From positions 1 to 64,000 of the forward strand of contig JAJHRF010000001.1 of the NCBI GenBank assembly GCA_020832925.1: a stretch of DNA of 64,000 bases, read 5' to 3'. Each line of letters begins with the position of its first letter. Within the stretch, counting starts at the first letter, position 1. Positions 1 to 64,000 of the stretch are shown in pieces. A program made the translations under genes and the position numbers. The notes beneath the pieces are model-generated. The model had not been told where the DNA came from. It saw only the letters and a list, made by a program, of their open reading frames with translations, and searched no databases. The stretch comes from Desulfurococcaceae archaeon (GTDB taxonomy: Archaea > Thermoproteota > Thermoprotei_A > Sulfolobales > Ignisphaeraceae).

Positions 1-468
1 TGACGCAGAATTCGTAGGCGATGCTATACAAACAGTATGAATTTGTGGTAAAAGCTTTAGCTCATAAGAAAGATGTTGTAGCTACTTTTATGCTTAAACC
101 TGTTTACGGTGATAATGGTTCAGGTATACATGTACATATAAGTATTTGGAGAGGGGATGAAAATCTTTTCTACGATCCAGACGATGAATATGCATATCTA
201 AGTCAGTTCGCAAGATACTTCATAGGAGGGTTGATCGAGCACGGGAGAGCTCTTTCAGCAATTGTAAGCCCTAGATTTCTAGGCGTAAACGAATTGCCTA
301 GATCCTTTGATGAAGCTTTAGACGAGCTAGGGTGCGATAATGAATAGCTAAAACATGTGTTTAGTAAAAGACCTTATTGAAACATATATAGAGTTGAGAA
401 GAGCTGAAGTTAGGAAGATAATGTCGTATCCAACACTTATCGAGATCTACAGTTACATCGATGTATAA
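1..468 (+). pseudogene. glnA: Decayed glutamine synthetase, 3' part (left edge of window)
   Basis: Fragments of the glutamine synthetase catalytic domain are readable, including FMLKPVYGDNGSGIHVH at about 81-143, the active-site region of the type I/III family. The reading frame is broken several times. It shifts near position 20, where an upstream frame reads into the Tyr-Lys-rich helix. The block between the ARYFIGG segment and the C-terminal FDEALDEL segment is missing its middle, including the conserved R-rich substrate site. An in-frame TAG lies at 345-347. One extra A at about 366-369 shifts the frame before the C-terminal segment DLIETYIELRRAEVRKI, which ends at a stop at 466-468. The enzyme would make glutamine from glutamate, ammonia and ATP; this copy cannot. 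The 5' end lies outside the window. A functional copy presumably exists elsewhere (inference). Confidence 0.85.
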
Positions 469-533
469 AATTAAATATAACCCTTTATCATCTATCTTAA
501 TATCATAGATCTTATAGCTTAAGGTTAAAGCCT

Positions 534-1394
534 ATGGTTAGACTTTCACTAGAACACATAGTTAACATCGATTATACTCTCGTAGAGAAATTATTAACGA
601 ATTTCTTAAGAGAATACCTTGCTAAAAGCTCTGCAAAAGGATTCGTTGTAGGAGTTAGCGGAGGTCTTGATTCTTCAACAGCGCTAGCATTAGCTGTTAG
701 AAGTGTTGGTCCTGAAAAAGTTCTAGCCCTGATTATGCCCGATACAGAGGTCACACCTAACGAAGATATCTTAGATGCAATAGAATTAGCTAAAGAACTT
801 AAAGTAAAATATCACGTGATAGAGATTAACGAGATTGTGAAAACATTTAAGAGATTAATACCTATATACAGAGATGATGAAGAGGATAGGGTTCCTCTTG
901 GAAATCTTAGAGCTAGGGTAAGAATGTGTATACTCTACTACTACGCAAATAAGTTAAACTATCTTGTACTAGGGACTAGCGATAGAAGTGAGTACTTAAT
1001 AGGGTACTTCACAAAGTATGGAGACGGAGGAGTTGATGTTGCTCCTTTACTCATCCTGTATAAAACGCAGGTAAGGGAGTTCGCCAAACACCTTGGAGTC
1101 CCTAGGAAAATTATAGCTAAGCCTAGTGCTCCCAGACTATGGAGAAACCATTTAGCGGAAAAAGAACTTGGTTTAAGATACGAAGAAATAGATCTCGTTT
1201 TATCGGCTTATCTAGACCTAGAGATCCCAGAAGAAGATATACCAGAAGCTATAGGTTTAAGTCAAGAAGTTGTTGAGAAAGTCCTTAAAATGTATAAAGC
1301 TAGTATGCACAAAAGACAGCCTTTGTCAATACCTATCCAATCGATTTTGGATTCGATAAAAGTTTTAGTTATTAAAAACGTTAACACTAAATAA
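534..1394 (+). CDS. nadE: NH3-dependent NAD(+) synthetase
   Basis: This 286-residue protein carries the N-type ATP pyrophosphatase PP-loop SGGLDSS at residues 42-48 and the family pattern LGTSDRSEYLIGYFTKYGDGG around 145-165, which binds deamido-NAD and ATP. It would amidate nicotinic acid adenine dinucleotide with ammonia to give NAD+, the last step of NAD synthesis, in the cytoplasm. There is no glutaminase domain, so free ammonia is the expected donor. The length fits the archaeal family. The gene stands alone between two pseudogenes and is the only clearly intact biosynthetic gene in the first 2.3 kb. The start is the first ATG after an AT-rich promoter-like stretch at about 470-510. I am confident of the family. 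Confidence 0.95.
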   Translation: MVRLSLEHIVNIDYTLVEKLLTNFLREYLAKSSAKGFVVGVSGGLDSSTALALAVRSVGPEKVLALIMPDTEVTPNEDILDAIELAKELKVKYHVIEINEIVKTFKRLIPIYRDDEEDRVPLGNLRARVRMCILYYYANKLNYLVLGTSDRSEYLIGYFTKYGDGGVDVAPLLILYKTQVREFAKHLGVPRKIIAKPSAPRLWRNHLAEKELGLRYEEIDLVLSAYLDLEIPEEDIPEAIGLSQEVVEKVLKMYKASMHKRQPLSIPIQSILDSIKVLVIKNVNTK

Positions 1395-1446
1395 ATGAAA
1401 AGTTAAATATAATAGTAAAAAGATTTTGCTATTTATCGAAATTAAA

Positions 1447-2125
1447 TTATGAACCGAAAACTCTATCCTCTGCATCTCCTAATCTCGGAACCGTGTATCT
1501 TTTATCATTTATCTGAGGATCTATTGATACAGTATAGATATTGAGATCAAGTTCTCGTTCCTCAGCAAATCTTCTCAACTTATTTATAGCTATAAGTATC
1601 GTTATAGTATATGCTACATACTACTTCTTAGCTTTATCGATTTTAAATAGGTCATTAAAGTCTTCATTAAAATAGATCTTGTAACCACCATAACATCACT
1701 TATGAATAGAATGTTATAGCTATTTATCTTAGGAACCTTTTATATACCTCAAATTCGTAATTATATATATCCCTCTCCAACCTTCTTAGCTACGATAACA
1801 CCTTGCTCAATATTTAGAATATCTTTATAAACCCTCCAGTCAAAAACCATATCGTTCTCAGTATTATAACTATTATAGTGTTCTCGAAGATCTTTTATCC
1901 TAACCTTCGTCGTCTTAACATCTAGGGAAATTTCTACATGTATTCTCCCACATCACAGTCCTCGATAATTTTAGACCTAGTACTCTTCTAAGCTTTTGTG
2001 GAATCCTTACATGCTTCTTTCCTAAACTCTATCTGTGGTATGTTTCTATCTTTAAGCATTGACAAAATTGCTTGAGCATACTTTCTATTATCTACATGAA
2101 CTTTGAGAGGCGGTTCTAAGTGCAT
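1447..2125 (-). pseudogene. upp: Decayed uracil phosphoribosyltransferase
   Basis: On the minus strand the C-terminus reads YTVPRLGDAEDRVFGS followed by a stop at 1447-1449. This is the UPRTase C-terminal signature (usually PGLGDAGDR.FG). The N-terminus at 2125 reads on through VHVDNRKYAQAIL, like archaeal UPRTases, and then shifts frame near VRIPQKLRRVLG. A third frame gives VEISLDVKTTKV and VIVAKKVGEGYI. The total span of 679 bp matches an intact gene of about 650 bp, so this is a full-length gene broken by several small indels and stops rather than a fragment. The enzyme would salvage uracil to UMP with PRPP. No other coding feature is seen between nadE and the transporter. Confidence 0.8.
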
Positions 2126-2361
2126 ATTTTACTTGTGGATAGATTAAAGCCATTCTCAATTTCAATTACGTTGAAAATTTAATTGTTTAAATTTGTGTAA
2201 CTTAGCTCAATTCTTTTCACTATAGGTATTCTTAAGTAATTCTACTTAGAGCTTAAGAAACTGGGAATGCGAAAATTACTCAATACGTAGATTAGGTTGC
2301 GGAAACAGAAGTAATAGTATACCTTACCATATTAAGAGTTCAGGTTTATGTATAGTGTTGA

Positions 2362-3591
2362 ATGGTGTCTGTAAAAGTGGAAGTAGAAGATGCTGAGCAT
2401 TGCCGTAACATTAAAGGTATTGAAAAGTTTATCATTTTAAGACAGTCTCTAGCTTCGTTAGCTGATAACTTCTCTGCACCATATATAGGGTATTACTTGG
2501 CCTCTCTTACTCCTTCAGGAGCTATTCAAGGAGTTCTCCAGTTTTCTACAAATGCTTTGCCTACCTTAGCCCAAGTTCTTATAGGTCCTTATATCGATCG
2601 TTTTAAGAAGTATGTATTTGTGTTGTTTATATCATCGTTCATAGCTTCTTTCTTATGGATATTTATATCGTTGATTCAGAACCCCCTAACTTTAACTACT
2701 CTTGTAACGTTAAGAGCTGTTTTAGTTGGGGTAGCTGGGCTATCATTTACTTCGTTAATAGGTGTTGTATTTAAGGGCTCGGAAAGAGGTAGAGTCATTA
2801 GCAATGTTAATGCTGTTTCACAGTTGATGGCTTTGATAACCTTCGTAATAATAGCGATGCTTATAAATCCATCCATAGATACTTTGAGAATGTTATTCGT
2901 GTTCTCAGGTGTTTTGAGCACTATTGCTTCTGTTTTCTGGATTAGAATGTTTTTCTTAGATAAGTGTATTTCCAGAGAGGGGGAATTGTCTAATTTAGGG
3001 TTAGCAAAAGTATTAAGCATCGTTATTAGGAATAGATACTTCGTGAAGTTTTCCTTGATATTTTCTGCTCATATGATGGTTGTGGCTTTTGCGTGGCCTT
3101 TATTTCCGTTAATGCAGAGATACGTCTTTAAGATGTCTGTATCCGAGATAGCTATTCTAAATATCTATGGTACAGCCTCTCAAATTGTATTTCAATTGAT
3201 AGTTACAAAGTATGTACATAGACTAAAAATTAAGAAGATGCTCGTTATTAGTAGAGTAGGTATCTTAACATATACTCTAAGCTATGCATTAGCTACAAAC
3301 ACTATCCACATCTATATAGCTAACGCTATTCTAGGACCATTCATAGCTTTAAGCAATGTCTTGATACCTCTATACGTATTCCAAACCTCAACATACGGAA
3401 TGTACGCAAGCTATTTAGCTACTCTCAACTTTATGCAAGGAATAGCCTCAGCTTTAGGATCTATCATCGGGGGTACAGTTGTGGATAGATTCATCATGAA
3501 TAACGATTTCAATTCTATTAAACTATTAATGTTACTGATATCTATTTTCAGAGGATTAACAGCTCTCCTACTTCTCAAGATCCGAGATTAA
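2362..3591 (+). CDS. Major facilitator superfamily transporter
   Basis: This 409-residue protein is almost entirely hydrophobic, with about 12 predicted membrane segments separated by short charged loops. The loop after the second segment reads DRFKKY and resembles the MFS loop 2-3 motif. A longer charged stretch near residues 195-215 (DKCISREGE) looks like the central cytoplasmic loop between two six-helix halves. The C-terminal half has a matching GGTVVDRF loop. The substrate cannot be told from sequence. The gene ends 15 bp before the right end of an IS200/IS605 element, which seems to have inserted just behind it without cutting it. A start at ATG 2362 leaves a short hydrophilic N-terminus before the first membrane helix. 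Confidence 0.85.
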   Translation: MVSVKVEVEDAEHCRNIKGIEKFIILRQSLASLADNFSAPYIGYYLASLTPSGAIQGVLQFSTNALPTLAQVLIGPYIDRFKKYVFVLFISSFIASFLWIFISLIQNPLTLTTLVTLRAVLVGVAGLSFTSLIGVVFKGSERGRVISNVNAVSQLMALITFVIIAMLINPSIDTLRMLFVFSGVLSTIASVFWIRMFFLDKCISREGELSNLGLAKVLSIVIRNRYFVKFSLIFSAHMMVVAFAWPLFPLMQRYVFKMSVSEIAILNIYGTASQIVFQLIVTKYVHRLKIKKMLVISRVGILTYTLSYALATNTIHIYIANAILGPFIALSNVLIPLYVFQTSTYGMYASYLATLNFMQGIASALGSIIGGTVVDRFIMNNDFNSIKLLMLLISIFRGLTALLLLKIRD

Positions 3592-3614
3592 ATGAGGAAC
3601 TGCTCTGACCTCCT

Positions 3615-3634
3615 CCCCGCCCTAAAGGGCGGGG
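3615..3634 (-). repeat. Right-end hairpin of the IS element, overlapping the tnpB stop
   Basis: A perfect 9-bp inverted repeat CCCCGCCCT/AGGGCGGGG has a 2-nt loop. In IS200/IS605 elements such imperfect-palindrome ends are bound by TnpA as single-stranded DNA. In TnpB systems the 3' end of the gene plus this end forms the guide (omega/reRNA) scaffold. Here the tnpB stop codon at 3622-3624 lies inside the hairpin, so coding and RNA functions overlap. Confidence 0.8.
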
Positions 3635-4899
3635 GTTCCTGTTAGTGCGGGGAGGTTCGGGGTTACATCCCCTCTTCTCGAGGGTTCAATCCCGGGCCGG
3701 GTCTCCAGCCCATTACCCCTATCCCTTTCGGGACTCGGGGTTATGAGTATATTGAATGCTCCTACTAAGTCTGCATTAAATATTTTATTCAGTCTTGTAC
3801 ATTTGAATAGTCCACGTTTAACTCTTTTACCACATTTCTCCTTATGGATTGGGCACTTAGATGATGTGTATGCCTCGTTTACATATACTACTGCTATCCC
3901 ATACTCCTCTGCAACCTCATAGATCCTTCTCAGCAGGTAGCCATATGTCCATACATGGACATTGTTAAAGTCTCCATTCTCCTGTGCAATGTTCTTGGGA
4001 TAGCCAATCTTTATAATAGAGACCCCCATATCATAAAGCCACTCAACAGCCTGTCTAACTCTTGAATCAACATATGACTTAACCTGCCTCCTCCACTTGG
4101 AGTACATAGCTCTGAGCGTTCTAGAAGTCTTCAAACCATATTTATTCAACATAGACTGGTACTCGGCGATCCTCATCCTCCAGTAGTGAGATATAGCTTT
4201 TAATGGTCTGCCATTAACAAGCTTTGTCAAGTTATTTTCAACATATATAGCCATGAGATTGTTGATACCAATATCAATACCTGCCACTAGATTCCCTCTT
4301 GGGCTCCTCGGGACGCTAGCCCAAACCCCCCTAATGGCTTTCTCGCTCGCGTCAAATGATATGTGGGCATACCACTTCCTCCTATCTTGATCATAGCGTA
4401 TCTCTAATCTACCCTGCTCCCCTCTTAGGTGTATCAAGCCTTTGTACCTCACTTCTATCCATCCAATGGCTCCCAAGCCCTTGAGAACTATTCTATCGCC
4501 TTCTATCTTGTACTGATCTTTCCTCAGAACTGTCCATAGAGACCTCTTATTGTTTTTCTTCTTATACCCTGGTGGATTGACCCTCGTGACGAATGGTGGC
4601 AACTCGCCCTCTTTCTTAAGCTTTAGCATTTTGAAGAAGCTCTTCCATGCCTCATCATTTTTATTAAGTATTTGTTGTGTTGTGGCAGAACCTATGAGTA
4701 TCTTGTACTTCTCATAGAACTCTTTATACGTTGCTTTGAGGTCTACTCCCCTCTTCTCGAAGAACATTCTTCTCCTAGCGTAGTTCACTTCATTCCATAA
4801 TTTAGATGATAAACTACAGAGTAGCTTCAGCTTCTCCTCAGAGCTTTTATCGACTATGAGTTCTACTATGCTGGTTCTCTTCATCTCTCTTTCTCCCAC
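3622..4899 (-). CDS. tnpB: TnpB, RuvC-like RNA-guided endonuclease of IS200/IS605
   Basis: This 425-residue OrfB/TnpB protein has an N-terminal helical RNA-binding part and a C-terminal RuvC-like nuclease. RuvC-I is AGIDIGINN (D209) and RuvC-III is FNADLVGAFN (D377). The expected RuvC-II Glu after the hydrophobic strand is not obvious: the strand IIKIGYPKN has Gly where ISDra2 TnpB has Glu. The zinc finger is CPIH (C349, H352), then C356 and C367, and the usual second CxxC is missing its last Cys (CTRLN). The C-terminal tail from about 388 is Pro/Arg-rich and is translated out of the right-end hairpin. The first ORF codon is GTG 4899; ATG 4884 is an alternative. Cleavage activity is therefore uncertain. 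Confidence 0.85.
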   Translation of the reverse strand: MGEREMKRTSIVELIVDKSSEEKLKLLCSLSSKLWNEVNYARRRMFFEKRGVDLKATYKEFYEKYKILIGSATTQQILNKNDEAWKSFFKMLKLKKEGELPPFVTRVNPPGYKKKNNKRSLWTVLRKDQYKIEGDRIVLKGLGAIGWIEVRYKGLIHLRGEQGRLEIRYDQDRRKWYAHISFDASEKAIRGVWASVPRSPRGNLVAGIDIGINNLMAIYVENNLTKLVNGRPLKAISHYWRMRIAEYQSMLNKYGLKTSRTLRAMYSKWRRQVKSYVDSRVRQAVEWLYDMGVSIIKIGYPKNIAQENGDFNNVHVWTYGYLLRRIYEVAEEYGIAVVYVNEAYTSSKCPIHKEKCGKRVKRGLFKCTRLNKIFNADLVGAFNILITPSPERDRGNGLETRPGIEPSRRGDVTPNLPALTGTPAL

Positions 4900-5285
4900 T
4901 GCTCCTCAACATACCTCTTAACGATATCAGCTGTTACGTTTCCGACTGTCGCCACGAAATAACTTCTACTCCACAACCTCCCACGAACAGTTTTAGTCTT
5001 CAGCTCTGGAAATCTCTGTAATATTCTTCTAGCACTCTTACCCTTAAGATAGTTCACAATATAAGCTGGAGAGTGTCTTGGAGGGCATAGAGCAAAAACA
5101 TGGATATGATCAGGCATGACCTCTAAGGTTAGGGGCTCACATTTTAACTCCTTGAGTATTTCACTTAGGACTTCTCTAGTGTATTCGGCAACATCTCCTA
5201 CGAGAACATCCCTACGATACTTTGGGATCCAGACAAAGTGATAGCTACACCAATACTTAGCATGCCTAGTAATTCTAAGTCTCAT
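4881..5285 (-). CDS. tnpA: TnpA, Y1 HUH transposase of IS200/IS605
   Basis: This small single-strand transposase is 134 residues from ATG 5285. It has the HUH motif HIH (H60, H62) within the block VMPDHIHVFALCPP and the catalytic tyrosine Y125 in VKRYVEEQ. The N-terminal FVWIPKYRRDVL is the family signature. It would cut and rejoin the hairpin-marked ends through a 5'-phosphotyrosine link. A TTG start at 5309 would add 8 residues; I prefer the ATG because family members begin about here. The reading frame overlaps the start of tnpB, so the two genes are translated from one message. All catalytic residues are present. Confidence 0.93.
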   Translation of the reverse strand: MRLRITRHAKYWCSYHFVWIPKYRRDVLVGDVAEYTREVLSEILKELKCEPLTLEVMPDHIHVFALCPPRHSPAYIVNYLKGKSARRILQRFPELKTKTVRGRLWSRSYFVATVGNVTADIVKRYVEEQWEKER

Positions 5286-5398
5286 CCACTCTAGAGATTC
5301 GCCCTCCAAGACACTCTCCTGAATATATTAGAGGATGCATGTCTTATAAGCTTTTCTACTCATCCCCGCCCTGAAGGGCAAGGCTTTCGGTTGTAAGC

Positions 5399-5778
5399 GT
5401 CTCTGTTTTTACAATAGATTGTATAGCAGTTTCTCTAATATTGTTTACAGAATTGTGGATGTAGTTAGTTGTGGCAACGCTATAACTAGTGAATACATTG
5501 TAGCTGTAGGGCTAGGTAGAGATGAGTATACCTTAGGAGTGCTCTCCAATAATGATATGGTTATAGAGAAGGGAGTTCTTCGAGGATTTTACTACAACAA
5601 GACATATAGTAGTTGACTATCCATAAAGATTAGCCCTAAGGAATTTAACCATTACACTATATACCACGTAGGAGGAGTTGATATTAAAGATCTGTGGATC
5701 TCTGTGACCATGGTAGTAACAAGGCTTATTCTACTACTAACTCTATTTTTAGGCATATCTACTGTTTATCCACTGTAA
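5399..5778 (+). pseudogene. 3' fragment of a membrane protein gene next to the IS left end
   Basis: An open frame starting right at the IS boundary reads through residues such as CGNAITSEYIVAVGLG, meets an in-frame TGA at 5614-5616, and continues in the same frame with ISPKEFNHYTIYHVGG and a hydrophobic segment (TRLILLLTLFLGISTVYPL) to TAA at 5776-5778. This suggests the 3' end of a gene for a membrane-anchored protein. Its 5' part is lost at the insertion point and the remainder has gained a stop. I do not recognise the family. The alternative is a chance open frame, but the unbroken frame on both sides of one stop argues for a recent pseudogene. Confidence 0.45.
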
Positions 5779-6490
5779 CGAAGCCTAGGAGTTACCAAGG
5801 TAAAAAGAGATGATGATTATAATTCATCGACAAAAGCTTTCGCAAGCATTGTTTACCTGTACCTGCAATCCATACAACAACTATGTAACACCTAAGGGTT
5901 TGAGGATCTATGTTCTATCTTGTTATATTTATGAAATCTACAACTAGACCTTTACTAAGATCAAGCTTTAAATAATCAGGAGACTTAATAACTAATACCT
6001 TAGATCTTGATGTTAACGATGTTATAGGAGGTTCTACCCTTCCATTCCTTATCTTCTTACAATTTTAACGCCGAGGCTTCGTAAGATAGGTTAGCGCCTT
6101 CTTAGACAATCTCAAGTCTCTCAATAATAGAGAACTTTCGACTTATAATTAGTAAAGGGTTTAGTTTAGTTACGAGTCTACGAGTCCGAGAATTCCTAAA
6201 CACTTTTACCAAACTTGATATTCTCTATAACCATGAGAACTTCTTCGATAAAAACCTCTACATCTTTGTATACAACTATTATAGAAGTTCTAATCTAAAA
6301 GATTTAGAGTAAAAAGTAATATGTTACTATATCAACTTCTTTTATATTTACAAATACTAGCATAGAGAAGAATAACATACTTATGACTATGAGACTTCGT
6401 AGGAAATATTCTATTCTAGAGTTTCACCTTAAAAGATCTAAACAGCAACTCAGCATAAACCTTAAGAAACTCTAAAATAGTATCTAATAT
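5779..6490. other. Gene-free stretch with possible coding remnants
   Basis: I see no intact gene. On the minus strand between about 5916 and 6060 one frame stays open for some 45 codons and reads protein-like (for example ITSLTSRSKVLVIKSPDYLK). Its context is full of stops and it matches no family I can name, so it may be another decayed gene. The rest is AT-rich DNA with no clear structure until the box C/D sRNA at 6498. Confidence 0.4.
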
Positions 6491-6497
6491 TACCTGA

Positions 6498-6548
6498 ATG
6501 ATGAACTTTCGGTCGCACTGATAGATGATTGATCATTCCTCCCACTGA
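6498..6548 (+). ncRNA. Box C/D guide sRNA
   Basis: All four boxes are present in order: C ATGATGA (6498-6504), a 13-nt guide ACTTTCGGTCGCA, D' CTGA (6518-6521), a 3-nt linker, C' ATGATTG (6525-6531), a 13-nt guide ATCATTCCTCCCA, and D CTGA (6545-6548). Both guide spacers have the same length, as expected for archaeal sRNPs with L7Ae, Nop5 and fibrillarin. Such RNAs direct 2'-O-methylation of the nucleotide paired with the fifth guide base upstream of D or D'. I cannot name the targets, which would contain TGCGACCGAAAG and TGGGAGGAATGA. It lies in otherwise gene-free DNA. Confidence 0.8.
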
Positions 6549-6686
6549 TCAAAAATACAAACCTTATGCTAAACATAGTAAAGACTCGGGTGATACACTT
6601 GGTGTTAGAGGTAGTCCAACCTTGTACAATTTATATACTTAAGATAACGATGGCTAGAATAGGTCTTGAGGTGCTGGTATCAATAA

Positions 6687-6762
6687 TGCGGCGGCCGGGA
6701 TTTGAACCCGGGATCTCCGGCTTGGGAGGCCGGCGTCCTAGACCAGGCTAGACGACCGCCGC
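6687..6762 (-). tRNA. tRNA-Gly (anticodon CCC)
   Basis: This is a full cloverleaf on the minus strand. The acceptor stem is GCGGCGG/CCGCCGC, the anticodon stem CCGGC/GCCGG has loop CTCCCAA giving anticodon CCC (reads GGG), and the T arm is CCGGG-TTCAAAT-CCCGG. The discriminator base is A (6687) and CCA is not encoded. There is no intron. A TATA-like AAATTTAAAATC stretch lies about 30-40 bp upstream (6793-6805). Confidence 0.95.
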
Positions 6763-7935
6763 ACAACCCTTTTAAACGGTGTGTAGGCACTAAGATTTTA
6801 AATTTTGATCATAATTACTGTGGATCAAAATCTTAAATGTATTAAGCTACTATAGGAATCGGTTTAATATCTACAAAACATGGAAATGCTTATGGATGCC
6901 TGGAATACCTTATCACCTTGTAGGATTAAGTATGTTGTATAACATTTTAGTAATGTTTTTCAGGTTATGAATAGTAATGTCTCTATGTCTTGACGAACTG
7001 GATCGCTATTCTTTAAAAGGACTGTGATTTCGGAGTACTTTCAATCAATTTCTATATAGTGATTGTATTCTTAGGTTTATCCCCATCTATACACAGATAT
7101 CGATTCTCTTGGCTCTTCTAACCATTCTTGCTATCTACCGTTGCAAATCTTTACACTTGTATCTTCTAAAATCTACATCATTAGATGCCGTAGAACCGCT
7201 GAATACCTGCCAATGCTACAGTATATGATACCCTCTCTATCTTTTCAACACCAATAATGTTCTCTACAATCGTAGCTATGGTACGGGGAGGTTCTTAGCT
7301 GTAGTATACCGAAATATACATGGGGGTCTCGTGTATTCACGATTACAGCTTCACCTATTCTATTGAAGTATTGTAGAACGCCCTATCCTGCCTATCTTTG
7401 AAAATAGAGGAACACCATTAAATCGTAATCACATCTATTACTGTGTTAATACATAGAAATTTTCTCTCTGAACTACATTTCTTTAATTCCACACATTGCG
7501 GTACATCTATACATGTACTCAAAATTTTTCCCAAATATTAACTCCATTAACTTACTAATAACTTAGTATAGTTCAAATCCTTGAACAGATATTAAGAAAC
7601 TCAATAATGTCTTGAATAGGTAACTATGCATGAACATTCAAGTTGCTGTCAATAGAGATGCAGAAGTTAATATCACGAGATTTGCTACACTCTCTAAGTA
7701 CAGATAGAATCTGTTAGAGAACAGATTCAATGTTGCTTACATATGGTCTCATGTAATTGTTAATAAATAGTTGATTTATCCGTGAACTCAGGTAAATTTG
7801 GATAAATTATACACAATGTCTAGAAAACCTGTATATCGCTTAACTTCTTTACTGTAACACCATACAAAACAGTAGATATTCTATAGAACTCTTTGTAATC
7901 AAAATAAGAGCATGTGAAGTTGTACAGATTAATTC
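6763..7935. other. Long gene-free stretch between two tRNA genes
   Basis: No intact gene is visible in about 1.17 kb. Near the tRNA-Gly gene there is an 8-bp inverted repeat TTTTGATC/GATCAAAA (6803-6810 and 6823-6830). On the minus strand around 7200-7400 short protein-like runs in different frames (for example AVIVNTRDPHVYFGI and TIVENIIGVEKIERV) suggest a heavily decayed gene of unknown family. The rest is AT-rich and unstructured. Confidence 0.45.
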
Positions 7936-8023
7936 TGGCGCCGGGGGCGGGATTTGAACCCGCGCGGGGATGATCCCCACCGGCTCTCCAGGCCGGCCCC
8001 TTAGACCGCTCGGGCACCCCGGC
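7936..8023 (-). tRNA. tRNA-Ser (anticodon GGA)
   Basis: This is a type II tRNA on the minus strand. The acceptor stem is GCCGGGG/CCCCGGC, the anticodon loop CTGGAGA gives anticodon GGA (reads UCU/UCC), and a long variable arm (TGGGGATCATCCCCG) is typical of serine. The T arm is GCGGG-TTCAAAT-CCCGC. The discriminator is G and CCA is encoded (7936-7938). A TATA-like CTTTAACTATTTG sits about 20-28 bp upstream. It lies just behind the ribosomal operon. Confidence 0.95.
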
Positions 8024-8116
8024 ACCTAATGCAAATAGTTAAAGTTAATCTCTAGGTATTTGTGTAGTTATACGTGTTTAAAAATATAATCAGTATTTTA
8101 AAAAGAGTCATAGAGT

Positions 8117-8431
8117 TTATCTTCTTTTGATTTCGATCTCTATGTATACGTTTTCGGGTACCCTGACCCTCATTATCTGCTTTATTACGTATTCATTGGC
8201 TTCTATGTCTATGATTCTCTTGTGTATTCTCATTTCCCATCTATCCCATATTTTCGATCCTTCGCCGTGAGGTAAACGTGGTACTGAAACTACTACGCGT
8301 TTTGTTGGTAATGGTACAGGCCCTTTTAATTTAACACCTGCTTTCTTTGCTATATCGACTATCTGTGAAACAACATAGTTTAAGCTATCTATACTTGTAC
8401 TCCAAAGCCTTATCCTTATAGCTGTTGACAT
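8117..8431 (-). CDS. rps10: Small ribosomal subunit protein uS10
   Basis: This 104-residue uS10 binds the head of the 30S subunit. The pattern [12 protein letters not shown] and the following [18 protein letters not shown] block, with the C-terminal [16 protein letters not shown], are typical of archaeal S10. It is the last gene of the minus-strand transcription and translation operon and follows EF-1A after 36 bp, the classical archaeal order. The length is normal. Start ATG 8431 matches the family N-terminus. Confidence 0.97.
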
Positions 8432-8467
8432 GTTTAAGCCCTTAAAAACAGCATTATTACTTTATCG

Positions 8468-9817
8468 TTAACCTACTTTAGCAGGTTTTACATCCTGTAC
8501 TATACCTACACCAATAGTTCTACCCATATCTCTCATAGCGAATCTTCCGAGCTGTGGAAATTCGCTGTATTTCTCTATAACCATAGGTTTAAGTGGTTTG
8601 AATCTAACTATAGCGTGATCTCCTTGCTTTATGAACTGCGGATTCTTTTCAACTACTTGACCTGTTCTGGGATCTATCTTAGCTATTATCTCAACAATTC
8701 TACAAGCTATACTTGCTGTATGTGCATGTATTACTGGTGTATAGCCAGGGGCTATGGCTGTTGGATGCCAAACAATCATCACCCTGGCTACAAATTCCTC
8801 AATAACTGTTGGTGGATGTGTTGGATGTCCAGCTACATCACCTCTCTTTATCTGTTCTTTAGATACACCTCTCACATTAAAACCTATGTTATCACCAGGT
8901 ACTGCTTGCTCTATTCTCTGATGGTGCATCTCGATACTCCTGACTTCGCCTACAACATTAGGTGGCATAAATACTACTTTATCTCCTACTTTCAAAACAC
9001 CTGTCTCAACTCTACCAACAGGTACAGTACCTACACCAGATATAGTGAAGACCTCTGATATAGGTATCCTGAGAGGTTTTTCGATAGGCTTTGGCGGAAG
9101 CTTTACGTATTTATCTAGAGCTTCTAGTAATGTAGCTGCACAGTTAATACCATACATCTTCTTTAACTCCTCCCATTTCTGCGGATTCCACCAAGGCATG
9201 TTTGTTGATTGTTTAACAACGTTATCTCCATGCCATGCAGCTGTAGGTACAACTACTACATTCTCCGGTCTGTAACCTATAGCTCTAAGATACTTAATTA
9301 ATGTAGCAAGTATCTCCATAAATCTCTTCTCTGAATACGGAGGCGTTGTAGTATCCATCTTTGTTATCGCAATAATTAAGTTGTCTATACCTAGAACCTT
9401 AGCTAGCAAGGCGTGCTCTCTTGTTTGACCCTCTGGGCTCATCCCTGCCTCGAATTCTCCTGTTTTAGCTGATACAGCTAGAATAGCTACATCAGCTTGA
9501 CTTGCACCTGTTATCATGTTCTTTACGAAGTCTCTATGCCCTGGAGCATCGATTATCGTATAGTAGTAGTTCTGTGTTTCGAATTTTCTGTAAGCTAAGG
9601 TTATGGTTAAACCTCTTTCTCTCTCTTCCTTAAGTCTATCTAAGAGCCATGCATACTTCTCACTCTCTTTACCAGCTTTAATAGCCGCTTCGACAGTTTC
9701 TTTCCATGTTTTCTCATCTACAGCTCCTGTTTCAACAAGTAATCGTCCCATCAGCGTACTTTTACCGTGGTCTACATGCCCTATTACTACTAAGTTTAGA
9801 TGTGGTTTTGTGCTCAT
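8468..9817 (-). CDS. tuf: Translation elongation factor EF-1 alpha (EF-Tu)
   Basis: The 449-residue GTPase delivers aminoacyl-tRNA to the ribosome. The G domain shows GHVDHGKS (13-20), DAPGH (90-94) and TKMD (152-155), followed by two beta-barrel domains. The sequence has the archaeal insertions and ends with GIVQDVKPAKVG. The family length is normal and no residue is missing. It lies between uS7 and uS10 in the operon. The ~110-bp gap upstream (9818-9929) contains an AT-rich stretch, so an additional promoter for this highly expressed gene is possible. Confidence 0.98.
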   Translation of the reverse strand: MSTKPHLNLVVIGHVDHGKSTLMGRLLVETGAVDEKTWKETVEAAIKAGKESEKYAWLLDRLKEERERGLTITLAYRKFETQNYYYTIIDAPGHRDFVKNMITGASQADVAILAVSAKTGEFEAGMSPEGQTREHALLAKVLGIDNLIIAITKMDTTTPPYSEKRFMEILATLIKYLRAIGYRPENVVVVPTAAWHGDNVVKQSTNMPWWNPQKWEELKKMYGINCAATLLEALDKYVKLPPKPIEKPLRIPISEVFTISGVGTVPVGRVETGVLKVGDKVVFMPPNVVGEVRSIEMHHQRIEQAVPGDNIGFNVRGVSKEQIKRGDVAGHPTHPPTVIEEFVARVMIVWHPTAIAPGYTPVIHAHTASIACRIVEIIAKIDPRTGQVVEKNPQFIKQGDHAIVRFKPLKPMVIEKYSEFPQLGRFAMRDMGRTIGVGIVQDVKPAKVG

Positions 9818-9929
9818 TACTTAACACCTTAGCATCTTCTGTCTAGAATCTTTGGTTTAGAGCTAGAACTTATAAGTCTATTTAAAACGTAGAAAATATC
9901 AAGTTATTGATTATATCTGCTGAGCTTCA

Positions 9930-10541
9930 TTATCGTGAGCTTAGAGCTATACGTTCTATCTCCTCCTTCCTCTGTATAGCGTAGCTCTTAGGATCGTTAT
10001 TAGCCGCGGCTATTATTTCATCTGCTAAACATTCCTCTATAGGTTTAAGCGATCTGAATGCGCAAGCATATGCACCTTCAGCTATATGTCTTAGTGCTAG
10101 GTCTACTCTTCTTTGAGGCGAAACATCTACTGCTACATGGTAAACTATACCACCATAGACTATCCTCGTAGTCTCTTCCCTAGGAGCTGCATTCTCTATA
10201 GCTCTTACTAGGACTTGTAGAGGATTCTCTTTTGTTTTAAGGTATATCAACTCGAAAGCTGTTTTCACTATATTGTAAGCTAAGTGTTTTTTACCAGTGT
10301 TCTTTGCTTTCCTCATAAGCTTATTTATTAACCTCTCAACTATAGGTACACTAGCTTTACCGAAGCGCTTCTTTGCATGACGTCCTCCCGTATGCGGAAT
10401 TCTAACAGGTTTCAACGATATATACTTCTTTAAGCTAGGATCCTGAACTATAACATCTCTATAGCTCCACTTATTGAATAGCTTTATAGAGTCTAGATCT
10501 ACTATAGGAATTGTCTCGGTTTTTACAACCTCTGTCAACAT
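9930..10541 (-). CDS. rps7: Small ribosomal subunit protein uS7
   Basis: A 203-residue archaeal S7 that nucleates assembly of the 30S head on 16S rRNA. The recognisable blocks are [28 protein letters not shown] and the C-terminal stretch [18 protein letters not shown]. It has the N-terminal extension of archaeal and eukaryotic uS7 (about 60 residues before the first RNA-binding helix). It follows uS12 by 18 bp, so the two are probably co-translated from one message. The length and end are normal. Confidence 0.97.
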
Positions 10542-10559
10542 ATCAAGCCCTTTCTATGC

Positions 10560-11015
10560 TTATCTTAACGGCTTTTGTTTCTTACCTTTAAGTAGTTCAG
10601 TGATGGCGACCCCGTTGACAGCTATCACCTTGTATTTGACACCCGGTATATCACCCATAGATTTCCCTCTACTACCACCTATCCCCACAATCAAAACCTC
10701 GTCATGCTCATCTATAAAATTCAACCCGCCATCGTAAGGTACAAACGCTGTTACAACCTTACCATTCTTAACTAGTTGAACTCTTACACATTTCCTAACA
10801 CCAGCATTTGGCTGTCTTGCTTCTACACCAACTTTTTCAAGAACTATACCCCTAGCCATAGGTGCACCTTCTAGTGGATCGTATTTCTCTTTAAGTTTGA
10901 GCATCATTACTCTATACTCTCTTTGACTCCATCTGAATTTCTTCCTCTTCAGTTTAAGTTTTCGAGCAGCGAAAAGCCCGCACGGCGATTTCTTGCCAGG
11001 CATAGATCTAGACAA
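10560..11015 (-). CDS. rps12: Small ribosomal subunit protein uS12
   Basis: A 151-residue S12 of the decoding centre. The conserved loop [14 protein letters not shown] and [18 protein letters not shown] near the C-terminus are diagnostic. The N-terminus has the basic archaeal extension [14 protein letters not shown] starts upstream of the real core are possible: M5 (MPGKKSP) is also a family-like start. The order rpoA2, eL30, nusA, uS12, uS7, EF-1A is the typical archaeal 'str-like' operon. Confidence 0.97.
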
Positions 11016-11104
11016 CCCCGTTTTTCGCTGTCTTGTCCACGTTTATCCTAAGTCCTGATACATAGTTATTACGATTACTCTGTGCTTAAAAACCTTTGGT
11101 GGAA

Positions 11105-11566
11105 CTACACTATCACTACGCTATCTATTGCAAAGTATTTGCTAAGCATAAGTTTAGCTTTTGCTACATTTCTACCATTCTTACCTATAGCTAGGCCTTT
11201 ATCCTTTGGGTCGACATATACGTTGAGTATCCTTCTCTCCTTTCCATCTATTAGCTGAACTCTGTAAACCCTAGCTGGTGCAAATATATTCTTAACAAAG
11301 GTTTCTAGGTCTTCCGCCCAACCAACTACCTCAACATCTTTCTCAATAAGCTTACTCAAGTACTTAACATTGCTTCCTCTCCTACCAACGGCTTGCCCCA
11401 CCTTATCATTATCTACAACAAATATCGCTAAATTAAGCTCGTCACTAATTATACAATCCTTTGGCGTTACCCCTGTTATATCTTGGAATAACGATATATA
11501 CCTTAGCTCCTCCATGGTGAGCTTGAGCTCTAATTTAGGTTTAATTTCAGATGGTTTCTGCACCAC
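11105..11566 (-). CDS. nusA: NusA-like transcription termination/antitermination factor (KH domains)
   Basis: A 153-residue archaeal NusA consisting only of the two KH domains. There are two GxxG loops: GRRGSN (about residue 63) and GKNGRN (about residue 128). The bacterial N-terminal RNAP-binding and S1 parts are absent, as usual in archaea. It is expected to bind RNA and modulate elongation. Its place between eL30 and uS12 downstream of the polymerase genes is conserved. Confidence 0.93.
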   Translation of the reverse strand: MVQKPSEIKPKLELKLTMEELRYISLFQDITGVTPKDCIISDELNLAIFVVDNDKVGQAVGRRGSNVKYLSKLIEKDVEVVGWAEDLETFVKNIFAPARVYRVQLIDGKERRILNVYVDPKDKGLAIGKNGRNVAKAKLMLSKYFAIDSVVIV

Positions 11567-11580
11567 ATTACATCACCTTG

Positions 11581-11883
11581 TTACCCAAGTTTATCTAGTA
11601 CTTCGTACGGAACTTGCCCAGGATCTTGAATCCCTAGCACAGCTACACCAAAGAGCTTCCCTATAACTGTACCCAGGTCTTTATTCGTTCCTGGAAAACG
11701 TATAACCTTAACATTTGATAGCTTTGCATAGTACTCTATATCTTGTCTTAACTCATCTGGAATATTACTAGCTATCACTATGTATTTGATCTTCCCTAGC
11801 TTAAGCATTTTCAAGGTTTTTCTAGCCCCTACAATAACTTTACCTGTTCTCACTACAAACTTTAGGACTGTGTCTAGAGACAT
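11581..11883 (-). CDS. rpl30e: Large ribosomal subunit protein eL30
   Basis: A 100-residue member of the L7Ae/L30e RNA-binding family. The pattern GKVIVGARKTLKMLKLGKIKYIVIASN is cut here to its core GARKTLKML; the C-terminal LGTVIGKLFGVAVLGI is also typical. It sits directly after rpoA2 (22 bp) and before nusA, its usual operon position. It is expected to bind a kink-turn in 23S rRNA. The length is normal. Confidence 0.95.
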   Translation of the reverse strand: MSLDTVLKFVVRTGKVIVGARKTLKMLKLGKIKYIVIASNIPDELRQDIEYYAKLSNVKVIRFPGTNKDLGTVIGKLFGVAVLGIQDPGQVPYEVLDKLG

Positions 11884-11905
11884 CGACGAAATTATTTCTC
11901 ACCTC

Positions 11906-13105
11906 TTACTCAACTTTTATATAAGGGTTGTAAACAAGTTTCACTATCGCTGTACCAATTGGTGCGTAGTTTCCTACAATAACACTCTCAGCTACGCCTT
12001 TAAGGTTATCGACACCTCCACGCACAGCCGCATCAGCAAGGTTTTTAACCGTCACTTCAAATGACGCTCTAGCCAATGGACTCTCCTTAGAGCCTGCTAT
12101 ACCGTGTCTACCTATCTGTTTAACACTACCTGTTCTTGTCATCATATCGGCTACGAGCATTATATGCCTAATGTCAACCTCAAGTCCTTGCTCTTCAAGA
12201 ACGTTTGCTATCTCTTCAATTAGTAGAGTTCTCGCAGCTTCTATACCTAGAACTTCCTCAACTTCTTTTATATTATTTGTCCTAATTTTTCTGTGATCAA
12301 CACCCTCCACATCCATTAACTCCCTAAGGTTACTACCTTCGCATACAAGAACGTATTCGTTTCCTCTTCTCTGGATTATTACCTTATTTATACCTTTTAT
12401 ACCTTTTAACTTAGTGTTCAATATTCTATCCCTTATTTTTTCGGCTTTTAATGGATTGATAGGCTCTTTATATTGGATTACAACTTCGTATGGATTTTCT
12501 TGATTAACAGCTATATCAGCTTTCTTGATGGATTTTCTTAGCACTTGTATCACAGTATCCACATCTACACCTTTATCTCTTAACATATCTGGGTCTAGAC
12601 TTAGGATAATAGCGTTGGCAACAAGATCTATATCTACTCTCGAAACCACGTTAGCTACTCTTGTTAATTCGATTTTCCTTGCGATCTCCATAGCTTTGTC
12701 TCTGTCGTACTTATAGGGTTCTTCTAGGTATACATAAGTTAAAGGTGTTGAAGGAACTTTCTTTGCGTCAACTAACTCAATCAACCTAGGTAAACCTAAA
12801 GTTACATTAAGTTCTCTTACCCCTGCATAGTGAAAAGTTCTTAGAGTCATTTGAGTACTAGGTTCTCCTATACTTTGAGCTGTAACTATGCCAACAGGTT
12901 CCCCTGGATCCACGAGATTCTCATTGTACTCTTCTTCAACACTTTTAACTATCTTCATCAAATCTTCTATTGTTAATTTATCTAGATATCTACTCAACAC
13001 TGAAATTAATTCCTCCACTACACTTCTCGGTATCTTCGAAGACAGGCTCTTCTCAACGAATTCTCTTACCTCCTCTAAGGTTAGACCCTGGGTCATAACT
13101 TCCAA
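11906..13105 (-). CDS. rpoA2: DNA-directed RNA polymerase subunit Rpo1C (A'')
   Basis: The 399-residue C-terminal part of the largest subunit, which is split in archaea. The trigger-loop region reads [26 protein letters not shown] (short core: [11 protein letters not shown]), followed by jaw and cleft elements and the C-terminal [12 protein letters not shown]. It overlaps the end of rpoA1 by 13 bp, so the two halves are translationally coupled. The size is normal for crenarchaea. Confidence 0.98.
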
Positions 13106-15753
13106 CCTATAACCCTTTCTACAATCCTCTCAACATTGATTGGTTTTCCGTGCGGAGCTTTAGCGGGATCTGCACCATCTTCACCGTATAGGAACTGTAT
13201 GATACTTCCTGAAGAGTCTCTTACGGTATAATCATACTCTACGTACAGATCCATCAAAGCATTTATAAGCCTCCGTTGCATATAACCACTCTGTGATGTT
13301 CTTACAGCTGTATCTACTAGACCTTCTCGACCACCTGCTGCATGCATAAACATTTCTGTTGGTGATAAACCACTGTAGAAGCTATTTACAATAAACCCTC
13401 TTGCAATAGGTCCTAAATCATTTACACTAAAATGCGGTAAAGGTCTTCCCATATACCCTCTCCATATACGTTCGCCTCTCACCGTCATCTGACCTAGGGT
13501 AGCGGCCATCTGCGTTAAATTCAATACATTTCCTCTAGCTCCTGTCCTAGCCATTATGAATGCATGGTTGAATGGATCTAAATATCCAACAGCTATTTCG
13601 CCGGCTTTATCTCTTGCTTCAGCAAGTATCTCCAAAATCTTTATCTCTAAACTTTCTTCAGCTGTTCTCCCTGGCACAACCTCAAGCACACCCTTTACAT
13701 ACTGATCCACGTACTCCTGAACTTTCTTGAAGGACTCCATAAGCATTTGTATTATTTCATTCTTAGCTTTTTCAGGTATAGCTACGTCATCCAATCTCAA
13801 TGTAAACCCTTTCTTCTCGAGAATCCTTATAAACATTCTGAAAACGCTATCTATAAAGTTAACAGCGAAATCCGCTCCATATTCTTTAACGAGGAAGTAG
13901 AAGAAACTATCTTGCTGTTCAGCGCCGATACTCTTTTTATCGAGAACACCCATAAGTAGTTTACCTGTCCTCACTACAACATATGAATCCCAGAAACATT
14001 CAATATCTTCACACTTCAGATGTCCCGCAGAAATGCTAGCTTTACCATGGTAGTTGAAGTCTGGTGGTATGAATAGACTTACGATCTGCTTACCTGTCCA
14101 CAACTCTCTAGGCGATAATATTGCTGGTTCAGGAAGTTCTTTAACTACCCCTGCACTCGAGAGCAACTCCATCACATCTTCTTTCGTTAATAACGTTGTT
14201 TTCACCGTTAGTAAATAAGCTCCACTGATATAATCTTGAAGTCCTCCTATTATTACCCCTCCATACCTTGGCGTAAGTATGTGATACTGAACTTTTAGAA
14301 GCTCTCTCGCTTCTGCTCTTGCATCCTCTGTCTGCGGAATATGTAGATTCATTTCATCTCCATCAAAATCCGCATTGTATGGTGGACACACCGCCAAGTG
14401 TAATCTAAAGGTTCTTCCAGGCAACACCTTGACTATGTGACCCATAATAGACATTCTGTGAAGCGAAGGTTGTCTATTAAATAAAGCTATATCACCGTTT
14501 CTAATATGTCTTTCAACGATATATCCTGGTGCAAGCGATTCTGCTAAACTCTTCCTATCTTTAACGTATCTCAAGTCAATTCTTCTACCATCCGGTGTAA
14601 CTACATAATTTGCTCCAGGCCACTTATATGGACCATTAATTACACATTTCCTTAATTCTTCTATATTCCATTCAGTAACTTTCTCAGGAACTGTTAACTT
14701 CATGGCAACTTCTACTGAAACCCCTACCTCATTGATGCTTATGTAAGGATCGGGGCTTATTACAGTTCTTGCTGAGAAGTCTACTCGTTTACCTGATAGA
14801 TTTCCTCTAAACCTCCCCTCTTTACCCTTTAAACGTTGAGCTAGGGTTTTTAATGGTCTTCCTGATCTATGTTTTGCTGGTGGAAATCCCGGTACCTCAT
14901 TGTCTAGATACGTTGTTACATGGTATTGCAGTAATTCCCAGAGATCATCTATGATTATCTGGGGGGCTCCTGCGACTATATGCTCTTTCAGTCTTTCGTT
15001 AGTTCTAACAATATCTACGAGTTTGTGTGTTAAATCGTCTTCAGATCGGATTCCTGTCTCTATCATTATCGAAGGTCTTATAGCTATTGGGGGTATAGGT
15101 AGAACTGTTAAGATCATCCATTCAGGTCTAGATTCTTGAGGATCGAATCCGAGGAGTTCTACGTCTTCGTTAGGTATTTTCTCTAATCTAGACCTAATCA
15201 CCAGTGGATTTAGCCTTATATAGCTTCTTGTCTCCTCATTGTATTCCTCAATGGTTATAGGTTTTGTAAGCTTTAACTTCGGTTGTTTATAACCACAATG
15301 AGGACAAACTGTTGTTTTAATAGCTCTCTTTTTAATGTACTCAGAAAATCTTCTTGCGAGATAGGGATGCCTTTCATTCAACTTTCTGTAGTACTTAAGA
15401 CCTCTCTCAATATCTTTCTGAGGGAGTTTAAGTCTACCGCAATTAGCGCATACAGCCCTCAGCACATCATATATATACTTGATAAATATAACGTTTATTA
15501 CGGGGAGAGCTAGCTCGATATGCCCGAAGTGACCTGGACACCCCTTTATACTGTTACCGCAAACTGGGCATATATGCCCTGGATCTATAGCTCCGAGGTG
15601 CGGATCCATTACTGAATGGGGTACAGGTAATCCGTCTTCATCATATGTTTCTGTAGACTTAACCTCTACAACAGACATCTTCCTGATCTCTTCAGGTGAT
15701 AGTATCCCGAATTTTATCATCGAAACTATCTTTTCCTCCTCAGTTACAGTCAT
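13093..15753 (-). CDS. rpoA1: DNA-directed RNA polymerase subunit Rpo1N (A')
   Basis: The 886-residue N-terminal part of the largest subunit. It has the clamp zinc sites ([17 protein letters not shown] near 60 and CANCGR/CPHCGY near 100-150) and the catalytic Mg2+ motif NADFDGD in the active centre, followed by the bridge-helix region. All three catalytic aspartates are present. It lies 12 bp after rpoB and overlaps rpoA2. The length agrees with other crenarchaeal A' subunits. Confidence 0.98.
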
Positions 15754-15765
15754 AATCTCACCCTA

Positions 15766-18700
15766 TTACATCTTTATGAATTTCTCGTGTTTATCCGAAG
15801 TTATAAGCCTTGGCTTTATACCCATACTCATCAACTCCTGTATTAAAAGCTTAAAGGCGTACGGAATAACAACAGGGTGTAGCACTCCTTTATCTTTATG
15901 TATTGGGCATTCATATATCTCCTTCTTCCTGTTATACCAGCCTATGAACCCACATAATTCACACACATATACCACAGTTTTATCTGAGCTCTCTAACATT
16001 CTCTCCCTAATTAGCGTCGAAGCCCCGTGGCCTATTATTGCGTCTCTCTCCATCTCTCCAAGCCTTAAACCACCTTCTCTTGCCCTACCTTCTGTAGGTT
16101 GTCTGGTTAGAAGCTGAACTGGGCCTTTAGATCTTGCATGTATTTTATCTGCCACCATGTGGTGCAACTTTTGGTAGTACACTATACCTATGAATATCGG
16201 TATTCCAATGAGCTCTCCTGTTCTACCATCATACATAGGCTCTGTACCATCCAATGGGTAACCGAATAAGAATAGCTGCTTCTTTAGCTCATCGATAGGC
16301 TCTTCAAAGAATGGCGTGCCATCGACGAACTTACCTCTTAGCGCCGCTACTTTACCAGCTATACTCTCCATAAGCTGACCCAAAGTCATTCTAGATGGAA
16401 GAGCATGTGGATTTATTATTAGATCCGGTATTATTCCTTCGAATGTGTAAGGCATATCGTACTGCGGTATCAATGCACCTATAACTCCTTTCTGTCCATG
16501 TCTAGATGCAAATTTGTCTCCTATCTCCGGTACCCTCAGATCCCTAACCCTAACCTTAACAAGTCTATCTCCATCACGAGTTGTTGTAATAAATACTGCG
16601 TCAACCCATCCTACCTCACCATGCCTTACAGCTACCGATGAATCTTTTCTTCTCTGAGCTAATATACCGTATCCTTTGTACTCTTCTACGAATCTAGGTG
16701 GGCTTGTTTTACCTATGATTACTTCTCCTCCCTTAACCTCTATCTCAACCTTTGCTATACCATCCTCTTCGAGTTTCGAATACACCTCCTTACCTCTATA
16801 ACCTATAACTTTAGGATCAGGTATCTCAATTCTATCCTCTTGACCCCCTACATGTCTCAATTCCTCTGCGCTATAGAGCCTGAAGAACGTCGATCTAGCT
16901 AATCCTCTATCTATTGAGGATTTGTTCATTATGACGGCATCCTCTATATTATAACCTGTGTAACTCATAACAGCGACAATAAGGTTTTGACCTGCGGGTC
17001 TATCGTTGTACCACATAACAGACAAAGCCCTTGTTTGAACCAGTGGTTTTTGTGGATAATGTAGTAGGTGGGCTCTTGTATCAACTCTAAGCATGAAATT
17101 AGCCATGTAGAAACCTAGAGCTTGTTTAGCCATAGCTGATTGATATGTATTTCTTGGAGATTGGTTATGCTCGGCATAAGGAATTGTTGACGCTGAAATC
17201 CCCAGTATTGCTGGAGGCCATATCTCTACATGTGTTGTCTCCGGTGTAATCTCTTCCGGATTTATAGCTATTAAGGCGTTCTCCTCTTCTTCGGAATCTA
17301 AGAGCTCTACATATCCATTCTTTAGAAGATATTCAAATGTAATCTCTCCTCTCTTCACCTTCTCTATAACGTCCTTAGTTATCGTGAGTTTACCGTCCTT
17401 AACTACGAACAGTGGTCTCACTATTCTACCAGCATCACAGTTAATATATACCTCATTGATATATCTAGTCTTGTAATGCGTAACATTGACTTCGTAGTGT
17501 ATCTCGCCTCTTCTCCTAAGCTCTCTAATCTTAGATACAAGTTCTTCGCCTTTCGGATGGTACCCTATAAGAGTGCCGTTAAGAAATACCTTACTCCATG
17601 ACTCTATATTGCTATATGAAAGCTCTCCACGAGTAAGCTTACCGAATATCTCAACAATAGGTATTACACCTAATCTGTATAACATAGACTCTATATGTTT
17701 TTCATCAACACCTACAGTTATTGTCGCAGAAAGTGCTAAATTCTTTACAAGTCCGCAATTAGGTCCTTCCGGAGTTTCGAATGGGCAAAGCCTACCGAAT
17801 TGTGTTCCATGTAGATCTCTTGCTTCGAAATGAGGTTGGCTTCTACTCAATGGTGAAACAACTCTCCTCATATGGCTTAGCGATGATGACCAGTTAGTTC
17901 TATCAATTATCTGTGTAACTCCTGTTCTACCTCCTATCCACGTACCTGTAGCCATAGCATGCTTTATCCTCTCCGTTATTATATCACTCCTTACATAAAG
18001 TGCTAGGTTTACTTTTCTCTCCCTAGCTTTAGCTCTCTCTATCTGATACCTCAGATCCTTTAGAAAAGCTCTCCAAGCAACTCTAAACAGCAGAGCCAGC
18101 ATATCACCAGCTAATTTTATCCTCTTATTTGCGTAATGATCTTTATCATCAGGAGGTCTTCTACCCAGCACCAACTCTAGGAGTTTGCATGCCATCTGGC
18201 CTAGGAATAGCGCTTTCCTAATCCTGTTTTCTGGTGTTGTACCTAGGTGAGGTAGGAAGTAACGATCTATAACATACTTCGCCCTCTCTATCCTACTCTC
18301 GCGTGCTTGACCTATAGCGATTCTTGAACCTATGTAGTCAAGAGCGTCTTCGACTGTAGTTATATCGCTTGCTTGTATAAAGGAGGGGAGCAGCTCCTTC
18401 TCTATCTCTGGATCTGGTGATACAGCCATAGCTATGTCTATGTCTCTCTCAAGACCTAGAGCTTTCATCATTACGACAAAAGGTATTTTCCCAGGTACTG
18501 CAGGGAACGATATATGTAACGTTCCGTCTTTATGCCTATCGAGGATAACAGGTATCCTGTAACCTGTTGTAGATGATATAACTTTAGCTGTATGTGTTAC
18601 ATTTAAACCTTCTTGACCATAATCAACTATAACTCTATTAGGTGCTAAATCTTCTTGAGCTACAATAATACGTTCTGAACCGTCTATTATGAAGTATCCA

Positions 18701-19221
18701 CCTGGGTCTTTAGGATCTTCACCTATGCTTACCAACTCTTCCGGTGTCGCTCGGGAGAGAGGATCCTTTATCGACTTAATCATCAACGGTATTTCTCCGA
18801 CTAAGACTTCCACAGGGTTCTCAGGGATATTGTTTTCATAAGGTACAAAAGTTACGTAAAGTGGTACTGCATATGTTATATCTCTATGACGACACTCCAT
18901 AGGGGTTATATTCTTGTTAATACTTCCATCTATTTCTCTTACTTGGGGGTCACCAAGTCTAAAATTCCTGATTACCACTTTATATCCTGGAATCGAAGTC
19001 TCGATTACTGGTTCCTCAAATATTATATCCTTCAAAATCTTTGTTATAAAGGTATTATAAGATTCTATATGGTGCTTTGTCAATCCTTTTTCTCTAATAA
19101 AAAGCTCCATGACAGCCCATCTATCATCCGGAGATAGTATTCTCGATTGAGGATGGGCGTTTGGTATAGGTCCTAGCGATGCATATACCTGACCTTTGTC
19201 TACTATAGCTAGTGAGCTCAT
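15766..19221 (-). CDS. rpoB: DNA-directed RNA polymerase subunit Rpo2 (B)
   Basis: The 1151-residue second-largest subunit, encoded as one gene rather than the split B'/B'' of many euryarchaea. Conserved blocks include HGTQFGRLCPFETPEGPNCG (core CPFETPEGPN), RFASRHGQKGV-like KFASRHGQKGV, and GGLRLGEMERDA near the C-terminus. A C-terminal zinc site is CELCGF with a later CPIH, so the fourth ligand is probably His. It is preceded by rpoH (14 bp) and followed by rpoA1. Confidence 0.98.
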   Translation of the reverse strand: MSSLAIVDKGQVYASLGPIPNAHPQSRILSPDDRWAVMELFIREKGLTKHHIESYNTFITKILKDIIFEEPVIETSIPGYKVVIRNFRLGDPQVREIDGSINKNITPMECRHRDITYAVPLYVTFVPYENNIPENPVEVLVGEIPLMIKSIKDPLSRATPEELVSIGEDPKDPGGYFIIDGSERIIVAQEDLAPNRVIVDYGQEGLNVTHTAKVISSTTGYRIPVILDRHKDGTLHISFPAVPGKIPFVVMMKALGLERDIDIAMAVSPDPEIEKELLPSFIQASDITTVEDALDYIGSRIAIGQARESRIERAKYVIDRYFLPHLGTTPENRIRKALFLGQMACKLLELVLGRRPPDDKDHYANKRIKLAGDMLALLFRVAWRAFLKDLRYQIERAKARERKVNLALYVRSDIITERIKHAMATGTWIGGRTGVTQIIDRTNWSSSLSHMRRVVSPLSRSQPHFEARDLHGTQFGRLCPFETPEGPNCGLVKNLALSATITVGVDEKHIESMLYRLGVIPIVEIFGKLTRGELSYSNIESWSKVFLNGTLIGYHPKGEELVSKIRELRRRGEIHYEVNVTHYKTRYINEVYINCDAGRIVRPLFVVKDGKLTITKDVIEKVKRGEITFEYLLKNGYVELLDSEEEENALIAINPEEITPETTHVEIWPPAILGISASTIPYAEHNQSPRNTYQSAMAKQALGFYMANFMLRVDTRAHLLHYPQKPLVQTRALSVMWYNDRPAGQNLIVAVMSYTGYNIEDAVIMNKSSIDRGLARSTFFRLYSAEELRHVGGQEDRIEIPDPKVIGYRGKEVYSKLEEDGIAKVEIEVKGGEVIIGKTSPPRFVEEYKGYGILAQRRKDSSVAVRHGEVGWVDAVFITTTRDGDRLVKVRVRDLRVPEIGDKFASRHGQKGVIGALIPQYDMPYTFEGIIPDLIINPHALPSRMTLGQLMESIAGKVAALRGKFVDGTPFFEEPIDELKKQLFLFGYPLDGTEPMYDGRTGELIGIPIFIGIVYYQKLHHMVADKIHARSKGPVQLLTRQPTEGRAREGGLRLGEMERDAIIGHGASTLIRERMLESSDKTVVYVCELCGFIGWYNRKKEIYECPIHKDKGVLHPVVIPYAFKLLIQELMSMGIKPRLITSDKHEKFIKM

Positions 19222-19235
19222 TGTCTCACCTCATT

Positions 19236-19493
19236 TCACGGAACTACATACCTATAAACAACGATCTCTCCTCCCCAAGGAGTTTTCCTCACCACCTTAA
19301 CTATATCACCAGGTTTAGCCCCTATAGCCTTGGCAACAGGATCGTTAGCTTTTATCCATGGTAACTGGTCGGGTTTTATACCATACTTCTTCAATACCTC
19401 TAAACCCTCCTTCAACGAAACAACCTCATGCTTAGGTACAAGTTCATGCTCAAGTATTTTTTGGCTTACAGAGGAACCCCTCTTACTCACCAT
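19236..19493 (-). CDS. rpoH: DNA-directed RNA polymerase subunit Rpo5 (H)
   Basis: The 85-residue archaeal H subunit, equal to the C-terminal domain of eukaryotic Rpb5. The motif [10 protein letters not shown], then [20 protein letters not shown] and the final VVYRYVVP are family hallmarks. It is the first gene of the polymerase and ribosomal operon; the promoter must lie in the 145-bp gap before the divergent tRNA-Lys gene. The N-terminal 8 residues are variable in the family, so the exact start is less certain. Confidence 0.97.
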
Positions 19494-19598
19494 TTACATA
19501 GCACCATTATTTACAAACTGAAGTATTGTAATCATTCTGTAGTTAAAGACCTATACTAGACGCGCTTATAAGCATACTTTGTGTAAAACAGGCAAAAA

Positions 19599-19616
19599 GC
19601 TTTTAATACTTATAGA
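19599..19616 (+). promoter_or_regulatory. Probable TATA region of the tRNA-Lys gene
   Basis: The AT-rich stretch GCTTTTAATACTTATAGA lies 23-40 bp upstream of the tRNA-Lys 5' end, the usual archaeal TATA distance. Confidence 0.55.
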
Positions 19617-19638
19617 AATACTGTGTCAAAAGGTCTCA

Positions 19639-19731
19639 GGGCCCGTAGCTCAGCCCGGTAGAGCGGCGGGCTTTTAACCCGTAGACCGCAAAGGGCGGAA
19701 GTCCCGGGTTCAAATCCCGGCGGGCCCGCCA
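19639..19731 (+). tRNA. tRNA-Lys (anticodon UUU) with a 16-nt intron in the variable loop
   Basis: The acceptor is GGGCCCG/CGGGCCC and the D arm GCTC/GAGC. The anticodon stem is GCGGG/CCCGT with loop CTTTTAA, so the anticodon is TTT (19673-19675). The T arm is CCGGG-TTCAAAT-CCCGG, the discriminator is G and CCA is encoded. Between the anticodon stem and T arm there are 21 nt instead of 5. Removing ACCGCAAAGGGCGGAA (19685-19700) leaves AGGTC, a standard variable loop. The removed piece forms a CCGC/GCGG helix flanked by 3-nt bulges (AGA and AAG), a bulge-helix-bulge-like substrate for the splicing endonuclease. Non-canonical tRNA introns are known in crenarchaea; the exact cut sites are inferred. 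Confidence 0.88.
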
Positions 19732-19808
19732 CAACACCTACACATCTTTGATAGACAGAGATAAGCTAATAACTCTAAACAACATACTAAATTCTTGCAC
19801 AGACCTGA

Positions 19809-19901
19809 GCCGCCGTAGCTCAGCCCGGTAGAGCGCCGGCCTCGTAAGTATAAAACCGAGAGAGCCGGTGGCCGCGGGTTCAAATCCCGCCGGCGGCTCC
19901 A
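19809..19901 (+). tRNA. tRNA-Thr (anticodon CGU) with a canonical 37/38 intron
   Basis: The acceptor is GCCGCCG/CGGCGGC, the anticodon stem CCGGC/GCCGG, and the anticodon CGT at 19843-19845. A 16-nt intron (19847-19862) follows position 37. CTCG at the anticodon pairs with CGAG in the intron, giving a bulge-helix-bulge with TAA and AGA bulges. The T arm is GCGGG-TTCAAAT-CCCGC, the discriminator is T, and CCA is encoded. It lies 77 bp after tRNA-Lys and could share its transcript. Confidence 0.93.
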
Positions 19902-20636
19902 TGCACAACCTATAATATATTTTACATTAAGTACTTCCACAATAACTTGGTCGATACGTTATTCCTCGCTATGATGTTTCATAAACGGTTACAGAGTTCC
20001 TTCGATAAATAGCTGCACAAACTCGTTAGATACTGTTGAAAATAATTGAAAATCCTTAGTCTATTCAATGTGTTATTTCCAGAAACCCTAAGCTAGTTAA
20101 TTAAACTTAAAATACAATGATTTCTATAGATAGATACCTCAATGTACTCCCACCTCAGTTATGATAATTGTATCCTACATTGTAAATATTTCCAAAACTC
20201 TAGAAGTTAGGAACTATTGGTTTGACAAGGTAGTCAGTATTTTCATAAAACCTACTCTTACGCGCTAAGCATCAAAATCAAACTAATGTACGAAATTCTA
20301 TGGAACCTCTTTATAAAGTTTTATGGATTTAATGCTGTAAATATAGCTTTAAATAGTTTTAATATGCTATAGACGGCACTGTTCCTGTTTTCCAAAACAA
20401 GATTAATCATAATAATGCCTACTATCACATAATGAGACAAGAAGTAATGAAATTACAAATACAGCTAGTAGTAACCAGTACCAATTGAAACTTAAAAATG
20501 ATAACAAGAGCTACACCTTGCTAGCCTTGTTAGAAAATGTTAAGCATGTTTTTAGGTTTTGCAAACAGGTGTTACATCTGCTTATAAACAAAACTAGGGA
20601 ATATGTTTACTGAGCACTAAGACAACAAGCTTAACT
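19902..20636. other. Gene-free stretch
   Basis: About 735 bp of AT-rich DNA with stops in all frames. I see no tRNA, guide RNA, strong hairpin or recognisable coding remnant. Confidence 0.5.
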
Positions 20637-20918
20637 CTATCCCCCGGGTGCAAGAGGTAATATAACAACTTTATCATTATTATCTAATTTTTGTGCTAAG
20701 TTATATACATTTCTTCCATTGACTAGGATGACTACCCCATCCTTTATTTCATTGTTCTCGAGGATCTCACTTATATCTATTAATCCTTCTTTTGAAGCTA
20801 TATTTAAGAGGTTAGCAATAGTTGAATCCTTATTTATATACAAGGTTCTCTCTATACTTTTCGATGATTTCGAAAACGGTGGAAATATCTTAATTGTTAC
20901 GCTTATCTGCTCCTGCAT
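20637..20918 (-). CDS. MoaD/ThiS-family ubiquitin-like sulfur carrier
   Basis: A 93-residue beta-grasp protein ending in Gly-Gly (LPLAPGG), the C-terminus that is adenylated and thiocarboxylated in MoaD, ThiS and archaeal SAMPs. The middle reads VVILVNGRNVY and DKVVILPL, the usual strands before the tail. It is encoded alone on the minus strand, 175 bp from an aldolase/AOR pair and near two MoeA genes. Sulfur donation for pterin (tungsten) cofactor synthesis is therefore the favoured role. Protein modification or tRNA thiolation, served by the same fold, remain possible. A ribosome binding site is not obvious (AGGGGATCC upstream). Confidence 0.8.
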   Translation of the reverse strand: MQEQISVTIKIFPPFSKSSKSIERTLYINKDSTIANLLNIASKEGLIDISEILENNEIKDGVVILVNGRNVYNLAQKLDNNDKVVILPLAPGG

Positions 20919-21093
20919 AGGGGATCCTTAATAGGTTTTCTAAGATTAATTCTTCTAAATGTTAAATAAGTTTTCTAGCTTTTCTCTTTTCTTGAAGTAG
21001 TTATTCATGATAAAAGAGATAAAAATGTTTATGAGCGTAAAACATTAATAACCAATAATTTATTGCTTCAAAACAGGAGATGAGGTTTTAAGT

Positions 21094-21756
21094 ATGAGTG
21101 AATTAATATTTGGGTTCGATGAGGAACAGATTAAGAAAGATATATGTAAAGTCATGAGGAATCTGTTTGAGAGAGGTCTTGTATCAGCTTTAGGTGGAAA
21201 TGTTAGTGCTAGAGTACCAGGTGCTAAAGAATTCTGGATCACGCCTAGTGGTATATTTAAAGGAGAGTTAACGCCTGACGACCTTATAAAGCTGGATTTT
21301 GACGGAAATATTGTTGAAGGTATTGGAAGACCTTCTATTGAATGGCCTCTTCATGCAGCTATATACAGAGTTAGAGCTGATGTAAACGCCGTAGTTCATG
21401 CGCATAACCCTTTTACTCTAGGGCTTGCTTTAGCAGGTGTGGGTTTAAAGCCTATAACTGTTGAAGCTGTAATGGTCTTAAGGAAGGTTGAGGTAGTACC
21501 TTTTGCTTTTCCAGGAACGGACCAGCTAGCTAAATTAGTATCTGAAAAAGCCTCTACAGGTGCTAGAGCCATTATTCTGCAAAACCATGGTATTGTTGCT
21601 ATGGGTGCTAATCTATATGAAGCTGAGGCTATAGCTGAAACACTTGAGGAGGTAGCAATAGCACAGTTTGTAGCCCTGGCATTAGGTAAGGAACCGCCAG
21701 TTATACCGGAGAGAGATGTTGAGCTCTATTACAAATTATATAGGTTAGAGAAGTAG
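21094..21756 (+). CDS. Class II aldolase/adducin family protein (sugar-phosphate aldolase-like)
   Basis: This 220-residue protein has the class II fold of L-fuculose/L-ribulose phosphate enzymes. Motifs are GGNVSAR (about 30-36), ITPSGIFKGEL (about 50-60), then Glu in SIEWPLH, the zinc-binding HAHNPF (about 108-113) and the second His of LQNHG (about 170). The expected reaction is a zinc-dependent retro-aldol cleavage of a phosphorylated sugar, giving an aldehyde. The AOR gene starts 28 bp downstream on the same strand, so the aldolase may supply the aldehyde that AOR oxidises (inference). The substrate cannot be told. Confidence 0.88.
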   Translation: MSELIFGFDEEQIKKDICKVMRNLFERGLVSALGGNVSARVPGAKEFWITPSGIFKGELTPDDLIKLDFDGNIVEGIGRPSIEWPLHAAIYRVRADVNAVVHAHNPFTLGLALAGVGLKPITVEAVMVLRKVEVVPFAFPGTDQLAKLVSEKASTGARAIILQNHGIVAMGANLYEAEAIAETLEEVAIAQFVALALGKEPPVIPERDVELYYKLYRLEK

Positions 21757-21784
21757 CTAAAGATTTGAACATAGGCGTTAACAT

Positions 21785-23659
21785 ATGCAGGAGCAAGAGT
21801 ACTTTGGTTACGCAGGGCGCATTCTATACATTGATTTGTCTAGAGAGAAGGTAGAGGAAAAAACGCTCTGCATTGAAGATATAGAGATGTTTGTTGGTGG
21901 AATAGGCTTAGCAACAAAGATACTAGTTGAGGAAATACCTGATCCAAGGATAGACCCATACAGTCCAGAAAACATCTTGATATTCATGACAGGTGCTTTA
22001 ACTGGTACACCTGTCTATGGAGCTAGTAGGTACGTAGTTGCAGCTAAATCACCTCTTACTGGAGCTTGGGGTGAAGCACATGTAGCAGGTTATTGGGGTA
22101 CTGAATTAAAGAAAGCAGGATATGATGGCATAGTCATAAAGGGTAAAGCTTCATCCCCTGTTTACATATACATCAATGATAGAAATGTAGAGCTAAGAGA
22201 CGCTTCTAAGCTATGGGGTTTAGACGTATTTACTGTAGATGAAGCTATAAAAAACGAGTTGAACGATAATAGCGTAAGAATTGCCTCAATAGGACCTGCA
22301 GGCGAAAACCTAGTTAGATACGCCGTCATAGCCTCTGATATCCAGCCTAATGGCCCTAGAATTGGGGGTAGAACCGGTATGGGAGCAGTTATGGGTTCAA
22401 AGAACTTAAAAGCTATTGCTGTGAAAGGTTCTGGAAGAATTAAAATCAAAGATCCAGCAAGGTTATCTAGTATTTTATCAAGATTACTCCCTCTGATAAT
22501 GTCTTCGCCTACAGCACAAATACTTGCTGCTTATGGTACAGCTGGTGAGGTTGAAGAGTTTTACGAGTATGGCGATATGCCTATCAAGAACTTTACCTTA
22601 GGAATTTTCGAGGAATACAAAAACATTACAGGGCAAAGCTTTAGGGAAAAAGGTATCGTTGTCGATGTTTACGGTTGCTGGGCTTGCCCGGTTAAATGTT
22701 GGAAAGTTGTTGAGGTAGAGGGTAGAAGGATTAGAGCACCTGAATATGAAACCATAGCTTCCCTCGGTAGTTTGCTTATGATTGGAGATCCATACTACCT
22801 TGCAAAAGTTAACTACCTCTGTTGTAAATACGGTCTAGATACTATCTCTACAGGTGTAACTATAGCTTGGGCTATGGAGTGTTTTGAACGAGGTATTATA
22901 TCAACAGCAGATACAGGGGGTATACCTTTAACTTGGGGTAATAAAGATGCTGTTCTGAAAATCGTAGAGATGATAGCTAAGAGAGAAGCCTTCGGTAACA
23001 TACTTGCTGAAGGTTGTAAACGTGCTTCAGAAATTATAGGGAAAGGATCTATTGACTATTGTGCGCATGTAAAAGGTGTTGAAATGCCTATGCATGATCC
23101 AAGAGCTTTCAAAGGTATGGGATTGCAGTACGCGACATCGAATAGAGGAGCAGACCATCTATACGGACTCTTCTTCAGGATTGAGCAAGGGCAGAGAGTT
23201 CACGATCTAAAGATTTATGAAAGAGTTGACAGATTTTCGTACAAAGGTAAAGGATGGATGGTCGCGACAATGGAGCTTTGGAGCGAAATCCAGGAATCTA
23301 TGGGGATATGTAAATTCGTAGACATTCCACCAGCACATGTTGCAGGTTTATATACATATGCAACAAGTATTAAGAGAACAGTTCCAGAACTAATGAAGAT
23401 AGCTAAGAGGATATTTACATTGAAGAGGCTGTTCAACATAGCTTGTGGTATAACGAGGGTTGATGATACGTTACCCAGAAGGTTCTTAAAAGAACCTTTG
23501 AATGAGGGAGGTGCTAAAGGTGAGGTAGTAGAACTAGAGCCTATGCTTAAGGAGTACTACGAATTCATGGGTTGGAACGATAATGGAGTACCGAAGAGGG
23601 AGGTTCTTGAAGAGCTTGGCTTATTAAAATATGTTGAGAAACTCAGGATTAAAATTTAA
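21785..23659 (+). CDS. Aldehyde:ferredoxin oxidoreductase (tungsten enzyme family)
   Basis: A 624-residue member of the AOR family. The N-terminal domain reads GYAGRILYIDLS and GASRYVVAAKSPLTGAWGEA, which bind the bis-pterin. The [4Fe-4S] cysteines are C298-x2-C301-x3-C305 and a fourth near 553 (NIACGITR). Other conserved stretches are EYETIASLGS and GLDTISTG. The enzyme oxidises aldehydes to acids and passes electrons to ferredoxin in the cytoplasm. It probably forms one operon with the class II aldolase. The nearby MoaD-like and two MoeA genes fit a need for tungstopterin. Substrate class (AOR, FOR, GAPOR or WOR-like) cannot be decided. Confidence 0.93.
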   Translation: MQEQEYFGYAGRILYIDLSREKVEEKTLCIEDIEMFVGGIGLATKILVEEIPDPRIDPYSPENILIFMTGALTGTPVYGASRYVVAAKSPLTGAWGEAHVAGYWGTELKKAGYDGIVIKGKASSPVYIYINDRNVELRDASKLWGLDVFTVDEAIKNELNDNSVRIASIGPAGENLVRYAVIASDIQPNGPRIGGRTGMGAVMGSKNLKAIAVKGSGRIKIKDPARLSSILSRLLPLIMSSPTAQILAAYGTAGEVEEFYEYGDMPIKNFTLGIFEEYKNITGQSFREKGIVVDVYGCWACPVKCWKVVEVEGRRIRAPEYETIASLGSLLMIGDPYYLAKVNYLCCKYGLDTISTGVTIAWAMECFERGIISTADTGGIPLTWGNKDAVLKIVEMIAKREAFGNILAEGCKRASEIIGKGSIDYCAHVKGVEMPMHDPRAFKGMGLQYATSNRGADHLYGLFFRIEQGQRVHDLKIYERVDRFSYKGKGWMVATMELWSEIQESMGICKFVDIPPAHVAGLYTYATSIKRTVPELMKIAKRIFTLKRLFNIACGITRVDDTLPRRFLKEPLNEGGAKGEVVELEPMLKEYYEFMGWNDNGVPKREVLEELGLLKYVEKLRIKI

Positions 23660-23692
23660 AGGTTATGATAACTGAAATTCTTTCGATGTCTA

Positions 23693-25666
23693 TCACCTGC
23701 TAACATATATAATTTCACCCATATCTTCTTTCGGCTCGTAACCAGGGTAGGAACTCACAAACTTCTTAATATGAGGCGATTTCAATGCCTCAACAAATAG
23801 TTTAACCGTATCCTTAGTTTCAAGACTCTGTATATGTACAGCAAAATCATATTCTTCCCAAGTTAATGGTTTGTATTCTAAACCGTAGATTTTCGCGGCA
23901 TATTCAACACATACACCAACATCGGCTCTACCTTGAGCTATCGCAGCTGCAACCCCTGTATGACTTGAAACTTCATATGTATACCCATTTATTCTCTGGA
24001 TAAGTTCGTGGAACTCTATACCCATAGCTACTGCTATATCTTTTAATACCATGTCTATGTATACCCTTGTTCCTGAACCTCTATTCCTATTAACAAATCT
24101 AACATCCGGTCGCAGTAAATCTTCGAAACCTCTAATATTCTTAGGGTTACCAGGTCTATATGCTAATACCAGTCTCCTTCTATAACCAAAAATAAGCACT
24201 GCATCTTTGTATTGTTTAACATATTCAACATTGTACTTTCTAGTTATAGGGTCTAGAAGATGTATTGGCGCTACATCGCCATAACCTTTGGATACGCTGA
24301 TAAGACCTGCTAAAGATCCTACAGGTATAAACCTATACTTATTAGTTAACCCTAGTACATTAATGATGGAGGGTAGTATAATGTCGTGACTACCTATCAC
24401 AACCATTTCTGGAATTATGTATCTCAATACGATAACATCTACATCCTCACCTTCCTCTACAATCTCGCGCCCTCTACTTATAACAGCTATACCGTTAGAT
24501 CTTAGTAAAGAGGATATGTTACCCGATTTAGACGGTACCGGAATAGCTATTAAGTTAGAGCCTCTGTAAGTTAGTACTATAGGTATGTAGAGATCCTTAC
24601 CCACTTCTTTTCTTAAACTTTGAGCTATCTTAGCCTTTATACTAGGCCTAAGAATAGGGTACTCAATACCGCTAATCTTCTCCACGATGTATCTCAACAA
24701 TGTTAAGGAACGGGTAAGGGCTGAGAAGGGAAACCCTGGTAAACCTACCACAAGCTTCTCCTTTACAACACCAATAACTGTAGGTTTGCCTGGTTTCACC
24801 TCTAAACCGTGGACCAGGATTTCACCTAGATCCTCTATAACCCTGTAGACTATATCCCCGATACCTGCTGAAGTCCCTCCAGATGTTACTACCAGATCGT
24901 ATTTCTCAATACTATTTAGTATAATCTTCTTAAGCTCGTCTTCATCATCAGGCACGATCCCTAAATAATCAGTTTCCGTGCCTAGAGATTTTAAGTACGC
25001 TGTTAAAGCGTATCCATTATAATCATATATCTGTCCATACTCTAACTTTGAGCCAGGTTTAACAATTTCTATTCCTGTAGAGATAACAGCAACTTTAGGC
25101 TTTAGGTAAACTTTAACAGATTCGTATCCTAAAGCTGCTAATACTCCGATCTCAAATGGTTCTAGTCTTGTCCCCTTGGGAATAATAAGCTCTCCTCGTG
25201 CAACATCGCTGCCAGCTACAGAGATATTCTCAAGTGGGGCTACTGTTCGATACACGTATACCAATCCATTTTCTCTCGTTGTGTGTTCCTCCATAACTAC
25301 AGCATTACATCCACGAGGAATAGGTGCACCTGTTGAAATTTCAATAGCTTCGCCTCTCTTCACTTCAATACGAGGTTCCTCACCTACTTTTACAACTCCT
25401 ATAACTCTCATCGATAGAGGTCTTATGTCGGAAGCTCCATAGGTATCCTCAGCTCTAACAGCATAACCATCAACTTCAGATCTATCAAAGGGTGGGTAGT
25501 CTATAGGAGCGTAAATATCCTCTGCTAATACTCTGCCTAAAGTGTCTAGTAACTTTACTACTTCCACTCCACGAGGTCTTAATTCAACTCTACTCTCTAC
25601 AATCTCTATAGCTTTCTCGATAGGTACCAAGGTGTGGAATAGTTTCCTCTTAACCATGATTTTCAA
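23693..25666 (-). CDS. moeA: MoeA molybdopterin molybdotransferase fused to a PBP-like domain
   Basis: In this 657-residue protein residues ~1-405 are MoeA (PPFDRSEVDGYAVRAEDTYGA, core DRSEVDGYAVR; TSGGTSAGIGD; GLPGFPFSA), which inserts molybdate or tungstate into adenylated molybdopterin. Residues ~410-657 form a periplasmic-binding-protein-like domain with NRNRGSGTR, known in archaeal MoeA fusions and suspected to bind oxyanion or act as a sensor. There is no signal peptide, so it is cytoplasmic. It is convergent with AOR and lies 38 bp after a second moeA. Confidence 0.92.
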   Translation of the reverse strand: MKIMVKRKLFHTLVPIEKAIEIVESRVELRPRGVEVVKLLDTLGRVLAEDIYAPIDYPPFDRSEVDGYAVRAEDTYGASDIRPLSMRVIGVVKVGEEPRIEVKRGEAIEISTGAPIPRGCNAVVMEEHTTRENGLVYVYRTVAPLENISVAGSDVARGELIIPKGTRLEPFEIGVLAALGYESVKVYLKPKVAVISTGIEIVKPGSKLEYGQIYDYNGYALTAYLKSLGTETDYLGIVPDDEDELKKIILNSIEKYDLVVTSGGTSAGIGDIVYRVIEDLGEILVHGLEVKPGKPTVIGVVKEKLVVGLPGFPFSALTRSLTLLRYIVEKISGIEYPILRPSIKAKIAQSLRKEVGKDLYIPIVLTYRGSNLIAIPVPSKSGNISSLLRSNGIAVISRGREIVEEGEDVDVIVLRYIIPEMVVIGSHDIILPSIINVLGLTNKYRFIPVGSLAGLISVSKGYGDVAPIHLLDPITRKYNVEYVKQYKDAVLIFGYRRRLVLAYRPGNPKNIRGFEDLLRPDVRFVNRNRGSGTRVYIDMVLKDIAVAMGIEFHELIQRINGYTYEVSSHTGVAAAIAQGRADVGVCVEYAAKIYGLEYKPLTWEEYDFAVHIQSLETKDTVKLFVEALKSPHIKKFVSSYPGYEPKEDMGEIIYVSR

Positions 25667-25704
25667 ACCACAGCTTTCCTACACTCCTTGTTAAGGTTAA
25701 GTTA

Positions 25705-26946
25705 TTAAATTAGTTCAACTTCCACAAAATCTCCTTTATCGAATCCTTCAACGTTTGCTGGCACAATCAGAATACCATCACTATCAAGGATAGTGGAAAT
25801 AGTGCCAGAACCCATTGCAGCAATCGGTTCTACACATAGATACCTACTGCATTTATGTATCTTAACACGTACGAACGAAGTATAGCCAGCTACATTAGCT
25901 ACACGTTTAACAAGCTTAGCTACGACAATCTTCCTCGGTATATGTAGTCCAAGGGCTTTCTCAATTGATGGTAAGACGAAGTACTTTAGCCCGAGGAAAG
26001 CGGCTACAGGAAATCCTGATAACATGTATATAGGCTTGTTGTTTAAGATCCCCGCGCTTGATGGTCTGCCCGGTCTCATAGCAATCCCTCTTACAACTAT
26101 CTCCCCACCCAAACTCTCAACAACATCTATAGCCATATCTTGATCCGAAGGACCTGCTCCACCTGTTAACACTATAACATGACATAGATCTACAGCCTTC
26201 GACACCAAGGAAGCAATATCTCCTTGATTATCCCCTACTATACCCATATAGATAGGCTCTACAAAACCTAAGGTTTTGAGATACGATGTTATCAAAACAC
26301 CTGTTGAATTAAATACTAAACCTCTCCCTAAAATAGCTTCCGCATCACCAGCTCCCGGTTCCACCACCTCACTTCCAGTACATATAATACATATACGTAT
26401 CTTCTCATATACGAAAACCTCATTTATTCCTACAGTAGCTAAAGCTGCTAAATGCTTAGGTTCTATCAAGGTTCCTCGACTAATCAACACCTTTCCCCTA
26501 GATATATCCTCTCCACGAACAGCTACATTCGTATACCTACCCAAACTCTTCAATACGTAGATCTTATCCCCATTCTCAACAACATCCTCTAACATTACAA
26601 CAGCATCAGCACCCCGAGGTAGTGGATCCCCTGTATATACCTTAACAGCTTCCCCTGTGTTAACCACGATCCCAGATGAAAAAGGTTTAGCCTTACCCAC
26701 AACCTTTAATACTATAGGGTTTGATTCAGAAGCTCCATAGGTATCCTCAGCTCTAACAGCATAACCATCAACATAGCTTCTATCGAAAAACGGTATATCA
26801 ATTTCAGATACAACATCTCTTGAAGATACCCTATACAAAGCTTCTACAAGACCGAGTTTCTCCTCTTTCAACTCGATCTTAATCCTTTTAGACATAATTT
26901 CCACAGCAACATCAATATTCAGTAAAGTCCTCAATTTCTTCTCCAA
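25705..26946 (-). CDS. moeA: MoeA molybdopterin molybdotransferase
   Basis: A 413-residue MoeA without the PBP-like fusion. Motifs are FFDRSYVDGYAVRAEDTYGA (core DRSYVDGYAVR), the metal-site loop LTGGAGPSDQD (TGGxGPSxxD) and MLSGFPVAAFLGL. It has a C-terminal beta domain with TISTILDSDGILIVP. Two MoeA paralogues side by side are common in archaea and may serve molybdenum and tungsten, or two steps of metal insertion. It is the first gene of the pair; a palindrome lies in its promoter region (26967-26986). Confidence 0.93.
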   Translation of the reverse strand: MEKKLRTLLNIDVAVEIMSKRIKIELKEEKLGLVEALYRVSSRDVVSEIDIPFFDRSYVDGYAVRAEDTYGASESNPIVLKVVGKAKPFSSGIVVNTGEAVKVYTGDPLPRGADAVVMLEDVVENGDKIYVLKSLGRYTNVAVRGEDISRGKVLISRGTLIEPKHLAALATVGINEVFVYEKIRICIICTGSEVVEPGAGDAEAILGRGLVFNSTGVLITSYLKTLGFVEPIYMGIVGDNQGDIASLVSKAVDLCHVIVLTGGAGPSDQDMAIDVVESLGGEIVVRGIAMRPGRPSSAGILNNKPIYMLSGFPVAAFLGLKYFVLPSIEKALGLHIPRKIVVAKLVKRVANVAGYTSFVRVKIHKCSRYLCVEPIAAMGSGTISTILDSDGILIVPANVEGFDKGDFVEVELI

Positions 26947-26966
26947 GCATAATCCCCATTAATACA

Positions 26967-26986
26967 ACACTTTCACACTAAAGTGT
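26967..26986. promoter_or_regulatory. Inverted repeat in the moeA promoter, possible operator
   Basis: ACACTTT (26967-26973) and AAAGTGT (26980-26986) form a 7-bp inverted repeat. The inner part ACACT-AA-AGTGT is itself a palindrome, and a further AGTGT half-site lies at 26998-27002. On the minus strand the repeat falls 20 bp before the moeA start and about 20-30 bp downstream of an AT-rich TATA-like stretch (27003-27014), a typical place for a repressor site. Confidence 0.45.
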
Positions 26987-27326
26987 AGTTTCGTTACAGT
27001 GTAAAATTATTTATTGTACCGTAATATAATTCTAGCTACTGTTTAGAGTAATTATTCATCCTACCTCTACTCACTCTTTATCGACATGCAAAATAAAGAT
27101 TCTGTTAAAGTTAAGTTTAGAGTAGAAAATGTTTTCAAACTATCTTAGTATAGAACTAAAATATTTTAAGGATACTGAATCATAGATAACTGGTATTTAG
27201 AGGTTTAGTTTCATAGAAATTGTCCCTCAGACAAATTCCATTAACCAATTTTAATATTTTTAGCCATTTAGTATCCATCTATAGGTAAATATATGAAGAC
27301 ACACCATAGATAGAATGACAGATAGG

Positions 27327-27378
27327 TTTTTATATATTTTTACACTTCACAAGCTAACTAGTAGGTTAACATAGTTAG
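27327..27378 (+). promoter_or_regulatory. Promoter and inverted repeat upstream of the paralogous regulator pair
   Basis: A strong TATA-like run TTTTTATATATTTTTA (27327-27342) is followed by the inverted repeat CTAACTA/TAGTTAG (27354-27360 and 27372-27378), spaced by 11 bp and centred near the expected transcription start. This looks like an autoregulatory operator for the putative DNA-binding proteins encoded just downstream. The rest of the 476-bp gap from 26947 holds nothing else that I can support. Confidence 0.5.
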
Positions 27379-27422
27379 TGTAGTAAGAGTAGGTAGTACA
27401 TGTAGAATAATAGGGTGTTTAG

Positions 27423-27995
27423 ATGCCGAGAAGAAGAATGGTGCCTATTTCTGAAGAGATTGTAGATGAAGCTCTAAAGATAGGTGAGCGCATAGGTATA
27501 CCTTATCTCGTACTTATAGAACGTATATTATCTTCGGTTTTAAAGATCATGAGGTATAAAGATAATGTGCTCGATGTCTTATCAGCTCTAGACGCTCTCG
27601 ATGATATTAAAAGACTTGGAGGAATCATTATGCCTATCTCTATCCTTAATCAGTTCTTGAATTCAGGTGATACAAAGTTTATTGAGGATCTCTGTAGAGA
27701 ATACACCAAAATTGGTATTTGGTTTGGCGAACTTAGTAGACTTAAACGTGCTACTACCTTAGAAGAATTCAAGCGAGCTATATCGTTATGGTTGCCTATC
27801 TCATCAATTGATGTAACTCTGGATGGAGATGAGTATAAGATAATAATAGGGTTCGTAGGCTACAGTCGCGAGATCGTGAACATAGGTAAATGCATAATCG
27901 AAGGTCTAGTTCAAGGCTATAACCTTAAAGCTTCCGAAATTAGTATTAGGGATGTATTCATTGTTGTAAAGGTGAGGGGTTTTGTCCAAGAGTAG
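27423..27995 (+). CDS. Putative ribbon-helix-helix-like DNA-binding protein, paralogue 1
   Basis: A 190-residue protein that I do not recognise by name. The N-terminus MPRRRMVPISEEIVDEALKIG is basic and then helical, resembling a ribbon-helix-helix start (a strand, then helix with a Gly turn in GERIGIP). A C-terminal domain of about 130 residues has alternating helices and strands and ends with IVVKVRGF. It aligns along its whole length with the next protein, so the two are tandem paralogues. Their coding regions overlap by 14 bp. A promoter with an inverted repeat lies just upstream. A role as a transcription regulator is inferred from the N-terminus and context only. Confidence 0.65.
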   Translation: MPRRRMVPISEEIVDEALKIGERIGIPYLVLIERILSSVLKIMRYKDNVLDVLSALDALDDIKRLGGIIMPISILNQFLNSGDTKFIEDLCREYTKIGIWFGELSRLKRATTLEEFKRAISLWLPISSIDVTLDGDEYKIIIGFVGYSREIVNIGKCIIEGLVQGYNLKASEISIRDVFIVVKVRGFVQE

Positions 27996-28476
27996 AAGGT
28001 GTATAGGTCTTGATGTAGATCTAGCTGAAGAGCTTAAAAATATAGCAAGCAATAGAGGGATGAGCATTGTTGGGTATCTACGGAAACTCTTAGAGGAAGT
28101 AATAGAGCTTGAAAACCATGGATACTACGCACCTGAAGTTCTGAACGAGAAAAAAATTGAATTAATATTATCTAAACTTGGTTTCATATACATACCTGCT
28201 GAATTAGTTGAGAAAACAGTTAATCCAGAAGATGCTGAGGTAGTAGGTCTAAGGATAGGTAAAGCATTGACAGAGCTAGGAATAGATTTAACAGAATTCA
28301 TAGAGAGGTTCGCTGTAAGAAACGATTTAGCTATAGTTCAACGAAATACTTTGATATTAATCCCGACAACAGTTGTAAAGAAAGTGTTAATATATTTGCT
28401 AATCGGGATGGCGAAGGCGGGAGATGTTCCTGTATCTTCATCAGGAGACGTCGTCATAATTAAGCTTAAACGGTAG
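27982..28476 (+). CDS. Putative ribbon-helix-helix-like DNA-binding protein, paralogue 2
   Basis: A 164-residue protein starting at TTG 27982, directly after the strong ribosome binding site GGTGAGGGG (27971-27979). The N-terminus RRCIGLDVDLAEELKNIA followed by RGMSIVGYLRKLLEEV looks like a ribbon-helix-helix fold. The C-terminal part (KLGFIYIPAELVEK, LILIPTTVVKK, DVVIIKLKR) aligns with the matching segments of the preceding protein. The pair could form a heterodimer (inference). Overlap with the upstream gene and the TTG start suggest translational coupling. No enzymatic motif is seen. Confidence 0.65.
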   Translation: MSKSRRCIGLDVDLAEELKNIASNRGMSIVGYLRKLLEEVIELENHGYYAPEVLNEKKIELILSKLGFIYIPAELVEKTVNPEDAEVVGLRIGKALTELGIDLTEFIERFAVRNDLAIVQRNTLILIPTTVVKKVLIYLLIGMAKAGDVPVSSSGDVVIIKLKR

Positions 28477-28618
28477 GTAATATTGATACAGCAACACAAT
28501 AATGTACTCCAAGGATACATTGCTTCAGAACAACATAAACATTGATATAGCCTAAAAAGTGGGTAAATGAGCTCCTCAGAGCTTAAACAATGCGAGGCGG
28601 AAGATTCAAGGTCTTCAC

Positions 28619-28939
28619 ATGAAGATCTCGGTTATCTGCATACGTATCAAATGGTTGTCAAATTTATGCTTAGAATACGTAAGCTTTAACGATATTCGTA
28701 CTAGAACCGATTACTATTTACTTCGCCATATAATTACGTTATTCTACAGCATGCTAATAAATGAAAAAATATTGAAGGAGCTATTTACCGAATGCTGTAC
28801 GAATATAGTTCGTGAGTTGGAGGATGTGGGTACCAAATTGATGCAAGCGAAGTATAGCGATGTTAAGGATGATCACATACTTGTACTTTTTAAAAATATG
28901 TGTTCTTGTATTAACGTGATCTTGGATAACCTTTGTTAA
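28619..28939 (+). CDS. Uncertain small ORF, possibly frameshifted
   Basis: A 106-residue frame that I do not recognise, with a helical, Cys-containing C-terminal half (ILKELFTECCTNIVREL). Its N-terminal 25 residues look less protein-like than a +1 frame starting at ATG 28567 (SSSELKQCEAEDSRSSHEDL, ending at 28689). The real gene may therefore start at 28567 and be broken or shifted near 28680. It ends 4 bp into the convergent NAC gene. No ribosome binding site stands out. It could be a spurious frame. Confidence 0.3.
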   Translation: MKISVICIRIKWLSNLCLEYVSFNDIRTRTDYYLLRHIITLFYSMLINEKILKELFTECCTNIVRELEDVGTKLMQAKYSDVKDDHILVLFKNMCSCINVILDNLC

Positions 28940-29343
28940 GATTGTTTCTTTTCGTTTTCTATAATCTCTATAGCTTTAGCTAGATCACCTCTGGCTCTGA
29001 TAATAGCTTCTCTTGCTTTATCAAGAGATACACCTGTATATTCAGAAACAAACTTCACATCTTCATCTGAAATCGGAACTTGTATTTGTTGATAAGCAGT
29101 TTCTGTACTTTTAATCGTTACTTTAGGTTCTTCACGCACATCCTGGCTTATTATGTAGAACATCTTCTGCCCACTTATCTCTACAACAAAAACTTCAGGT
29201 TTCTCAAGAACTACCTTTTTATCTGCTAGCTCTATATAGACGTTTTCGACTTTCTCTATTTGCTCCATCTTGATACCCATCCTCCTCAATTGTTTCAATT
29301 GTTTCTGTAGTTCACGTGGATTTATTGGGATCACAGCAAACAC
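28936..29343 (-). CDS. nac: Nascent polypeptide-associated complex protein (archaeal NAC)
   Basis: A 135-residue NAC-alpha homologue. The N-terminal helix region RELQKQLKQLRRMGI precedes the NAC beta-barrel (KVENVYIELADKKVVLEKPEVFVVE, core VYIELADKKVV), and the C-terminal UBA domain reads ISDEDVKFVSEYTGVSLDKAREA (core VSEYTGVS). Archaeal NAC forms a homodimer that binds the ribosome and shields emerging chains. The gene is alone on the minus strand. The length is in the family range. Confidence 0.95.
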   Translation of the reverse strand: MFAVIPINPRELQKQLKQLRRMGIKMEQIEKVENVYIELADKKVVLEKPEVFVVEISGQKMFYIISQDVREEPKVTIKSTETAYQQIQVPISDEDVKFVSEYTGVSLDKAREAIIRARGDLAKAIEIIENEKKQS

Positions 29344-29425
29344 CTGAAAACAGTAGTTAAACAGAACAACTAAATTTTTAATCCATATTTAGACTGCGTC
29401 GAATCATTGCTATTTATACTGATCT

Positions 29426-30775
29426 TCATCGTTTCTTACGTACTTTAATCACAAAACCTTTACGTTCAACAACTTCTACTTCTTCTCCAGGCTCAATAAC
29501 CTCATCGCTCTCTGCAATCCAAAGCTCGCCATCAATCATCACAAAACCTTTAGTTCCGGACCCTAGCTTATCAACGGCTTTACCTATAATTTTTCTTTCA
29601 GGTGCATATGATATGGTTCTAGGTTTTCTAAGAGCTTTAATCGATTTATATAGAATGAAAAGGAATAGCGAACCTGTAGAACAAGATATTATTACTAATG
29701 CTCTCCACAGCGTTGTAACGTCTACAACATAGGAAGCTGTTGGTAAAGGTGTTAAGAGAATTCCAAAGATAAGCGAAAGTATTCCCGAGATCCCCAGAAT
29801 ACCGAAACCTGGTGTTATAAATAATTCTATAAACAGCATTACAGCACCTAAAGCCATAAGTAATAACGATATAACTCTGTTACTTATATCGCTACCAACT
29901 AATGCTAAGAGTAGAAGCAGGATAGTTATTGGTAATAGTTCTAGTCTACCCGATGTAATTAGGATCAAGGTTCCAAAAATACCTATGAATAACAGTATCG
30001 AGTTTACAGCAGAATTTCTTAAGAATACCAATGCGTAGATATCTATACCAGGCTTAAGCTCTTCATAACTATCTATATCTAATCGCCATAGAGTACCCGA
30101 GATATTTAGTTCTACTCCTCGAACTACTCTAAGAACTTCTTCAAGCGATTCCGCTAACACATTTGCTATACCGAACTTTAATGCTTCCTCACCTGTTAAT
30201 ACAACATTTTCGTAAACAAATCTCTTAACTAAAGTTCTATTCCTATTCCTTGCACTAGCACATATTTCTAAAACTTTTATAATGGGGTTCACGATTTTGC
30301 TCTCATTGACAAATACTACTTCCCCAGTAACAGGGTTTATTGATACAGGTTGCGCTGCTCCTATAACACCATTTTTACTCATAACAAGTATGTGTGAAGC
30401 TAAAGCTATTAAAGTACCTGCACTATATGCTTTGTTCTTTACATAAACTATTATTGGAACTTTGCTCTCTAGAAGTGTATTCACGATATTTAGAGCTGGA
30501 TCCAGATATCCTCCATATGTATCTAAGTATATCAGTAACGGAACTCTTCTCTCTTCAGCAAATCTTAAAGCTCTCTGCACATATTCTTGTACTGGAGTAT
30601 CTATTAACGAGGTATATCCCTCAATTCTTATTAATACAGCATTATAACTACTGTTCCGAGCAAAGACCGGTTCCGTTATACTAACGCTTATCACGAATAA
30701 GCATAGAGTTATCGTAAAGATGTACAGAGATCTTAGGATCTCTATATTATGTACTGCTCTCGCCACCTTTAACAC
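29426..30775 (-). CDS. NfeD-family membrane-bound serine protease
   Basis: The 449-residue protein has a signal-anchor-like N-terminus (LYIFTITLCLFVISVSI at 17-33), a ClpP/S49-type protease domain with AYSAGTLIALASHILV (catalytic Ser in the YSAGT turn, about residue 119), four to five membrane helices (about 245-375) and a C-terminal OB-fold NfeD domain (GSGTKGFVMIDGELW). Homologues in Pyrococcus cleave the C-terminus of the partner stomatin. Here the SPFH protein gene lies directly upstream and overlaps by 29 bp, the classic nfed-stomatin pair. The active site faces outside the cytoplasm in the known proteins. Confidence 0.92.
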   Translation of the reverse strand: MLKVARAVHNIEILRSLYIFTITLCLFVISVSITEPVFARNSSYNAVLIRIEGYTSLIDTPVQEYVQRALRFAEERRVPLLIYLDTYGGYLDPALNIVNTLLESKVPIIVYVKNKAYSAGTLIALASHILVMSKNGVIGAAQPVSINPVTGEVVFVNESKIVNPIIKVLEICASARNRNRTLVKRFVYENVVLTGEEALKFGIANVLAESLEEVLRVVRGVELNISGTLWRLDIDSYEELKPGIDIYALVFLRNSAVNSILLFIGIFGTLILITSGRLELLPITILLLLLALVGSDISNRVISLLLMALGAVMLFIELFITPGFGILGISGILSLIFGILLTPLPTASYVVDVTTLWRALVIISCSTGSLFLFILYKSIKALRKPRTISYAPERKIIGKAVDKLGSGTKGFVMIDGELWIAESDEVIEPGEEVEVVERKGFVIKVRKKR

Positions 30776-31553
30776 CAGTTTTTCTACTTGATAAAGCTGA
30801 TGATAGAGCTGTAGTGAGACCTAATTCTCTTAACGAAGTCTCCGTTATTATTATCAAGTTCTTCTCTCTCGCTATATCAGTATACGTTTGTAGTTCTCTT
30901 AGTCTAAGAGCTGGTGTATGTACTTCATAAATTGTAGCAGCTTCAGCTAAAATCTTCGCTGCCTCTCTTTCGGCTTCCGCTTCTATAATTCTAGCTCTTC
31001 GATATCTCTCAGCCTCTGCTTGTTTAGCCATAGCTCTTATCAAGTCTTGTGGTAGCTCTATAGATTTCAAAGTTATGAGGGAGACCTTTACCCCCCAAGC
31101 CTCCGTAATACCATCAACAAGAGCTTGTATTGTTTTAGCTATAGTCTCTCTTTGAGTTAACAATGTATCTAGGTCTATCTGACCTATAACATCCCTTATA
31201 GTTGTTTGGGTAAGAAGCGCTATAGAGTAGTGCGGATCCTTGATCTTTAAAACAGCTTTCTCAGGATCTACTATACGGTAATACACAACAGCATCAACTG
31301 TTACCGTTACATTATCTCTCGTTACAACCTCTTGTTTAGGAACATCTATAGTAGTCAATCTCAGATCCACAATTATACCTTTATCTATGAATGGTACAAG
31401 AAAAACTAGCCCTGGCCCTCCGATACCTTGATACTTACCTAACCTAAGTATAATAATTCTTTCCCATTCTCTCACAATCTTAATACACTTAGCAAGAGTA
31501 ACTCCAATTATTAAAACTACAAACATTATTGTTATAAAAGTTAAAGGATCCAA
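30747..31553 (-). CDS. Stomatin/prohibitin-like SPFH protein
   Basis: A 268-residue SPFH protein with one N-terminal membrane helix (FITIMFVVLIIGVTLA at 5-20), then the SPFH domain (REWERIIILRLGKYQG, GPGLVFLVPFID, DVPKQEVVTRDNVTVTVDAVVYY cut to its core RDNVTVTVDAVVYYR) and a helical C-terminal part (EAEREAAKILAEAATIY). It forms membrane oligomers and is probably cleaved or controlled by the overlapping NfeD protease downstream. Start TTG 31553 gives the family N-terminus MDP. It is the first gene of the pair. Confidence 0.93.
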   Translation of the reverse strand: MDPLTFITIMFVVLIIGVTLAKCIKIVREWERIIILRLGKYQGIGGPGLVFLVPFIDKGIIVDLRLTTIDVPKQEVVTRDNVTVTVDAVVYYRIVDPEKAVLKIKDPHYSIALLTQTTIRDVIGQIDLDTLLTQRETIAKTIQALVDGITEAWGVKVSLITLKSIELPQDLIRAMAKQAEAERYRRARIIEAEAEREAAKILAEAATIYEVHTPALRLRELQTYTDIAREKNLIIITETSLRELGLTTALSSALSSRKTGVKGGESST

Positions 31554-31884
31554 CTACTACACCTAATTCTCAGTAAACTAAACTAGTTATAAAGGTTATA
31601 GGGCTACGGGTTTACACCATGAAATCATATATTCTATAATACCTATTCTATACACCAACAACATCTTGATCATTTTACGAAAATACCTAGGATCTAAATA
31701 TTTGGATAAAATCTCCGGATATTCATACTCCACTACCCCGTTACAAATATTTATCATTATTCTTTACTAGCCTTATTAATGATATACTTAGAATCAAGAA
31801 GCTGAGAAATGCTCATTAAGGTCAAGTATAGCTCTAAAAGTTCTGTAAGTTAAAATTCGTTATTAAGCGTAATGCTAGGTATAA
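31554..31884. other. Divergent intergenic region
   Basis: AT-rich DNA between the SPFH gene (minus) and the box C/D sRNA (plus). It must hold both promoters. A TATA-like GTTAAAATTCG lies about 35 bp before the sRNA. No other gene or strong structure is seen. Confidence 0.4.
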
Positions 31885-31935
31885 ATGATGAGCTCAAGAC
31901 GGGCTGAAATAGATGATTGAAACTCTCCGAGCTGA
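31885..31935 (+). ncRNA. Box C/D guide sRNA overlapping the next start codon
   Basis: The boxes are C ATGATGA (31885-31891), guide GCTCAAGACGGG, D' CTGA (31904-31907), linker AATAG, C' ATGATTG (31913-31919), guide AAACTCTCCGAG and D CTGA (31932-31935). Both guides are exactly 12 nt, the archaeal rule. The D' guide is complementary to CCCGUCUUGA, which I recall as a conserved 23S/28S rRNA sequence (CCCGUCUUGAAACACGG); methylation would fall on the U of CCCGU. The target of the D guide (CUCGGAGAGUUU) I cannot name. The C' box coincides with the ATG of the downstream SAM hydrolase gene. Confidence 0.9.
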
Positions 31936-32782
31936 TAATAGGAATACCTTTGAAGAACTTTATCCTAAGCCTTGTGGTTTAATTGCTTTACTGACAGATT
32001 TCGGATTAGAAGATCCGTATGTAGCTGCAATAAAAGCTGTAGGGTATAGTATCTGTAGCAATATTAAGATTGTTGATATAACACATAACGTAGATAGCTT
32101 CGATATAGAGTCTGCAGCACTTATTCTCTACATGGTTTATAGGTACTTTCCGAAAGGAGCAATATTTGTTGTGGTAGTAGATCCGGGTGTTGGAAGTAGT
32201 AGAAAACCTATAGCGATTGCTACAAGGAACTATATATTCATAGGGCCTGATAATGGAGTCTTAACTCCGGCTGCCAAGGATGATGGTATAATTGACATCA
32301 GGTTGCTGGAAAACGATAACTACTTCCATAAACCTGTATCATATTCCTTTCATGGAAGAGACATATTCATGCCCATAGCTTCGCATCTCGTATGTGGAGC
32401 CAGATTCGATAGCTTAGGTAGACCCCTTGATCCTACCTCTATAACATACATAGATACAGGAATAGGTTACCTAGAGATTGAAGATAAATGTGTACAGCTT
32501 AAGATTATACATATAGATAAGTTTGGAAACGTTATGTTATCGATACCCTTCGTAAACCTAAGTCAAATACTAGGTCTTGATATAGGGGTCAACGTTAAAG
32601 TTTACTCCCACAGCAACGTATTTACAGCTAAAGTTGAGAAAGTGTTCTCTGTAGTTCCTAAAGGTACGCTTGTTCTCTATGAAAATAGTTTCGGGCTAGC
32701 TGAGCTCGCGGTAAACCAAGGTTCAGCAAAAGAGTATCTAAATGTTACTAGGAAATCTAAGATAAAGATTTGCAAGAGTTAG
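31913..32782 (+). CDS. S-adenosylmethionine hydrolase (DUF62 family)
   Basis: A 289-residue member of the SAM hydroxide adenosyltransferase family, related to fluorinases and chlorinases. The N-terminal block LLTDFGLEDPYVAAIK has the catalytic Asp in DFG (29-31). VDPGVGSSRKP (89-99) and FHGRDIF (146-152) complete the site. It would split SAM with water to methionine and adenosine. The C-terminal beta domain (about 190-289) closes the trimer interface. No residues typical of halide enzymes can be judged. The first 22 residues are variable and overlap the box C/D sRNA, and there is no other ATG/GTG/TTG before the domain, so the start stands or is non-canonical. Confidence 0.9.
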   Translation: MIETLRADNRNTFEELYPKPCGLIALLTDFGLEDPYVAAIKAVGYSICSNIKIVDITHNVDSFDIESAALILYMVYRYFPKGAIFVVVVDPGVGSSRKPIAIATRNYIFIGPDNGVLTPAAKDDGIIDIRLLENDNYFHKPVSYSFHGRDIFMPIASHLVCGARFDSLGRPLDPTSITYIDTGIGYLEIEDKCVQLKIIHIDKFGNVMLSIPFVNLSQILGLDIGVNVKVYSHSNVFTAKVEKVFSVVPKGTLVLYENSFGLAELAVNQGSAKEYLNVTRKSKIKICKS

Positions 32783-32841
32783 CATTATCATTCCTATTCA
32801 GCATCTTACTATCCAAAATAAAGTATTACCTAGAACAATAA

Positions 32842-32904
32842 GGGCCGGGGGTGGCCCACCCGTGCACATGCTGCCCCGGAACTACGGGGCTTCTTTGCAC
32901 GGGT
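32842..32904 (+). ncRNA. Double-hairpin structured RNA element, H/ACA-like
   Basis: Two perfect hairpins follow each other. The first is GGGCC/GGCCC (32842-32846 and 32853-32857). The second has a 9-bp lower stem ACCCGTGCA/TGCACGGGT (32858-32866 and 32896-32904), an internal loop CATGCT/TTCTT, and a 6-bp upper stem GCCCCG/CGGGGC with loop GAACTA. Lower stem, pocket and upper stem resemble a pseudouridylation guide, and the position 14 nt below the pocket reads ATC rather than the ANA box. It is far more GC-rich than its surroundings and lies among box C/D sRNAs. A terminator or regulatory hairpin is the alternative; the strand is assumed. Confidence 0.5.
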
Positions 32905-32983
32905 ATCGAAATAAGTTATTGCTGAATAAGTAAATAAATTTACATAGCGTTAAGATTATGTGTACACAGAAAACGCTAACCAT

Positions 32984-33044
32984 ATGATGAGTGACTCCAA
33001 TCCTGATCCTGGGGATGCCGTATGATGAACTCAACCCTTACTGA
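32984..33044 (+). ncRNA. Box C/D guide sRNA overlapping the amzA start codon
   Basis: The boxes are C ATGATGA (32984-32990), a 12-nt guide GTGACTCCAATC, D' CTGA (33003-33006), a 15-nt linker, C' ATGATGA (33022-33028), a 12-nt guide ACTCAACCCTTA and D CTGA (33041-33044). All four boxes match consensus and both guides have the archaeal length. The predicted targets contain GATTGGAGTCAC and TAAGGGTTGAGT; I cannot name them. A TATA-like AAATAAATTTAC lies about 45-55 bp upstream. The C' box is also the annotated ATG ATG of the archaemetzincin gene. Confidence 0.9.
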
Positions 33045-33621
33045 AAATTTTAAGCAGAACAGCAAAACCTTGATATTCGATACAACTATTCTAATACTGA
33101 GAACTCGTAATATTGATGATAATATTATCGCGAATTGCGTAGACACTCTACGTAATCTGTTCATTGATATACGTATAGACGTTCACAAAGATTTCGTAGA
33201 GATACCAGAGTATCTTCTTGATACCTATAGAATGCAGTATCAAGCCGAAGGCGTAGCCTACTTTGTTTCAAGAAATTTCCATGATGACCATTTTGTTATA
33301 TTCATAGCCGATGTAGACGCCTACGTCCCTGGTCTAAATTTTGTTTTCGGTATTGCTATACCTAGTATCCGTACAGCAGTTGTTTTCACATATAGGTTAA
33401 AACTTTTCGCTGACTACGAAAGATTTATTTCAAGAGTTAGAAAAGAAGTTGTTCACGAATTGGGCCATTTACTAGGCTTAAAACATTGTAATAACCCCGC
33501 TTGTGTTATGAGGTTCAGCAATACCGTTCTTGAAGTAGATGAGAAAAACTATCTATTCTGCGATAAATGTACAACGAAACTTACTAACATGGGCTTTAAA
33601 TTAAGAAAAATATCTCCATAG
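33022..33621 (+). CDS. amzA: Archaemetzincin zinc metalloprotease
   Basis: The 199-residue protein has the full archaemetzincin signature: H145-E-x-x-H149-x-x-G-x-x-H155-C followed by four residues and C, then M (HELGHLLGLKHC, NNPACVM). It ends with CDKC, giving a second, structural zinc site. It is a cytoplasmic single-domain metalloprotease of unknown natural substrate. The first 16 residues (up to 33070) have no family counterpart and overlap the sRNA; a TTG at 33070 would start exactly at the first conserved strand (IFDTTILIL). I keep ATG 33022 because no ribosome binding site decides. Confidence 0.92.
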   Translation: MMNSTLTENFKQNSKTLIFDTTILILRTRNIDDNIIANCVDTLRNLFIDIRIDVHKDFVEIPEYLLDTYRMQYQAEGVAYFVSRNFHDDHFVIFIADVDAYVPGLNFVFGIAIPSIRTAVVFTYRLKLFADYERFISRVRKEVVHELGHLLGLKHCNNPACVMRFSNTVLEVDEKNYLFCDKCTTKLTNMGFKLRKISP

Positions 33622-33880
33622 TAATGAGTCTTTAGACTTTAACGCTATAAACAACGATGTTATCTATATCCGTAACCATTAAAACTAAGCATTGCATTAC
33701 CTAGTAAATATGAAGATCCACCCTATTTTGGGTGTATAAACCCCTTCATCGGTACTAAGAGAAGTAACTTCCTTAACCAGCTTACTAGTTGTAAGAGGCT
33801 TCAGAAACTATTTACAACTAATCAAAACTAAACTAATTATAGCTGATACAGCAACTGCTACGGCTTAGGTAAGGTGTGAA

Positions 33881-34981
33881 ATGATGGATCTAAGTAAAGT
33901 TAACATTGTTTTAACTTGTAGAATAGGTATGGAAAAAGTTGTAGCTTCGTATATTCAAGAACTCGATTCTCAAGTCAAGGTATACCCCTCACCTTATGGA
34001 TTCTTAGGATTAGTTCTAGTTGCTTCCTCAGATCCTGTAAACCTCTACAACACTATAAAGAAGGGTGTACCCGAGGTAGAGAAGGTATACCTAGTAGAAG
34101 AGGTATGCAAAGCTGATTTAAGTTCACTTGTAGAATGCGCTAAAAAATTTGTACCGAAGATAAGAAAAGATGAAAGTTTTGCTGTAAGTACTGTTAGAAG
34201 AGGTCAGCATAATTTCCGATCTATAGATGTTAATATAGCTGTCGGAGCTATCATTAAACAGGAAACTGATGCTAGAGTTGATTTGGAGAACCCTGATAAG
34301 GTATTAGTTATCCAGATAGTGCAAGACTATGCTTATCTTTCTCTTATTGATAGAAGTGAGATCCATAGAAAGATGAGACCCGGGAAATACCCAATGTATA
34401 AACTGTTTAGGAGATTCATAGTAGCGCATGAACCGTATCTAGGACCTCCAGATGCTTCCTATACACTAGGCACACGTATTGGACGTGAGGTACAGATATT
34501 TGAGATAGACGCACTATACGTAACACCTATAGGATCTGTCGAAGCTCAACCACTATTTCATTTCTTAAGGGGTTTATTTGAAGGCATTGAATCTAGATAC
34601 GATGTACAAAGACGTAGCTATGGAAGAGATGTTCATAAAGTTAAGGTCTATATCCAAGAGCTTTATCAATTCATTCGAGCACATCTAGGAGAGCCTATGA
34701 TTGTATTTGAGCCGGAAGGCGAACCTATTACGAAGGTTAGCGAAGAACTAGCGAAATTTGTGTTAGATAATATTAGAAAGAATAAAAAGATAATTCTCTT
34801 GGTAGGAGCTAGGGAGGGAATACCTGTGGGTATCTTTAGATTTGCTAACTTTGTTTTAGACGTAGCGCCGGGAATCGTTATCTCAACTGAATATGCATTA
34901 GCATCAGCATTGATAGCCATGTCAACGATTCTACATAACTACCTCGTCGAAGAGAAGACCCTGGGTAACGATATTGTTTAG
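33881..34981 (+). CDS. THUMP-domain protein with SPOUT-like C-terminus (COG1818 type)
   Basis: In this 366-residue protein residues ~1-170 form an N-terminal ferredoxin-like plus THUMP RNA-binding region (ESFAVSTVRRGQHNFRSIDVN, core VSTVRRGQHNF). The second half, ~175-366, resembles the SPOUT-type methyltransferase-like domain of this archaeal family (KMRPGKYPMYKLFRRF, LLVGAREGIPVGIFRFAN). THUMP proteins act on tRNA or rRNA, and the neighbours (guide RNAs, archaeosine synthase) agree. The precise modification is unknown. Start ATG 33881 follows AAGGTGTG, a good ribosome binding site. Confidence 0.8.
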   Translation: MMDLSKVNIVLTCRIGMEKVVASYIQELDSQVKVYPSPYGFLGLVLVASSDPVNLYNTIKKGVPEVEKVYLVEEVCKADLSSLVECAKKFVPKIRKDESFAVSTVRRGQHNFRSIDVNIAVGAIIKQETDARVDLENPDKVLVIQIVQDYAYLSLIDRSEIHRKMRPGKYPMYKLFRRFIVAHEPYLGPPDASYTLGTRIGREVQIFEIDALYVTPIGSVEAQPLFHFLRGLFEGIESRYDVQRRSYGRDVHKVKVYIQELYQFIRAHLGEPMIVFEPEGEPITKVSEELAKFVLDNIRKNKKIILLVGAREGIPVGIFRFANFVLDVAPGIVISTEYALASALIAMSTILHNYLVEEKTLGNDIV

Positions 34982-35010
34982 AGAGTACTCATCAACATCT
35001 AATCTTTTAA

Positions 35011-35060
35011 TCAGATGAGGATAAACATATCATCGACTCAATTCGGCTCTTCCTCATCAT
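35011..35060 (-). ncRNA. Box C/D guide sRNA downstream of tgtA
   Basis: On the minus strand the order is C ATGATGA (35054-35060), 12-nt guide GGAAGAGCCGAA, D' TTGA (35038-35041, one change from CTGA), linker GTCG, C' ATGATAT (35027-35033), 12-nt guide GTTTATCCTCAT and D CTGA (35011-35014). The D' guide is complementary to UCGGCUCUUCC, which I recall from the conserved 23S rRNA peptidyl-transferase region (GAUGUCGGCUCUUCC). This supports a real rRNA guide. It lies 9 bp behind the tgtA stop codon and could be cut from the tgtA transcript. Confidence 0.85.
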
Positions 35061-35068
35061 CTTCAAGA

Positions 35069-36697
35069 CTAGTTTTCGTTAAACTCGTTCCTTAATCTCT
35101 CATCGATGTTCAAGATCTCTAGCTGTATCCCTTTAGTTCTTAAATAGTAGATGTAATTTCTTATAAGTTTTCCAAACATATTTTGCCATTCAATCTTATT
35201 ACAAACAAATATCATGATCCTAGCATATTTCATTGATCTCGAGATCTTTAAAATATATTCAATTAAGGTATATATCAACGATTTCACGTTTTGGTAAGAG
35301 TATTTAGTGTAGGTTTCGAATTGGGAAAAAGGATATACATTAACTAGAGGATACGGTACTATACCTAGTACTGGGTGATAGAGATATAACGAACATTTCT
35401 CTACTTCAAAATATCGCTTTTTCTCTATAACATTCAAGATATGTTTAGTTGAAGTAACATCGCTTCCCGATTCATATTCTTTAACTAGGGGGATGAATGT
35501 GAGGCATGCTTCCCTAGGCAATACCTCATCGAGAATCTTTCTACGAGGAATTATGATCTTGGGGTTGTATAGAGAATCCTCAGAAACGATAAACAAACCT
35601 CTACCTCTAGATTTTAAGTATGGTGATCTCTTATAGATGAATTCTAAGTATTTTTTAAGATCTTCAAAAGCTCTTCTTGCTGCAGGATGCGAACGCGATT
35701 TCTCTTCTAGATATTCCCACAACCTTCCTTCTCTAATACTTTCCTTGATTTCTTTCAGCTCCAGATACAGGGTATGGAGGTTATGAAGAGCTAAAAGCTT
35801 AATAAGTTCTTCTGATGGTAATTCCATAAGAGCTTCCTTAGTATATTTTGAACAAACAGGGCATGAACAAGGTAAGTAATCAAGTTCACTAAGTCTATAA
35901 GTACCACGTCTTGTCATATATCTTCCATCTCTAGCATATAGAATATAGCTAGCTGAATCCATGAGATCTACTCCTAACGCTATAGCGAATGGCATTATTA
36001 GTGGATGCCCAGCTCCGAAAAGGTGTAGAGGTTTCGAAGACTCAATAGAAGATCTTACAAAGAATACCATCTCAATAATTCGATCCAGCATATAGTTCTC
36101 TAGAAGTGTTGTTGGACTTCCTAACGCGTATACGCTATACCCATACCCTGCCACTTCTGATGATCTTAATGCATAGTCTTTAAGAATATCGAGGTATACC
36201 CCTCCTTGGATTGGTAAAACCCATAACGTATCTTTACATAGTCCAACTATATCGGAAACCTCGATAGCCCTTTGAAGCGTTATTTCAGCGCTCTTTAAAG
36301 CCTCTTCGCGATCTACGTTATATGGTGTTGGCACATCCAATATAACACCTATATCACTCCCTATACTGCATTGATACTCAACTATTTTTCTATTTGATAC
36401 CTCGATATTACCATACTTAAGTATTTGATATGCACCTGAATCAGTCATTATAACGCTATCGAACCCGAGGTAGCTGTGTATATCAACAACCTTTCCAATG
36501 TTCTTCCATAGAAGATATGCGTTTGTTATAATACCGTTGAATCCTATACCTCTTATATCGCTTAATGAGACAAGCTGACGTTTAAGTAAGGGATCTATGA
36601 CAGGAAAAATATATGGTGTTTCTATTACACCATGTCTTGTCTTTAGCTTACCTATTCTAGCATTTAGATCTACATCTTTAATTTCGAAACAATCTAT
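35069..36697 (-). CDS. tgtA: Archaeosine tRNA-guanine transglycosylase, apparent ATA start
   Basis: The enzyme exchanges guanine-15 of archaeal tRNAs for preQ0, the first step to archaeosine. The catalytic Asp lies in DSGAYQ, the substrate pocket in HLFGAGHP, and the zinc site in CSCPVCSKY plus a downstream His (ALHNL). The first ATG in frame (36448) is inside the catalytic domain. Homologous N-terminal sequence (FEIKDVDLNARIGKLKTRHG) continues upstream without a stop to ATA 36695-36697, with no ATG, GTG or TTG. A GGTG ribosome binding site lies 4 nt before that ATA, and the ATA overlaps the lsm stop as ATAG. I therefore start it there (542 residues). A C-terminal PUA domain is not evident. 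Confidence 0.88.
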   Translation of the reverse strand: MDCFEIKDVDLNARIGKLKTRHGVIETPYIFPVIDPLLKRQLVSLSDIRGIGFNGIITNAYLLWKNIGKVVDIHSYLGFDSVIMTDSGAYQILKYGNIEVSNRKIVEYQCSIGSDIGVILDVPTPYNVDREEALKSAEITLQRAIEVSDIVGLCKDTLWVLPIQGGVYLDILKDYALRSSEVAGYGYSVYALGSPTTLLENYMLDRIIEMVFFVRSSIESSKPLHLFGAGHPLIMPFAIALGVDLMDSASYILYARDGRYMTRRGTYRLSELDYLPCSCPVCSKYTKEALMELPSEELIKLLALHNLHTLYLELKEIKESIREGRLWEYLEEKSRSHPAARRAFEDLKKYLEFIYKRSPYLKSRGRGLFIVSEDSLYNPKIIIPRRKILDEVLPREACLTFIPLVKEYESGSDVTSTKHILNVIEKKRYFEVEKCSLYLYHPVLGIVPYPLVNVYPFSQFETYTKYSYQNVKSLIYTLIEYILKISRSMKYARIMIFVCNKIEWQNMFGKLIRNYIYYLRTKGIQLEILNIDERLRNEFNEN

Positions 36698-37134
36698 TTA
36701 GCACCTTTTTTCTTACTCTCGATATACTCCATGTATACTTCATATATTCTTTGAGCAAAACTTCCCGTACCCTCTACACCTGATTCGCTAACCTTGATCC
36801 TATCGTATACTACAACGATATTTGCGTCATGTAATACTTTTACCAGATCAGGTCTTAGATTAAGCTTGCTTATCAATAGCGATGCAAATTCCTCTGCATC
36901 AAATAAAGGTTGCTCATAGATAAGTATTTCAGAAATTCTATTACCATTGATTATAACTCGATAGAACTTGGAACCACCACTATCTTCAGCCTCGCCTAAG
37001 ACTATATGGAATGAGGTAGGATCATAAGATAGTAGTTTGCCTATGTATACCTTGCCATCGGCTAGTCTTACCATAACTTTTTTATCTATCAATCGTGTAA
37101 GTTCACTTGCTATGCTTCTAGGGGCATAACTCAC
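36694..37134 (-). CDS. Sm-like archaeal protein with C-terminal extension (SmAP3 type)
   Basis: In this 146-residue protein residues ~10-75 are an Sm fold (KKVMVRLADGKVYIGKLLSYD with Sm1 features; INGNRISEILI as Sm2). They are followed by a ~70-residue alpha/beta extension (LISKLNLRPDLVKVL, DANIVVVYDRIKV) as in SmAP3 proteins. It would form a ring that binds U-rich RNA. Its stop codon TAG overlaps the apparent ATA start of tgtA, suggesting coupled translation. A start at ATG 37134 is preceded by GGTGAT, a perfect ribosome binding site. Confidence 0.88.
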   Translation of the reverse strand: MSYAPRSIASELTRLIDKKVMVRLADGKVYIGKLLSYDPTSFHIVLGEAEDSGGSKFYRVIINGNRISEILIYEQPLFDAEEFASLLISKLNLRPDLVKVLHDANIVVVYDRIKVSESGVEGTGSFAQRIYEVYMEYIESKKKGAK

Positions 37135-37226
37135 TCTACATCACCTTATAGATAAAGAGTCGCCACAAATAATAAGTCTATGTTAGCAAAGCTTTACTTA
37201 ATCATCTCTTAACGGTAATCACAATA

Positions 37227-37583
37227 TTACTTCCATAGCTTAACGTATACCTTATCCATATAATTAAAATCTCTCACTATATCTTCATAACGAGTCGATA
37301 TTATCACTAAGTACCCCCACAAGCTTATGTACAGCTTAACTATATCATCCTGTACCCGTTTCGTAATTACATATCCGTGAGCTACAAAATCCACTCCTTT
37401 AACATATTGAGGAATGAACTTGTATATCCCCACATTTACTTTTTCACCTTTCTCTACAGGGTTCAAATCTTTATGGATATCCATCTTTATATTAGCTTTG
37501 TCGCATTCCATGGTCAAAATTTTCACACCAAAAATACGTGAATCCTCCACATTAACGACATTACATCTCAGCACTAGGCTCAT
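37227..37583 (-). CDS. rpoG: RNA polymerase subunit Rpo8/RpoG (archaeal Rpb8)
   Basis: A 118-residue OB-fold-like protein with the crenarchaeal Rpb8 pattern: MDIHKDLNPVEKGEKVNV, then HGYVITKRVQDDIVKLYISLWGYLVII (short core LYISLWGYLVII) and the C-terminal FNYMDKVYVKLWK. The subunit is a marker of crenarchaeota and korarchaeota and is absent from most euryarchaea. The N-terminal start is preceded by a weak GATGTGATTT stretch. It lies 92 bp before the Sm-like gene on the same strand. Confidence 0.9.
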   Translation of the reverse strand: MSLVLRCNVVNVEDSRIFGVKILTMECDKANIKMDIHKDLNPVEKGEKVNVGIYKFIPQYVKGVDFVAHGYVITKRVQDDIVKLYISLWGYLVIISTRYEDIVRDFNYMDKVYVKLWK

Positions 37584-37722
37584 GCTAAATCACATCATTT
37601 CTTTTATTTTCCCGCTGAACATCTCTTCTACTACCCTGTATTTAGGTCTTCATAAAAACATGGTTAATTTTGTAACGTGATGTTGTTAGTAATTAGCATT
37701 TTAGCATTTTATAACTTTTGTA

Positions 37723-39273
37723 TTGTATAGGGCGTTGAACGAGAAAATACTATTTGATCGTTTCAACAATATTACAAAAGTAAAAATAGAACCTAAAGGG
37801 GTAGAAGTCTATATAGCTATAGCAGAGTTAGTCGCTGTGAGTAAGGATGAGTACGATGATAAATTATTAGAAGCTCTGAATATGTTGAGCGAGAGAAGTG
37901 TTAAAAATAATTACAATTATTTATTGTTAACATGTGTTAGTAGCAAAGGTCTTGATACCAAAGTGGGTGTTGTAAGTCGTAACAAAGAAACTGCTTGGAA
38001 AGAATTAGAGGTAATTTGCTCCATAATCGAGACTCTGACACACGGCTTCGTCAGATGTTTGCACACTAACGACTTTTTCGATACAGTGGAAGAGTGCATA
38101 ACTCCACAAAGTCTCTCCCCTCTAAATTTTCTAATGAGAGTATTGAGGAGGAGTAATGCGTATCAGATCAGAAATAAAGTAATTGTGCATCCTCTGTCCG
38201 TGATTCCATATCCCCTCATCCACACTGCTCGTGAATATCAATATCTAGCATCGGTTTTTAGCCGAGGATCAATCCCTATAGGGCATCTTTACTCTAACCC
38301 AAATTTGAAGGTAATGATAAGCGATGAACATATACTTCGGCATATACTTATCGTAGGATCTACTGGTAGCGGGAAATCAACTACAGCCTCAGTACTTGCT
38401 GATAAAGTTGCAGAAAAAGGTTACGCTGTAGTTATCATAGATTGGCATGGTGAATACGAGTCTCTTCTACAAGGTAGCAAATCTGTAACTGTTTATACAA
38501 ACCCGTTGAAAGGCTCGGTGTTGGAACCTCTAAGTCTAGAAGATTTAATAAAACGTGAACCACTATCGTTTATCGAAATACTAGAAAGTTCACTCGAATT
38601 AACACCGCCTCAAGCCCATATACTCGAAGATGCTGTAAATCTCTTAGCACAGAAGTTCACGGGACAGGGATATTGTATAGATCTGATAATAGATATGATT
38701 CAGAATAGCGCTGCAACGGCTAGATGGTTTACAGAGTCACGAGAGGCTTTACTTAGGAAACTTAAACCTTTGTCTAGTAGCTACCTCAATATTCAATGGT
38801 CTAAGTTGTCAAGGATTAAAATAGAGAAAGGAAAGATCTACATTTTCGATGTTTCAGCTATATCTAATACAAGGGTTAGAAGAATTATAGCGTCGCTTTT
38901 AATACGTTCAATCATACTAAATGCTCAGTATAACAACATTGTTAAACCGATAATGCTTGTGGTTGACGAAGCTCATAATATATTTCATAGCGAAAATCCT
39001 CTATCAACACTTATTGCCGAGGTAAGGAAGTGGAGTTTAGGGTTTACTATAATCACGCAAGCTCCTTCAATGCTATCACCTGTAGTGATTAAGAATACTA
39101 ATACAAAGATTATCCATGCATTAAAAACTACTAGCGATATAAATGCCGTTATCTCGTCTTCTATCCTAAAGAAAGAACATAAAAAACTTGTTTTATCGTT
39201 AAAACCTGGGGAAGCTTTGCTTGTTATACCTGAAGTGGTTGAACCTATTTTAATAAAAATTCCTAAGCTATAG
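37723..39273 (+). CDS. HerA/DUF87-family ATPase
   Basis: The 516-residue protein has an N-terminal HAS-barrel-like part and a P-loop: Walker A GSTGSGKSTT (about 207-216), ADKVAEKGYAVVIIDWHGEY following it, and Walker B LVVDEAHNIF (about 405-414). It resembles HerA hexameric DNA translocases, but NurA is not next to it and the protein may be one of the several DUF87 paralogues of unknown role. The start is TTG 37723 with no clear ribosome binding site; TTG 37735 is another option. It is convergent with the thermosome gene (6 bp apart). Confidence 0.85.
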   Translation: MYRALNEKILFDRFNNITKVKIEPKGVEVYIAIAELVAVSKDEYDDKLLEALNMLSERSVKNNYNYLLLTCVSSKGLDTKVGVVSRNKETAWKELEVICSIIETLTHGFVRCLHTNDFFDTVEECITPQSLSPLNFLMRVLRRSNAYQIRNKVIVHPLSVIPYPLIHTAREYQYLASVFSRGSIPIGHLYSNPNLKVMISDEHILRHILIVGSTGSGKSTTASVLADKVAEKGYAVVIIDWHGEYESLLQGSKSVTVYTNPLKGSVLEPLSLEDLIKREPLSFIEILESSLELTPPQAHILEDAVNLLAQKFTGQGYCIDLIIDMIQNSAATARWFTESREALLRKLKPLSSSYLNIQWSKLSRIKIEKGKIYIFDVSAISNTRVRRIIASLLIRSIILNAQYNNIVKPIMLVVDEAHNIFHSENPLSTLIAEVRKWSLGFTIITQAPSMLSPVVIKNTNTKIIHALKTTSDINAVISSSILKKEHKKLVLSLKPGEALLVIPEVVEPILIKIPKL

Positions 39274-39279
39274 ATATCT

Positions 39280-40959
39280 CTACTTCTCCTCTTCCTCTTT
39301 CTTCTCTTCTTTCTTTTTCTCCTCTTCTTTCCTCCTAGACGCTGCTATCACATCATCTATCCTTAGTATTAATGTTGCAGCCTCAGTACCTGCTTTTAGT
39401 GCCGATATCTTTACTAGCAATGGATCTATTATACCTTTTTCTTTTGCATTAATTAGATCTCCTGTGAAGACATCTAACCCTATCCACTTTCCATCAGGTT
39501 TCATGTGAGCAGCTCTAAGCTTCATCAGGACCTCGACAGAGTCTAGACCAGCATTTGTAGCTAAGGTCTCTACGATGCCTTCAAGAGCTCTTGCAAATGC
39601 TTCAACAGCTAACCCTTCTTTACCTCCAACTTTGTTAGCGTATTCTCTAAGGTGTTTAGCTAGCTCAATTTCGAAAGCTCCAGCTCCATATACGATCTTC
39701 GGTAATCTGAAGACATCTGCTACAGCGCTAAGAGCATCTCTTGTATATCTCTCTGCTTCATCAACAAGTCTTTCAAGACCTGCTCTAATCAATATAGCAA
39801 CAGATCTCGGATTCTTACATCTCTCTACAAATACCATCTTATCCTCTCCAACCTTCCTCTCTTCAACTAGACCACATTCTCCTAAGTCTTTCTCTGATAG
39901 ATCCTCTATATTACTTACTATCCTACCACCCGAAGCTCTCTCAAGTTTCTCCATATCGCTTCTCTTAACTCTTCTAACAGCCATTATACCTTTCTTAGCT
40001 AAGTAGTGCTGAGCAACATCATCAATACCTTTCTGACATATAACAACATTAACACCTACACTAGCAATCTTCTCAACGTAGCTTCTGAGGATATTCTCTT
40101 TCTCTTCAAGGAATCTACGCATTTGTGTTGGATCGCTAATCCTTATCTCTGCATCTATTTCAGGCTTTTCGATTTCTAGAGGTGCATCGATTAAAGCTAT
40201 CTTAGCATTCTCAACTCTTCTAGGCATTGCCGGGTGTACAACTTCTTTATCGAGTATTACACCATATACTAGCTGGGTATCAAGTAGTCCTCCTCCTTTC
40301 TTCTTGACTATCTGCACATTATCTAAATCGACATACCATCTATCTGCTCTCTTCTCAACAATTTGTCTTACTGCTTTAACAACTAACTCGGCTAAGAATT
40401 CTCTGGCACCGTGAACAGCTTTACTAGTTAAAGCCGACATAGCCACTTTCTTCAGGATTTCATCCGATGACGGAGCCTCAACATCGACCTCCTCCGCTAT
40501 CTCATACGCTACCTTAGTGGCGTACTCTAGAGCTTTTTTATACCCGTTCACAATTATTGTTGGGTGCAAACCTTTCTCTAGAAGATCTTCTGCTTGTTTA
40601 AGTAATTCACCAGCTATTATCACAGCAGTCTTTGTTCCATCACCTGCTTCCTCATCTTGACCCTTAGCTATCTGTACCAATAATTTCGCAGCTGGATGCT
40701 GAACATCCATCTTGTCAAGGATTGTTGCTCCATCATTGGTTATAGTTATGTCACCGAGTGCGTCAACTAACATCTTATCCATTCCTCTAGGACCGTAGGT
40801 TGTCTTTAACATTTCAGCGATAGCTAATGCTGCCATCATATTGGCTCTTAATGCATCACGTCCAGCAGCTCTAGACGTACCTTCCTTTAATATGATTACA
40901 GGTATTCCTGTAGCTTCATACGGTCCTACTTGAGCCATACTCAACACCAAGGAGTTCAT
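39280..40959 (-). CDS. ths: Thermosome subunit (group II chaperonin)
   Basis: A 559-residue chaperonin subunit. The nucleotide site reads [13 protein letters not shown] and [15 protein letters not shown]; later blocks are [16 protein letters not shown] and [16 protein letters not shown]-like [16 protein letters not shown]. The C-terminus is a long Lys/Glu run, as in thermosomes, instead of a GGM repeat. It forms an ATP-driven double ring that folds proteins. The first ORF residues MNSLVLS may not be used: M8 ([15 protein letters not shown]) is the usual start. Confidence 0.97.
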
Positions 40960-41149
40960 TTAGTGAGGTTCTATATAAGTTTTTATGAAAATAGTTACCG
41001 ATACCTCTAGTAATAGCTATCTTTATAAAGTCAAGGAATCGTAGTATGGTATTAAAGTAAAACCTTATAAACTGATACAGATATGTACATATATGTTGCA
41101 ATACCAAGAGCAAGGCTCGTGAGTAGAAGACGATGTGTAGGGAGAGTTT

Positions 41150-41371
41150 ATGGGTAAGGTTAGGACAAGTCTAGTTAAACGTACAGCGAGAAAACTTATC
41201 GTTATGTATCCTAATCTATTCACGATAGATTTTGAGCATAATAAACAGATTGTTTCAAAACTTTGCATTATCCATTCGAAGAAGTTAAGAAATCAGATAG
41301 CGGGTTATATAACTCACTTAGTTAAAATAATGCAGAGGCAAGCTTCAGAAGAAGGTAGTGAAATCGATTAG
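41150..41371 (+). CDS. rps17e: Small ribosomal subunit protein eS17
   Basis: A 73-residue archaeal S17e: GKVRTSLVKRTARKLI, FTIDFEHNKQIV, and SKKLRNQIAGYITHLVK are diagnostic. The length is normal for archaea (the eukaryotic protein has a longer tail). It starts at ATG 41150 after AGGGAGAG and heads a three-gene set: its end overlaps the MoaD-like gene by 14 bp, which in turn overlaps the Cgi121-like gene by 4 bp. Confidence 0.96.
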   Translation: MGKVRTSLVKRTARKLIVMYPNLFTIDFEHNKQIVSKLCIIHSKKLRNQIAGYITHLVKIMQRQASEEGSEID

Positions 41372-41666
41372 GTGGGTACCCATAGTTAAAGTAAGGTTTT
41401 TGGGTCATCTCAGAACGAGATTAAATATCGATGAACTAAACATACCAGTAGAGGGTGAGATATCATTAACTGATTTGCTTACTAAGATCTCTAACTTGAA
41501 ACCTGAACTACAACAAATTATCAAGAGTATCGTAGAGTATACAAGCGAGTATCTTCTTTTAATTAACGATGTCGATATTAATGTTTACGGCGATTTAAAT
41601 AAAGTAAAAATAAGGGATGGAGATACCGTAGTCTTTGTGCCAGTAGTACATGGAGGAAAAGAATGA
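41358..41666 (+). CDS. MoaD-like ubiquitin-like protein with Gly-Gly-Lys-Glu end
   Basis: A 102-residue beta-grasp protein: VKVRFLGHLRTRL as first strand, LLLINDVDINVY and DTVVFVPVVHGG at the end. The Gly-Gly is followed by Lys-Glu, so activation at a terminal glycine would first need removal of two residues, unlike classical MoaD or SAMP. It is distinct from the second MoaD-like protein at 20.6 kb. Start GTG 41358 lies inside the eS17 gene; only the first 8 residues are uncertain. Its placement with translation genes suggests tRNA thiolation or protein modification rather than cofactor synthesis (inference). Confidence 0.75.
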   Translation: MKSIRWVPIVKVRFLGHLRTRLNIDELNIPVEGEISLTDLLTKISNLKPELQQIIKSIVEYTSEYLLLINDVDINVYGDLNKVKIRDGDTVVFVPVVHGGKE

Positions 41667-42178
41667 TATTTATAGGATATATACATTGCAATAAAACAGT
41701 AAATCCCTGTGAATATCTAAAACATTTCTGTAACTGCATTAAACTTTGCCTTTACATCGAAGAGCTTCCTGCTTTATGGGAGGAACTCTCATTAGCATTT
41801 ATTAAAACTCTTAAAGCTGTAGAGGATAGAAAGACCGTAGCGCGAAAAATAGAGTTTGAGTTCTATATAAGGTTTTTTGCTGAGAGACAAATTCACTATA
41901 TAATCAATAAGTATTTAGCAACTAAGAAAACAAATTCAAAGACTAGTTTCATAATAACGAAGTGCGATAAAGATGAGCAGTGCGTGAGCGAATACCTAAA
42001 GAATCTTTTAAACTTAGGCTGTAAATACATAGAGAAACCCGGTATTGATGAAGCATTGAATCTATATTCGATAATATTAAAACATCATGATCTCGATGTA
42101 GATATCCATAGTATTGAGGAAATACGTAGAATAGCCTTAGGTATTATAGGATGCAACGATATCTTAATCAAAAAATAG
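41663..42178 (+). CDS. Cgi121-like protein (putative KEOPS subunit)
   Basis: A 171-residue protein. The segment ARKIEFEFYIRFFAERQIHYI resembles the Cgi121 family helix that ends in RQI, where family members read E.L.YL...RQI. A second similar feature is the C-terminal helix region EIRRIALGIIGCNDILI. Cgi121 binds the Bud32 kinase and tRNA in the KEOPS complex that makes t6A. The N-terminal 35 residues are Cys-rich (CEYLKHFCNCIKLC). Overlap by 4 bp with the MoaD-like gene indicates one operon. The assignment is plausible but not certain. Confidence 0.5.
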   Translation: MIFIGYIHCNKTVNPCEYLKHFCNCIKLCLYIEELPALWEELSLAFIKTLKAVEDRKTVARKIEFEFYIRFFAERQIHYIINKYLATKKTNSKTSFIITKCDKDEQCVSEYLKNLLNLGCKYIEKPGIDEALNLYSIILKHHDLDVDIHSIEEIRRIALGIIGCNDILIKK

Positions 42179-42228
42179 ATATAAAGTTTATCGTAAGTAA
42201 GACGATTAGGTCTTAAACTATGTTTTAG

Positions 42229-42240
42229 AAATATTTTTAA
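42229..42240 (+). promoter_or_regulatory. TATA box of the Glu/Trp microprotein gene
   Basis: AAATATTTTTAA lies 38-49 bp before the start codon, which puts transcription start near 42258-42262 and leaves a short leader with the ribosome binding site. Confidence 0.6.
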
Positions 42241-42277
42241 TCCCCGGTCACTACAAGCTAATGATTGGTGAATCTAT

Positions 42278-42352
42278 ATGATGCTTGAAGAAGAATGGGA
42301 AGAAGAGGAATGGTGGGAAGAAGAGGAAGAATGGGAAGAAGAGGAATGGTAG
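42278..42352 (+). CDS. 24-residue microprotein of Glu and Trp only (plus Met-Met-Leu)
   Basis: The frame begins ATG ATG CTT, then consists only of GAA/GAG (16 codons) and TGG (5 codons) and ends with TAG at 42350-42352. The repeating unit is Glu-Glu-Glu-Glu-Trp with small variations. A GGTGA ribosome binding site (42267-42271) is 6 nt before the first ATG, and a TATA box is placed correctly upstream. An inverted repeat lies 18 bp after the stop. The protein would be extremely acidic and aromatic; I know no family. ABCE1 starts 111 bp downstream. A Trp-rich leader peptide or a purine-rich RNA element are alternatives. Confidence 0.6.
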   Translation: MMLEEEWEEEEWWEEEEEWEEEEW

Positions 42353-42369
42353 AGCAAGTACAATACACT

Positions 42370-42391
42370 TCGTATATTTTAAACTATACGA
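42370..42391 (+). repeat. Inverted repeat between the microprotein and ABCE1 genes
   Basis: TCGTATA and TATACGA form a perfect 7-bp inverted repeat with loop TTTTAAAC. It could be a terminator-like hairpin for the microprotein message or an operator in front of the ABCE1 promoter (AAAATATTTATTTG at about 42396-42409). Confidence 0.45.
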
Positions 42392-42463
42392 GTTAAAATA
42401 TTTATTTGCTTCAGGATTTGAATCGGTTATAGATTTAATAAAGCTTTTTTAAGGTAATAAGTG

Positions 42464-44269
42464 ATGGCTAGAGTTGCAATTATTGATTACGAAGTTTGTA
42501 ATCCTAGTAAATGCGGTACACCGTGCATTAGATTTTGCCCTGTAAATAAGACCAAGCCTTACAAGGCGATAGAGTTAAGTGAGCAGAAAAAAGGTAAACC
42601 TGTTATCTACGAAGATAAATGTATAGCTTGTGGGATATGTGTTAAGAAGTGCCCGTTTAAAGCTATAAGCATAGTAAATCTCCCGGAAGAAGTAGAGGAA
42701 AAGCTTGTACATAGATATGGACCTAACGCGTTTAAACTATACGGATTACCCATACCCATTAGAGGGAAGTTTGTAGCAGTTATCGGACCTAATGGTGTGG
42801 GGAAGACAACAGCTTTAAGAATACTATCAGGGAATTTGATACCTAATTTCGGTAAGTATGATGCTGAACCTCAGAAGGACTATGTTTTAAACCGTTTTAA
42901 GGGAACACAGCTGTATACATACTTCTACGATCTGTATTACAACAAATTAAAGGTTGTACTTAAGATCCAGTACATAGAGTATATCCCTAAGTATGTTAAA
43001 GGTGTTCCGAGAAGTATTTTAATGAAGGTTGATGAAAGAGGTATTATGCGTGATATCGTGACATTGTTGAATATGGAGTACATGCTGGACAAGGATATTT
43101 CAATTTTAAGCGGAGGAGAGTTGCAGAAGCTAGCTGTCGCTGTAGCTTTGGCAAAGGATAGTGATGTGTACATATTCGATGAACCAACAAGCTATCTAGA
43201 TGTTAGAGAAAGGCTCAACCTTGCGAAAGCTCTAGATGAACTAGTGCCTAGGGATAGGTATGTACTTGTTGTAGATCACGATCTCATGTTCATAGATTAC
43301 GTTGCAGATCTTGTTGTTGTAACTTACGGAGTTCCGGGGGTTTATGGTATGTTTTCTAATCCTTATACAGCAAATACAGGGATAGATCATTATCTCAAAG
43401 GCTATCTACCGTCGGAAAACGTAAGAATTAGAGATGAAAGTATTACATTTAGACTGCACGATAGTAGAGTCGATCTGGGGTCCGAGATAGAAGAAGTTCT
43501 CTGTATATGGAGTAATATAAAGAAAAAGCTAGGCGTATTTGAATTAACAGTAGAAGCTGGAGAAGTACGCAAAGGTGAGGTGATAGGGATTGTAGGCCCT
43601 AACAGCATAGGTAAAACCACGTTTATCAGAATTCTTGCAGGAGAAATCCAACCTGATGAGGGTTATACTACAACATCGGCGTTTAGATTAAGTTATAAAC
43701 CGCAGTACTTACCTAGGCAGATGCAGGGTTGCACAACAGTCGAAGAATGTATAAAAGGTTTAAATAGAGAAGCTTTGAACGAAAATAGCTGGCTGTATGT
43801 AGAAATAGTTAAACGATTAGGGATAGATAGGTTGTTGAACAAGGAAGTTGCCACATTAAGTGGGGGAGAGCTGCAGAAGTTCCATGTAGCTTACGCTTTA
43901 ATCAAAGATGCAGATATATACTTATTAGATGAACCTTCTTCACATATAGATGTAGAAGATCAACTAGTTGTAGCTAGAACTATTAAACGTGTAGCAAGGA
44001 TTAGAAAAGCCTCGGTATTTGTCGTAGATCATAACGTTCTACTCATCGACTATGCTGTTGACAGATTAATAGTATTCACAGGTGAGCCAGGTTTTAGAGG
44101 ATACGGTTTCGCACCTAATACCGTAGCTAAAGCATTTAATAACTTCCTGAAGCAGCTTAGCATAACTATGCGACGAGATCCGCAATCAGGAAGACCTAGA
44201 ATAAATAAACCTGGTAGCTACTTAGATAGATACCAGAGATCGTTAGGTCAGTATTCCTACTCGGAATAG
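42464..44269 (+). CDS. Ribosome recycling ATPase ABCE1/Rli1
   Basis: About 601 residues. The N-terminal region has two [4Fe-4S] clusters (NPSKCGTPCIRFCPVNKTKP and CIACGICVKKCPF). Two ABC modules follow, with Walker A GPNGVGKTT and GPNSIGKTT, signatures LSGGELQK (twice) and Walker B IFDEPTSYLD and LLDEPSSHID. The factor splits ribosomes after termination together with Pelota. All ATPase residues are present. The track frame includes a GTG codon at 42461; ATG 42464 is the likely start, following AAGGTAA. Confidence 0.97.
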   Translation: MARVAIIDYEVCNPSKCGTPCIRFCPVNKTKPYKAIELSEQKKGKPVIYEDKCIACGICVKKCPFKAISIVNLPEEVEEKLVHRYGPNAFKLYGLPIPIRGKFVAVIGPNGVGKTTALRILSGNLIPNFGKYDAEPQKDYVLNRFKGTQLYTYFYDLYYNKLKVVLKIQYIEYIPKYVKGVPRSILMKVDERGIMRDIVTLLNMEYMLDKDISILSGGELQKLAVAVALAKDSDVYIFDEPTSYLDVRERLNLAKALDELVPRDRYVLVVDHDLMFIDYVADLVVVTYGVPGVYGMFSNPYTANTGIDHYLKGYLPSENVRIRDESITFRLHDSRVDLGSEIEEVLCIWSNIKKKLGVFELTVEAGEVRKGEVIGIVGPNSIGKTTFIRILAGEIQPDEGYTTTSAFRLSYKPQYLPRQMQGCTTVEECIKGLNREALNENSWLYVEIVKRLGIDRLLNKEVATLSGGELQKFHVAYALIKDADIYLLDEPSSHIDVEDQLVVARTIKRVARIRKASVFVVDHNVLLIDYAVDRLIVFTGEPGFRGYGFAPNTVAKAFNNFLKQLSITMRRDPQSGRPRINKPGSYLDRYQRSLGQYSYSE

Positions 44270-44364
44270 ATCTACAAATTTTCAAGAGCTCGATAAAGTT
44301 ATACTCGGTATACCCGCAAAACTTATTTTCTTAAAAATAGCTTTTCCTTAGCCTGGTGAAATTT

Positions 44365-45519
44365 GTGAGTGAAAAACCGAAGACAACGATATCCGTAATC
44401 AAAGCAGATATAGGGTCTCTTGCAGGACATCACGTAGTACATCCTGATACTATGGCTGCTGCAGCTAAAGTTCTTGCTGAAGCTAAAAGCAAAGGTATCA
44501 TAGTAGATTACTATGTAACTCACGCAGGTGATGATTTAGAGCTTATAATGACTCATAAAAAAGGTGTTGATTCACCTGAAGTACATGAAACAGCGTGGAA
44601 TGCATTCAAAGAAGCAGCAAAAGTTGCAAAGGAGCTTGGACTTTATGCAGCAGGTCAAGATCTGTTAGCCGAGGCTTTCTCTGGGAATGTAAGAGGTTTA
44701 GGTCCATCTGTAGCAGAAATGGAGTTTGTAGAAAGACCTTCAGAACCTATCGTGGTATTCATGGCTGATAAAACTGAGCCTGGAGCTTTCAACCTACCTC
44801 TATTTAGAGTATTTGCAGATCCATTCAATACAGCCGGTCTTGTAATAGATCCTAAACTTCACGATGGATTCAAATTTGAGATCTACGATGTAATGGCAGG
44901 TAAATACGTTGTCATGAATGCTCCGGAAGAGCTATATGACATCCTTGCACTTATAGGTACTCCTGGAAGATTTGTAATAAGAAGAGTGTATAGGAAAAGC
45001 GATAACGAGATAGCAGCAGTTGTCTCAGTTGAAAGATTAAACCTCATTGCTGGACGTTACGTTGGGAAAGACGATCCTGTAGCAGTTGTTAGAGCACAAT
45101 CAGGTTTTCCAGCCGTTGGTGAAATACTAGAAGCATTTGCATTTCCACACCTAGTAGCTGGATGGATGAGAGGAAGTCACTTTGGACCACTAATGCCTGT
45201 ATCACAACGCCATGCTAGGTGTACAAGATTCGATGGACCACCGAGAGTTGTAGCTCTCGGTTTCCAAATAAAGAACGCTAGACTGATAGGGCCTTCTGAT
45301 CTATTCGATGATCCAGCTTTCGATGAAACAAGAAGACTAGCGCAAATGATAGCTGAGTACATGAGAAGACATGGGCCATTTATGCCACACAGATTAGGAC
45401 CAGAAGAAATGGAGTACACAACATTGCCAGAAGTACTACAGAAGCTACAAAATAGATTTGTAGAAGCCAAACTCTACGAAGTAAAAGGGCCTAAAGTCAA
45501 AACAGAATTACTAGAGTAG
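44365..45519 (+). CDS. fbp: Fructose-1,6-bisphosphate aldolase/phosphatase
   Basis: A bifunctional archaeal enzyme that joins triose phosphates and then removes the 1-phosphate, making gluconeogenesis one-way. The N-terminus ISVIKADIGSLAGHHVVHPD, the metal-binding ADKTEPGAFNLPLFR and the C-terminal EYTTLPEVLQKL are typical. I place the start at GTG 44365 because GGTGA (44355-44359) lies just before it; GTG 44356 would overlap that site. The length, about 384 residues, is normal. Triosephosphate isomerase follows 88 bp downstream, so the two gluconeogenic genes are neighbours. Confidence 0.95.
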   Translation: MSEKPKTTISVIKADIGSLAGHHVVHPDTMAAAAKVLAEAKSKGIIVDYYVTHAGDDLELIMTHKKGVDSPEVHETAWNAFKEAAKVAKELGLYAAGQDLLAEAFSGNVRGLGPSVAEMEFVERPSEPIVVFMADKTEPGAFNLPLFRVFADPFNTAGLVIDPKLHDGFKFEIYDVMAGKYVVMNAPEELYDILALIGTPGRFVIRRVYRKSDNEIAAVVSVERLNLIAGRYVGKDDPVAVVRAQSGFPAVGEILEAFAFPHLVAGWMRGSHFGPLMPVSQRHARCTRFDGPPRVVALGFQIKNARLIGPSDLFDDPAFDETRRLAQMIAEYMRRHGPFMPHRLGPEEMEYTTLPEVLQKLQNRFVEAKLYEVKGPKVKTELLE

Positions 45520-45607
45520 ATAATAAGAATTAATAAAGTCAAAGCTATTTTTTAACTAGTGTCTGCGTAAAAGTATAACTTAAGTTTTGTTAATTGTGTG
45601 ATATCGT

Positions 45608-46300
45608 ATGAAGGTGCCTGTCTTAGCCATAAACTATAAGGTGTACAATACAGCATTTGGCGAAAAAGCATTGGAGATAGCTAAATACGCAGAAAAAGCT
45701 GCTAAAGAGTATGGCATCGAAGTTATAGTAATACCTCCTGCAACAGAGCTTAGGAAACTTCTTGAATCGGTATCGATACCTATATTTGCTCAACATGCAG
45801 ATCCTTATGATTACGGAGCATACACAGGGTGGCTACCGATAGCAGCGTTGAAGGACATAGGTGTAAAGGGTGTTCTTGTAAATCATAGCGAACACAGATT
45901 GAGATTAGATGAGATAGTTGTTATTGTTGAAAACGCTAAAAAGTATAACCTTGAAACACTAGTCTGTGCAGACACTCCAACAGCCGCCTCAGCTGTAGCT
46001 GCAATAAATCCTACAGCTCTAGCTGTCGAACCACCTGAACTAATTGGGACAGGGATCGCAGTATCCAGAGCGAAACCTGAGGTTATAACGAATACTGTAC
46101 ATAAAGTTAGAGCTGTAAACAAGGAAGTAATAATACTCACAGGTGCTGGTATTTCGACAGCTGAAGACGTTGAAGCAGCGATAAAGTTAGGAACAGTAGG
46201 GGTTCTAGTAGCATCTGCTATTATGAAAGCGAAAGATCCAGAGAAAGTTATTAAAGAAATGGCGGAAGCAGCTTACAGAACCTATTTCGGTCGTAAATAA
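45608..46300 (+). CDS. tpiA: Triosephosphate isomerase
   Basis: The 230-residue short archaeal form, usually tetrameric. NYKVYNTAFG holds the catalytic Lys (residue 11 in INYK), LVNHSEHR the catalytic His, and AVEPPELIGTG the catalytic Glu. The phosphate loop is LTGAGIST. It interconverts dihydroxyacetone phosphate and glyceraldehyde 3-phosphate. It is on the same strand as FBP aldolase/phosphatase. There is no membrane or export signal. Confidence 0.96.
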   Translation: MKVPVLAINYKVYNTAFGEKALEIAKYAEKAAKEYGIEVIVIPPATELRKLLESVSIPIFAQHADPYDYGAYTGWLPIAALKDIGVKGVLVNHSEHRLRLDEIVVIVENAKKYNLETLVCADTPTAASAVAAINPTALAVEPPELIGTGIAVSRAKPEVITNTVHKVRAVNKEVIILTGAGISTAEDVEAAIKLGTVGVLVASAIMKAKDPEKVIKEMAEAAYRTYFGRK

Positions 46301-46371
46301 GACAACGATCTAAGTTAACTAATTTTTGACTTATTACCTCATTATAGTTCATCGACTTAATTACAACTGAT

Positions 46372-46562
46372 AGTCTAGATGCGGGATCGGCAACCACTAA
46401 ACAGGTTGTGGGGGAGCTCTGGCTTCCCTGACCACCTCTCAAATGACAGATGTAAACTCAACATAGATAAGGAAAACCAGTGAACCGCCAAGGGAGCCTA
46501 GCCCTTCGGAGCGGAGAGGAGGTCGGCTGTCGCAGCTACCGTAGTAACAAACAATCTAGACT
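46372..46562 (+). ncRNA. Structured non-coding RNA A, family unassigned
   Basis: The 470-bp gap after tpiA holds a 191-nt GC-rich block closed by an 8-bp terminal stem AGTCTAGA/TCTAGACT (46372-46379 and 46555-46562). Inside are CAACC/GGTTG (46391-46395 and 46404-46408), GGCTTCCCT paired with AGGGAGCC (46421-46429 and 46491-46498, one bulge), and GACCACCTCTC paired with GAGAGGAGGTC (46430-46440 and 46514-46524, one mismatch). The last two cross and would make a pseudoknot. The 5' motif GATGCGGGATCGGCAACC recurs in RNA B. ATTATAG at 46341-46347 fits a plus-strand promoter, but a CTTTTATG run on the other side would fit the minus strand. Confidence 0.6.
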
Positions 46563-46770
46563 AGAGTTAGAGTGCAACATAAAAGTTTTCGTCTTCCGAG
46601 TTGATGGAGGCTTCTTAAAGATCTGTACTATGTAATGCGATGGCGTGCATGTAGGTTTGATAAGGAGGAAGAAAGTAGTTGTCGGGGAGAAGGCGAAATT
46701 GCAATATTTGTTTTTAAGTTCACTAAACTACAATGTTTAGACGCGGATAGAGACCCAGGTAGTAGTCAAG

Positions 46771-48330
46771 ATGATGAGAATAGCTTTAGAAGATGTGTAT
46801 GTACCTGACACCACAGTTATCATTGAAAGAACTTTATCGAGAATGCTGAAGGAAGGTTCGATAAAAGGTAAGATAGTTATCCCTAAGGAGTATGTGGTGT
46901 TTTTCGAGACCAAGGCATTACAAGGAAGTGCTTTAGGATTAGTATGCCTTCAAGAAATTTTTGAAGCTGTTAACATGGCTCGTAAAAGAGACGATCTTGA
47001 AGTAGTTGTCTTTGAATCAGGGTCTAGAGATCTGAATCTCAATGATTTTACTGATTTAGATAGACTAGCTAGAGATATAGCTAAGAAAGTTGGTGGTAAG
47101 CTACTTACACACAATAATATTCAAAAAATGATATGCGAAGCTATGGATATTGATGTTGTTCTCATACCTTTATCAATAAACAAAGAATTACCTTTTGAGA
47201 AATACTTTGATAATCAAACATTAAGCATACATATAAAAGAAGGTGTACCAATACTTGCTAAGAAAGGTAAACCAGGTAGTTGGTCTCTTGTTGTTGTTGA
47301 CGAGAGGTCTCAGCCTAGAGAAGCTGTAGAACTATTGATTGAAGAGATTTTTCGTAGAGTAAAAGCAGGTGAGGGTATTGTTGAGATAGAGGGTCGAGGT
47401 GTAGCACTTCTACAGCTAGGAGATTACAGAGTAGTGATCGTATCGCCTCCAATAGGAACAGGTTACGAGATCACTATAACAAGACCTATAGTTAGGCTGA
47501 AACTTGAAGATTATAATCTACAGCCTAAGGTTTTGAAGAGATTAGATGAGAAAGCCGAGGGTATTCTTATAGCGGGAGCCCCTGGTATGGGGAAAACAAC
47601 ATTTGCACAAGCCTTAGCAGAATACTATGCCCGTAAAGGGAAGATAGTTAAGACTATAGAGTCTCCAAGAGATATGAAACTACCTCCTATAGTATCCCAG
47701 TACTCGAAATTCTATGCATCCTCTAGAGAACTCCACGACATACTCTTGCTTAGTAGACCGGATTACACAGTTTTCGATGAAATGAGAGATGACGAAGACT
47801 TCAAGATATACGTAGATCTTAGACTAGCAGGTATAGGTATGATAGGGGTTGTTCATGCTACCTCACCTATAGACGCGATACAGAGGTTTATTGGTAGAGT
47901 AGATGTGGGGATGATACCCAGCATCATAGATACAGTCATATTTATCGATAAAGGGGCTGTATCAAAGATATACGAAGTTTCAATGACCGTGAAGATACCT
48001 ACAGGACTACGTGAAGCAGATCTAGCTAGACCTGTAGTCGAGGTACGTGATTTCTTAACAAATGAGCTTGAGTACGAGATTTACGTATTCGGAGAACAAA
48101 CAGTTGTTGTACCTGTTAAGAAGATAACGAAAGAAATAACCTCTCAGACGTTGATAGAGTTCGTGAAGAAATACATGCCGTACGCCGATATAGAATTAGA
48201 TGAGATGAATAAGCTTCTAGTAATAAATATTCCTAAAGCCTTGTACAATTCATCAATATCGAAAACTATTAAGAGAGTTAAGAAAAGAGCTAGCAGACTT
48301 GGTTACGATATCGAAGTCCGGATGCAGTAA
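46771..48330 (+). CDS. PIN-domain/P-loop ATPase with C-terminal KH domain
   Basis: A 519-residue protein with three parts. An N-terminal PIN-type nuclease-like domain (VYVPDTTVIIER, first acidic residue D in PDTT; later FTDLDRLARDIAKKVGG) is followed by a VirB11/PilT-like ATPase with Walker A GAPGMGKTTFA (about 269-279) and FDEMRDDEDF, and then a C-terminal KH domain (about 440-519). This architecture is conserved in archaea and may process or remodel RNA. A TATA-like AATATTTGTTTTTAAG at about 46702-46717 is a plausible promoter. Confidence 0.9.
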   Translation: MMRIALEDVYVPDTTVIIERTLSRMLKEGSIKGKIVIPKEYVVFFETKALQGSALGLVCLQEIFEAVNMARKRDDLEVVVFESGSRDLNLNDFTDLDRLARDIAKKVGGKLLTHNNIQKMICEAMDIDVVLIPLSINKELPFEKYFDNQTLSIHIKEGVPILAKKGKPGSWSLVVVDERSQPREAVELLIEEIFRRVKAGEGIVEIEGRGVALLQLGDYRVVIVSPPIGTGYEITITRPIVRLKLEDYNLQPKVLKRLDEKAEGILIAGAPGMGKTTFAQALAEYYARKGKIVKTIESPRDMKLPPIVSQYSKFYASSRELHDILLLSRPDYTVFDEMRDDEDFKIYVDLRLAGIGMIGVVHATSPIDAIQRFIGRVDVGMIPSIIDTVIFIDKGAVSKIYEVSMTVKIPTGLREADLARPVVEVRDFLTNELEYEIYVFGEQTVVVPVKKITKEITSQTLIEFVKKYMPYADIELDEMNKLLVINIPKALYNSSISKTIKRVKKRASRLGYDIEVRMQ

Positions 48331-48349
48331 CATCTAGCTAGTCGTGGGT

Positions 48350-48817
48350 ATGAGTAACGCCATGGAGAAGAAAGAGGCGTCTAGAAAACGTTCTAGCGGG
48401 ATTAGCGCCGAGAGAGAACTAGTGGTAAAGCTGTGGAAACTAGGTTTTGCTGTTATCAGAGGCCCTGCTAGTGGTGCCAAAATAAAGAGAGGTGTGTATC
48501 CCGATGTTGTTGCGATAAAGAATAGGCATGTATTCGTATTCGAGGTTAAAAAGAGGTCTAAATTAGACCATATCTACATAGACAAAGATCAGATCGAGAA
48601 ACTAAAAGAGTTTGCAAGAAGAGCTGGAGGAGAAGCTTTGATTGCTGCTAAGATAACTGAACTGAAGATCTGGAAAGCAATACCTATAGAACTTGTTAAA
48701 GAGGTTTCAGCTAATAAAGTAAGAGTAGATAGAGAGGTTATAGAACAAGCTCAAGAATTGATTAAGTATCTTGAAAGCAAGGTTAATATAACTTTAGATA
48801 AGTACCTCCAGCAGTAA
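48350..48817 (+). CDS. hjc: Holliday junction resolvase Hjc
   Basis: An archaeal Hjc-type resolvase of about 155 residues. Catalytic features are SAERELV (Glu of the N-terminal helix), RGVYPDVVAI (Asp) and FVFEVKKR (E-x-K), the restriction-nuclease-like triad, with RGPASGAKI between them. It cuts four-way junctions as a dimer in recombination. Start candidates are GTG 48344, ATG 48350 and ATG 48362; the family core begins after all of them. It follows the PIN-ATPase by about 20 bp and is probably co-transcribed. Confidence 0.94.
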   Translation: MSNAMEKKEASRKRSSGISAERELVVKLWKLGFAVIRGPASGAKIKRGVYPDVVAIKNRHVFVFEVKKRSKLDHIYIDKDQIEKLKEFARRAGGEALIAAKITELKIWKAIPIELVKEVSANKVRVDREVIEQAQELIKYLESKVNITLDKYLQQ

Positions 48818-48842
48818 TAGTTGAAGCTCGAGACATTAGGTA

Positions 48843-49508
48843 TTAGGTGATAGAGCTAGACTTTGACACTACCTCGACGTTATCTAGTTCAGAGATATTT
48901 ATCTCTACATCTATCCTCTCCGCAACCATAAGTCCTAAACTTATTAACTCTCTCAATAAGTTTATCTCAGCGTAAAGCTGATCCTCATACTCTTCAGCTT
49001 TCCTCAATATTTTCACAATTTTGGGTAGTATGCTGAATGCAAATTTTTGAAAAAGTTTGATATCAGCTGAGTTCAACTTATTCTTAATACTCATATATTT
49101 TAATTTCTTTAACCAGTAGTTGATCTGTATACTCTTTATCTGAATTTTCAGCATCGCAATATCAGGCTCTTCAACATCTGAAGCCATCCCTACAACAGTA
49201 TTGAGGATTTTTTCAATCTCCTCCAAATCTTTAAATCTATACCAATGATGGTTAGAGGTCTTGTACGAAGTTTCGATAAGCCCGTACTCTCTCTCAAGAA
49301 TTCTTAACAACATCGATGGATTGTACTTAAACCCCTGTTTCTCTAGCTCTTCAGCAAGTTCTTTGTATTCAAAATCGCCTAAAGTGTTAACACCTTTCAA
49401 TTTGTTAAGCTTAGCTATCTTAATAGCTGTGGATAGTACTACGTATAGCTTATGACCGTATCTTTGATATGCGTTAAGAAGCATCATCTCTAAAGGTTTT
49501 AAATTCAT
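48843..49508 (-). CDS. Uncharacterised winged-helix-like protein
   Basis: I do not recognise the family. From ATG 49508 (NLKPLEMMLLNAYQRYGHK) the protein has about 221 residues. It begins with a helical, winged-helix-like domain (FEYKELAEELEKQGF, LLRILEREYGLIETSYK, HHWYRFKDLEEIEKIL) followed by a long helical segment with heptad-like character (about 120-195), suggesting a DNA-binding domain plus coiled coil. The frame stays open for 32 more codons upstream to 49604 with a hydrophobic stretch (ILFSLTLYIFLEILV), which would add a membrane anchor; I consider this less likely. Confidence 0.6.
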   Translation of the reverse strand: MNLKPLEMMLLNAYQRYGHKLYVVLSTAIKIAKLNKLKGVNTLGDFEYKELAEELEKQGFKYNPSMLLRILEREYGLIETSYKTSNHHWYRFKDLEEIEKILNTVVGMASDVEEPDIAMLKIQIKSIQINYWLKKLKYMSIKNKLNSADIKLFQKFAFSILPKIVKILRKAEEYEDQLYAEINLLRELISLGLMVAERIDVEINISELDNVEVVSKSSSIT

Positions 49509-49625
49509 GGCTATTTTTACCCTTAATCTATAGACAAGGATCTCTAGAAATATGTAGAGGGTTAAGCTAAATAGTATTTGTGATCTTACTACATATAAAG
49601 CCACATCTTACCAGAGAATAGCACT

Positions 49626-49638
49626 TCAGTATTACTGA
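49626..49638. repeat. Short palindrome between divergent genes
   Basis: TCAGTA-T-TACTGA is a perfect 6-bp inverted repeat in the divergent promoter region of the winged-helix-like gene and the DUF211 gene. It is a candidate operator only. Confidence 0.3.
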
Positions 49639-49716
49639 GATTTAAGCTCTGAAAATAATACCTAGTAGCAGGAAACAATTCGTAAGATATTACCTGGATG
49701 AATTTAGGTGTTAAGA

Positions 49717-49974
49717 ATGAATATAATACGTTTAGTACTAGAAATAGCTAAACCTATAAAATCTCTCGACATCTTCTCCATGATTAAACATTTAGAGAAT
49801 ACAAGGAATATAAAATCAATTCAGGTCAAATCTGATAGAGTATCTTCTGAAAGCCAAACATTGATATTAGTTCTAGAAGGTGAGAACTTAGATTATAATG
49901 TTATAGCTAAAACCTTAGAAGAGTTAAATATCACTGTGACTAATGTTATCGAGATTCAAGCCTTGGTTACGTAA
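49717..49974 (+). CDS. DUF211-family protein
   Basis: A small ferredoxin-like fold protein of 85 residues (from ATG 49717) matching the archaeal DUF211 family: IIRLVLEIAKPIKSLDIF, TLILVLEGENLDY and TVTNVIEIQ correspond to the strands and helix of that family. The function is unknown; homologues are oligomeric. I chose ATG 49717 rather than GTG 49708 because AGGTG (49706-49710) precedes it at the usual distance. It lies 141 bp upstream of a tRNA thiolase-like gene on the same strand. Confidence 0.75.
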   Translation: MNIIRLVLEIAKPIKSLDIFSMIKHLENTRNIKSIQVKSDRVSSESQTLILVLEGENLDYNVIAKTLEELNITVTNVIEIQALVT

Positions 49975-50115
49975 CCTACAAAACATAGCATAGCTAGGCT
50001 AGATAGATATATTAACTGCTTGACTCTATCCCAGATTATCTACTACTAGAGTTTGTAACGCATACCTATGGTTAAGGGATATAGATCCGAAAGACTGATG
50101 TAAGGCTGCAAGCTT

Positions 50116-51081
50116 ATGTATATATGCGATAACTGTAAAACGAGATCAGCTATATTCTTCCAGAGACATACAGGCAGGAGACTATGTAGAGAATGTCTCG
50201 AAGCTGATATTATAACGAGAGTCAGAGAACAAGTTACCCGTTACTCCATGATTAACTCAAGCGATACTGTAGCTGTAGGTGTTTCAGGAGGAAAGGATAG
50301 TTACATCTTGCTGTATATACTCACTCAGATAATGCCTATCAGTAAGATTATAGGTATAACAATTGACGAAGGAATCCTTGGGTATAGCCGACGCGAAGTA
50401 TTTGAAAATGTGAAGAATTTTTGTAAAAATTTAGGTATTGAATGTGTTTACGTAACCATGAGAGAAGCCCTTGGGTATAGCGTAGATGATTTTATGAAAC
50501 TTTACCTAGAGATACAAAGAGAAAACCCTACGGTAACACCTCTTTCGGCATGCACATACTGCGGTATTGCACGTAGAAGGATACTTAATATATATGCACG
50601 TCAAGTAGGTGCTACAAAAGTTGCTACAGGACATAATCTCGATGACGAGGTTCAAACATACATAATAAACATCCTACGAGGCGACATTATAAGGCTTGTA
50701 CAACTACATCCATTAAGTAAAACGCACAACCCTAAGCTGATTAAAAGAATTAAACCAATTCGTAGTATTTACGAATACGAAACCAGTTTCTATGCCTACA
50801 TTCTTAAATATCCTTATCAAGAGTATGAATGTCCATATATAGAAGCTAGACCTACACTTAGAGTTAAAGTAAGAGAGCTTTTATATGAAATCGAGAAAAC
50901 ACATCCAGGAGTTCAACTAAAGTTATTAGAATTTCTAGATAATTGGATACAACACCTAATAAATACACAAATAGCTTCCTTACCTTTATGTAAGCTATGC
51001 GGTGAACCTACTTCGCCAGGCAGAGATATTTGTAAGTTCTGCGAGCTTATAGAGCTTATTAGGAGGAAACAACGCTTCTGA
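50116..51081 (+). CDS. TtuA/Ncs6-type tRNA thiolation enzyme
   Basis: A 321-residue ATP pyrophosphatase that activates uridine for 2-thiolation. It has an N-terminal zinc site C4-x2-C7 with C24-x2-C27, PP-loop SGGKDS (57-62), CTYCGIARRR and YECPY supplying the three iron-sulfur cysteines of the TtuA type, ATGHNLDDEVQT, and a C-terminal zinc site CKLCG with CKFC. It would use a ubiquitin-like sulfur carrier, and two MoaD-like proteins are encoded in this window. Both U34 (Ncs6/CTU1) and U54 (TtuA) activities are possible. Confidence 0.9.
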   Translation: MYICDNCKTRSAIFFQRHTGRRLCRECLEADIITRVREQVTRYSMINSSDTVAVGVSGGKDSYILLYILTQIMPISKIIGITIDEGILGYSRREVFENVKNFCKNLGIECVYVTMREALGYSVDDFMKLYLEIQRENPTVTPLSACTYCGIARRRILNIYARQVGATKVATGHNLDDEVQTYIINILRGDIIRLVQLHPLSKTHNPKLIKRIKPIRSIYEYETSFYAYILKYPYQEYECPYIEARPTLRVKVRELLYEIEKTHPGVQLKLLEFLDNWIQHLINTQIASLPLCKLCGEPTSPGRDICKFCELIELIRRKQRF

Positions 51082-51205
51082 ATCTTTAAGCAAAGCTTAC
51101 ATATATTACCAGTAATACTCTGTCCAATGTTTTCGTATTTAGTATTAAGTTTTAAGTACTGGAAAGATTGGTATTAAATCTTATCTCTGGGTAGAGTGGT
51201 GAAAG

Positions 51206-52249
51206 ATGTCTATAAAAATTGTGCGTGAAGTTCCAGATGCTGTCTACCACCTATACAGTCTAGCTGAAGATAAGCTTCTGTGTAACAATGTCAGAGATAG
51301 AGGTTCTATAGAATCTAAGATTTCGTTACCTACAACAGATATTTCATTTGCGTATCTTGTCCTAGCTTTCACTAGATCTAATAACGTTGACGTAATAAAA
51401 TGGAAAGTATCGTTTAACGATGTTATATTGACACGCGAATTAAAGCCCCATATAGAGAAGTCTATAGATGATAAATTTACACAATCAATCTTTGTCTACG
51501 ATGTGTCTAAAATTATATCTAAGAACGAATCCTCAATGAGAATAAGTTGTTCAGCTAAAGGATACATAAATCTTGATAGTGCAATACTTTTGACGATAAC
51601 ACGTTACAAAGGATTTCATACATATATCGATTGTGAGGTGGATCCCTACACTATAAGTGGCAATATCATCAAAACCTGTAACTTAGCACCTTCATTTACA
51701 GTTAATGAGGTTTACCTACATCTAGGAATAGTCTCTCCTACCATAGGCAATCTAGAGATTAGAACAGATCGTGGAGTTACAAAAAAATTCAATTTGCTCA
51801 AAGGTCATAATATTATCGAGGCATTTCTCGGTAACGAATCTCTAAGTTTCATAGAGATTCAAAGCAGTTCTAGTGCTAGACATGTAATCACTTGTCTATC
51901 TTTGATGTATACACAGTATCCACGGATAGAAATCGAGAATTTAGTGGTACAGGAATCCATTGCAAAGCTTGAGCTTAAGAATACAGGTAACAGTATATGT
52001 GATAGTTTAGATATAGTACTGCTTAGGTATGGTATACCCCTGAAAAAGATGAACATCACATCGCCTAAACCTGGGGAAGGTCTAAGTCTAGAGGTAAACT
52101 TAAACGATATTGTTAAACAGGGAATAAATAGAATAGATGGACTAACCTTGAGGATTTTATGTTCTAAAGCGCATAAGAGATTTGAATACGATGTACCAAT
52201 AAAAGTTTTAAAAGCATCGCCTAGAAATCTCACTAATACAGCTAAGTAA
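51206..52249 (+). CDS. Uncharacterised beta-rich protein
   Basis: A 347-residue protein without a family that I recognise. It is predicted to be almost all beta strand. Its last third (IEIENLVVQESIAKLELKNTG, with PLKKMNITSPKPGEGLSLEVN) resembles a CARDB-like immunoglobulin fold. There is no signal peptide or membrane helix, so it should be cytoplasmic. It is followed after 1-10 bp by eL13 on the same strand, with a start site GTGATG between them, which indicates co-transcription. A start at ATG 51206 is preceded by GGTGAAAG, a good ribosome binding site. Confidence 0.7.
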   Translation: MSIKIVREVPDAVYHLYSLAEDKLLCNNVRDRGSIESKISLPTTDISFAYLVLAFTRSNNVDVIKWKVSFNDVILTRELKPHIEKSIDDKFTQSIFVYDVSKIISKNESSMRISCSAKGYINLDSAILLTITRYKGFHTYIDCEVDPYTISGNIIKTCNLAPSFTVNEVYLHLGIVSPTIGNLEIRTDRGVTKKFNLLKGHNIIEAFLGNESLSFIEIQSSSSARHVITCLSLMYTQYPRIEIENLVVQESIAKLELKNTGNSICDSLDIVLLRYGIPLKKMNITSPKPGEGLSLEVNLNDIVKQGINRIDGLTLRILCSKAHKRFEYDVPIKVLKASPRNLTNTAK

Positions 52250-52259
52250 AGTGATGTCT

Positions 52260-52574
52260 ATGGATGAGGATATCGTAGTTGTAGAAATACCCCCACCCAT
52301 AGTTAAGTCCCCGAAGATCATCAAGAAAAGAGGTTTAGAAACACACCTAAGGATTGGTAGAGGCTATAGTATCGGCGAGATAAAACAAGCAGGATTAAAT
52401 ATAAAGTTGGCGAAATACCTCAACATACCTTTAGATATGCGGAGACGTAGTGTTCATCAATATAACGTAGAGAATCTAAAGAAAGTTGTATCGATGCTAT
52501 CTATACTAATCTCTTCAAAGAAAACAAAACCTGCTAAAATTGTGCATCAGCAACCAAATCAACAATCACAGTAG
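52260..52574 (+). CDS. rpl13e: Large ribosomal subunit protein eL13
   Basis: An archaeal L13e of about 104 residues, found mainly in crenarchaea. VEIPPPIVKSPKIIKKRG, LRIGRGYSIGEIKQAGL and IPLDMRRRSVHQYNVENLK (cut to RRRSVHQYNVENLK) are diagnostic. The C-terminal tail is Gln/Lys-rich. Start candidates are GTG 52251, ATG 52254 and ATG 52260; GTGAT before the last favours it. It closely follows the uncharacterised beta-rich gene. Confidence 0.9.
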   Translation: MDEDIVVVEIPPPIVKSPKIIKKRGLETHLRIGRGYSIGEIKQAGLNIKLAKYLNIPLDMRRRSVHQYNVENLKKVVSMLSILISSKKTKPAKIVHQQPNQQSQ

Positions 52575-52593
52575 TAAACGCTGAATTACCGAT

Positions 52594-53304
52594 TTAACTT
52601 AACAGTATTTGACGGTAAATCTCTTCGTAAACATTTCTAGCTATACTCATTACAACTTCTTTATACTCATCATCAGCTCTATACCAGTAATCAACTTTTT
52701 GAATACCTTTCACTAACTTAGCCATAAGACTGACACACCTAACTACATTAGCTACATCTAGTAAGAACTTCATGTTATTGATAGGCTCTTCTTCTGATTC
52801 ATGGTATGCCAAAGCCCATGGAGGTATCATCATACCGAAACTATTCATCAAAACCATTAAGTTTTGTATAACAGCTATGGCTCCTGCATCATTACCTATA
52901 GCTATAAATCCCACAACCTTGCCTTCAACTTTACTCCTACCCTCGGTAAATATGGCATTTTCTAGAACTGTAAGCCTATCAATAAAGTTTTTCAGCGGTC
53001 CAGGAACATTGTACCAATATATCGGCGTTACAAATATTATGCCATCGCTCTCTAGAACTAGCTCATAAAGTTTACCCATATCATCATCGATAACACATGG
53101 CAATCTACATAGTTTAACGTTATCCGAAACACATCCTATACATGGTGCTATGTTGTAATCGTAAACATCTATAGCTTCTATCTCTACCTTCTCTACATCT
53201 CTAGCCAATTTTACAACAAATTCTCTCGTAAAACTTACTGCACCATATTTTCTAGGCGATGCCGAAACTACTAATAATTTCACATCTACATTTTCCATCC
53301 ACAA
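52594..53304 (-). CDS. Flavodoxin-like NADPH-dependent FMN reductase, possibly iron-sulfur flavoprotein
   Basis: A 236-residue flavodoxin-fold protein: SASPRKYGAVSF (FMN phosphate loop) and PIYWYNVPGPLKNFIDR (isoalloxazine site). After the first domain part lies a compact cysteine group C-x2-C-x7-C-x3-C (CIGCVSDNVKLCRLPC), as in iron-sulfur flavoproteins, so a [4Fe-4S] cluster is likely. It would move electrons between ferredoxin or NAD(P)H and unknown acceptors. It is a single gene on the minus strand; a direct repeat (53377-53409) lies 70 bp upstream. Confidence 0.85.
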   Translation of the reverse strand: MWMENVDVKLLVVSASPRKYGAVSFTREFVVKLARDVEKVEIEAIDVYDYNIAPCIGCVSDNVKLCRLPCVIDDDMGKLYELVLESDGIIFVTPIYWYNVPGPLKNFIDRLTVLENAIFTEGRSKVEGKVVGFIAIGNDAGAIAVIQNLMVLMNSFGMMIPPWALAYHESEEEPINNMKFLLDVANVVRCVSLMAKLVKGIQKVDYWYRADDEYKEVVMSIARNVYEEIYRQILLS

Positions 53305-53376
53305 AACACCATTTACACATAGGTAAAGAGAAGGCTTTAAACCATAATGACGCGGTAAACACTTAGATAAATCTTA

Positions 53377-53409
53377 TTAATTAAGGGTTTCCCCGAGGTT
53401 AATTAAGGG
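53377..53409. repeat. Direct repeat of TTAATTAAGGG upstream of the flavoprotein gene
   Basis: TTAATTAAGGG occurs at 53377-53387 and again at 53399-53409, a 22-bp period (about two helical turns). It lies 70-105 bp upstream of the minus-strand flavoprotein start, so it may bind a regulator. It could also be chance in AT-rich DNA. Confidence 0.3.
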
Positions 53410-53448
53410 CTACACACATTATGAAGCTGGAAGTAGTAAATTAAGTCC

Positions 53449-53829
53449 TTAAAATAGTACCTCGTAGTTCCGTAAGAATACACGTTTATTAATACGTTTA
53501 GCTTCTAACTTCTCAACTATGTAATCGAAAGCTTTTTCAGGATCTGAATACTTACCACATGTATAGACGTCAACTGTAGCAAATGAGTATTCAGGCCATG
53601 TATGGATCGATATATGGCTCTCTAAGACTATGCCTATAATTGATACGCCTAACCCTATTTTCCACGACTTTATCTCTAACAAAATCATATTACCTATTTT
53701 TGCTGCTTCTCTAACGGTATTGATTAGAAATATTAGATCTGTTAACTTATCCTTATTACACTCATACAGATCCCCAACTACGTGTTTGCCGTATACTAGT
53801 AGCTTTCTTTGAACTGTTACCGAATCCAT
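53449..53829 (-). CDS. S-adenosylmethionine decarboxylase family pyruvoyl enzyme (AdoMetDC or arginine decarboxylase)
   Basis: A 126-residue proenzyme with the class I AdoMetDC signature [11 protein letters not shown]; self-cleavage before Ser71 gives the pyruvoyl cofactor. VDVYTCG holds the conserved Cys. It serves polyamine synthesis. In crenarchaea a paralogue of this family is an arginine decarboxylase that differs mainly in the C-terminal part; the C-terminus here ([16 protein letters not shown]) does not decide for me. It stands alone. The remaining 270 bp up to the next gene hold only AT-rich DNA. Confidence 0.88.
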
Positions 53830-54105
53830 AGAGGTTCAATAGGTATTTGTGGGTTCATATTTATAAATTTTTCTATAATTATTTAATTGAGGAGTCTAAT
53901 AAACCCTATATAAACCCACTAACAACTCACGTAACCTCCAATAGCAGGGTTTAAAAGATATGGGATACAGCTATTCATTGTGCTGAAACTTAATTATGAA
54001 GTATCTGAATCCCTTCTTTAGCTTAATCTGCTTAATGTTTAAAATTCTGGTCTTGAAGAAGAGTTTTTACTAGAACAATATCGTGGGTAAATATTGGTGT
54101 TATTC

Positions 54106-54429
54106 ATGAGCAAACTACCTGGTTTATTCGAGGCTCTAAAACTTTATGGTTTTGCTATAATAACTGAAGATCGTAAAGATATTTTAGATGAGTTGAAGAA
54201 TCTTAACGTTATTCATTTATTTAATGTGCATAGAATAAGGCCGTACATTGTTCTGGAGTTAAATACGTTATCATGCGAAAAAGATTGTGATATATCTTGT
54301 AGAGATGGGTTTGGGGTAGTTAACGGTGATTGTTATAGCGAATGCCTTGATAATTGTATAAAGGACAAACTTAATATGATTACGAAAATTCTCTTAAGCA
54401 ATGGGAAATACATTAACGAAGTAACTTGA
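54106..54429 (+). CDS. Small cysteine-rich protein of unknown function
   Basis: A protein of about 107 residues from ATG 54106, chosen because GGTG lies 6-9 nt before it. The N-terminal half (LPGLFEALKLYGFAIITED, DILDELKNLNVIHLFNV) looks like a small alpha/beta domain. The C-terminal half has six cysteines in the pattern C-x3-C-x3-C, then C-x3-C-x3-C within 40 residues, which could bind zinc or an iron-sulfur cluster. I do not recognise the family. It is convergent with the winged-helix-like gene and overlaps its end by 17 bp. Confidence 0.55.
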   Translation: MSKLPGLFEALKLYGFAIITEDRKDILDELKNLNVIHLFNVHRIRPYIVLELNTLSCEKDCDISCRDGFGVVNGDCYSECLDNCIKDKLNMITKILLSNGKYINEVT

Positions 54430-54700
54430 ACAAGGCTCTTCTCAATTGTTTAGCAAGACTATAACAACCGTATCCCTGCTCCAGTAAACCTTTATCTATT
54501 AAATTCCTTATAACAGCCTTAGGATCCTGAATTTTATACAAAGCCTTCAACTCTCTCACAGCAATAATAGTCCCTACAGAAATATTCTGAAGGAAATATT
54601 TCAGAACTTTTCTCTCATCTTCATTAAGCTCTCTTAATACTCGAAGAACCTTCTCATCTAAGTAAGGTTCTAATTTCTTGACCATCTCTTCATCAGACAT
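54413..54700 (-). CDS. Small winged-helix-like protein
   Basis: A 95-residue all-helical protein with a winged-helix look: EDERKVLKYFLQN, GTIIAVRELKALY, DPKAVIRNLIDKGLLEQGYGCY (helix then wing), and a basic C-terminus. A transcription regulator is plausible. The start ATG 54700 follows AGGTGGTG. Upstream lies a triple 10-bp repeat (54741-54770) that could be its operator, suggesting autoregulation. I cannot name the family. Confidence 0.6.
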   Translation of the reverse strand: MSDEEMVKKLEPYLDEKVLRVLRELNEDERKVLKYFLQNISVGTIIAVRELKALYKIQDPKAVIRNLIDKGLLEQGYGCYSLAKQLRRALFKLLR

Positions 54701-54740
54701 CTACACCACCTAAAAGAAGCCGTAGCCGGGTCTATATCAG

Positions 54741-54770
54741 CTGTAAATACCTGTGAATAGCTGTAAATAC
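54741..54770. repeat. Three tandem 10-bp repeats in a promoter region
   Basis: CTGTAAATAC, CTGTGAATAG and CTGTAAATAC follow directly on each other. Ten-bp spacing places the same base pattern on one face of the helix. The array lies 41-70 bp upstream of the minus-strand winged-helix-like gene, about where its core promoter should be. Confidence 0.55.
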
Positions 54771-54826
54771 ATTGAGGTAGCTACGTAACATTTTCACAAA
54801 CCTCTAAAAATTATAACTATATTAAA

Positions 54827-54840
54827 CATTTAAATATTTT
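54827..54840 (+). promoter_or_regulatory. TATA region of structured RNA B
   Basis: CATTTAAATATTTT is centred about 27 bp before 54860, where the structured RNA begins. This supports independent plus-strand transcription. Confidence 0.5.
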
Positions 54841-54859
54841 CAAAACCTCTGAGAACACG

Positions 54860-55066
54860 TATTGATGAGGGTTCGGCAACCCCCGGTACCCCAGAGGCGT
54901 GGGCGAGAGGATTGAAGTAGAGGGGCTTGTGGGTTATGTGGAGCCTTGATAACTCTGTAGATGAGGGGATGAGAACACGACCTAATACAGAGAACCCCCG
55001 GGGCAAGAAAACATGTCCACAGCTAACTACATCTACTCGCAGATAATCGCCCCGGGGAAACCCTCT
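54860..55066 (+). ncRNA. Structured non-coding RNA B, family unassigned
   Basis: A ~200-nt GC-rich block in a 430-bp gap, closed by GAGGGTT/AACCCTC (54867-54873 and 55059-55065). Inner helices are CTCTGTA/TACAGAG (54953-54959 and 54986-54992) and CCCCGGGGC/GCCCCGGGG (54996-55004 and 55049-55057). The 5' motif GATGAGGGTTCGGCAACC matches RNA A at 16 of 18 positions, and further short blocks (GTGGG-GAG, AACTC-TAGAT-AGG) are shared in the same order. A TATA box is correctly placed. I considered RNase P RNA (AGATGA and ACAGA-AACC resemble its conserved regions IV and V) but see no region I or SRP helix 8, so I leave it unassigned. Confidence 0.65.
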
Positions 55067-55133
55067 TCTTATTACTAAGTCTTCAACTATAATAAATTTA
55101 AACTTAATAGCCTTATCAATGTAATGTTTACAA

Positions 55134-55367
55134 CTACTTAATTTTAAGGATAGAGCCCTTGAACTCTATAGAGAGTTGAACTTCATCAGCTAGGAAGCAT
55201 ACATAGTCTTTCACCCTGTGTTCACCTATCGGTATCCTAACAACCCCTGAAACCTCTATTAACTCAGTACTACAATTCCTTACCTCCTTCACTTTTTTGC
55301 CGTTTTCATCGAACGCGTTTATCGAAACACACTTTGATTTAAAATCGATGCATATTTGTGCATACAC
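55134..55367 (-). CDS. Small uncharacterised protein
   Basis: A 77-residue protein, mostly beta strand, with four cysteines (CIDFKSKC, RNCSTE, DYVCFLADE). I do not recognise it. The strand pattern with a glycine turn (SGVVRIPIGEHRV) could be a small barrel. It lies between the structured RNA and the divergently transcribed adenosine-specific kinase gene. The start codon has no clear ribosome binding site apart from AGGTG about 15 bp upstream of ATG 55367. Confidence 0.5.
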   Translation of the reverse strand: MYAQICIDFKSKCVSINAFDENGKKVKEVRNCSTELIEVSGVVRIPIGEHRVKDYVCFLADEVQLSIEFKGSILKIK

Positions 55368-55476
55368 GTATTTCCACCTGTAACAACCCCTAATACCTTA
55401 TGCTGGCATTCAGTTTGGTATAGTAAGTTTTGCTTATATTTCCACATAATGTACTTATTTACGGTGTTTATAGCTT

Positions 55477-55968
55477 ATGTCCCAGATAACATTCGAAGTT
55501 ATCGATATTCCTATACCTCAGGGTACCAATGTTATAATAGGTCATAGCCATTTCATAAAGACGGTAGAAGATATATATGAGACTCTTGTAACTAGTGTTC
55601 CAGGAATAAGGTTTGGATTAGCTTTTAATGAGGCAAGCGGTAAACGTTTAATAAGATTCGAAGGTAATGACGATGAGCTGACCAAGTTAGCTATAGAGGT
55701 TGCTAAGAAGATCGGTGCCGGACACATATTCGTTCTATATATAAGGAATGCCTGGCCGATAAACGTATTGAACGCTTTAAAACATGTTCAAGAAGTTGTA
55801 CAGATATACGCAGCTACTGGAAATCCTCTACAAGTAGTCGTTGCTAATACAAACCAAGGTAGAGGTATTGTAGGGGTTATCGACGGCTACACCCCGCTAG
55901 GAGTCGAAAGCGATGAAGATAAGAAAGAGAGGTACATGTTCTTAAGAAGAATTGGGTATAAAAAATGA
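55477..55968 (+). CDS. Adenosine-specific kinase (DUF355 family)
   Basis: A 163-residue protein with the family pattern: [57 protein letters not shown] (cut to [16 protein letters not shown]) and [13 protein letters not shown] near the C-terminus. The Pyrobaculum homologue binds adenosine and AMP. It could salvage adenosine, including that released by the SAM hydrolase encoded at 31.9 kb (inference). The stop overlaps the ATG of the next gene (ATGA). Confidence 0.9.
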
Positions 55969-56657
55969 GTGAAGGTGAGATCCAAACAATAACAGTAGAA
56001 CTATATGCTCCTCAAGAAATCGCATTAGATAACGTAGGCGCGATAGTGTTATACAAAAAGGTTGGAGTAGAGCTTTTTTATGAACGAATAGAAACTATAG
56101 AAAAATTCAAAAATGATGAAGATGCTCTTCTTTCGTGGCTTTTAAGTATAGCTTCATCTAAAGATGCTAGTGTTGCAAAAGCCTTAGTTAAAAGCGGTGG
56201 AACTATTATTGAAGCTCTTGTTACAACAAACAAACAACTAAAGTACTTTGTAGATTTCCCCTACATAGCTAAGGTAAAGAAGATCTATATTGTTAAAAAT
56301 CTTGAGAAAGCTCTAGAGCTAACCTCTAAATCCTCTACTCAAGCACAAGAGCACAACGTAAAAACTGAAAATGCTGAGATAAGCTCTGGAGACGATAGAA
56401 GTGTTATGCTTATTCCTTTGCTAGATCTATCAAATAGAGAATTCTATCTTTTCAATAGTCCTATAACGATATCGAATAAAGACGCAGCAGAAGCTCTTAT
56501 TATAGAAACCGATAAAGGTATTGTTTTCCTAAGGTTTGATAACCTATCTCAGATGTATACACCATCCAGCCGGGCTAAGACCTTTAGGAAGAAGCGTAAA
56601 GGTAAGAAAAAGAGGGGTAGAGCAGGTAGGAAGAGAAGAAAATCTAATTCACCTTAG
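55965..56657 (+). CDS. Uncharacterised protein with a strongly basic C-terminal tail
   Basis: A 230-residue protein without a family that I recognise. Residues ~1-120 look like an alpha/beta domain ([33 protein letters not shown]). A polar linker (~120-140) leads to a second small beta domain ([21 protein letters not shown]). The last ~25 residues are almost all Lys, Arg and Gly (for example [17 protein letters not shown]), as in RNA- or ribosome-binding tails. It is translationally coupled to the kinase upstream (ATGA) and converges with argF, overlapping by 9 bp. Confidence 0.65.
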
Positions 56658-57596
56658 TATTGATGCTAGTACCGCTTTTGCTGTATGCAATCTATTCTCT
56701 GCTTGGATCCATACTACAGAATTTGGAGATTCTATAACTTCGTCAGTAACCTCTTCACCTCTATGAGCAGGCAAACAGTGCATAAATATGAAATCCTTTT
56801 TCGCATACCTAACCAGCTCAGCATTAACTTGATACGCACTTAAATCTTTTAATCTCCTTTCTCGCTCCGACTCCTGACCCATGCTAACCCATACATCTGT
56901 ATATACAACATCGGCATTATCAACGGCTTCAACAGCATCTCTAACTATGACGATCTCTGCTCCACTCTCTGACGCTCGTTCATATGCTTTCTTTAGAAGC
57001 GATATCTCGGGATCATATCCTTTAGGTGTAGCTATGTATAGCTTCCCTCCTAGTGTTGCTATGGCTAGCATAAGGCTGTGCACTACGTTGTCTCTTCCAT
57101 CGCCGACAAAGGCTATTTTTAGGTTTTTTAAATTCTTTTTAACCTCGATCATAGTCATGACATCGGCTAGGGCTTGGAGAGGGTGCTCTCTGTCACTTAA
57201 AGCATTTATAACAGGTTTCTGTGAATAATTAGCCAATTCGATTAGCGATTCATGTCTATATACACGTGCAGCTACTCCATCTACATACCTATCCAGTACC
57301 CTAGCTGTATCCTTTATAGGTTCTCCTCTAGCTAATTGAAGTTCGGCTGATGAGAGGTAAAGAGAGTGTCCACCTAATTGCTGTATAGCTACCTGAAGAC
57401 TCACTCTTGTACGCGTACTCGGTTTCTCAAATATCAGTGCAAGAATTTTGTTCTGTAGTATAGGTATAATCTTTTCACCGCTATAATATCTCCTCTTGAA
57501 CTCGAACGAGAGCTTTATTAAGCTTTCCAACTCTACCCTAGAGCAATCTAATATCGACAGGAAATCACGTCCACGTAAACTCTCAACGTACATCAC
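56649..57596 (-). CDS. argF: Ornithine carbamoyltransferase
   Basis: A 315-residue carbamoyltransferase. STRTR in EKPSTRTRVSL binds carbamoyl phosphate. HPLQALADVMT, the ornithine-binding MGQE with DVWVSMGQESE and FMHCLPAHRGEEVTDEV define OTCase rather than aspartate carbamoyltransferase. It makes citrulline for arginine synthesis. No other arginine gene is near. The length is normal. The start gives MYVESLRGRDFLSIL, the usual N-terminus after one optional Met. Confidence 0.95.
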   Translation of the reverse strand: MMYVESLRGRDFLSILDCSRVELESLIKLSFEFKRRYYSGEKIIPILQNKILALIFEKPSTRTRVSLQVAIQQLGGHSLYLSSAELQLARGEPIKDTARVLDRYVDGVAARVYRHESLIELANYSQKPVINALSDREHPLQALADVMTMIEVKKNLKNLKIAFVGDGRDNVVHSLMLAIATLGGKLYIATPKGYDPEISLLKKAYERASESGAEIVIVRDAVEAVDNADVVYTDVWVSMGQESERERRLKDLSAYQVNAELVRYAKKDFIFMHCLPAHRGEEVTDEVIESPNSVVWIQAENRLHTAKAVLASILR

Positions 57597-57759
57597 GACA
57601 CCTTCTATACTCAGAATGCAGAGGGCTAGAAATACTTTATAATTGTTTTTCGAGTTTATTTTTAAGAACTCTATATCGCATAACTTGATCTAATGTTCAG
57701 TAAAACAAAAAATTTGTGAAGTATTTCTGAAAACCTATTGTATAACGTGGTGAAATGTA

Positions 57760-59067
57760 GTGCAGACAAAATATAAATCAGCTCGATGTGGCGAAATAAC
57801 TGTAAGCGATGTTGGGAAAGAGGTTGTCCTAGCTGGATGGGTTCACCAAGTAAGAGATCTAGGCGGAAAGAAGTTTGTGATATTAAGAGATGGAAGCGGT
57901 CTTATACAAGTAACGATCACTAAGGGTTCCGTACCCGACGAGATAGTATCCATTGTAGAACAGCTAACACCTGAGAGCGTTATACAAGTTAAGGGTGTAG
58001 TTAAAGGAGATCCGCGAGCTCCTAGAGGAATAGAAATTACACCTATAGAGATACGTGTATTGAGTAGAGCAAAAGCCCCTCTACCTCTGGATGTGAGTAG
58101 CAAAGTCAAAGCAGATATAGATACAAGGTTGAGAGAACGTGTTCTTGATCTTAGAAGACTTGAATCAAGAGCCTTAGTTAGAATAATGAACAGTGTAGTG
58201 AGGACAATACGTGAAGAATTGCTATCGAGAGGGTTTGTCGAGGTTTTCACACCTAAGATTATAGCTACAGCTACCGAAGGAGGTGCTAACCTATTCCCTA
58301 TTATATACTTTGGACGTGAAGCTTTCCTAGCTCAAAGCCCTCAACTCTATAAAGAACTTCTAGCTGCGGCTTTGGAACGAGTATTCGAGATAGGTCCTGC
58401 GTGGAGAGCTGAAGAAAGCGATACTCCTTACCATTTAGCAGAATTTATAAGTGTTGATATAGAAGCAGCTTTTATGGATTACAACGACGTTATGAAGATC
58501 CTCGAAGATATACTCCAGAAGATACTCAAAACGTTAGAGAAAGAGAACTCCGAAGACTTGAAGATTCTAAACCATACACTACCCAACGTATCATTTCCAT
58601 TACCAAGGATAACATACACAGAAGCCCTTGATATCTTGAAGAGGCGGGGTCTCGACATCAAGTTCGGGGATGATCTTGGTACACCTGAGCTAAGACTACT
58701 CTCAACAGAGATTGAATCTCATTTCTACTTCATCATAGACTTCCCCACAAAAACAAGACCTTTCTATACAAAGCCTAGAGACGATGATCCTGAGTTAAGT
58801 GAAAGCTTTGACCTTGTATGGCAATATTTAGAGCTTGCTTCTGGTAGTAGTAGAATTCACGATAAGGAAATGCTTATCTCGTCGATAAAGAGTAGAGGAT
58901 TAAACGTGGAAAACTTCAATTACTTTATAAAATGGTTTGACTACGGCATGCCGCCGCACGCTGGATGGGGATTAGGATTAGCAAGGTTATTGTTACCACT
59001 AACAGGTAGATCTAGTGTTAAAGAGGTAACACTATTCCCAAGAGACAAAAAGAGATTGATACCTTGA
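57760..59067 (+). CDS. aspS: Aspartyl-tRNA synthetase (archaeal type)
   Basis: A 435-residue class IIb synthetase. It has an N-terminal OB-fold anticodon domain ([26 protein letters not shown], core [14 protein letters not shown]), then class II motif 2 ([21 protein letters not shown], core [12 protein letters not shown]) and motif 3 [13 protein letters not shown]. There is no bacterial insertion. The form may be non-discriminating and charge tRNA-Asn as well. Start GTG 57760 follows GGTGAAATGTA, a clear ribosome binding site. Confidence 0.96.
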
Positions 59068-59162
59068 AACAATGTTATCAACTACTCTAAATAAAAACTA
59101 GAAATCCGATGTTTATCATGTAGAGGTCAAATTGTACCAGAATAGCTGTATATACACCCAAG

Positions 59163-60332
59163 TCATGTATATATTAAAGGATCAACTCTAAGAAGCTCCC
59201 GTAAAAATGCGGTAGCATAGCTCCCTCTACCTAAAGTAAAGAGTATGTATAGTCTATTTTGCTCTACTTCTAATACAATGTTGAGAGCTCTCGCCATCGA
59301 GTATCTGTAATCACCTTTAATCTCTAGCCCTAGCTCAGGTATTCTAAAGTTATCAGATGTTATGTTCTCTCCATCCAGTATTTCATCTATTAACGATTTA
59401 AGCTCAGATCGAATAACCTTGGGTTTACTACCGACAACAGGTATAAATGTGTATTCCTTCAACATCAATTTGAAAGCTTCATCGAAATTGTGTTTGTCTA
59501 GAAGTTTTAGCCATAGTAGAGATAGAGTTTTATTGAATAGGTATGACTGGTAAGCGTTCACGTATAGCTTGATCATGTTCTTCGGTATAGATTTAACAAT
59601 CCTGAATTCGTCTTCATAACGAAACCTATTCCTACACACAATACTCTCTATGCTTCCATTTCTAGGTCTGCTATAGGTATCACATAATGTTTTTAAAAAG
59701 GAGTCCCACTCATTCTTGATGATGAATTTGCCTAGTAGATGTGTTATTGGTCTTTTAGTACCGAAACGTTGATAACCATAGAAATTAAGGAATGTATAGC
59801 CGTAGTTCGAGAAATATCTCAATCTATTCTTGAATACCATTACATTCTTTGTCACGAGCTCTATACGGAACTTGTTACCATTATGTACTATAGCTACAGG
59901 GTTATACTGCCATAGAATAGCTTTGACGAACTTGTTTCCGTTCCCTAGAGTTAATACACGTTTAACGTTATCGCATCTTCTTAGAACAGCTACTTGACGT
60001 ACAATGGCATTAGCATCTTTAAGTCCTAGAACTTCGCAAGTTGTGCATTTAAATATTCTTTTCAGTAATCTGCATACTTCATTAGTATCGAAACCCACTT
60101 TCTCAACTATGTATAGGTATGTATCTCCTCGGCATTCTTCTGTATCAACTATTTTCTCCAGATCTAGAGCTCCTAGATCTAAACCGTTAACAATCTCGTA
60201 CACCTGGAAACCACTAGGTCTCGGTATAGTAACATCAACATCTTCTCTATCTATATCTGGGTATGTATATACATGTATACCTATGAGTATATCTAAGGTA
60301 TACTTTGTCAAAAACATCTCTACGCTAGACAT
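59163..60332 (-). CDS. truD: tRNA pseudouridine synthase TruD (Pus7 family)
   Basis: The 389-residue protein has the TruD catalytic motif GLKDANAIVRQ (usually G-K-D-A), catalytic Asp106. Other family blocks are NFYGYQRFGTKRPITHLLG, YVNAYQSYLFNKTLS-like KLYVNAYQSYLFN, and FTLGRGSYATAFLRELL at the end. Archaeal TruD makes pseudouridine-13 in tRNA. The gene overlaps nothing and is followed upstream by pth2 after 9 bp on the same strand, an association also seen in other crenarchaea as far as I recall. Confidence 0.9.
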   Translation of the reverse strand: MSSVEMFLTKYTLDILIGIHVYTYPDIDREDVDVTIPRPSGFQVYEIVNGLDLGALDLEKIVDTEECRGDTYLYIVEKVGFDTNEVCRLLKRIFKCTTCEVLGLKDANAIVRQVAVLRRCDNVKRVLTLGNGNKFVKAILWQYNPVAIVHNGNKFRIELVTKNVMVFKNRLRYFSNYGYTFLNFYGYQRFGTKRPITHLLGKFIIKNEWDSFLKTLCDTYSRPRNGSIESIVCRNRFRYEDEFRIVKSIPKNMIKLYVNAYQSYLFNKTLSLLWLKLLDKHNFDEAFKLMLKEYTFIPVVGSKPKVIRSELKSLIDEILDGENITSDNFRIPELGLEIKGDYRYSMARALNIVLEVEQNRLYILFTLGRGSYATAFLRELLRVDPLIYT

Positions 60333-60341
60333 ATGCCAACC

Positions 60342-60707
60342 CTAAAGTAATGGAAGAGACCCTGTTAACTTGTCGATAAGATAAGTCGGTGCAGGACCTA
60401 TTGCAAGCGCTGTTACTGTTCCAGGAGATAGCTCAGTTAAACCAGCATCTGCTATAAATGCTGTTACAAGCCCTAGTTCTTTCGCTTCCCTTTCTATCTT
60501 CAGCATCTCTTCTAGAGATTTAACTTTGACCACAATCTTCTTCTGCCCTTGCATTCTCCAAATATATACGTTTTCTCTACATGCTGAAATCTCGAGACAC
60601 CTCATAACAGCTTCTACAGCTGCATGAGCTACCTGAACCGCAAGTTTACCTTTACTCATCTTTACATCTGTACGTACTACGATAACCTGTTTGTATTCTA
60701 CTTCCAT
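60342..60707 (-). CDS. pth2: Peptidyl-tRNA hydrolase, Pth2 type
   Basis: About 121 residues from ATG 60707. Motifs are [21 protein letters not shown] (core [13 protein letters not shown]) and [24 protein letters not shown], core [19 protein letters not shown]. It releases tRNA from stalled peptides. The TTG at 60731 would add eight residues, but AGGT lies just before the ATG. It is the first gene of a pair with truD. The gap to the divergent zinc-ribbon gene holds both promoters. Confidence 0.95.
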
Positions 60708-60801
60708 ATCAGCTATACCTGTGCAAACCAATTATATAACAGCTCTATCAAGCTTATATTTGCACACACCATATATGTGGTAACAGTCGGTGGTAATGCC
60801 A

Positions 60802-61005
60802 ATGAGTACTATAGTCACACCTGTAGTTATTGAAGCAGCCTCTGTAAGGATATGCACAAGCTGTAAAAGACCTATAATACCTCAGGAGAAGGCCACAAGT
60901 TTCAAATGCCCTAACTGCGGACTTGTCGTGATATGGCGTTGCCAAAAATGCAGAACATTAAATACCCCTTACAAATGCCCTAACTGTGGATTTGAAGGTC
61001 CTTAG
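60802..61005 (+). CDS. Zinc-ribbon RNA-binding protein (DUF1610 type)
   Basis: A protein of about 67 residues with four CxxC pairs: CTSCKRP, CPNCGLV, CQKCRTL and CPNCGFEGP, giving two zinc ribbons. It is typically encoded directly in front of EF-1 beta in archaea, as here (8 bp apart), and is thought to bind RNA in translation. I start it at ATG 60802 because GGTGG (60789-60793) lies 8 nt upstream; ATG 60796 and GTG 60790 are in frame. Confidence 0.9.
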
Positions 61006-61013
61006 GTGAAACC

Positions 61014-61295
61014 ATGCCTGCAGTAGTACTTGTTGTAGCTAGAGCTTATCCCAAAGAAGTTCTCGAGAAATTCGAAAATCTAGTAGAGAAAATAGCTTTG
61101 ATGTTGAAAGAGAAAGGCTTAACATTGATGCGGTGGGAGCCTATCGATATAGCATTCGGTTATAAAGCTCTAGATTTATATGTAATTATGCCAGAAGAGC
61201 AGGAAGGTGGTACAGACATTCTTGAAGAGGCTTTGAGGGGTATCGAGGAGATCGATAACGTTGATATAGTTTACATAACTAGGTTGAGCACATAG
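61014..61295 (+). CDS. ef1b: Translation elongation factor EF-1 beta
   Basis: A 93-residue archaeal guanine-nucleotide exchange factor for EF-1A. ERWEPIDIAFGYKALDLYVIMPE-like sequence is present (core EPIDIAFGYKALDLYVIMPE), with the conserved FG and the C-terminal IVYITRL. The length is normal. The start ATG 61014 follows TAGGTGAAACC. It lies in an operon with the zinc-ribbon protein and a small winged-helix protein. Confidence 0.95.
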   Translation: MPAVVLVVARAYPKEVLEKFENLVEKIALMLKEKGLTLMRWEPIDIAFGYKALDLYVIMPEEQEGGTDILEEALRGIEEIDNVDIVYITRLST

Positions 61296-61307
61296 GGTTA
61301 ACCCAAG

Positions 61308-61514
61308 TTGTTCTCTAAACGAAAAATAGCTTTTAAAATACTTGAATACCTACGAAGTAGAACTAAAGCATCAGTCAAAGAACTTTATGAGATTCTATCG
61401 AAAGAGTTCGATATATCCTACAGCCAGCTCTCAACTTTGTTAATGCAGCTCGAGATCGAGGGTTTTTTAACAGTAAGCGAAGGAAAGGAATACATAGTTA
61501 TACTCAAAAAGTAG
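61308..61514 (+). CDS. Small winged-helix-like protein
   Basis: A 68-residue protein that is almost exactly one winged-helix domain: KRKIAFKILEYLRSRTKASVKELY, SYSQLSTLLMQLEIEGFLTV (core QLSTLLMQLEIEGFLTV) and the wing EGKEYIVILKK. It may be a DNA-binding regulator. The start is TTG 61308 without a convincing ribosome binding site, 12 bp behind EF-1 beta. I cannot name a specific family. Confidence 0.6.
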   Translation: MFSKRKIAFKILEYLRSRTKASVKELYEILSKEFDISYSQLSTLLMQLEIEGFLTVSEGKEYIVILKK

Positions 61515-61578
61515 TTAAAGGATTTAAACTTTTTAAACATAGTCTTTGAACAGGTTTGCATCCTATGGTTGAGTACTG

Positions 61579-62643
61579 ATGGGAGTTAACTTAAAAGATC
61601 TCATACCTCCTACCTGCCGACAGGAAATAGATGATCTAAGAGTTCTAGCTCGCAAAGTCATAGCCTTAGATGCGTACAACGCATTATATCAATTCTTAGC
61701 AGCTATAAGACAACCTGATGGAACACCTCTCATGGATAGTAAAGGGAATATAACAAGCCATCTAAGCGGGCTTTTCTACCGAACTATAAACTTGATAGAG
61801 AATGGGTTAAAACTTATCTATGTATTCGACGGCAAGCCTCCGGAGCTTAAACGTGAAGAATTAGAGAGAAGACGTGTTAGAAGGGAGAAAGCAGCTGAAT
61901 TGATGGTTAAAGCTTATAGTGAAGGCGAGGTTAGAGAAGCTGCAAAATACGCTGTTCAAGCAGTACACCTAACAGAGCCTATGGTTAAGGAAGCGAAGAG
62001 GTTATTAGAAGCTATGGGGATTCCTTATATACAAGCCTTAGGCGAAGGAGAGGCTCAAGCTGCATACTTAGCTAAGAAAGGTCTTGCATGGGCTACGGGT
62101 AGTCAGGATTACGATTCTCTTCTATTTGGAACACCTCGCCTTATAAGAAATCTCGCTATAACAGGTAAAAGAAAGCTTCCTGGAAAAGATATTTATGTAG
62201 AGATTAAACCTGAGATAATAGAGCTCGATAAATTGTTGAAAATCCTCGGAATAACCTTGGAGCAGTTAATCGAGGTAGGGATCCTAATAGGTACAGACTA
62301 TAACCCAGATGGTGTAGAAGGTGTAGGTCCTAAAACAGCTCTACAACTAATAAAAACTTACGGATCTCTTGAAAAAGTTCTACGTGTTTTACCGAAAGCT
62401 AGATTTCCTGAAGACCCTATGAAGATTAAGGAGTATTTCTTGAAACCGCCTGTAATAGATATAGATAGGATTGAGTGGCGGGAACCTGATAAGAACGCTA
62501 TAATACAGATACTTGTTAAAGACCATGACTTCTCCTTAGATAGAGTTGAAAATGCTTTAAAAAGACTTGAGAAAGCTTATCGAGAATTTATGAAAGGTGC
62601 ACCATCGTCGTTAGATCAGTGGTTCAGATATTCGAAGAAGTGA
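61579..62643 (+). CDS. fen: Flap endonuclease FEN-1
   Basis: A 354-residue structure-specific nuclease for flaps in replication and repair. The N region reads VIALDAYNALYQFLAAIR with active-site Asp; FDGKPPELKR follows. The I region reads GEGEAQAAYLAKKG with SQDYDSLLFG, then IGTDYNPDGVEGVGPKTAL (helix-hairpin-helix). The C-terminus SLDQWF is a PCNA-interacting box. All acidic metal ligands seem present. It is a single gene, 64 bp after the small winged-helix gene. Confidence 0.97.
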   Translation: MGVNLKDLIPPTCRQEIDDLRVLARKVIALDAYNALYQFLAAIRQPDGTPLMDSKGNITSHLSGLFYRTINLIENGLKLIYVFDGKPPELKREELERRRVRREKAAELMVKAYSEGEVREAAKYAVQAVHLTEPMVKEAKRLLEAMGIPYIQALGEGEAQAAYLAKKGLAWATGSQDYDSLLFGTPRLIRNLAITGKRKLPGKDIYVEIKPEIIELDKLLKILGITLEQLIEVGILIGTDYNPDGVEGVGPKTALQLIKTYGSLEKVLRVLPKARFPEDPMKIKEYFLKPPVIDIDRIEWREPDKNAIIQILVKDHDFSLDRVENALKRLEKAYREFMKGAPSSLDQWFRYSKK

Positions 62644-62659
62644 AAACTCTTACTATATT

Positions 62660-63172
62660 CTAGTAACTGATTTTAATCCTGTAAATCTCGTTGTATATAG
62701 AGCTCAACAGATTCTCAAGTACATCTATCCTCATAGGCAGAAATCTTACATCGGATTTCGGTATACGAACTATATGCTGAACAGATCCATCGGGGGTCCA
62801 CACACTATCTATCCCCTGTATCCTAGCAGGCGATATCAATTGCTGTATGAATTGCTTTGGATCAGAAGTTTTCTGAACTATTCTTACTCTTAACCCTAGC
62901 CTCTCCTCTAAAGCTTTAGCAAGCCTGATAAAATTTTGCCTAGGTACAGGTTCGGCTATATCCAGTATTACTATAAGTGTTGTATTAACCTTATAACTCT
63001 TCACATAACTAGAGTTCTTAAGGAACTTGAAGTTATTATCGTTTTCCAGCTCTAGCAAATGCTTCATCACATCTACTTCCACTTCCTGATGCTCACCACT
63101 TTCTACGAGTCTTCTACATCTAGGACATAACACACCACTTCTAACACATATAACATCTAGAGGTATCTTCAT
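62660..63172 (-). CDS. Zinc-finger and KH-like domain protein, unnamed
   Basis: A 170-residue protein. The N-terminus PLDVICVRSGVLCPRCRRLVESGE has C9 and the pair C-x2-C, probably one zinc. A middle helical stretch leads to a KH-like domain (FIRLAKALEERLGLRVRIVQK) and a final strand region GIDSVWTPDGSVQHIVRIPKSD. Similar archaeal proteins are annotated as transcription factors or RNA-binding proteins of unknown role; I cannot be more exact. It converges with FEN-1 (16 bp apart). Confidence 0.75.
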   Translation of the reverse strand: MKIPLDVICVRSGVLCPRCRRLVESGEHQEVEVDVMKHLLELENDNNFKFLKNSSYVKSYKVNTTLIVILDIAEPVPRQNFIRLAKALEERLGLRVRIVQKTSDPKQFIQQLISPARIQGIDSVWTPDGSVQHIVRIPKSDVRFLPMRIDVLENLLSSIYNEIYRIKISY

Positions 63173-63325
63173 CTCTCAGTCCCTAGCAGCACATCCTCGA
63201 ATTAACACTAAATACCTTTCTCAACGTACCATTTTTCTAGACGTTCAGCTTATAAATTTAAGTTCTCTAAGAATTTAGAAACTACTACACAAAATAGGTC
63301 TGCATATAGTTGCCAGGTGTTACCA

Positions 63326-63496
63326 ATGCCTCTTACGGATCCCGAGCTAATAAAAATAGTTGAAAAGAGATTACTAAATAAGAAAGTATGTAGAAATTGT
63401 GGAGCGCTAAATCCACCATCAGCTACTAGATGTAGGAGATGTAGAAGCTCTAACCTTAGACCTAAGAAGAAAGCTCTACCTGTAAAGAAAGGTTAG
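63326..63496 (+). CDS. rpl40e: Large ribosomal subunit protein eL40
   Basis: This 56-residue protein has the eL40 zinc ribbon [20 protein letters not shown] (C-x2-C ... C-x2-C) and the basic C-terminus [19 protein letters not shown] (63315-63319) lies 6 nt before ATG 63326. The short N-terminus [19 protein letters not shown] is typical. Archaea do not fuse it to ubiquitin. It is directly followed by a nucleotidyltransferase-like frame on the same strand. Confidence 0.95.
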
Positions 63497-63510
63497 CATC
63501 TTGGTGTTGA

Positions 63511-64000
63511 AAAACGTTTACACTTAAACATATTGCCAAAGCTATTTCGAGTCTAAGAGCTTACGGAGTAGACGGGATAATCATAGGCAGTACATGTCTA
63601 GACATAGTTTTAGAGAGAACATGTGAAGGCGATATCGATCTCTTTACAACATCTATAAGTCCTCTGCTTGAAGAAGATAGAATTAGGCAGATAGCGTATA
63701 GCCAAGGCTGGTCAACAGGAACAACAGAGCTTGGTACACCATCTATAACTATGAATATTGACGACACCGAAATAACTGTAGAACTTTACGAAAACGTAAT
63801 GGATTTCTATATACCGTTAGAAGCTTTAGATATATGCAGAAGAACTCTGAAAGTAAACGGTGTTGAGGTAAACTACGTAGCTCTAGAATGCTGGATCGTA
63901 TTTAAAGCTCGTAGAGGTTCAGGTAAAGACCTAGCTGAGCTAGCCACCGTAAAGAACATGATTGAAGAAGGTGTGCTATCGATAAATAAGAAATTGTTAG
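63511..64000 (+). CDS. Nucleotidyltransferase-like protein, start missing or frameshifted, cut by window end
   Basis: A frame opens after a TGA at 63508-63510 and runs to the window edge. It reads TLKHIAKAISSLRAYGVDG, GSTCLDIVLERTCEGDIDLF and VELYENVMDFYIPLEALD, like archaeal nucleotidyltransferase-fold proteins with a D-x-D pair (EGDIDLF). There is no ATG/GTG/TTG in frame before 63750. A TTG at 63507-63509 in the next frame, followed by five A residues, would give the expected start if one A were removed. Either a homopolymer error, a real frameshift or ACG (63514) as start. The function is unknown. Confidence 0.65.

Follow-up and report, generated by a model that had tools for sequence, protein, structure and literature searches.

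Sequence and expression signals of a Glu-Trp microprotein gene

In the window analysed here (the whole stretch of 64,000 nucleotides of archaeal DNA), a frame of 24 codons that encodes little other than Glu and Trp lies just upstream of the gene for the ribosome recycling ATPase ABCE1. This raises the question of whether such a frame is a gene and, if so, what its product, referred to below as EW, acts upon. The features of the locus are as follows.

41150..41371, + strand: ribosomal protein eS17 (PF00833)
41358..41666, + strand: Urm1/ThiS-like protein (PF09138, PF02597)
41663..42178, + strand: Cgi121-like (KEOPS) gene, assigned from its position and similarity to relatives; this copy has no Pfam match
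42225..42241, + strand: putative BRE/TATA promoter of EW, TTAGAAATATTTTTAAT; AGAAATGCTTTTAT in relatives (11 genomes of the genus compared upstream)
42267..42271, + strand: Shine-Dalgarno GGTGA, 6 nt before the first ATG of EW; GAGGTG type in relatives
42278..42352, + strand: EW microprotein gene, 24 codons plus TAG, second ATG at 42281; assigned from purifying selection and homologues
42445..42450, + strand: T6 tract in the EW-ABCE1 spacer, a possible EW terminator or ABCE1 promoter-proximal element
42461..44269, + strand: ABCE1 (RLI), ribosome recycling ATPase and proposed EW partner, with GTG 42461 or ATG 42464 as start; Fer4_RLI (PF04068) over cut-off

The product, MMLEEEWEEEEWWEEEEEWEEEEW, consists of 16 Glu, 5 Trp, 2 Met and 1 Leu, and there are two in-frame ATGs at the 5' end of the frame; the translation thus agrees with what the first-pass annotation of this locus had read. 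Of the window's 720 open reading frames with at least 18 residues, EW has the highest Glu plus Trp content, 87.5%, against 26% for the next one; 30 simulated sequences of 64 kb reached 33% at most. EW is therefore an extreme composition outlier of the window.

The TATA box and the GGTGA site proposed earlier are both backed by the relatives: the AT-rich box at about 42232-42241, some 45 nt upstream of EW, is part of a BRE/TATA-like box (AGAAATGCTTTTAT type) which, together with a GAGGTG Shine-Dalgarno, is common to the genus (11 genomes). The distance from the EW stop to ABCE1 is 111 nt for the ATG, as previously given, or 108 nt for the GTG. This spacer (window 42353-42460) holds a T-rich tract that is a candidate for a terminator, an ABCE1 promoter element or both; the spacers across the genus also carry T-runs. 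For T5 runs within 120 nt past the EW stop, the value was 0.58 (versus 0.27 in shuffles) where ABCE1 is next and 0.75 (versus 0.29) where it is not, an enrichment that is consistent with an archaeal U-tract terminator. Judged by its predicted promoter, Shine-Dalgarno and T-tract, EW reads as an independently expressed gene.

Within the chain, the Trp residues are spaced more evenly than by chance (CV 0.40 versus 0.67 shuffled), with a periodicity near 75 degrees, or about 4.8 residues. The repeated Glu4-Trp units described at first are too regular a picture, since the spacings vary, mostly between 4 and 6, and WW doublets occur. Alpha-helical amphipathicity of the Trp residues was considered and dropped, since the signal at 100 degrees per residue did not reach significance (z 1.3). 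With Glu making up about 70% of its residues, EW is probably disordered at neutral pH. In layout it follows the sticker-and-spacer scheme of acidic-aromatic ligands.

Homologues across Thermoproteota

Homologues were sought with a degenerate DNA pattern for EEWEEEEW, with the reversed pattern as control. Within the order, the pattern matched 60 of 214 genomes, among them 10 of the 11 of the same genus, and the control none. Loss of the frame in close relatives that keep ABCE1 had been put forward as grounds for rejecting the gene, and the outcome favours the gene. With a looser pattern, matches were obtained in 135 of 229 genomes when the class was searched and in 149 of 398 when the sample was spread across the phylum; nearly all of those inspected were tiny frames of EW style. 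Diverged members were added with a shorter pattern, from Sulfolobaceae, Bathyarchaeia-like genomes and others. In total, counterparts were collected from 181 genomes in about 44 family-level groups of Thermoproteota; as the patterns miss diverged members, all of these presence counts are lower bounds. Named carriers are, for instance, Candidatus Aramenus sulfurataquae (L153), a Thermogladius MAG (L155) and Bathyarchaeota (L157, L160, L169). The 181 pooled sequences are 69% Glu, 15% Trp, 3% Phe and less than 3% Asp, with a median length of 30 residues and a median charge of -21, and the residue just before the stop is Trp in 143 and Phe in 17 of them.

EW is kept across most of the phylum Thermoproteota. 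One large group (f18), probably Nitrososphaeria, gave 0 matches to the looser pattern in the phylum-wide search, and in seven more of its genomes shorter-pattern matches, if any, lie in other frames. Whole-genome searches of 7 Nitrososphaeria and of 35 archaea from other phyla likewise gave no pattern match, and in the remaining archaea of the named set, the stretches fetched around ABCE1 (flanks of 3 kb at most) contain no EW-type open reading frame.

Selection on the encoded peptide

Among 17 aligned Glu columns in the 11 genomes of the window's genus, codon position 3 varies in 16 and positions 1 and 2 vary in none. Free third positions combined with fixed first two positions show purifying selection on the protein. 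The dN/dS-type check suggested in the first-pass annotation points the same way, with a pN/pS of 0.021 in the genus and 0 to 0.25 in ten other groups; these ratios are rough, since the repeat alignment is imperfect and synonymous counts are saturated, and the column counts are the cleaner evidence. Glu runs change in length by whole codons within the genus and the Trp pattern is kept. On the codon pattern, we regard EW as established as a translated, selected peptide, and that this microprotein is real, under selection and active in trans is highly probable at the least.

Gene neighbourhood

The recurrent gene order is eS17, Urm1, phosphoribosyltransferase, Cgi121, EW, RPB9-type zinc ribbon, ABCE1, FBPase and TIM, with one member or another missing by group. 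At window positions 39280-46300, this recurrent cluster is given as thermosome, eS17, Urm1, (phosphoribosyltransferase), Cgi121-like, EW, (RPB9-type zinc ribbon), ABCE1, FBPase, TIM. The gene found most often beside EW is ABCE1: in 24 groups it is located downstream and on the same strand, with a spacing of 38-130 nt in many of them, and in 77 of the 181 genomes its start follows EW on that strand within 600 nt, a count in which many of the remaining loci are too short to show ABCE1. In a further 17 genomes, EW is upstream of ABCE1 in opposite orientation, at up to 2.5 kb. In Sulfolobaceae, EW and ABCE1 are found together, with eS17 and Urm1 downstream of FBPase, and no Cgi121 was detected near EW.

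Other arrangements also occur. In one group (f8), EW stays with Cgi121 and ABCE1 has moved, and in another (f9), the homologues are on the strand opposite ABCE1. EW is far from ABCE1, with unchanged composition, in f3, f4, f5, f24, f26, f38 and f40, and in at least nine groups (these seven, f34 and f53) neither ABCE1 nor Cgi121 is near it in the stretches read. The unlinked copies have no common neighbour gene; NfeD, radical SAM, methyltransferase, Ogg and others were seen.

Comparison with known systems

Repeated Trp in an acidic flexible segment is also a trait of eIF3j/Hcr1, whose N-terminus reportedly contacts ABCE1. The acidic-Trp repeats of the yeast N-terminus were confirmed in PDB 6zce (MSWDDEA..SWDAEI..SWDAEEEE), eIF3j assists ABCE1 in recycling (PMC7196836), and in human eIF3j, mutation of Trp52 or the flanking Asp leaves no detectable binding to the eIF3b RRM pocket (PMC2824034). 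However, the eIF3j repeats are Asp-rich (SWDAE) and accompanied by a further domain, whereas EW is free-standing and Glu-rich: no conserved domain follows the acidic part, as the frame stops after 24 residues (family median 30). We treat the likeness as an analogy and claim no homology. The C-terminal tail of the archaeal stalk protein aP1, likewise acidic with spaced hydrophobics, is reported to bind ABCE1 and translational GTPases (PMC6791870 and PMC11624264, citing Imai 2018). Such tails end in an LFG/MFG hydrophobic motif and are carried on the P1 dimerisation domain (PMC6791870), whereas EW ends in Trp and is a separate protein, the family having no terminal LFG/MFG motif on a P1 domain.

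The amino-group carriers LysW/ArgW resemble EW as small acidic archaeal proteins with an acidic-Trp C-terminal motif, which is EDWGE in LysW. They differ in having a zinc domain and a terminal substrate-carrying Glu; EW has neither, with no Cys and Trp as the last residue in 143 of 181. GON7, a KEOPS subunit, is small, acidic and disordered, and EW neighbours the KEOPS gene Cgi121; yet EW is far shorter and Trp-rich, and the comparison gives no sequence relation. Bacterial Trp leaders and acidic uORFs such as MgtL are, like EW, short frames upstream of a gene with Trp codons or acidic residues, but in EW it is the protein that selection keeps, no hairpin is conserved, and there is no fixed downstream gene. 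An attenuator always lies in cis upstream of the gene it regulates, whereas EW has opposite-strand and unlinked homologues, and the genes downstream of EW are ABCE1, FBPase and TIM, not Trp-biosynthesis genes.

Five diverse EW members gave 0 matches in Pfam and NCBIfam, and two EW sequences 0 matches in PDB, both at E up to 10, negatives that are weak owing to the composition filters of HMMER. Signature strings retrieved no relevant paper in the open-licence literature. The features tested place EW outside the eIF3j, aP1, LysW and leader-peptide families; by analogy, it may work like eIF3j or the aP1 tail.

Proposed role and alternatives

Given that the acidic-Trp eIF3j and the aP1 tail both meet ABCE1, EW is proposed as a ligand of ABCE1 or of ABCE1 on the 30S subunit. 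The reading that we tentatively prefer is a trans-acting, probably disordered acidic-aromatic ligand whose most likely partner is ABCE1 or the complex of ABCE1 with the small subunit. We infer its disorder, binding mode, partner and effect as follows. The Glu runs would keep the chain soluble and extended and would expose regularly spaced Trp residues plus the C-terminal one, which would insert into hydrophobic pockets with basic rims. In this way EW would adjust the residence of ABCE1, or its ATPase cycle, as ribosomes are split and initiate anew, an effect like that supposed for the acidic-Trp N-terminus of eIF3j in eukaryotes. A more specific version, which we hold possible but doubtful, is that EW is a dedicated ABCE1 accessory factor in Thermoproteota and an independent archaeal counterpart of the eIF3j acidic-Trp N-terminus, linking ribosome splitting to re-initiation.

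The recurrent ABCE1 link, and the pair being kept in Sulfolobaceae after loss of the other upstream neighbours, support ABCE1 as partner. Of the two roles offered in the first-pass annotation, that of an acidic, Trp-spaced peptide binding the translation machinery, for instance ABCE1, stands as the best reading, with a link that recurs phylum-wide, and that of a Trp-codon leader is not supported. Against ABCE1 as partner are the group in which EW stays with Cgi121 (f8) and the at least nine groups in which it is near neither gene. Moreover, a gene order common to EW and ABCE1 can be inherited without functional contact, and lineages without EW recycle ribosomes with ABCE1.

Irrespective of the partner, selection has maintained a protein of almost only two kinds of amino acid in most of an archaeal phylum, and no family model or paper for it was found in the searches made. 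EW is too short for the usual gene callers, is masked as low complexity in BLAST and, being almost without Lys and Arg, is hard to see in standard tryptic proteomics. If it does bind ABCE1, it would be a new archaeal ribosome-recycling accessory factor and a minimal natural model of partner recognition by acidic-aromatic disordered peptides. Since it is carried by Sulfolobaceae, including genetically tractable species, the proposal is directly testable.

A different target in trans is rather unlikely. EW would then act as a chaperone or decoy for some other factor of translation, a basic protein of the ribosome or of chromatin, or a surface that binds nucleic acids, and its adjacency to ABCE1 would be inherited order. 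The unlinked copies of the nine groups listed above and the several translation genes in the neighbourhood fit such a target, whereas the position of ABCE1 as commonest neighbour, and the survival of the pair in Sulfolobaceae without the other upstream genes, speak for ABCE1.

We find it quite improbable that EW, which follows Cgi121, is a KEOPS-linked acidic subunit with a Gon7-like role. The two genes adjoin in about 14 groups, and EW remains by Cgi121 in f8, from which ABCE1 has moved away; but linkage to ABCE1 extends to more groups (24) and persists in Sulfolobaceae with no detectable Cgi121 nearby, and in f17 the gap between Cgi121 and EW is about 1.8 kb with ABCE1 still close.

A cis-acting uORF, in which the acidic run would destabilise the ribosome, so that its translation senses splitting capacity and sets ABCE1 expression, is very improbable, as is its variant, the Trp-codon leader. 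It would suit the close spacing (38-130 nt) upstream of ABCE1 in many groups, and acidic nascent chains are reportedly able to destabilise bacterial ribosomes. However, composition is kept in the opposite-strand copies of f9 and in unlinked ones, which is a strong argument against a purely cis role, and the unlinked copies too have a T-tract after the stop. The hairpin after the stop, seen at first as a leader element, is not conserved, the predicted folds differing across the 11 genomes of the genus, and Glu is kept as strictly as Trp, which counts against a leader built on Trp codons.

Finally, the chance of a low-complexity repeat with no gene is negligible: the DNA is repetitive and Glu-run lengths differ between species, but the codon pattern already contradicts this reading, with variation only at the third position, the frame, stop, Shine-Dalgarno and promoter kept, a phylum-wide range, and pattern matches in viral contigs that are never an EW-type gene.

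Variant forms and viral contigs

A viral origin of EW was also considered and set aside: none of 53 viral-contig stretches was an EW-type gene, the pattern matches there being chance ones in ordinary frames of great length or, in a few cases, in short fragments. Viral contigs L350, L349, L355 and L366 encode proteins of more than 1000 residues with internal acidic-Trp repeats, in a context unrelated to archaeal EW.

The Sulfolobaceae genome G196 has two EW genes, one (L422) just upstream of ABCE1 and one (L436) elsewhere, and by the stricter pattern its relatives G197-G202 have the unlinked type only. In G280, the gene just upstream of ABCE1 (L450) encodes about 16 residues with one Trp, and has a GTG start and a strong Shine-Dalgarno. 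Two longer proteins carry EW-type tails: in L141 (G517), the tail CLGWEEEAEEEWEEEEWEEEWEEEENWGDEDWEEEEPN is fused to a possible treble-clef or B-box-like zinc finger, with Pfam matches below cut-off, and in L275 (G282, group f36), a long tail accompanies a weak LysW-like zinc domain (NF041070, below cut-off).
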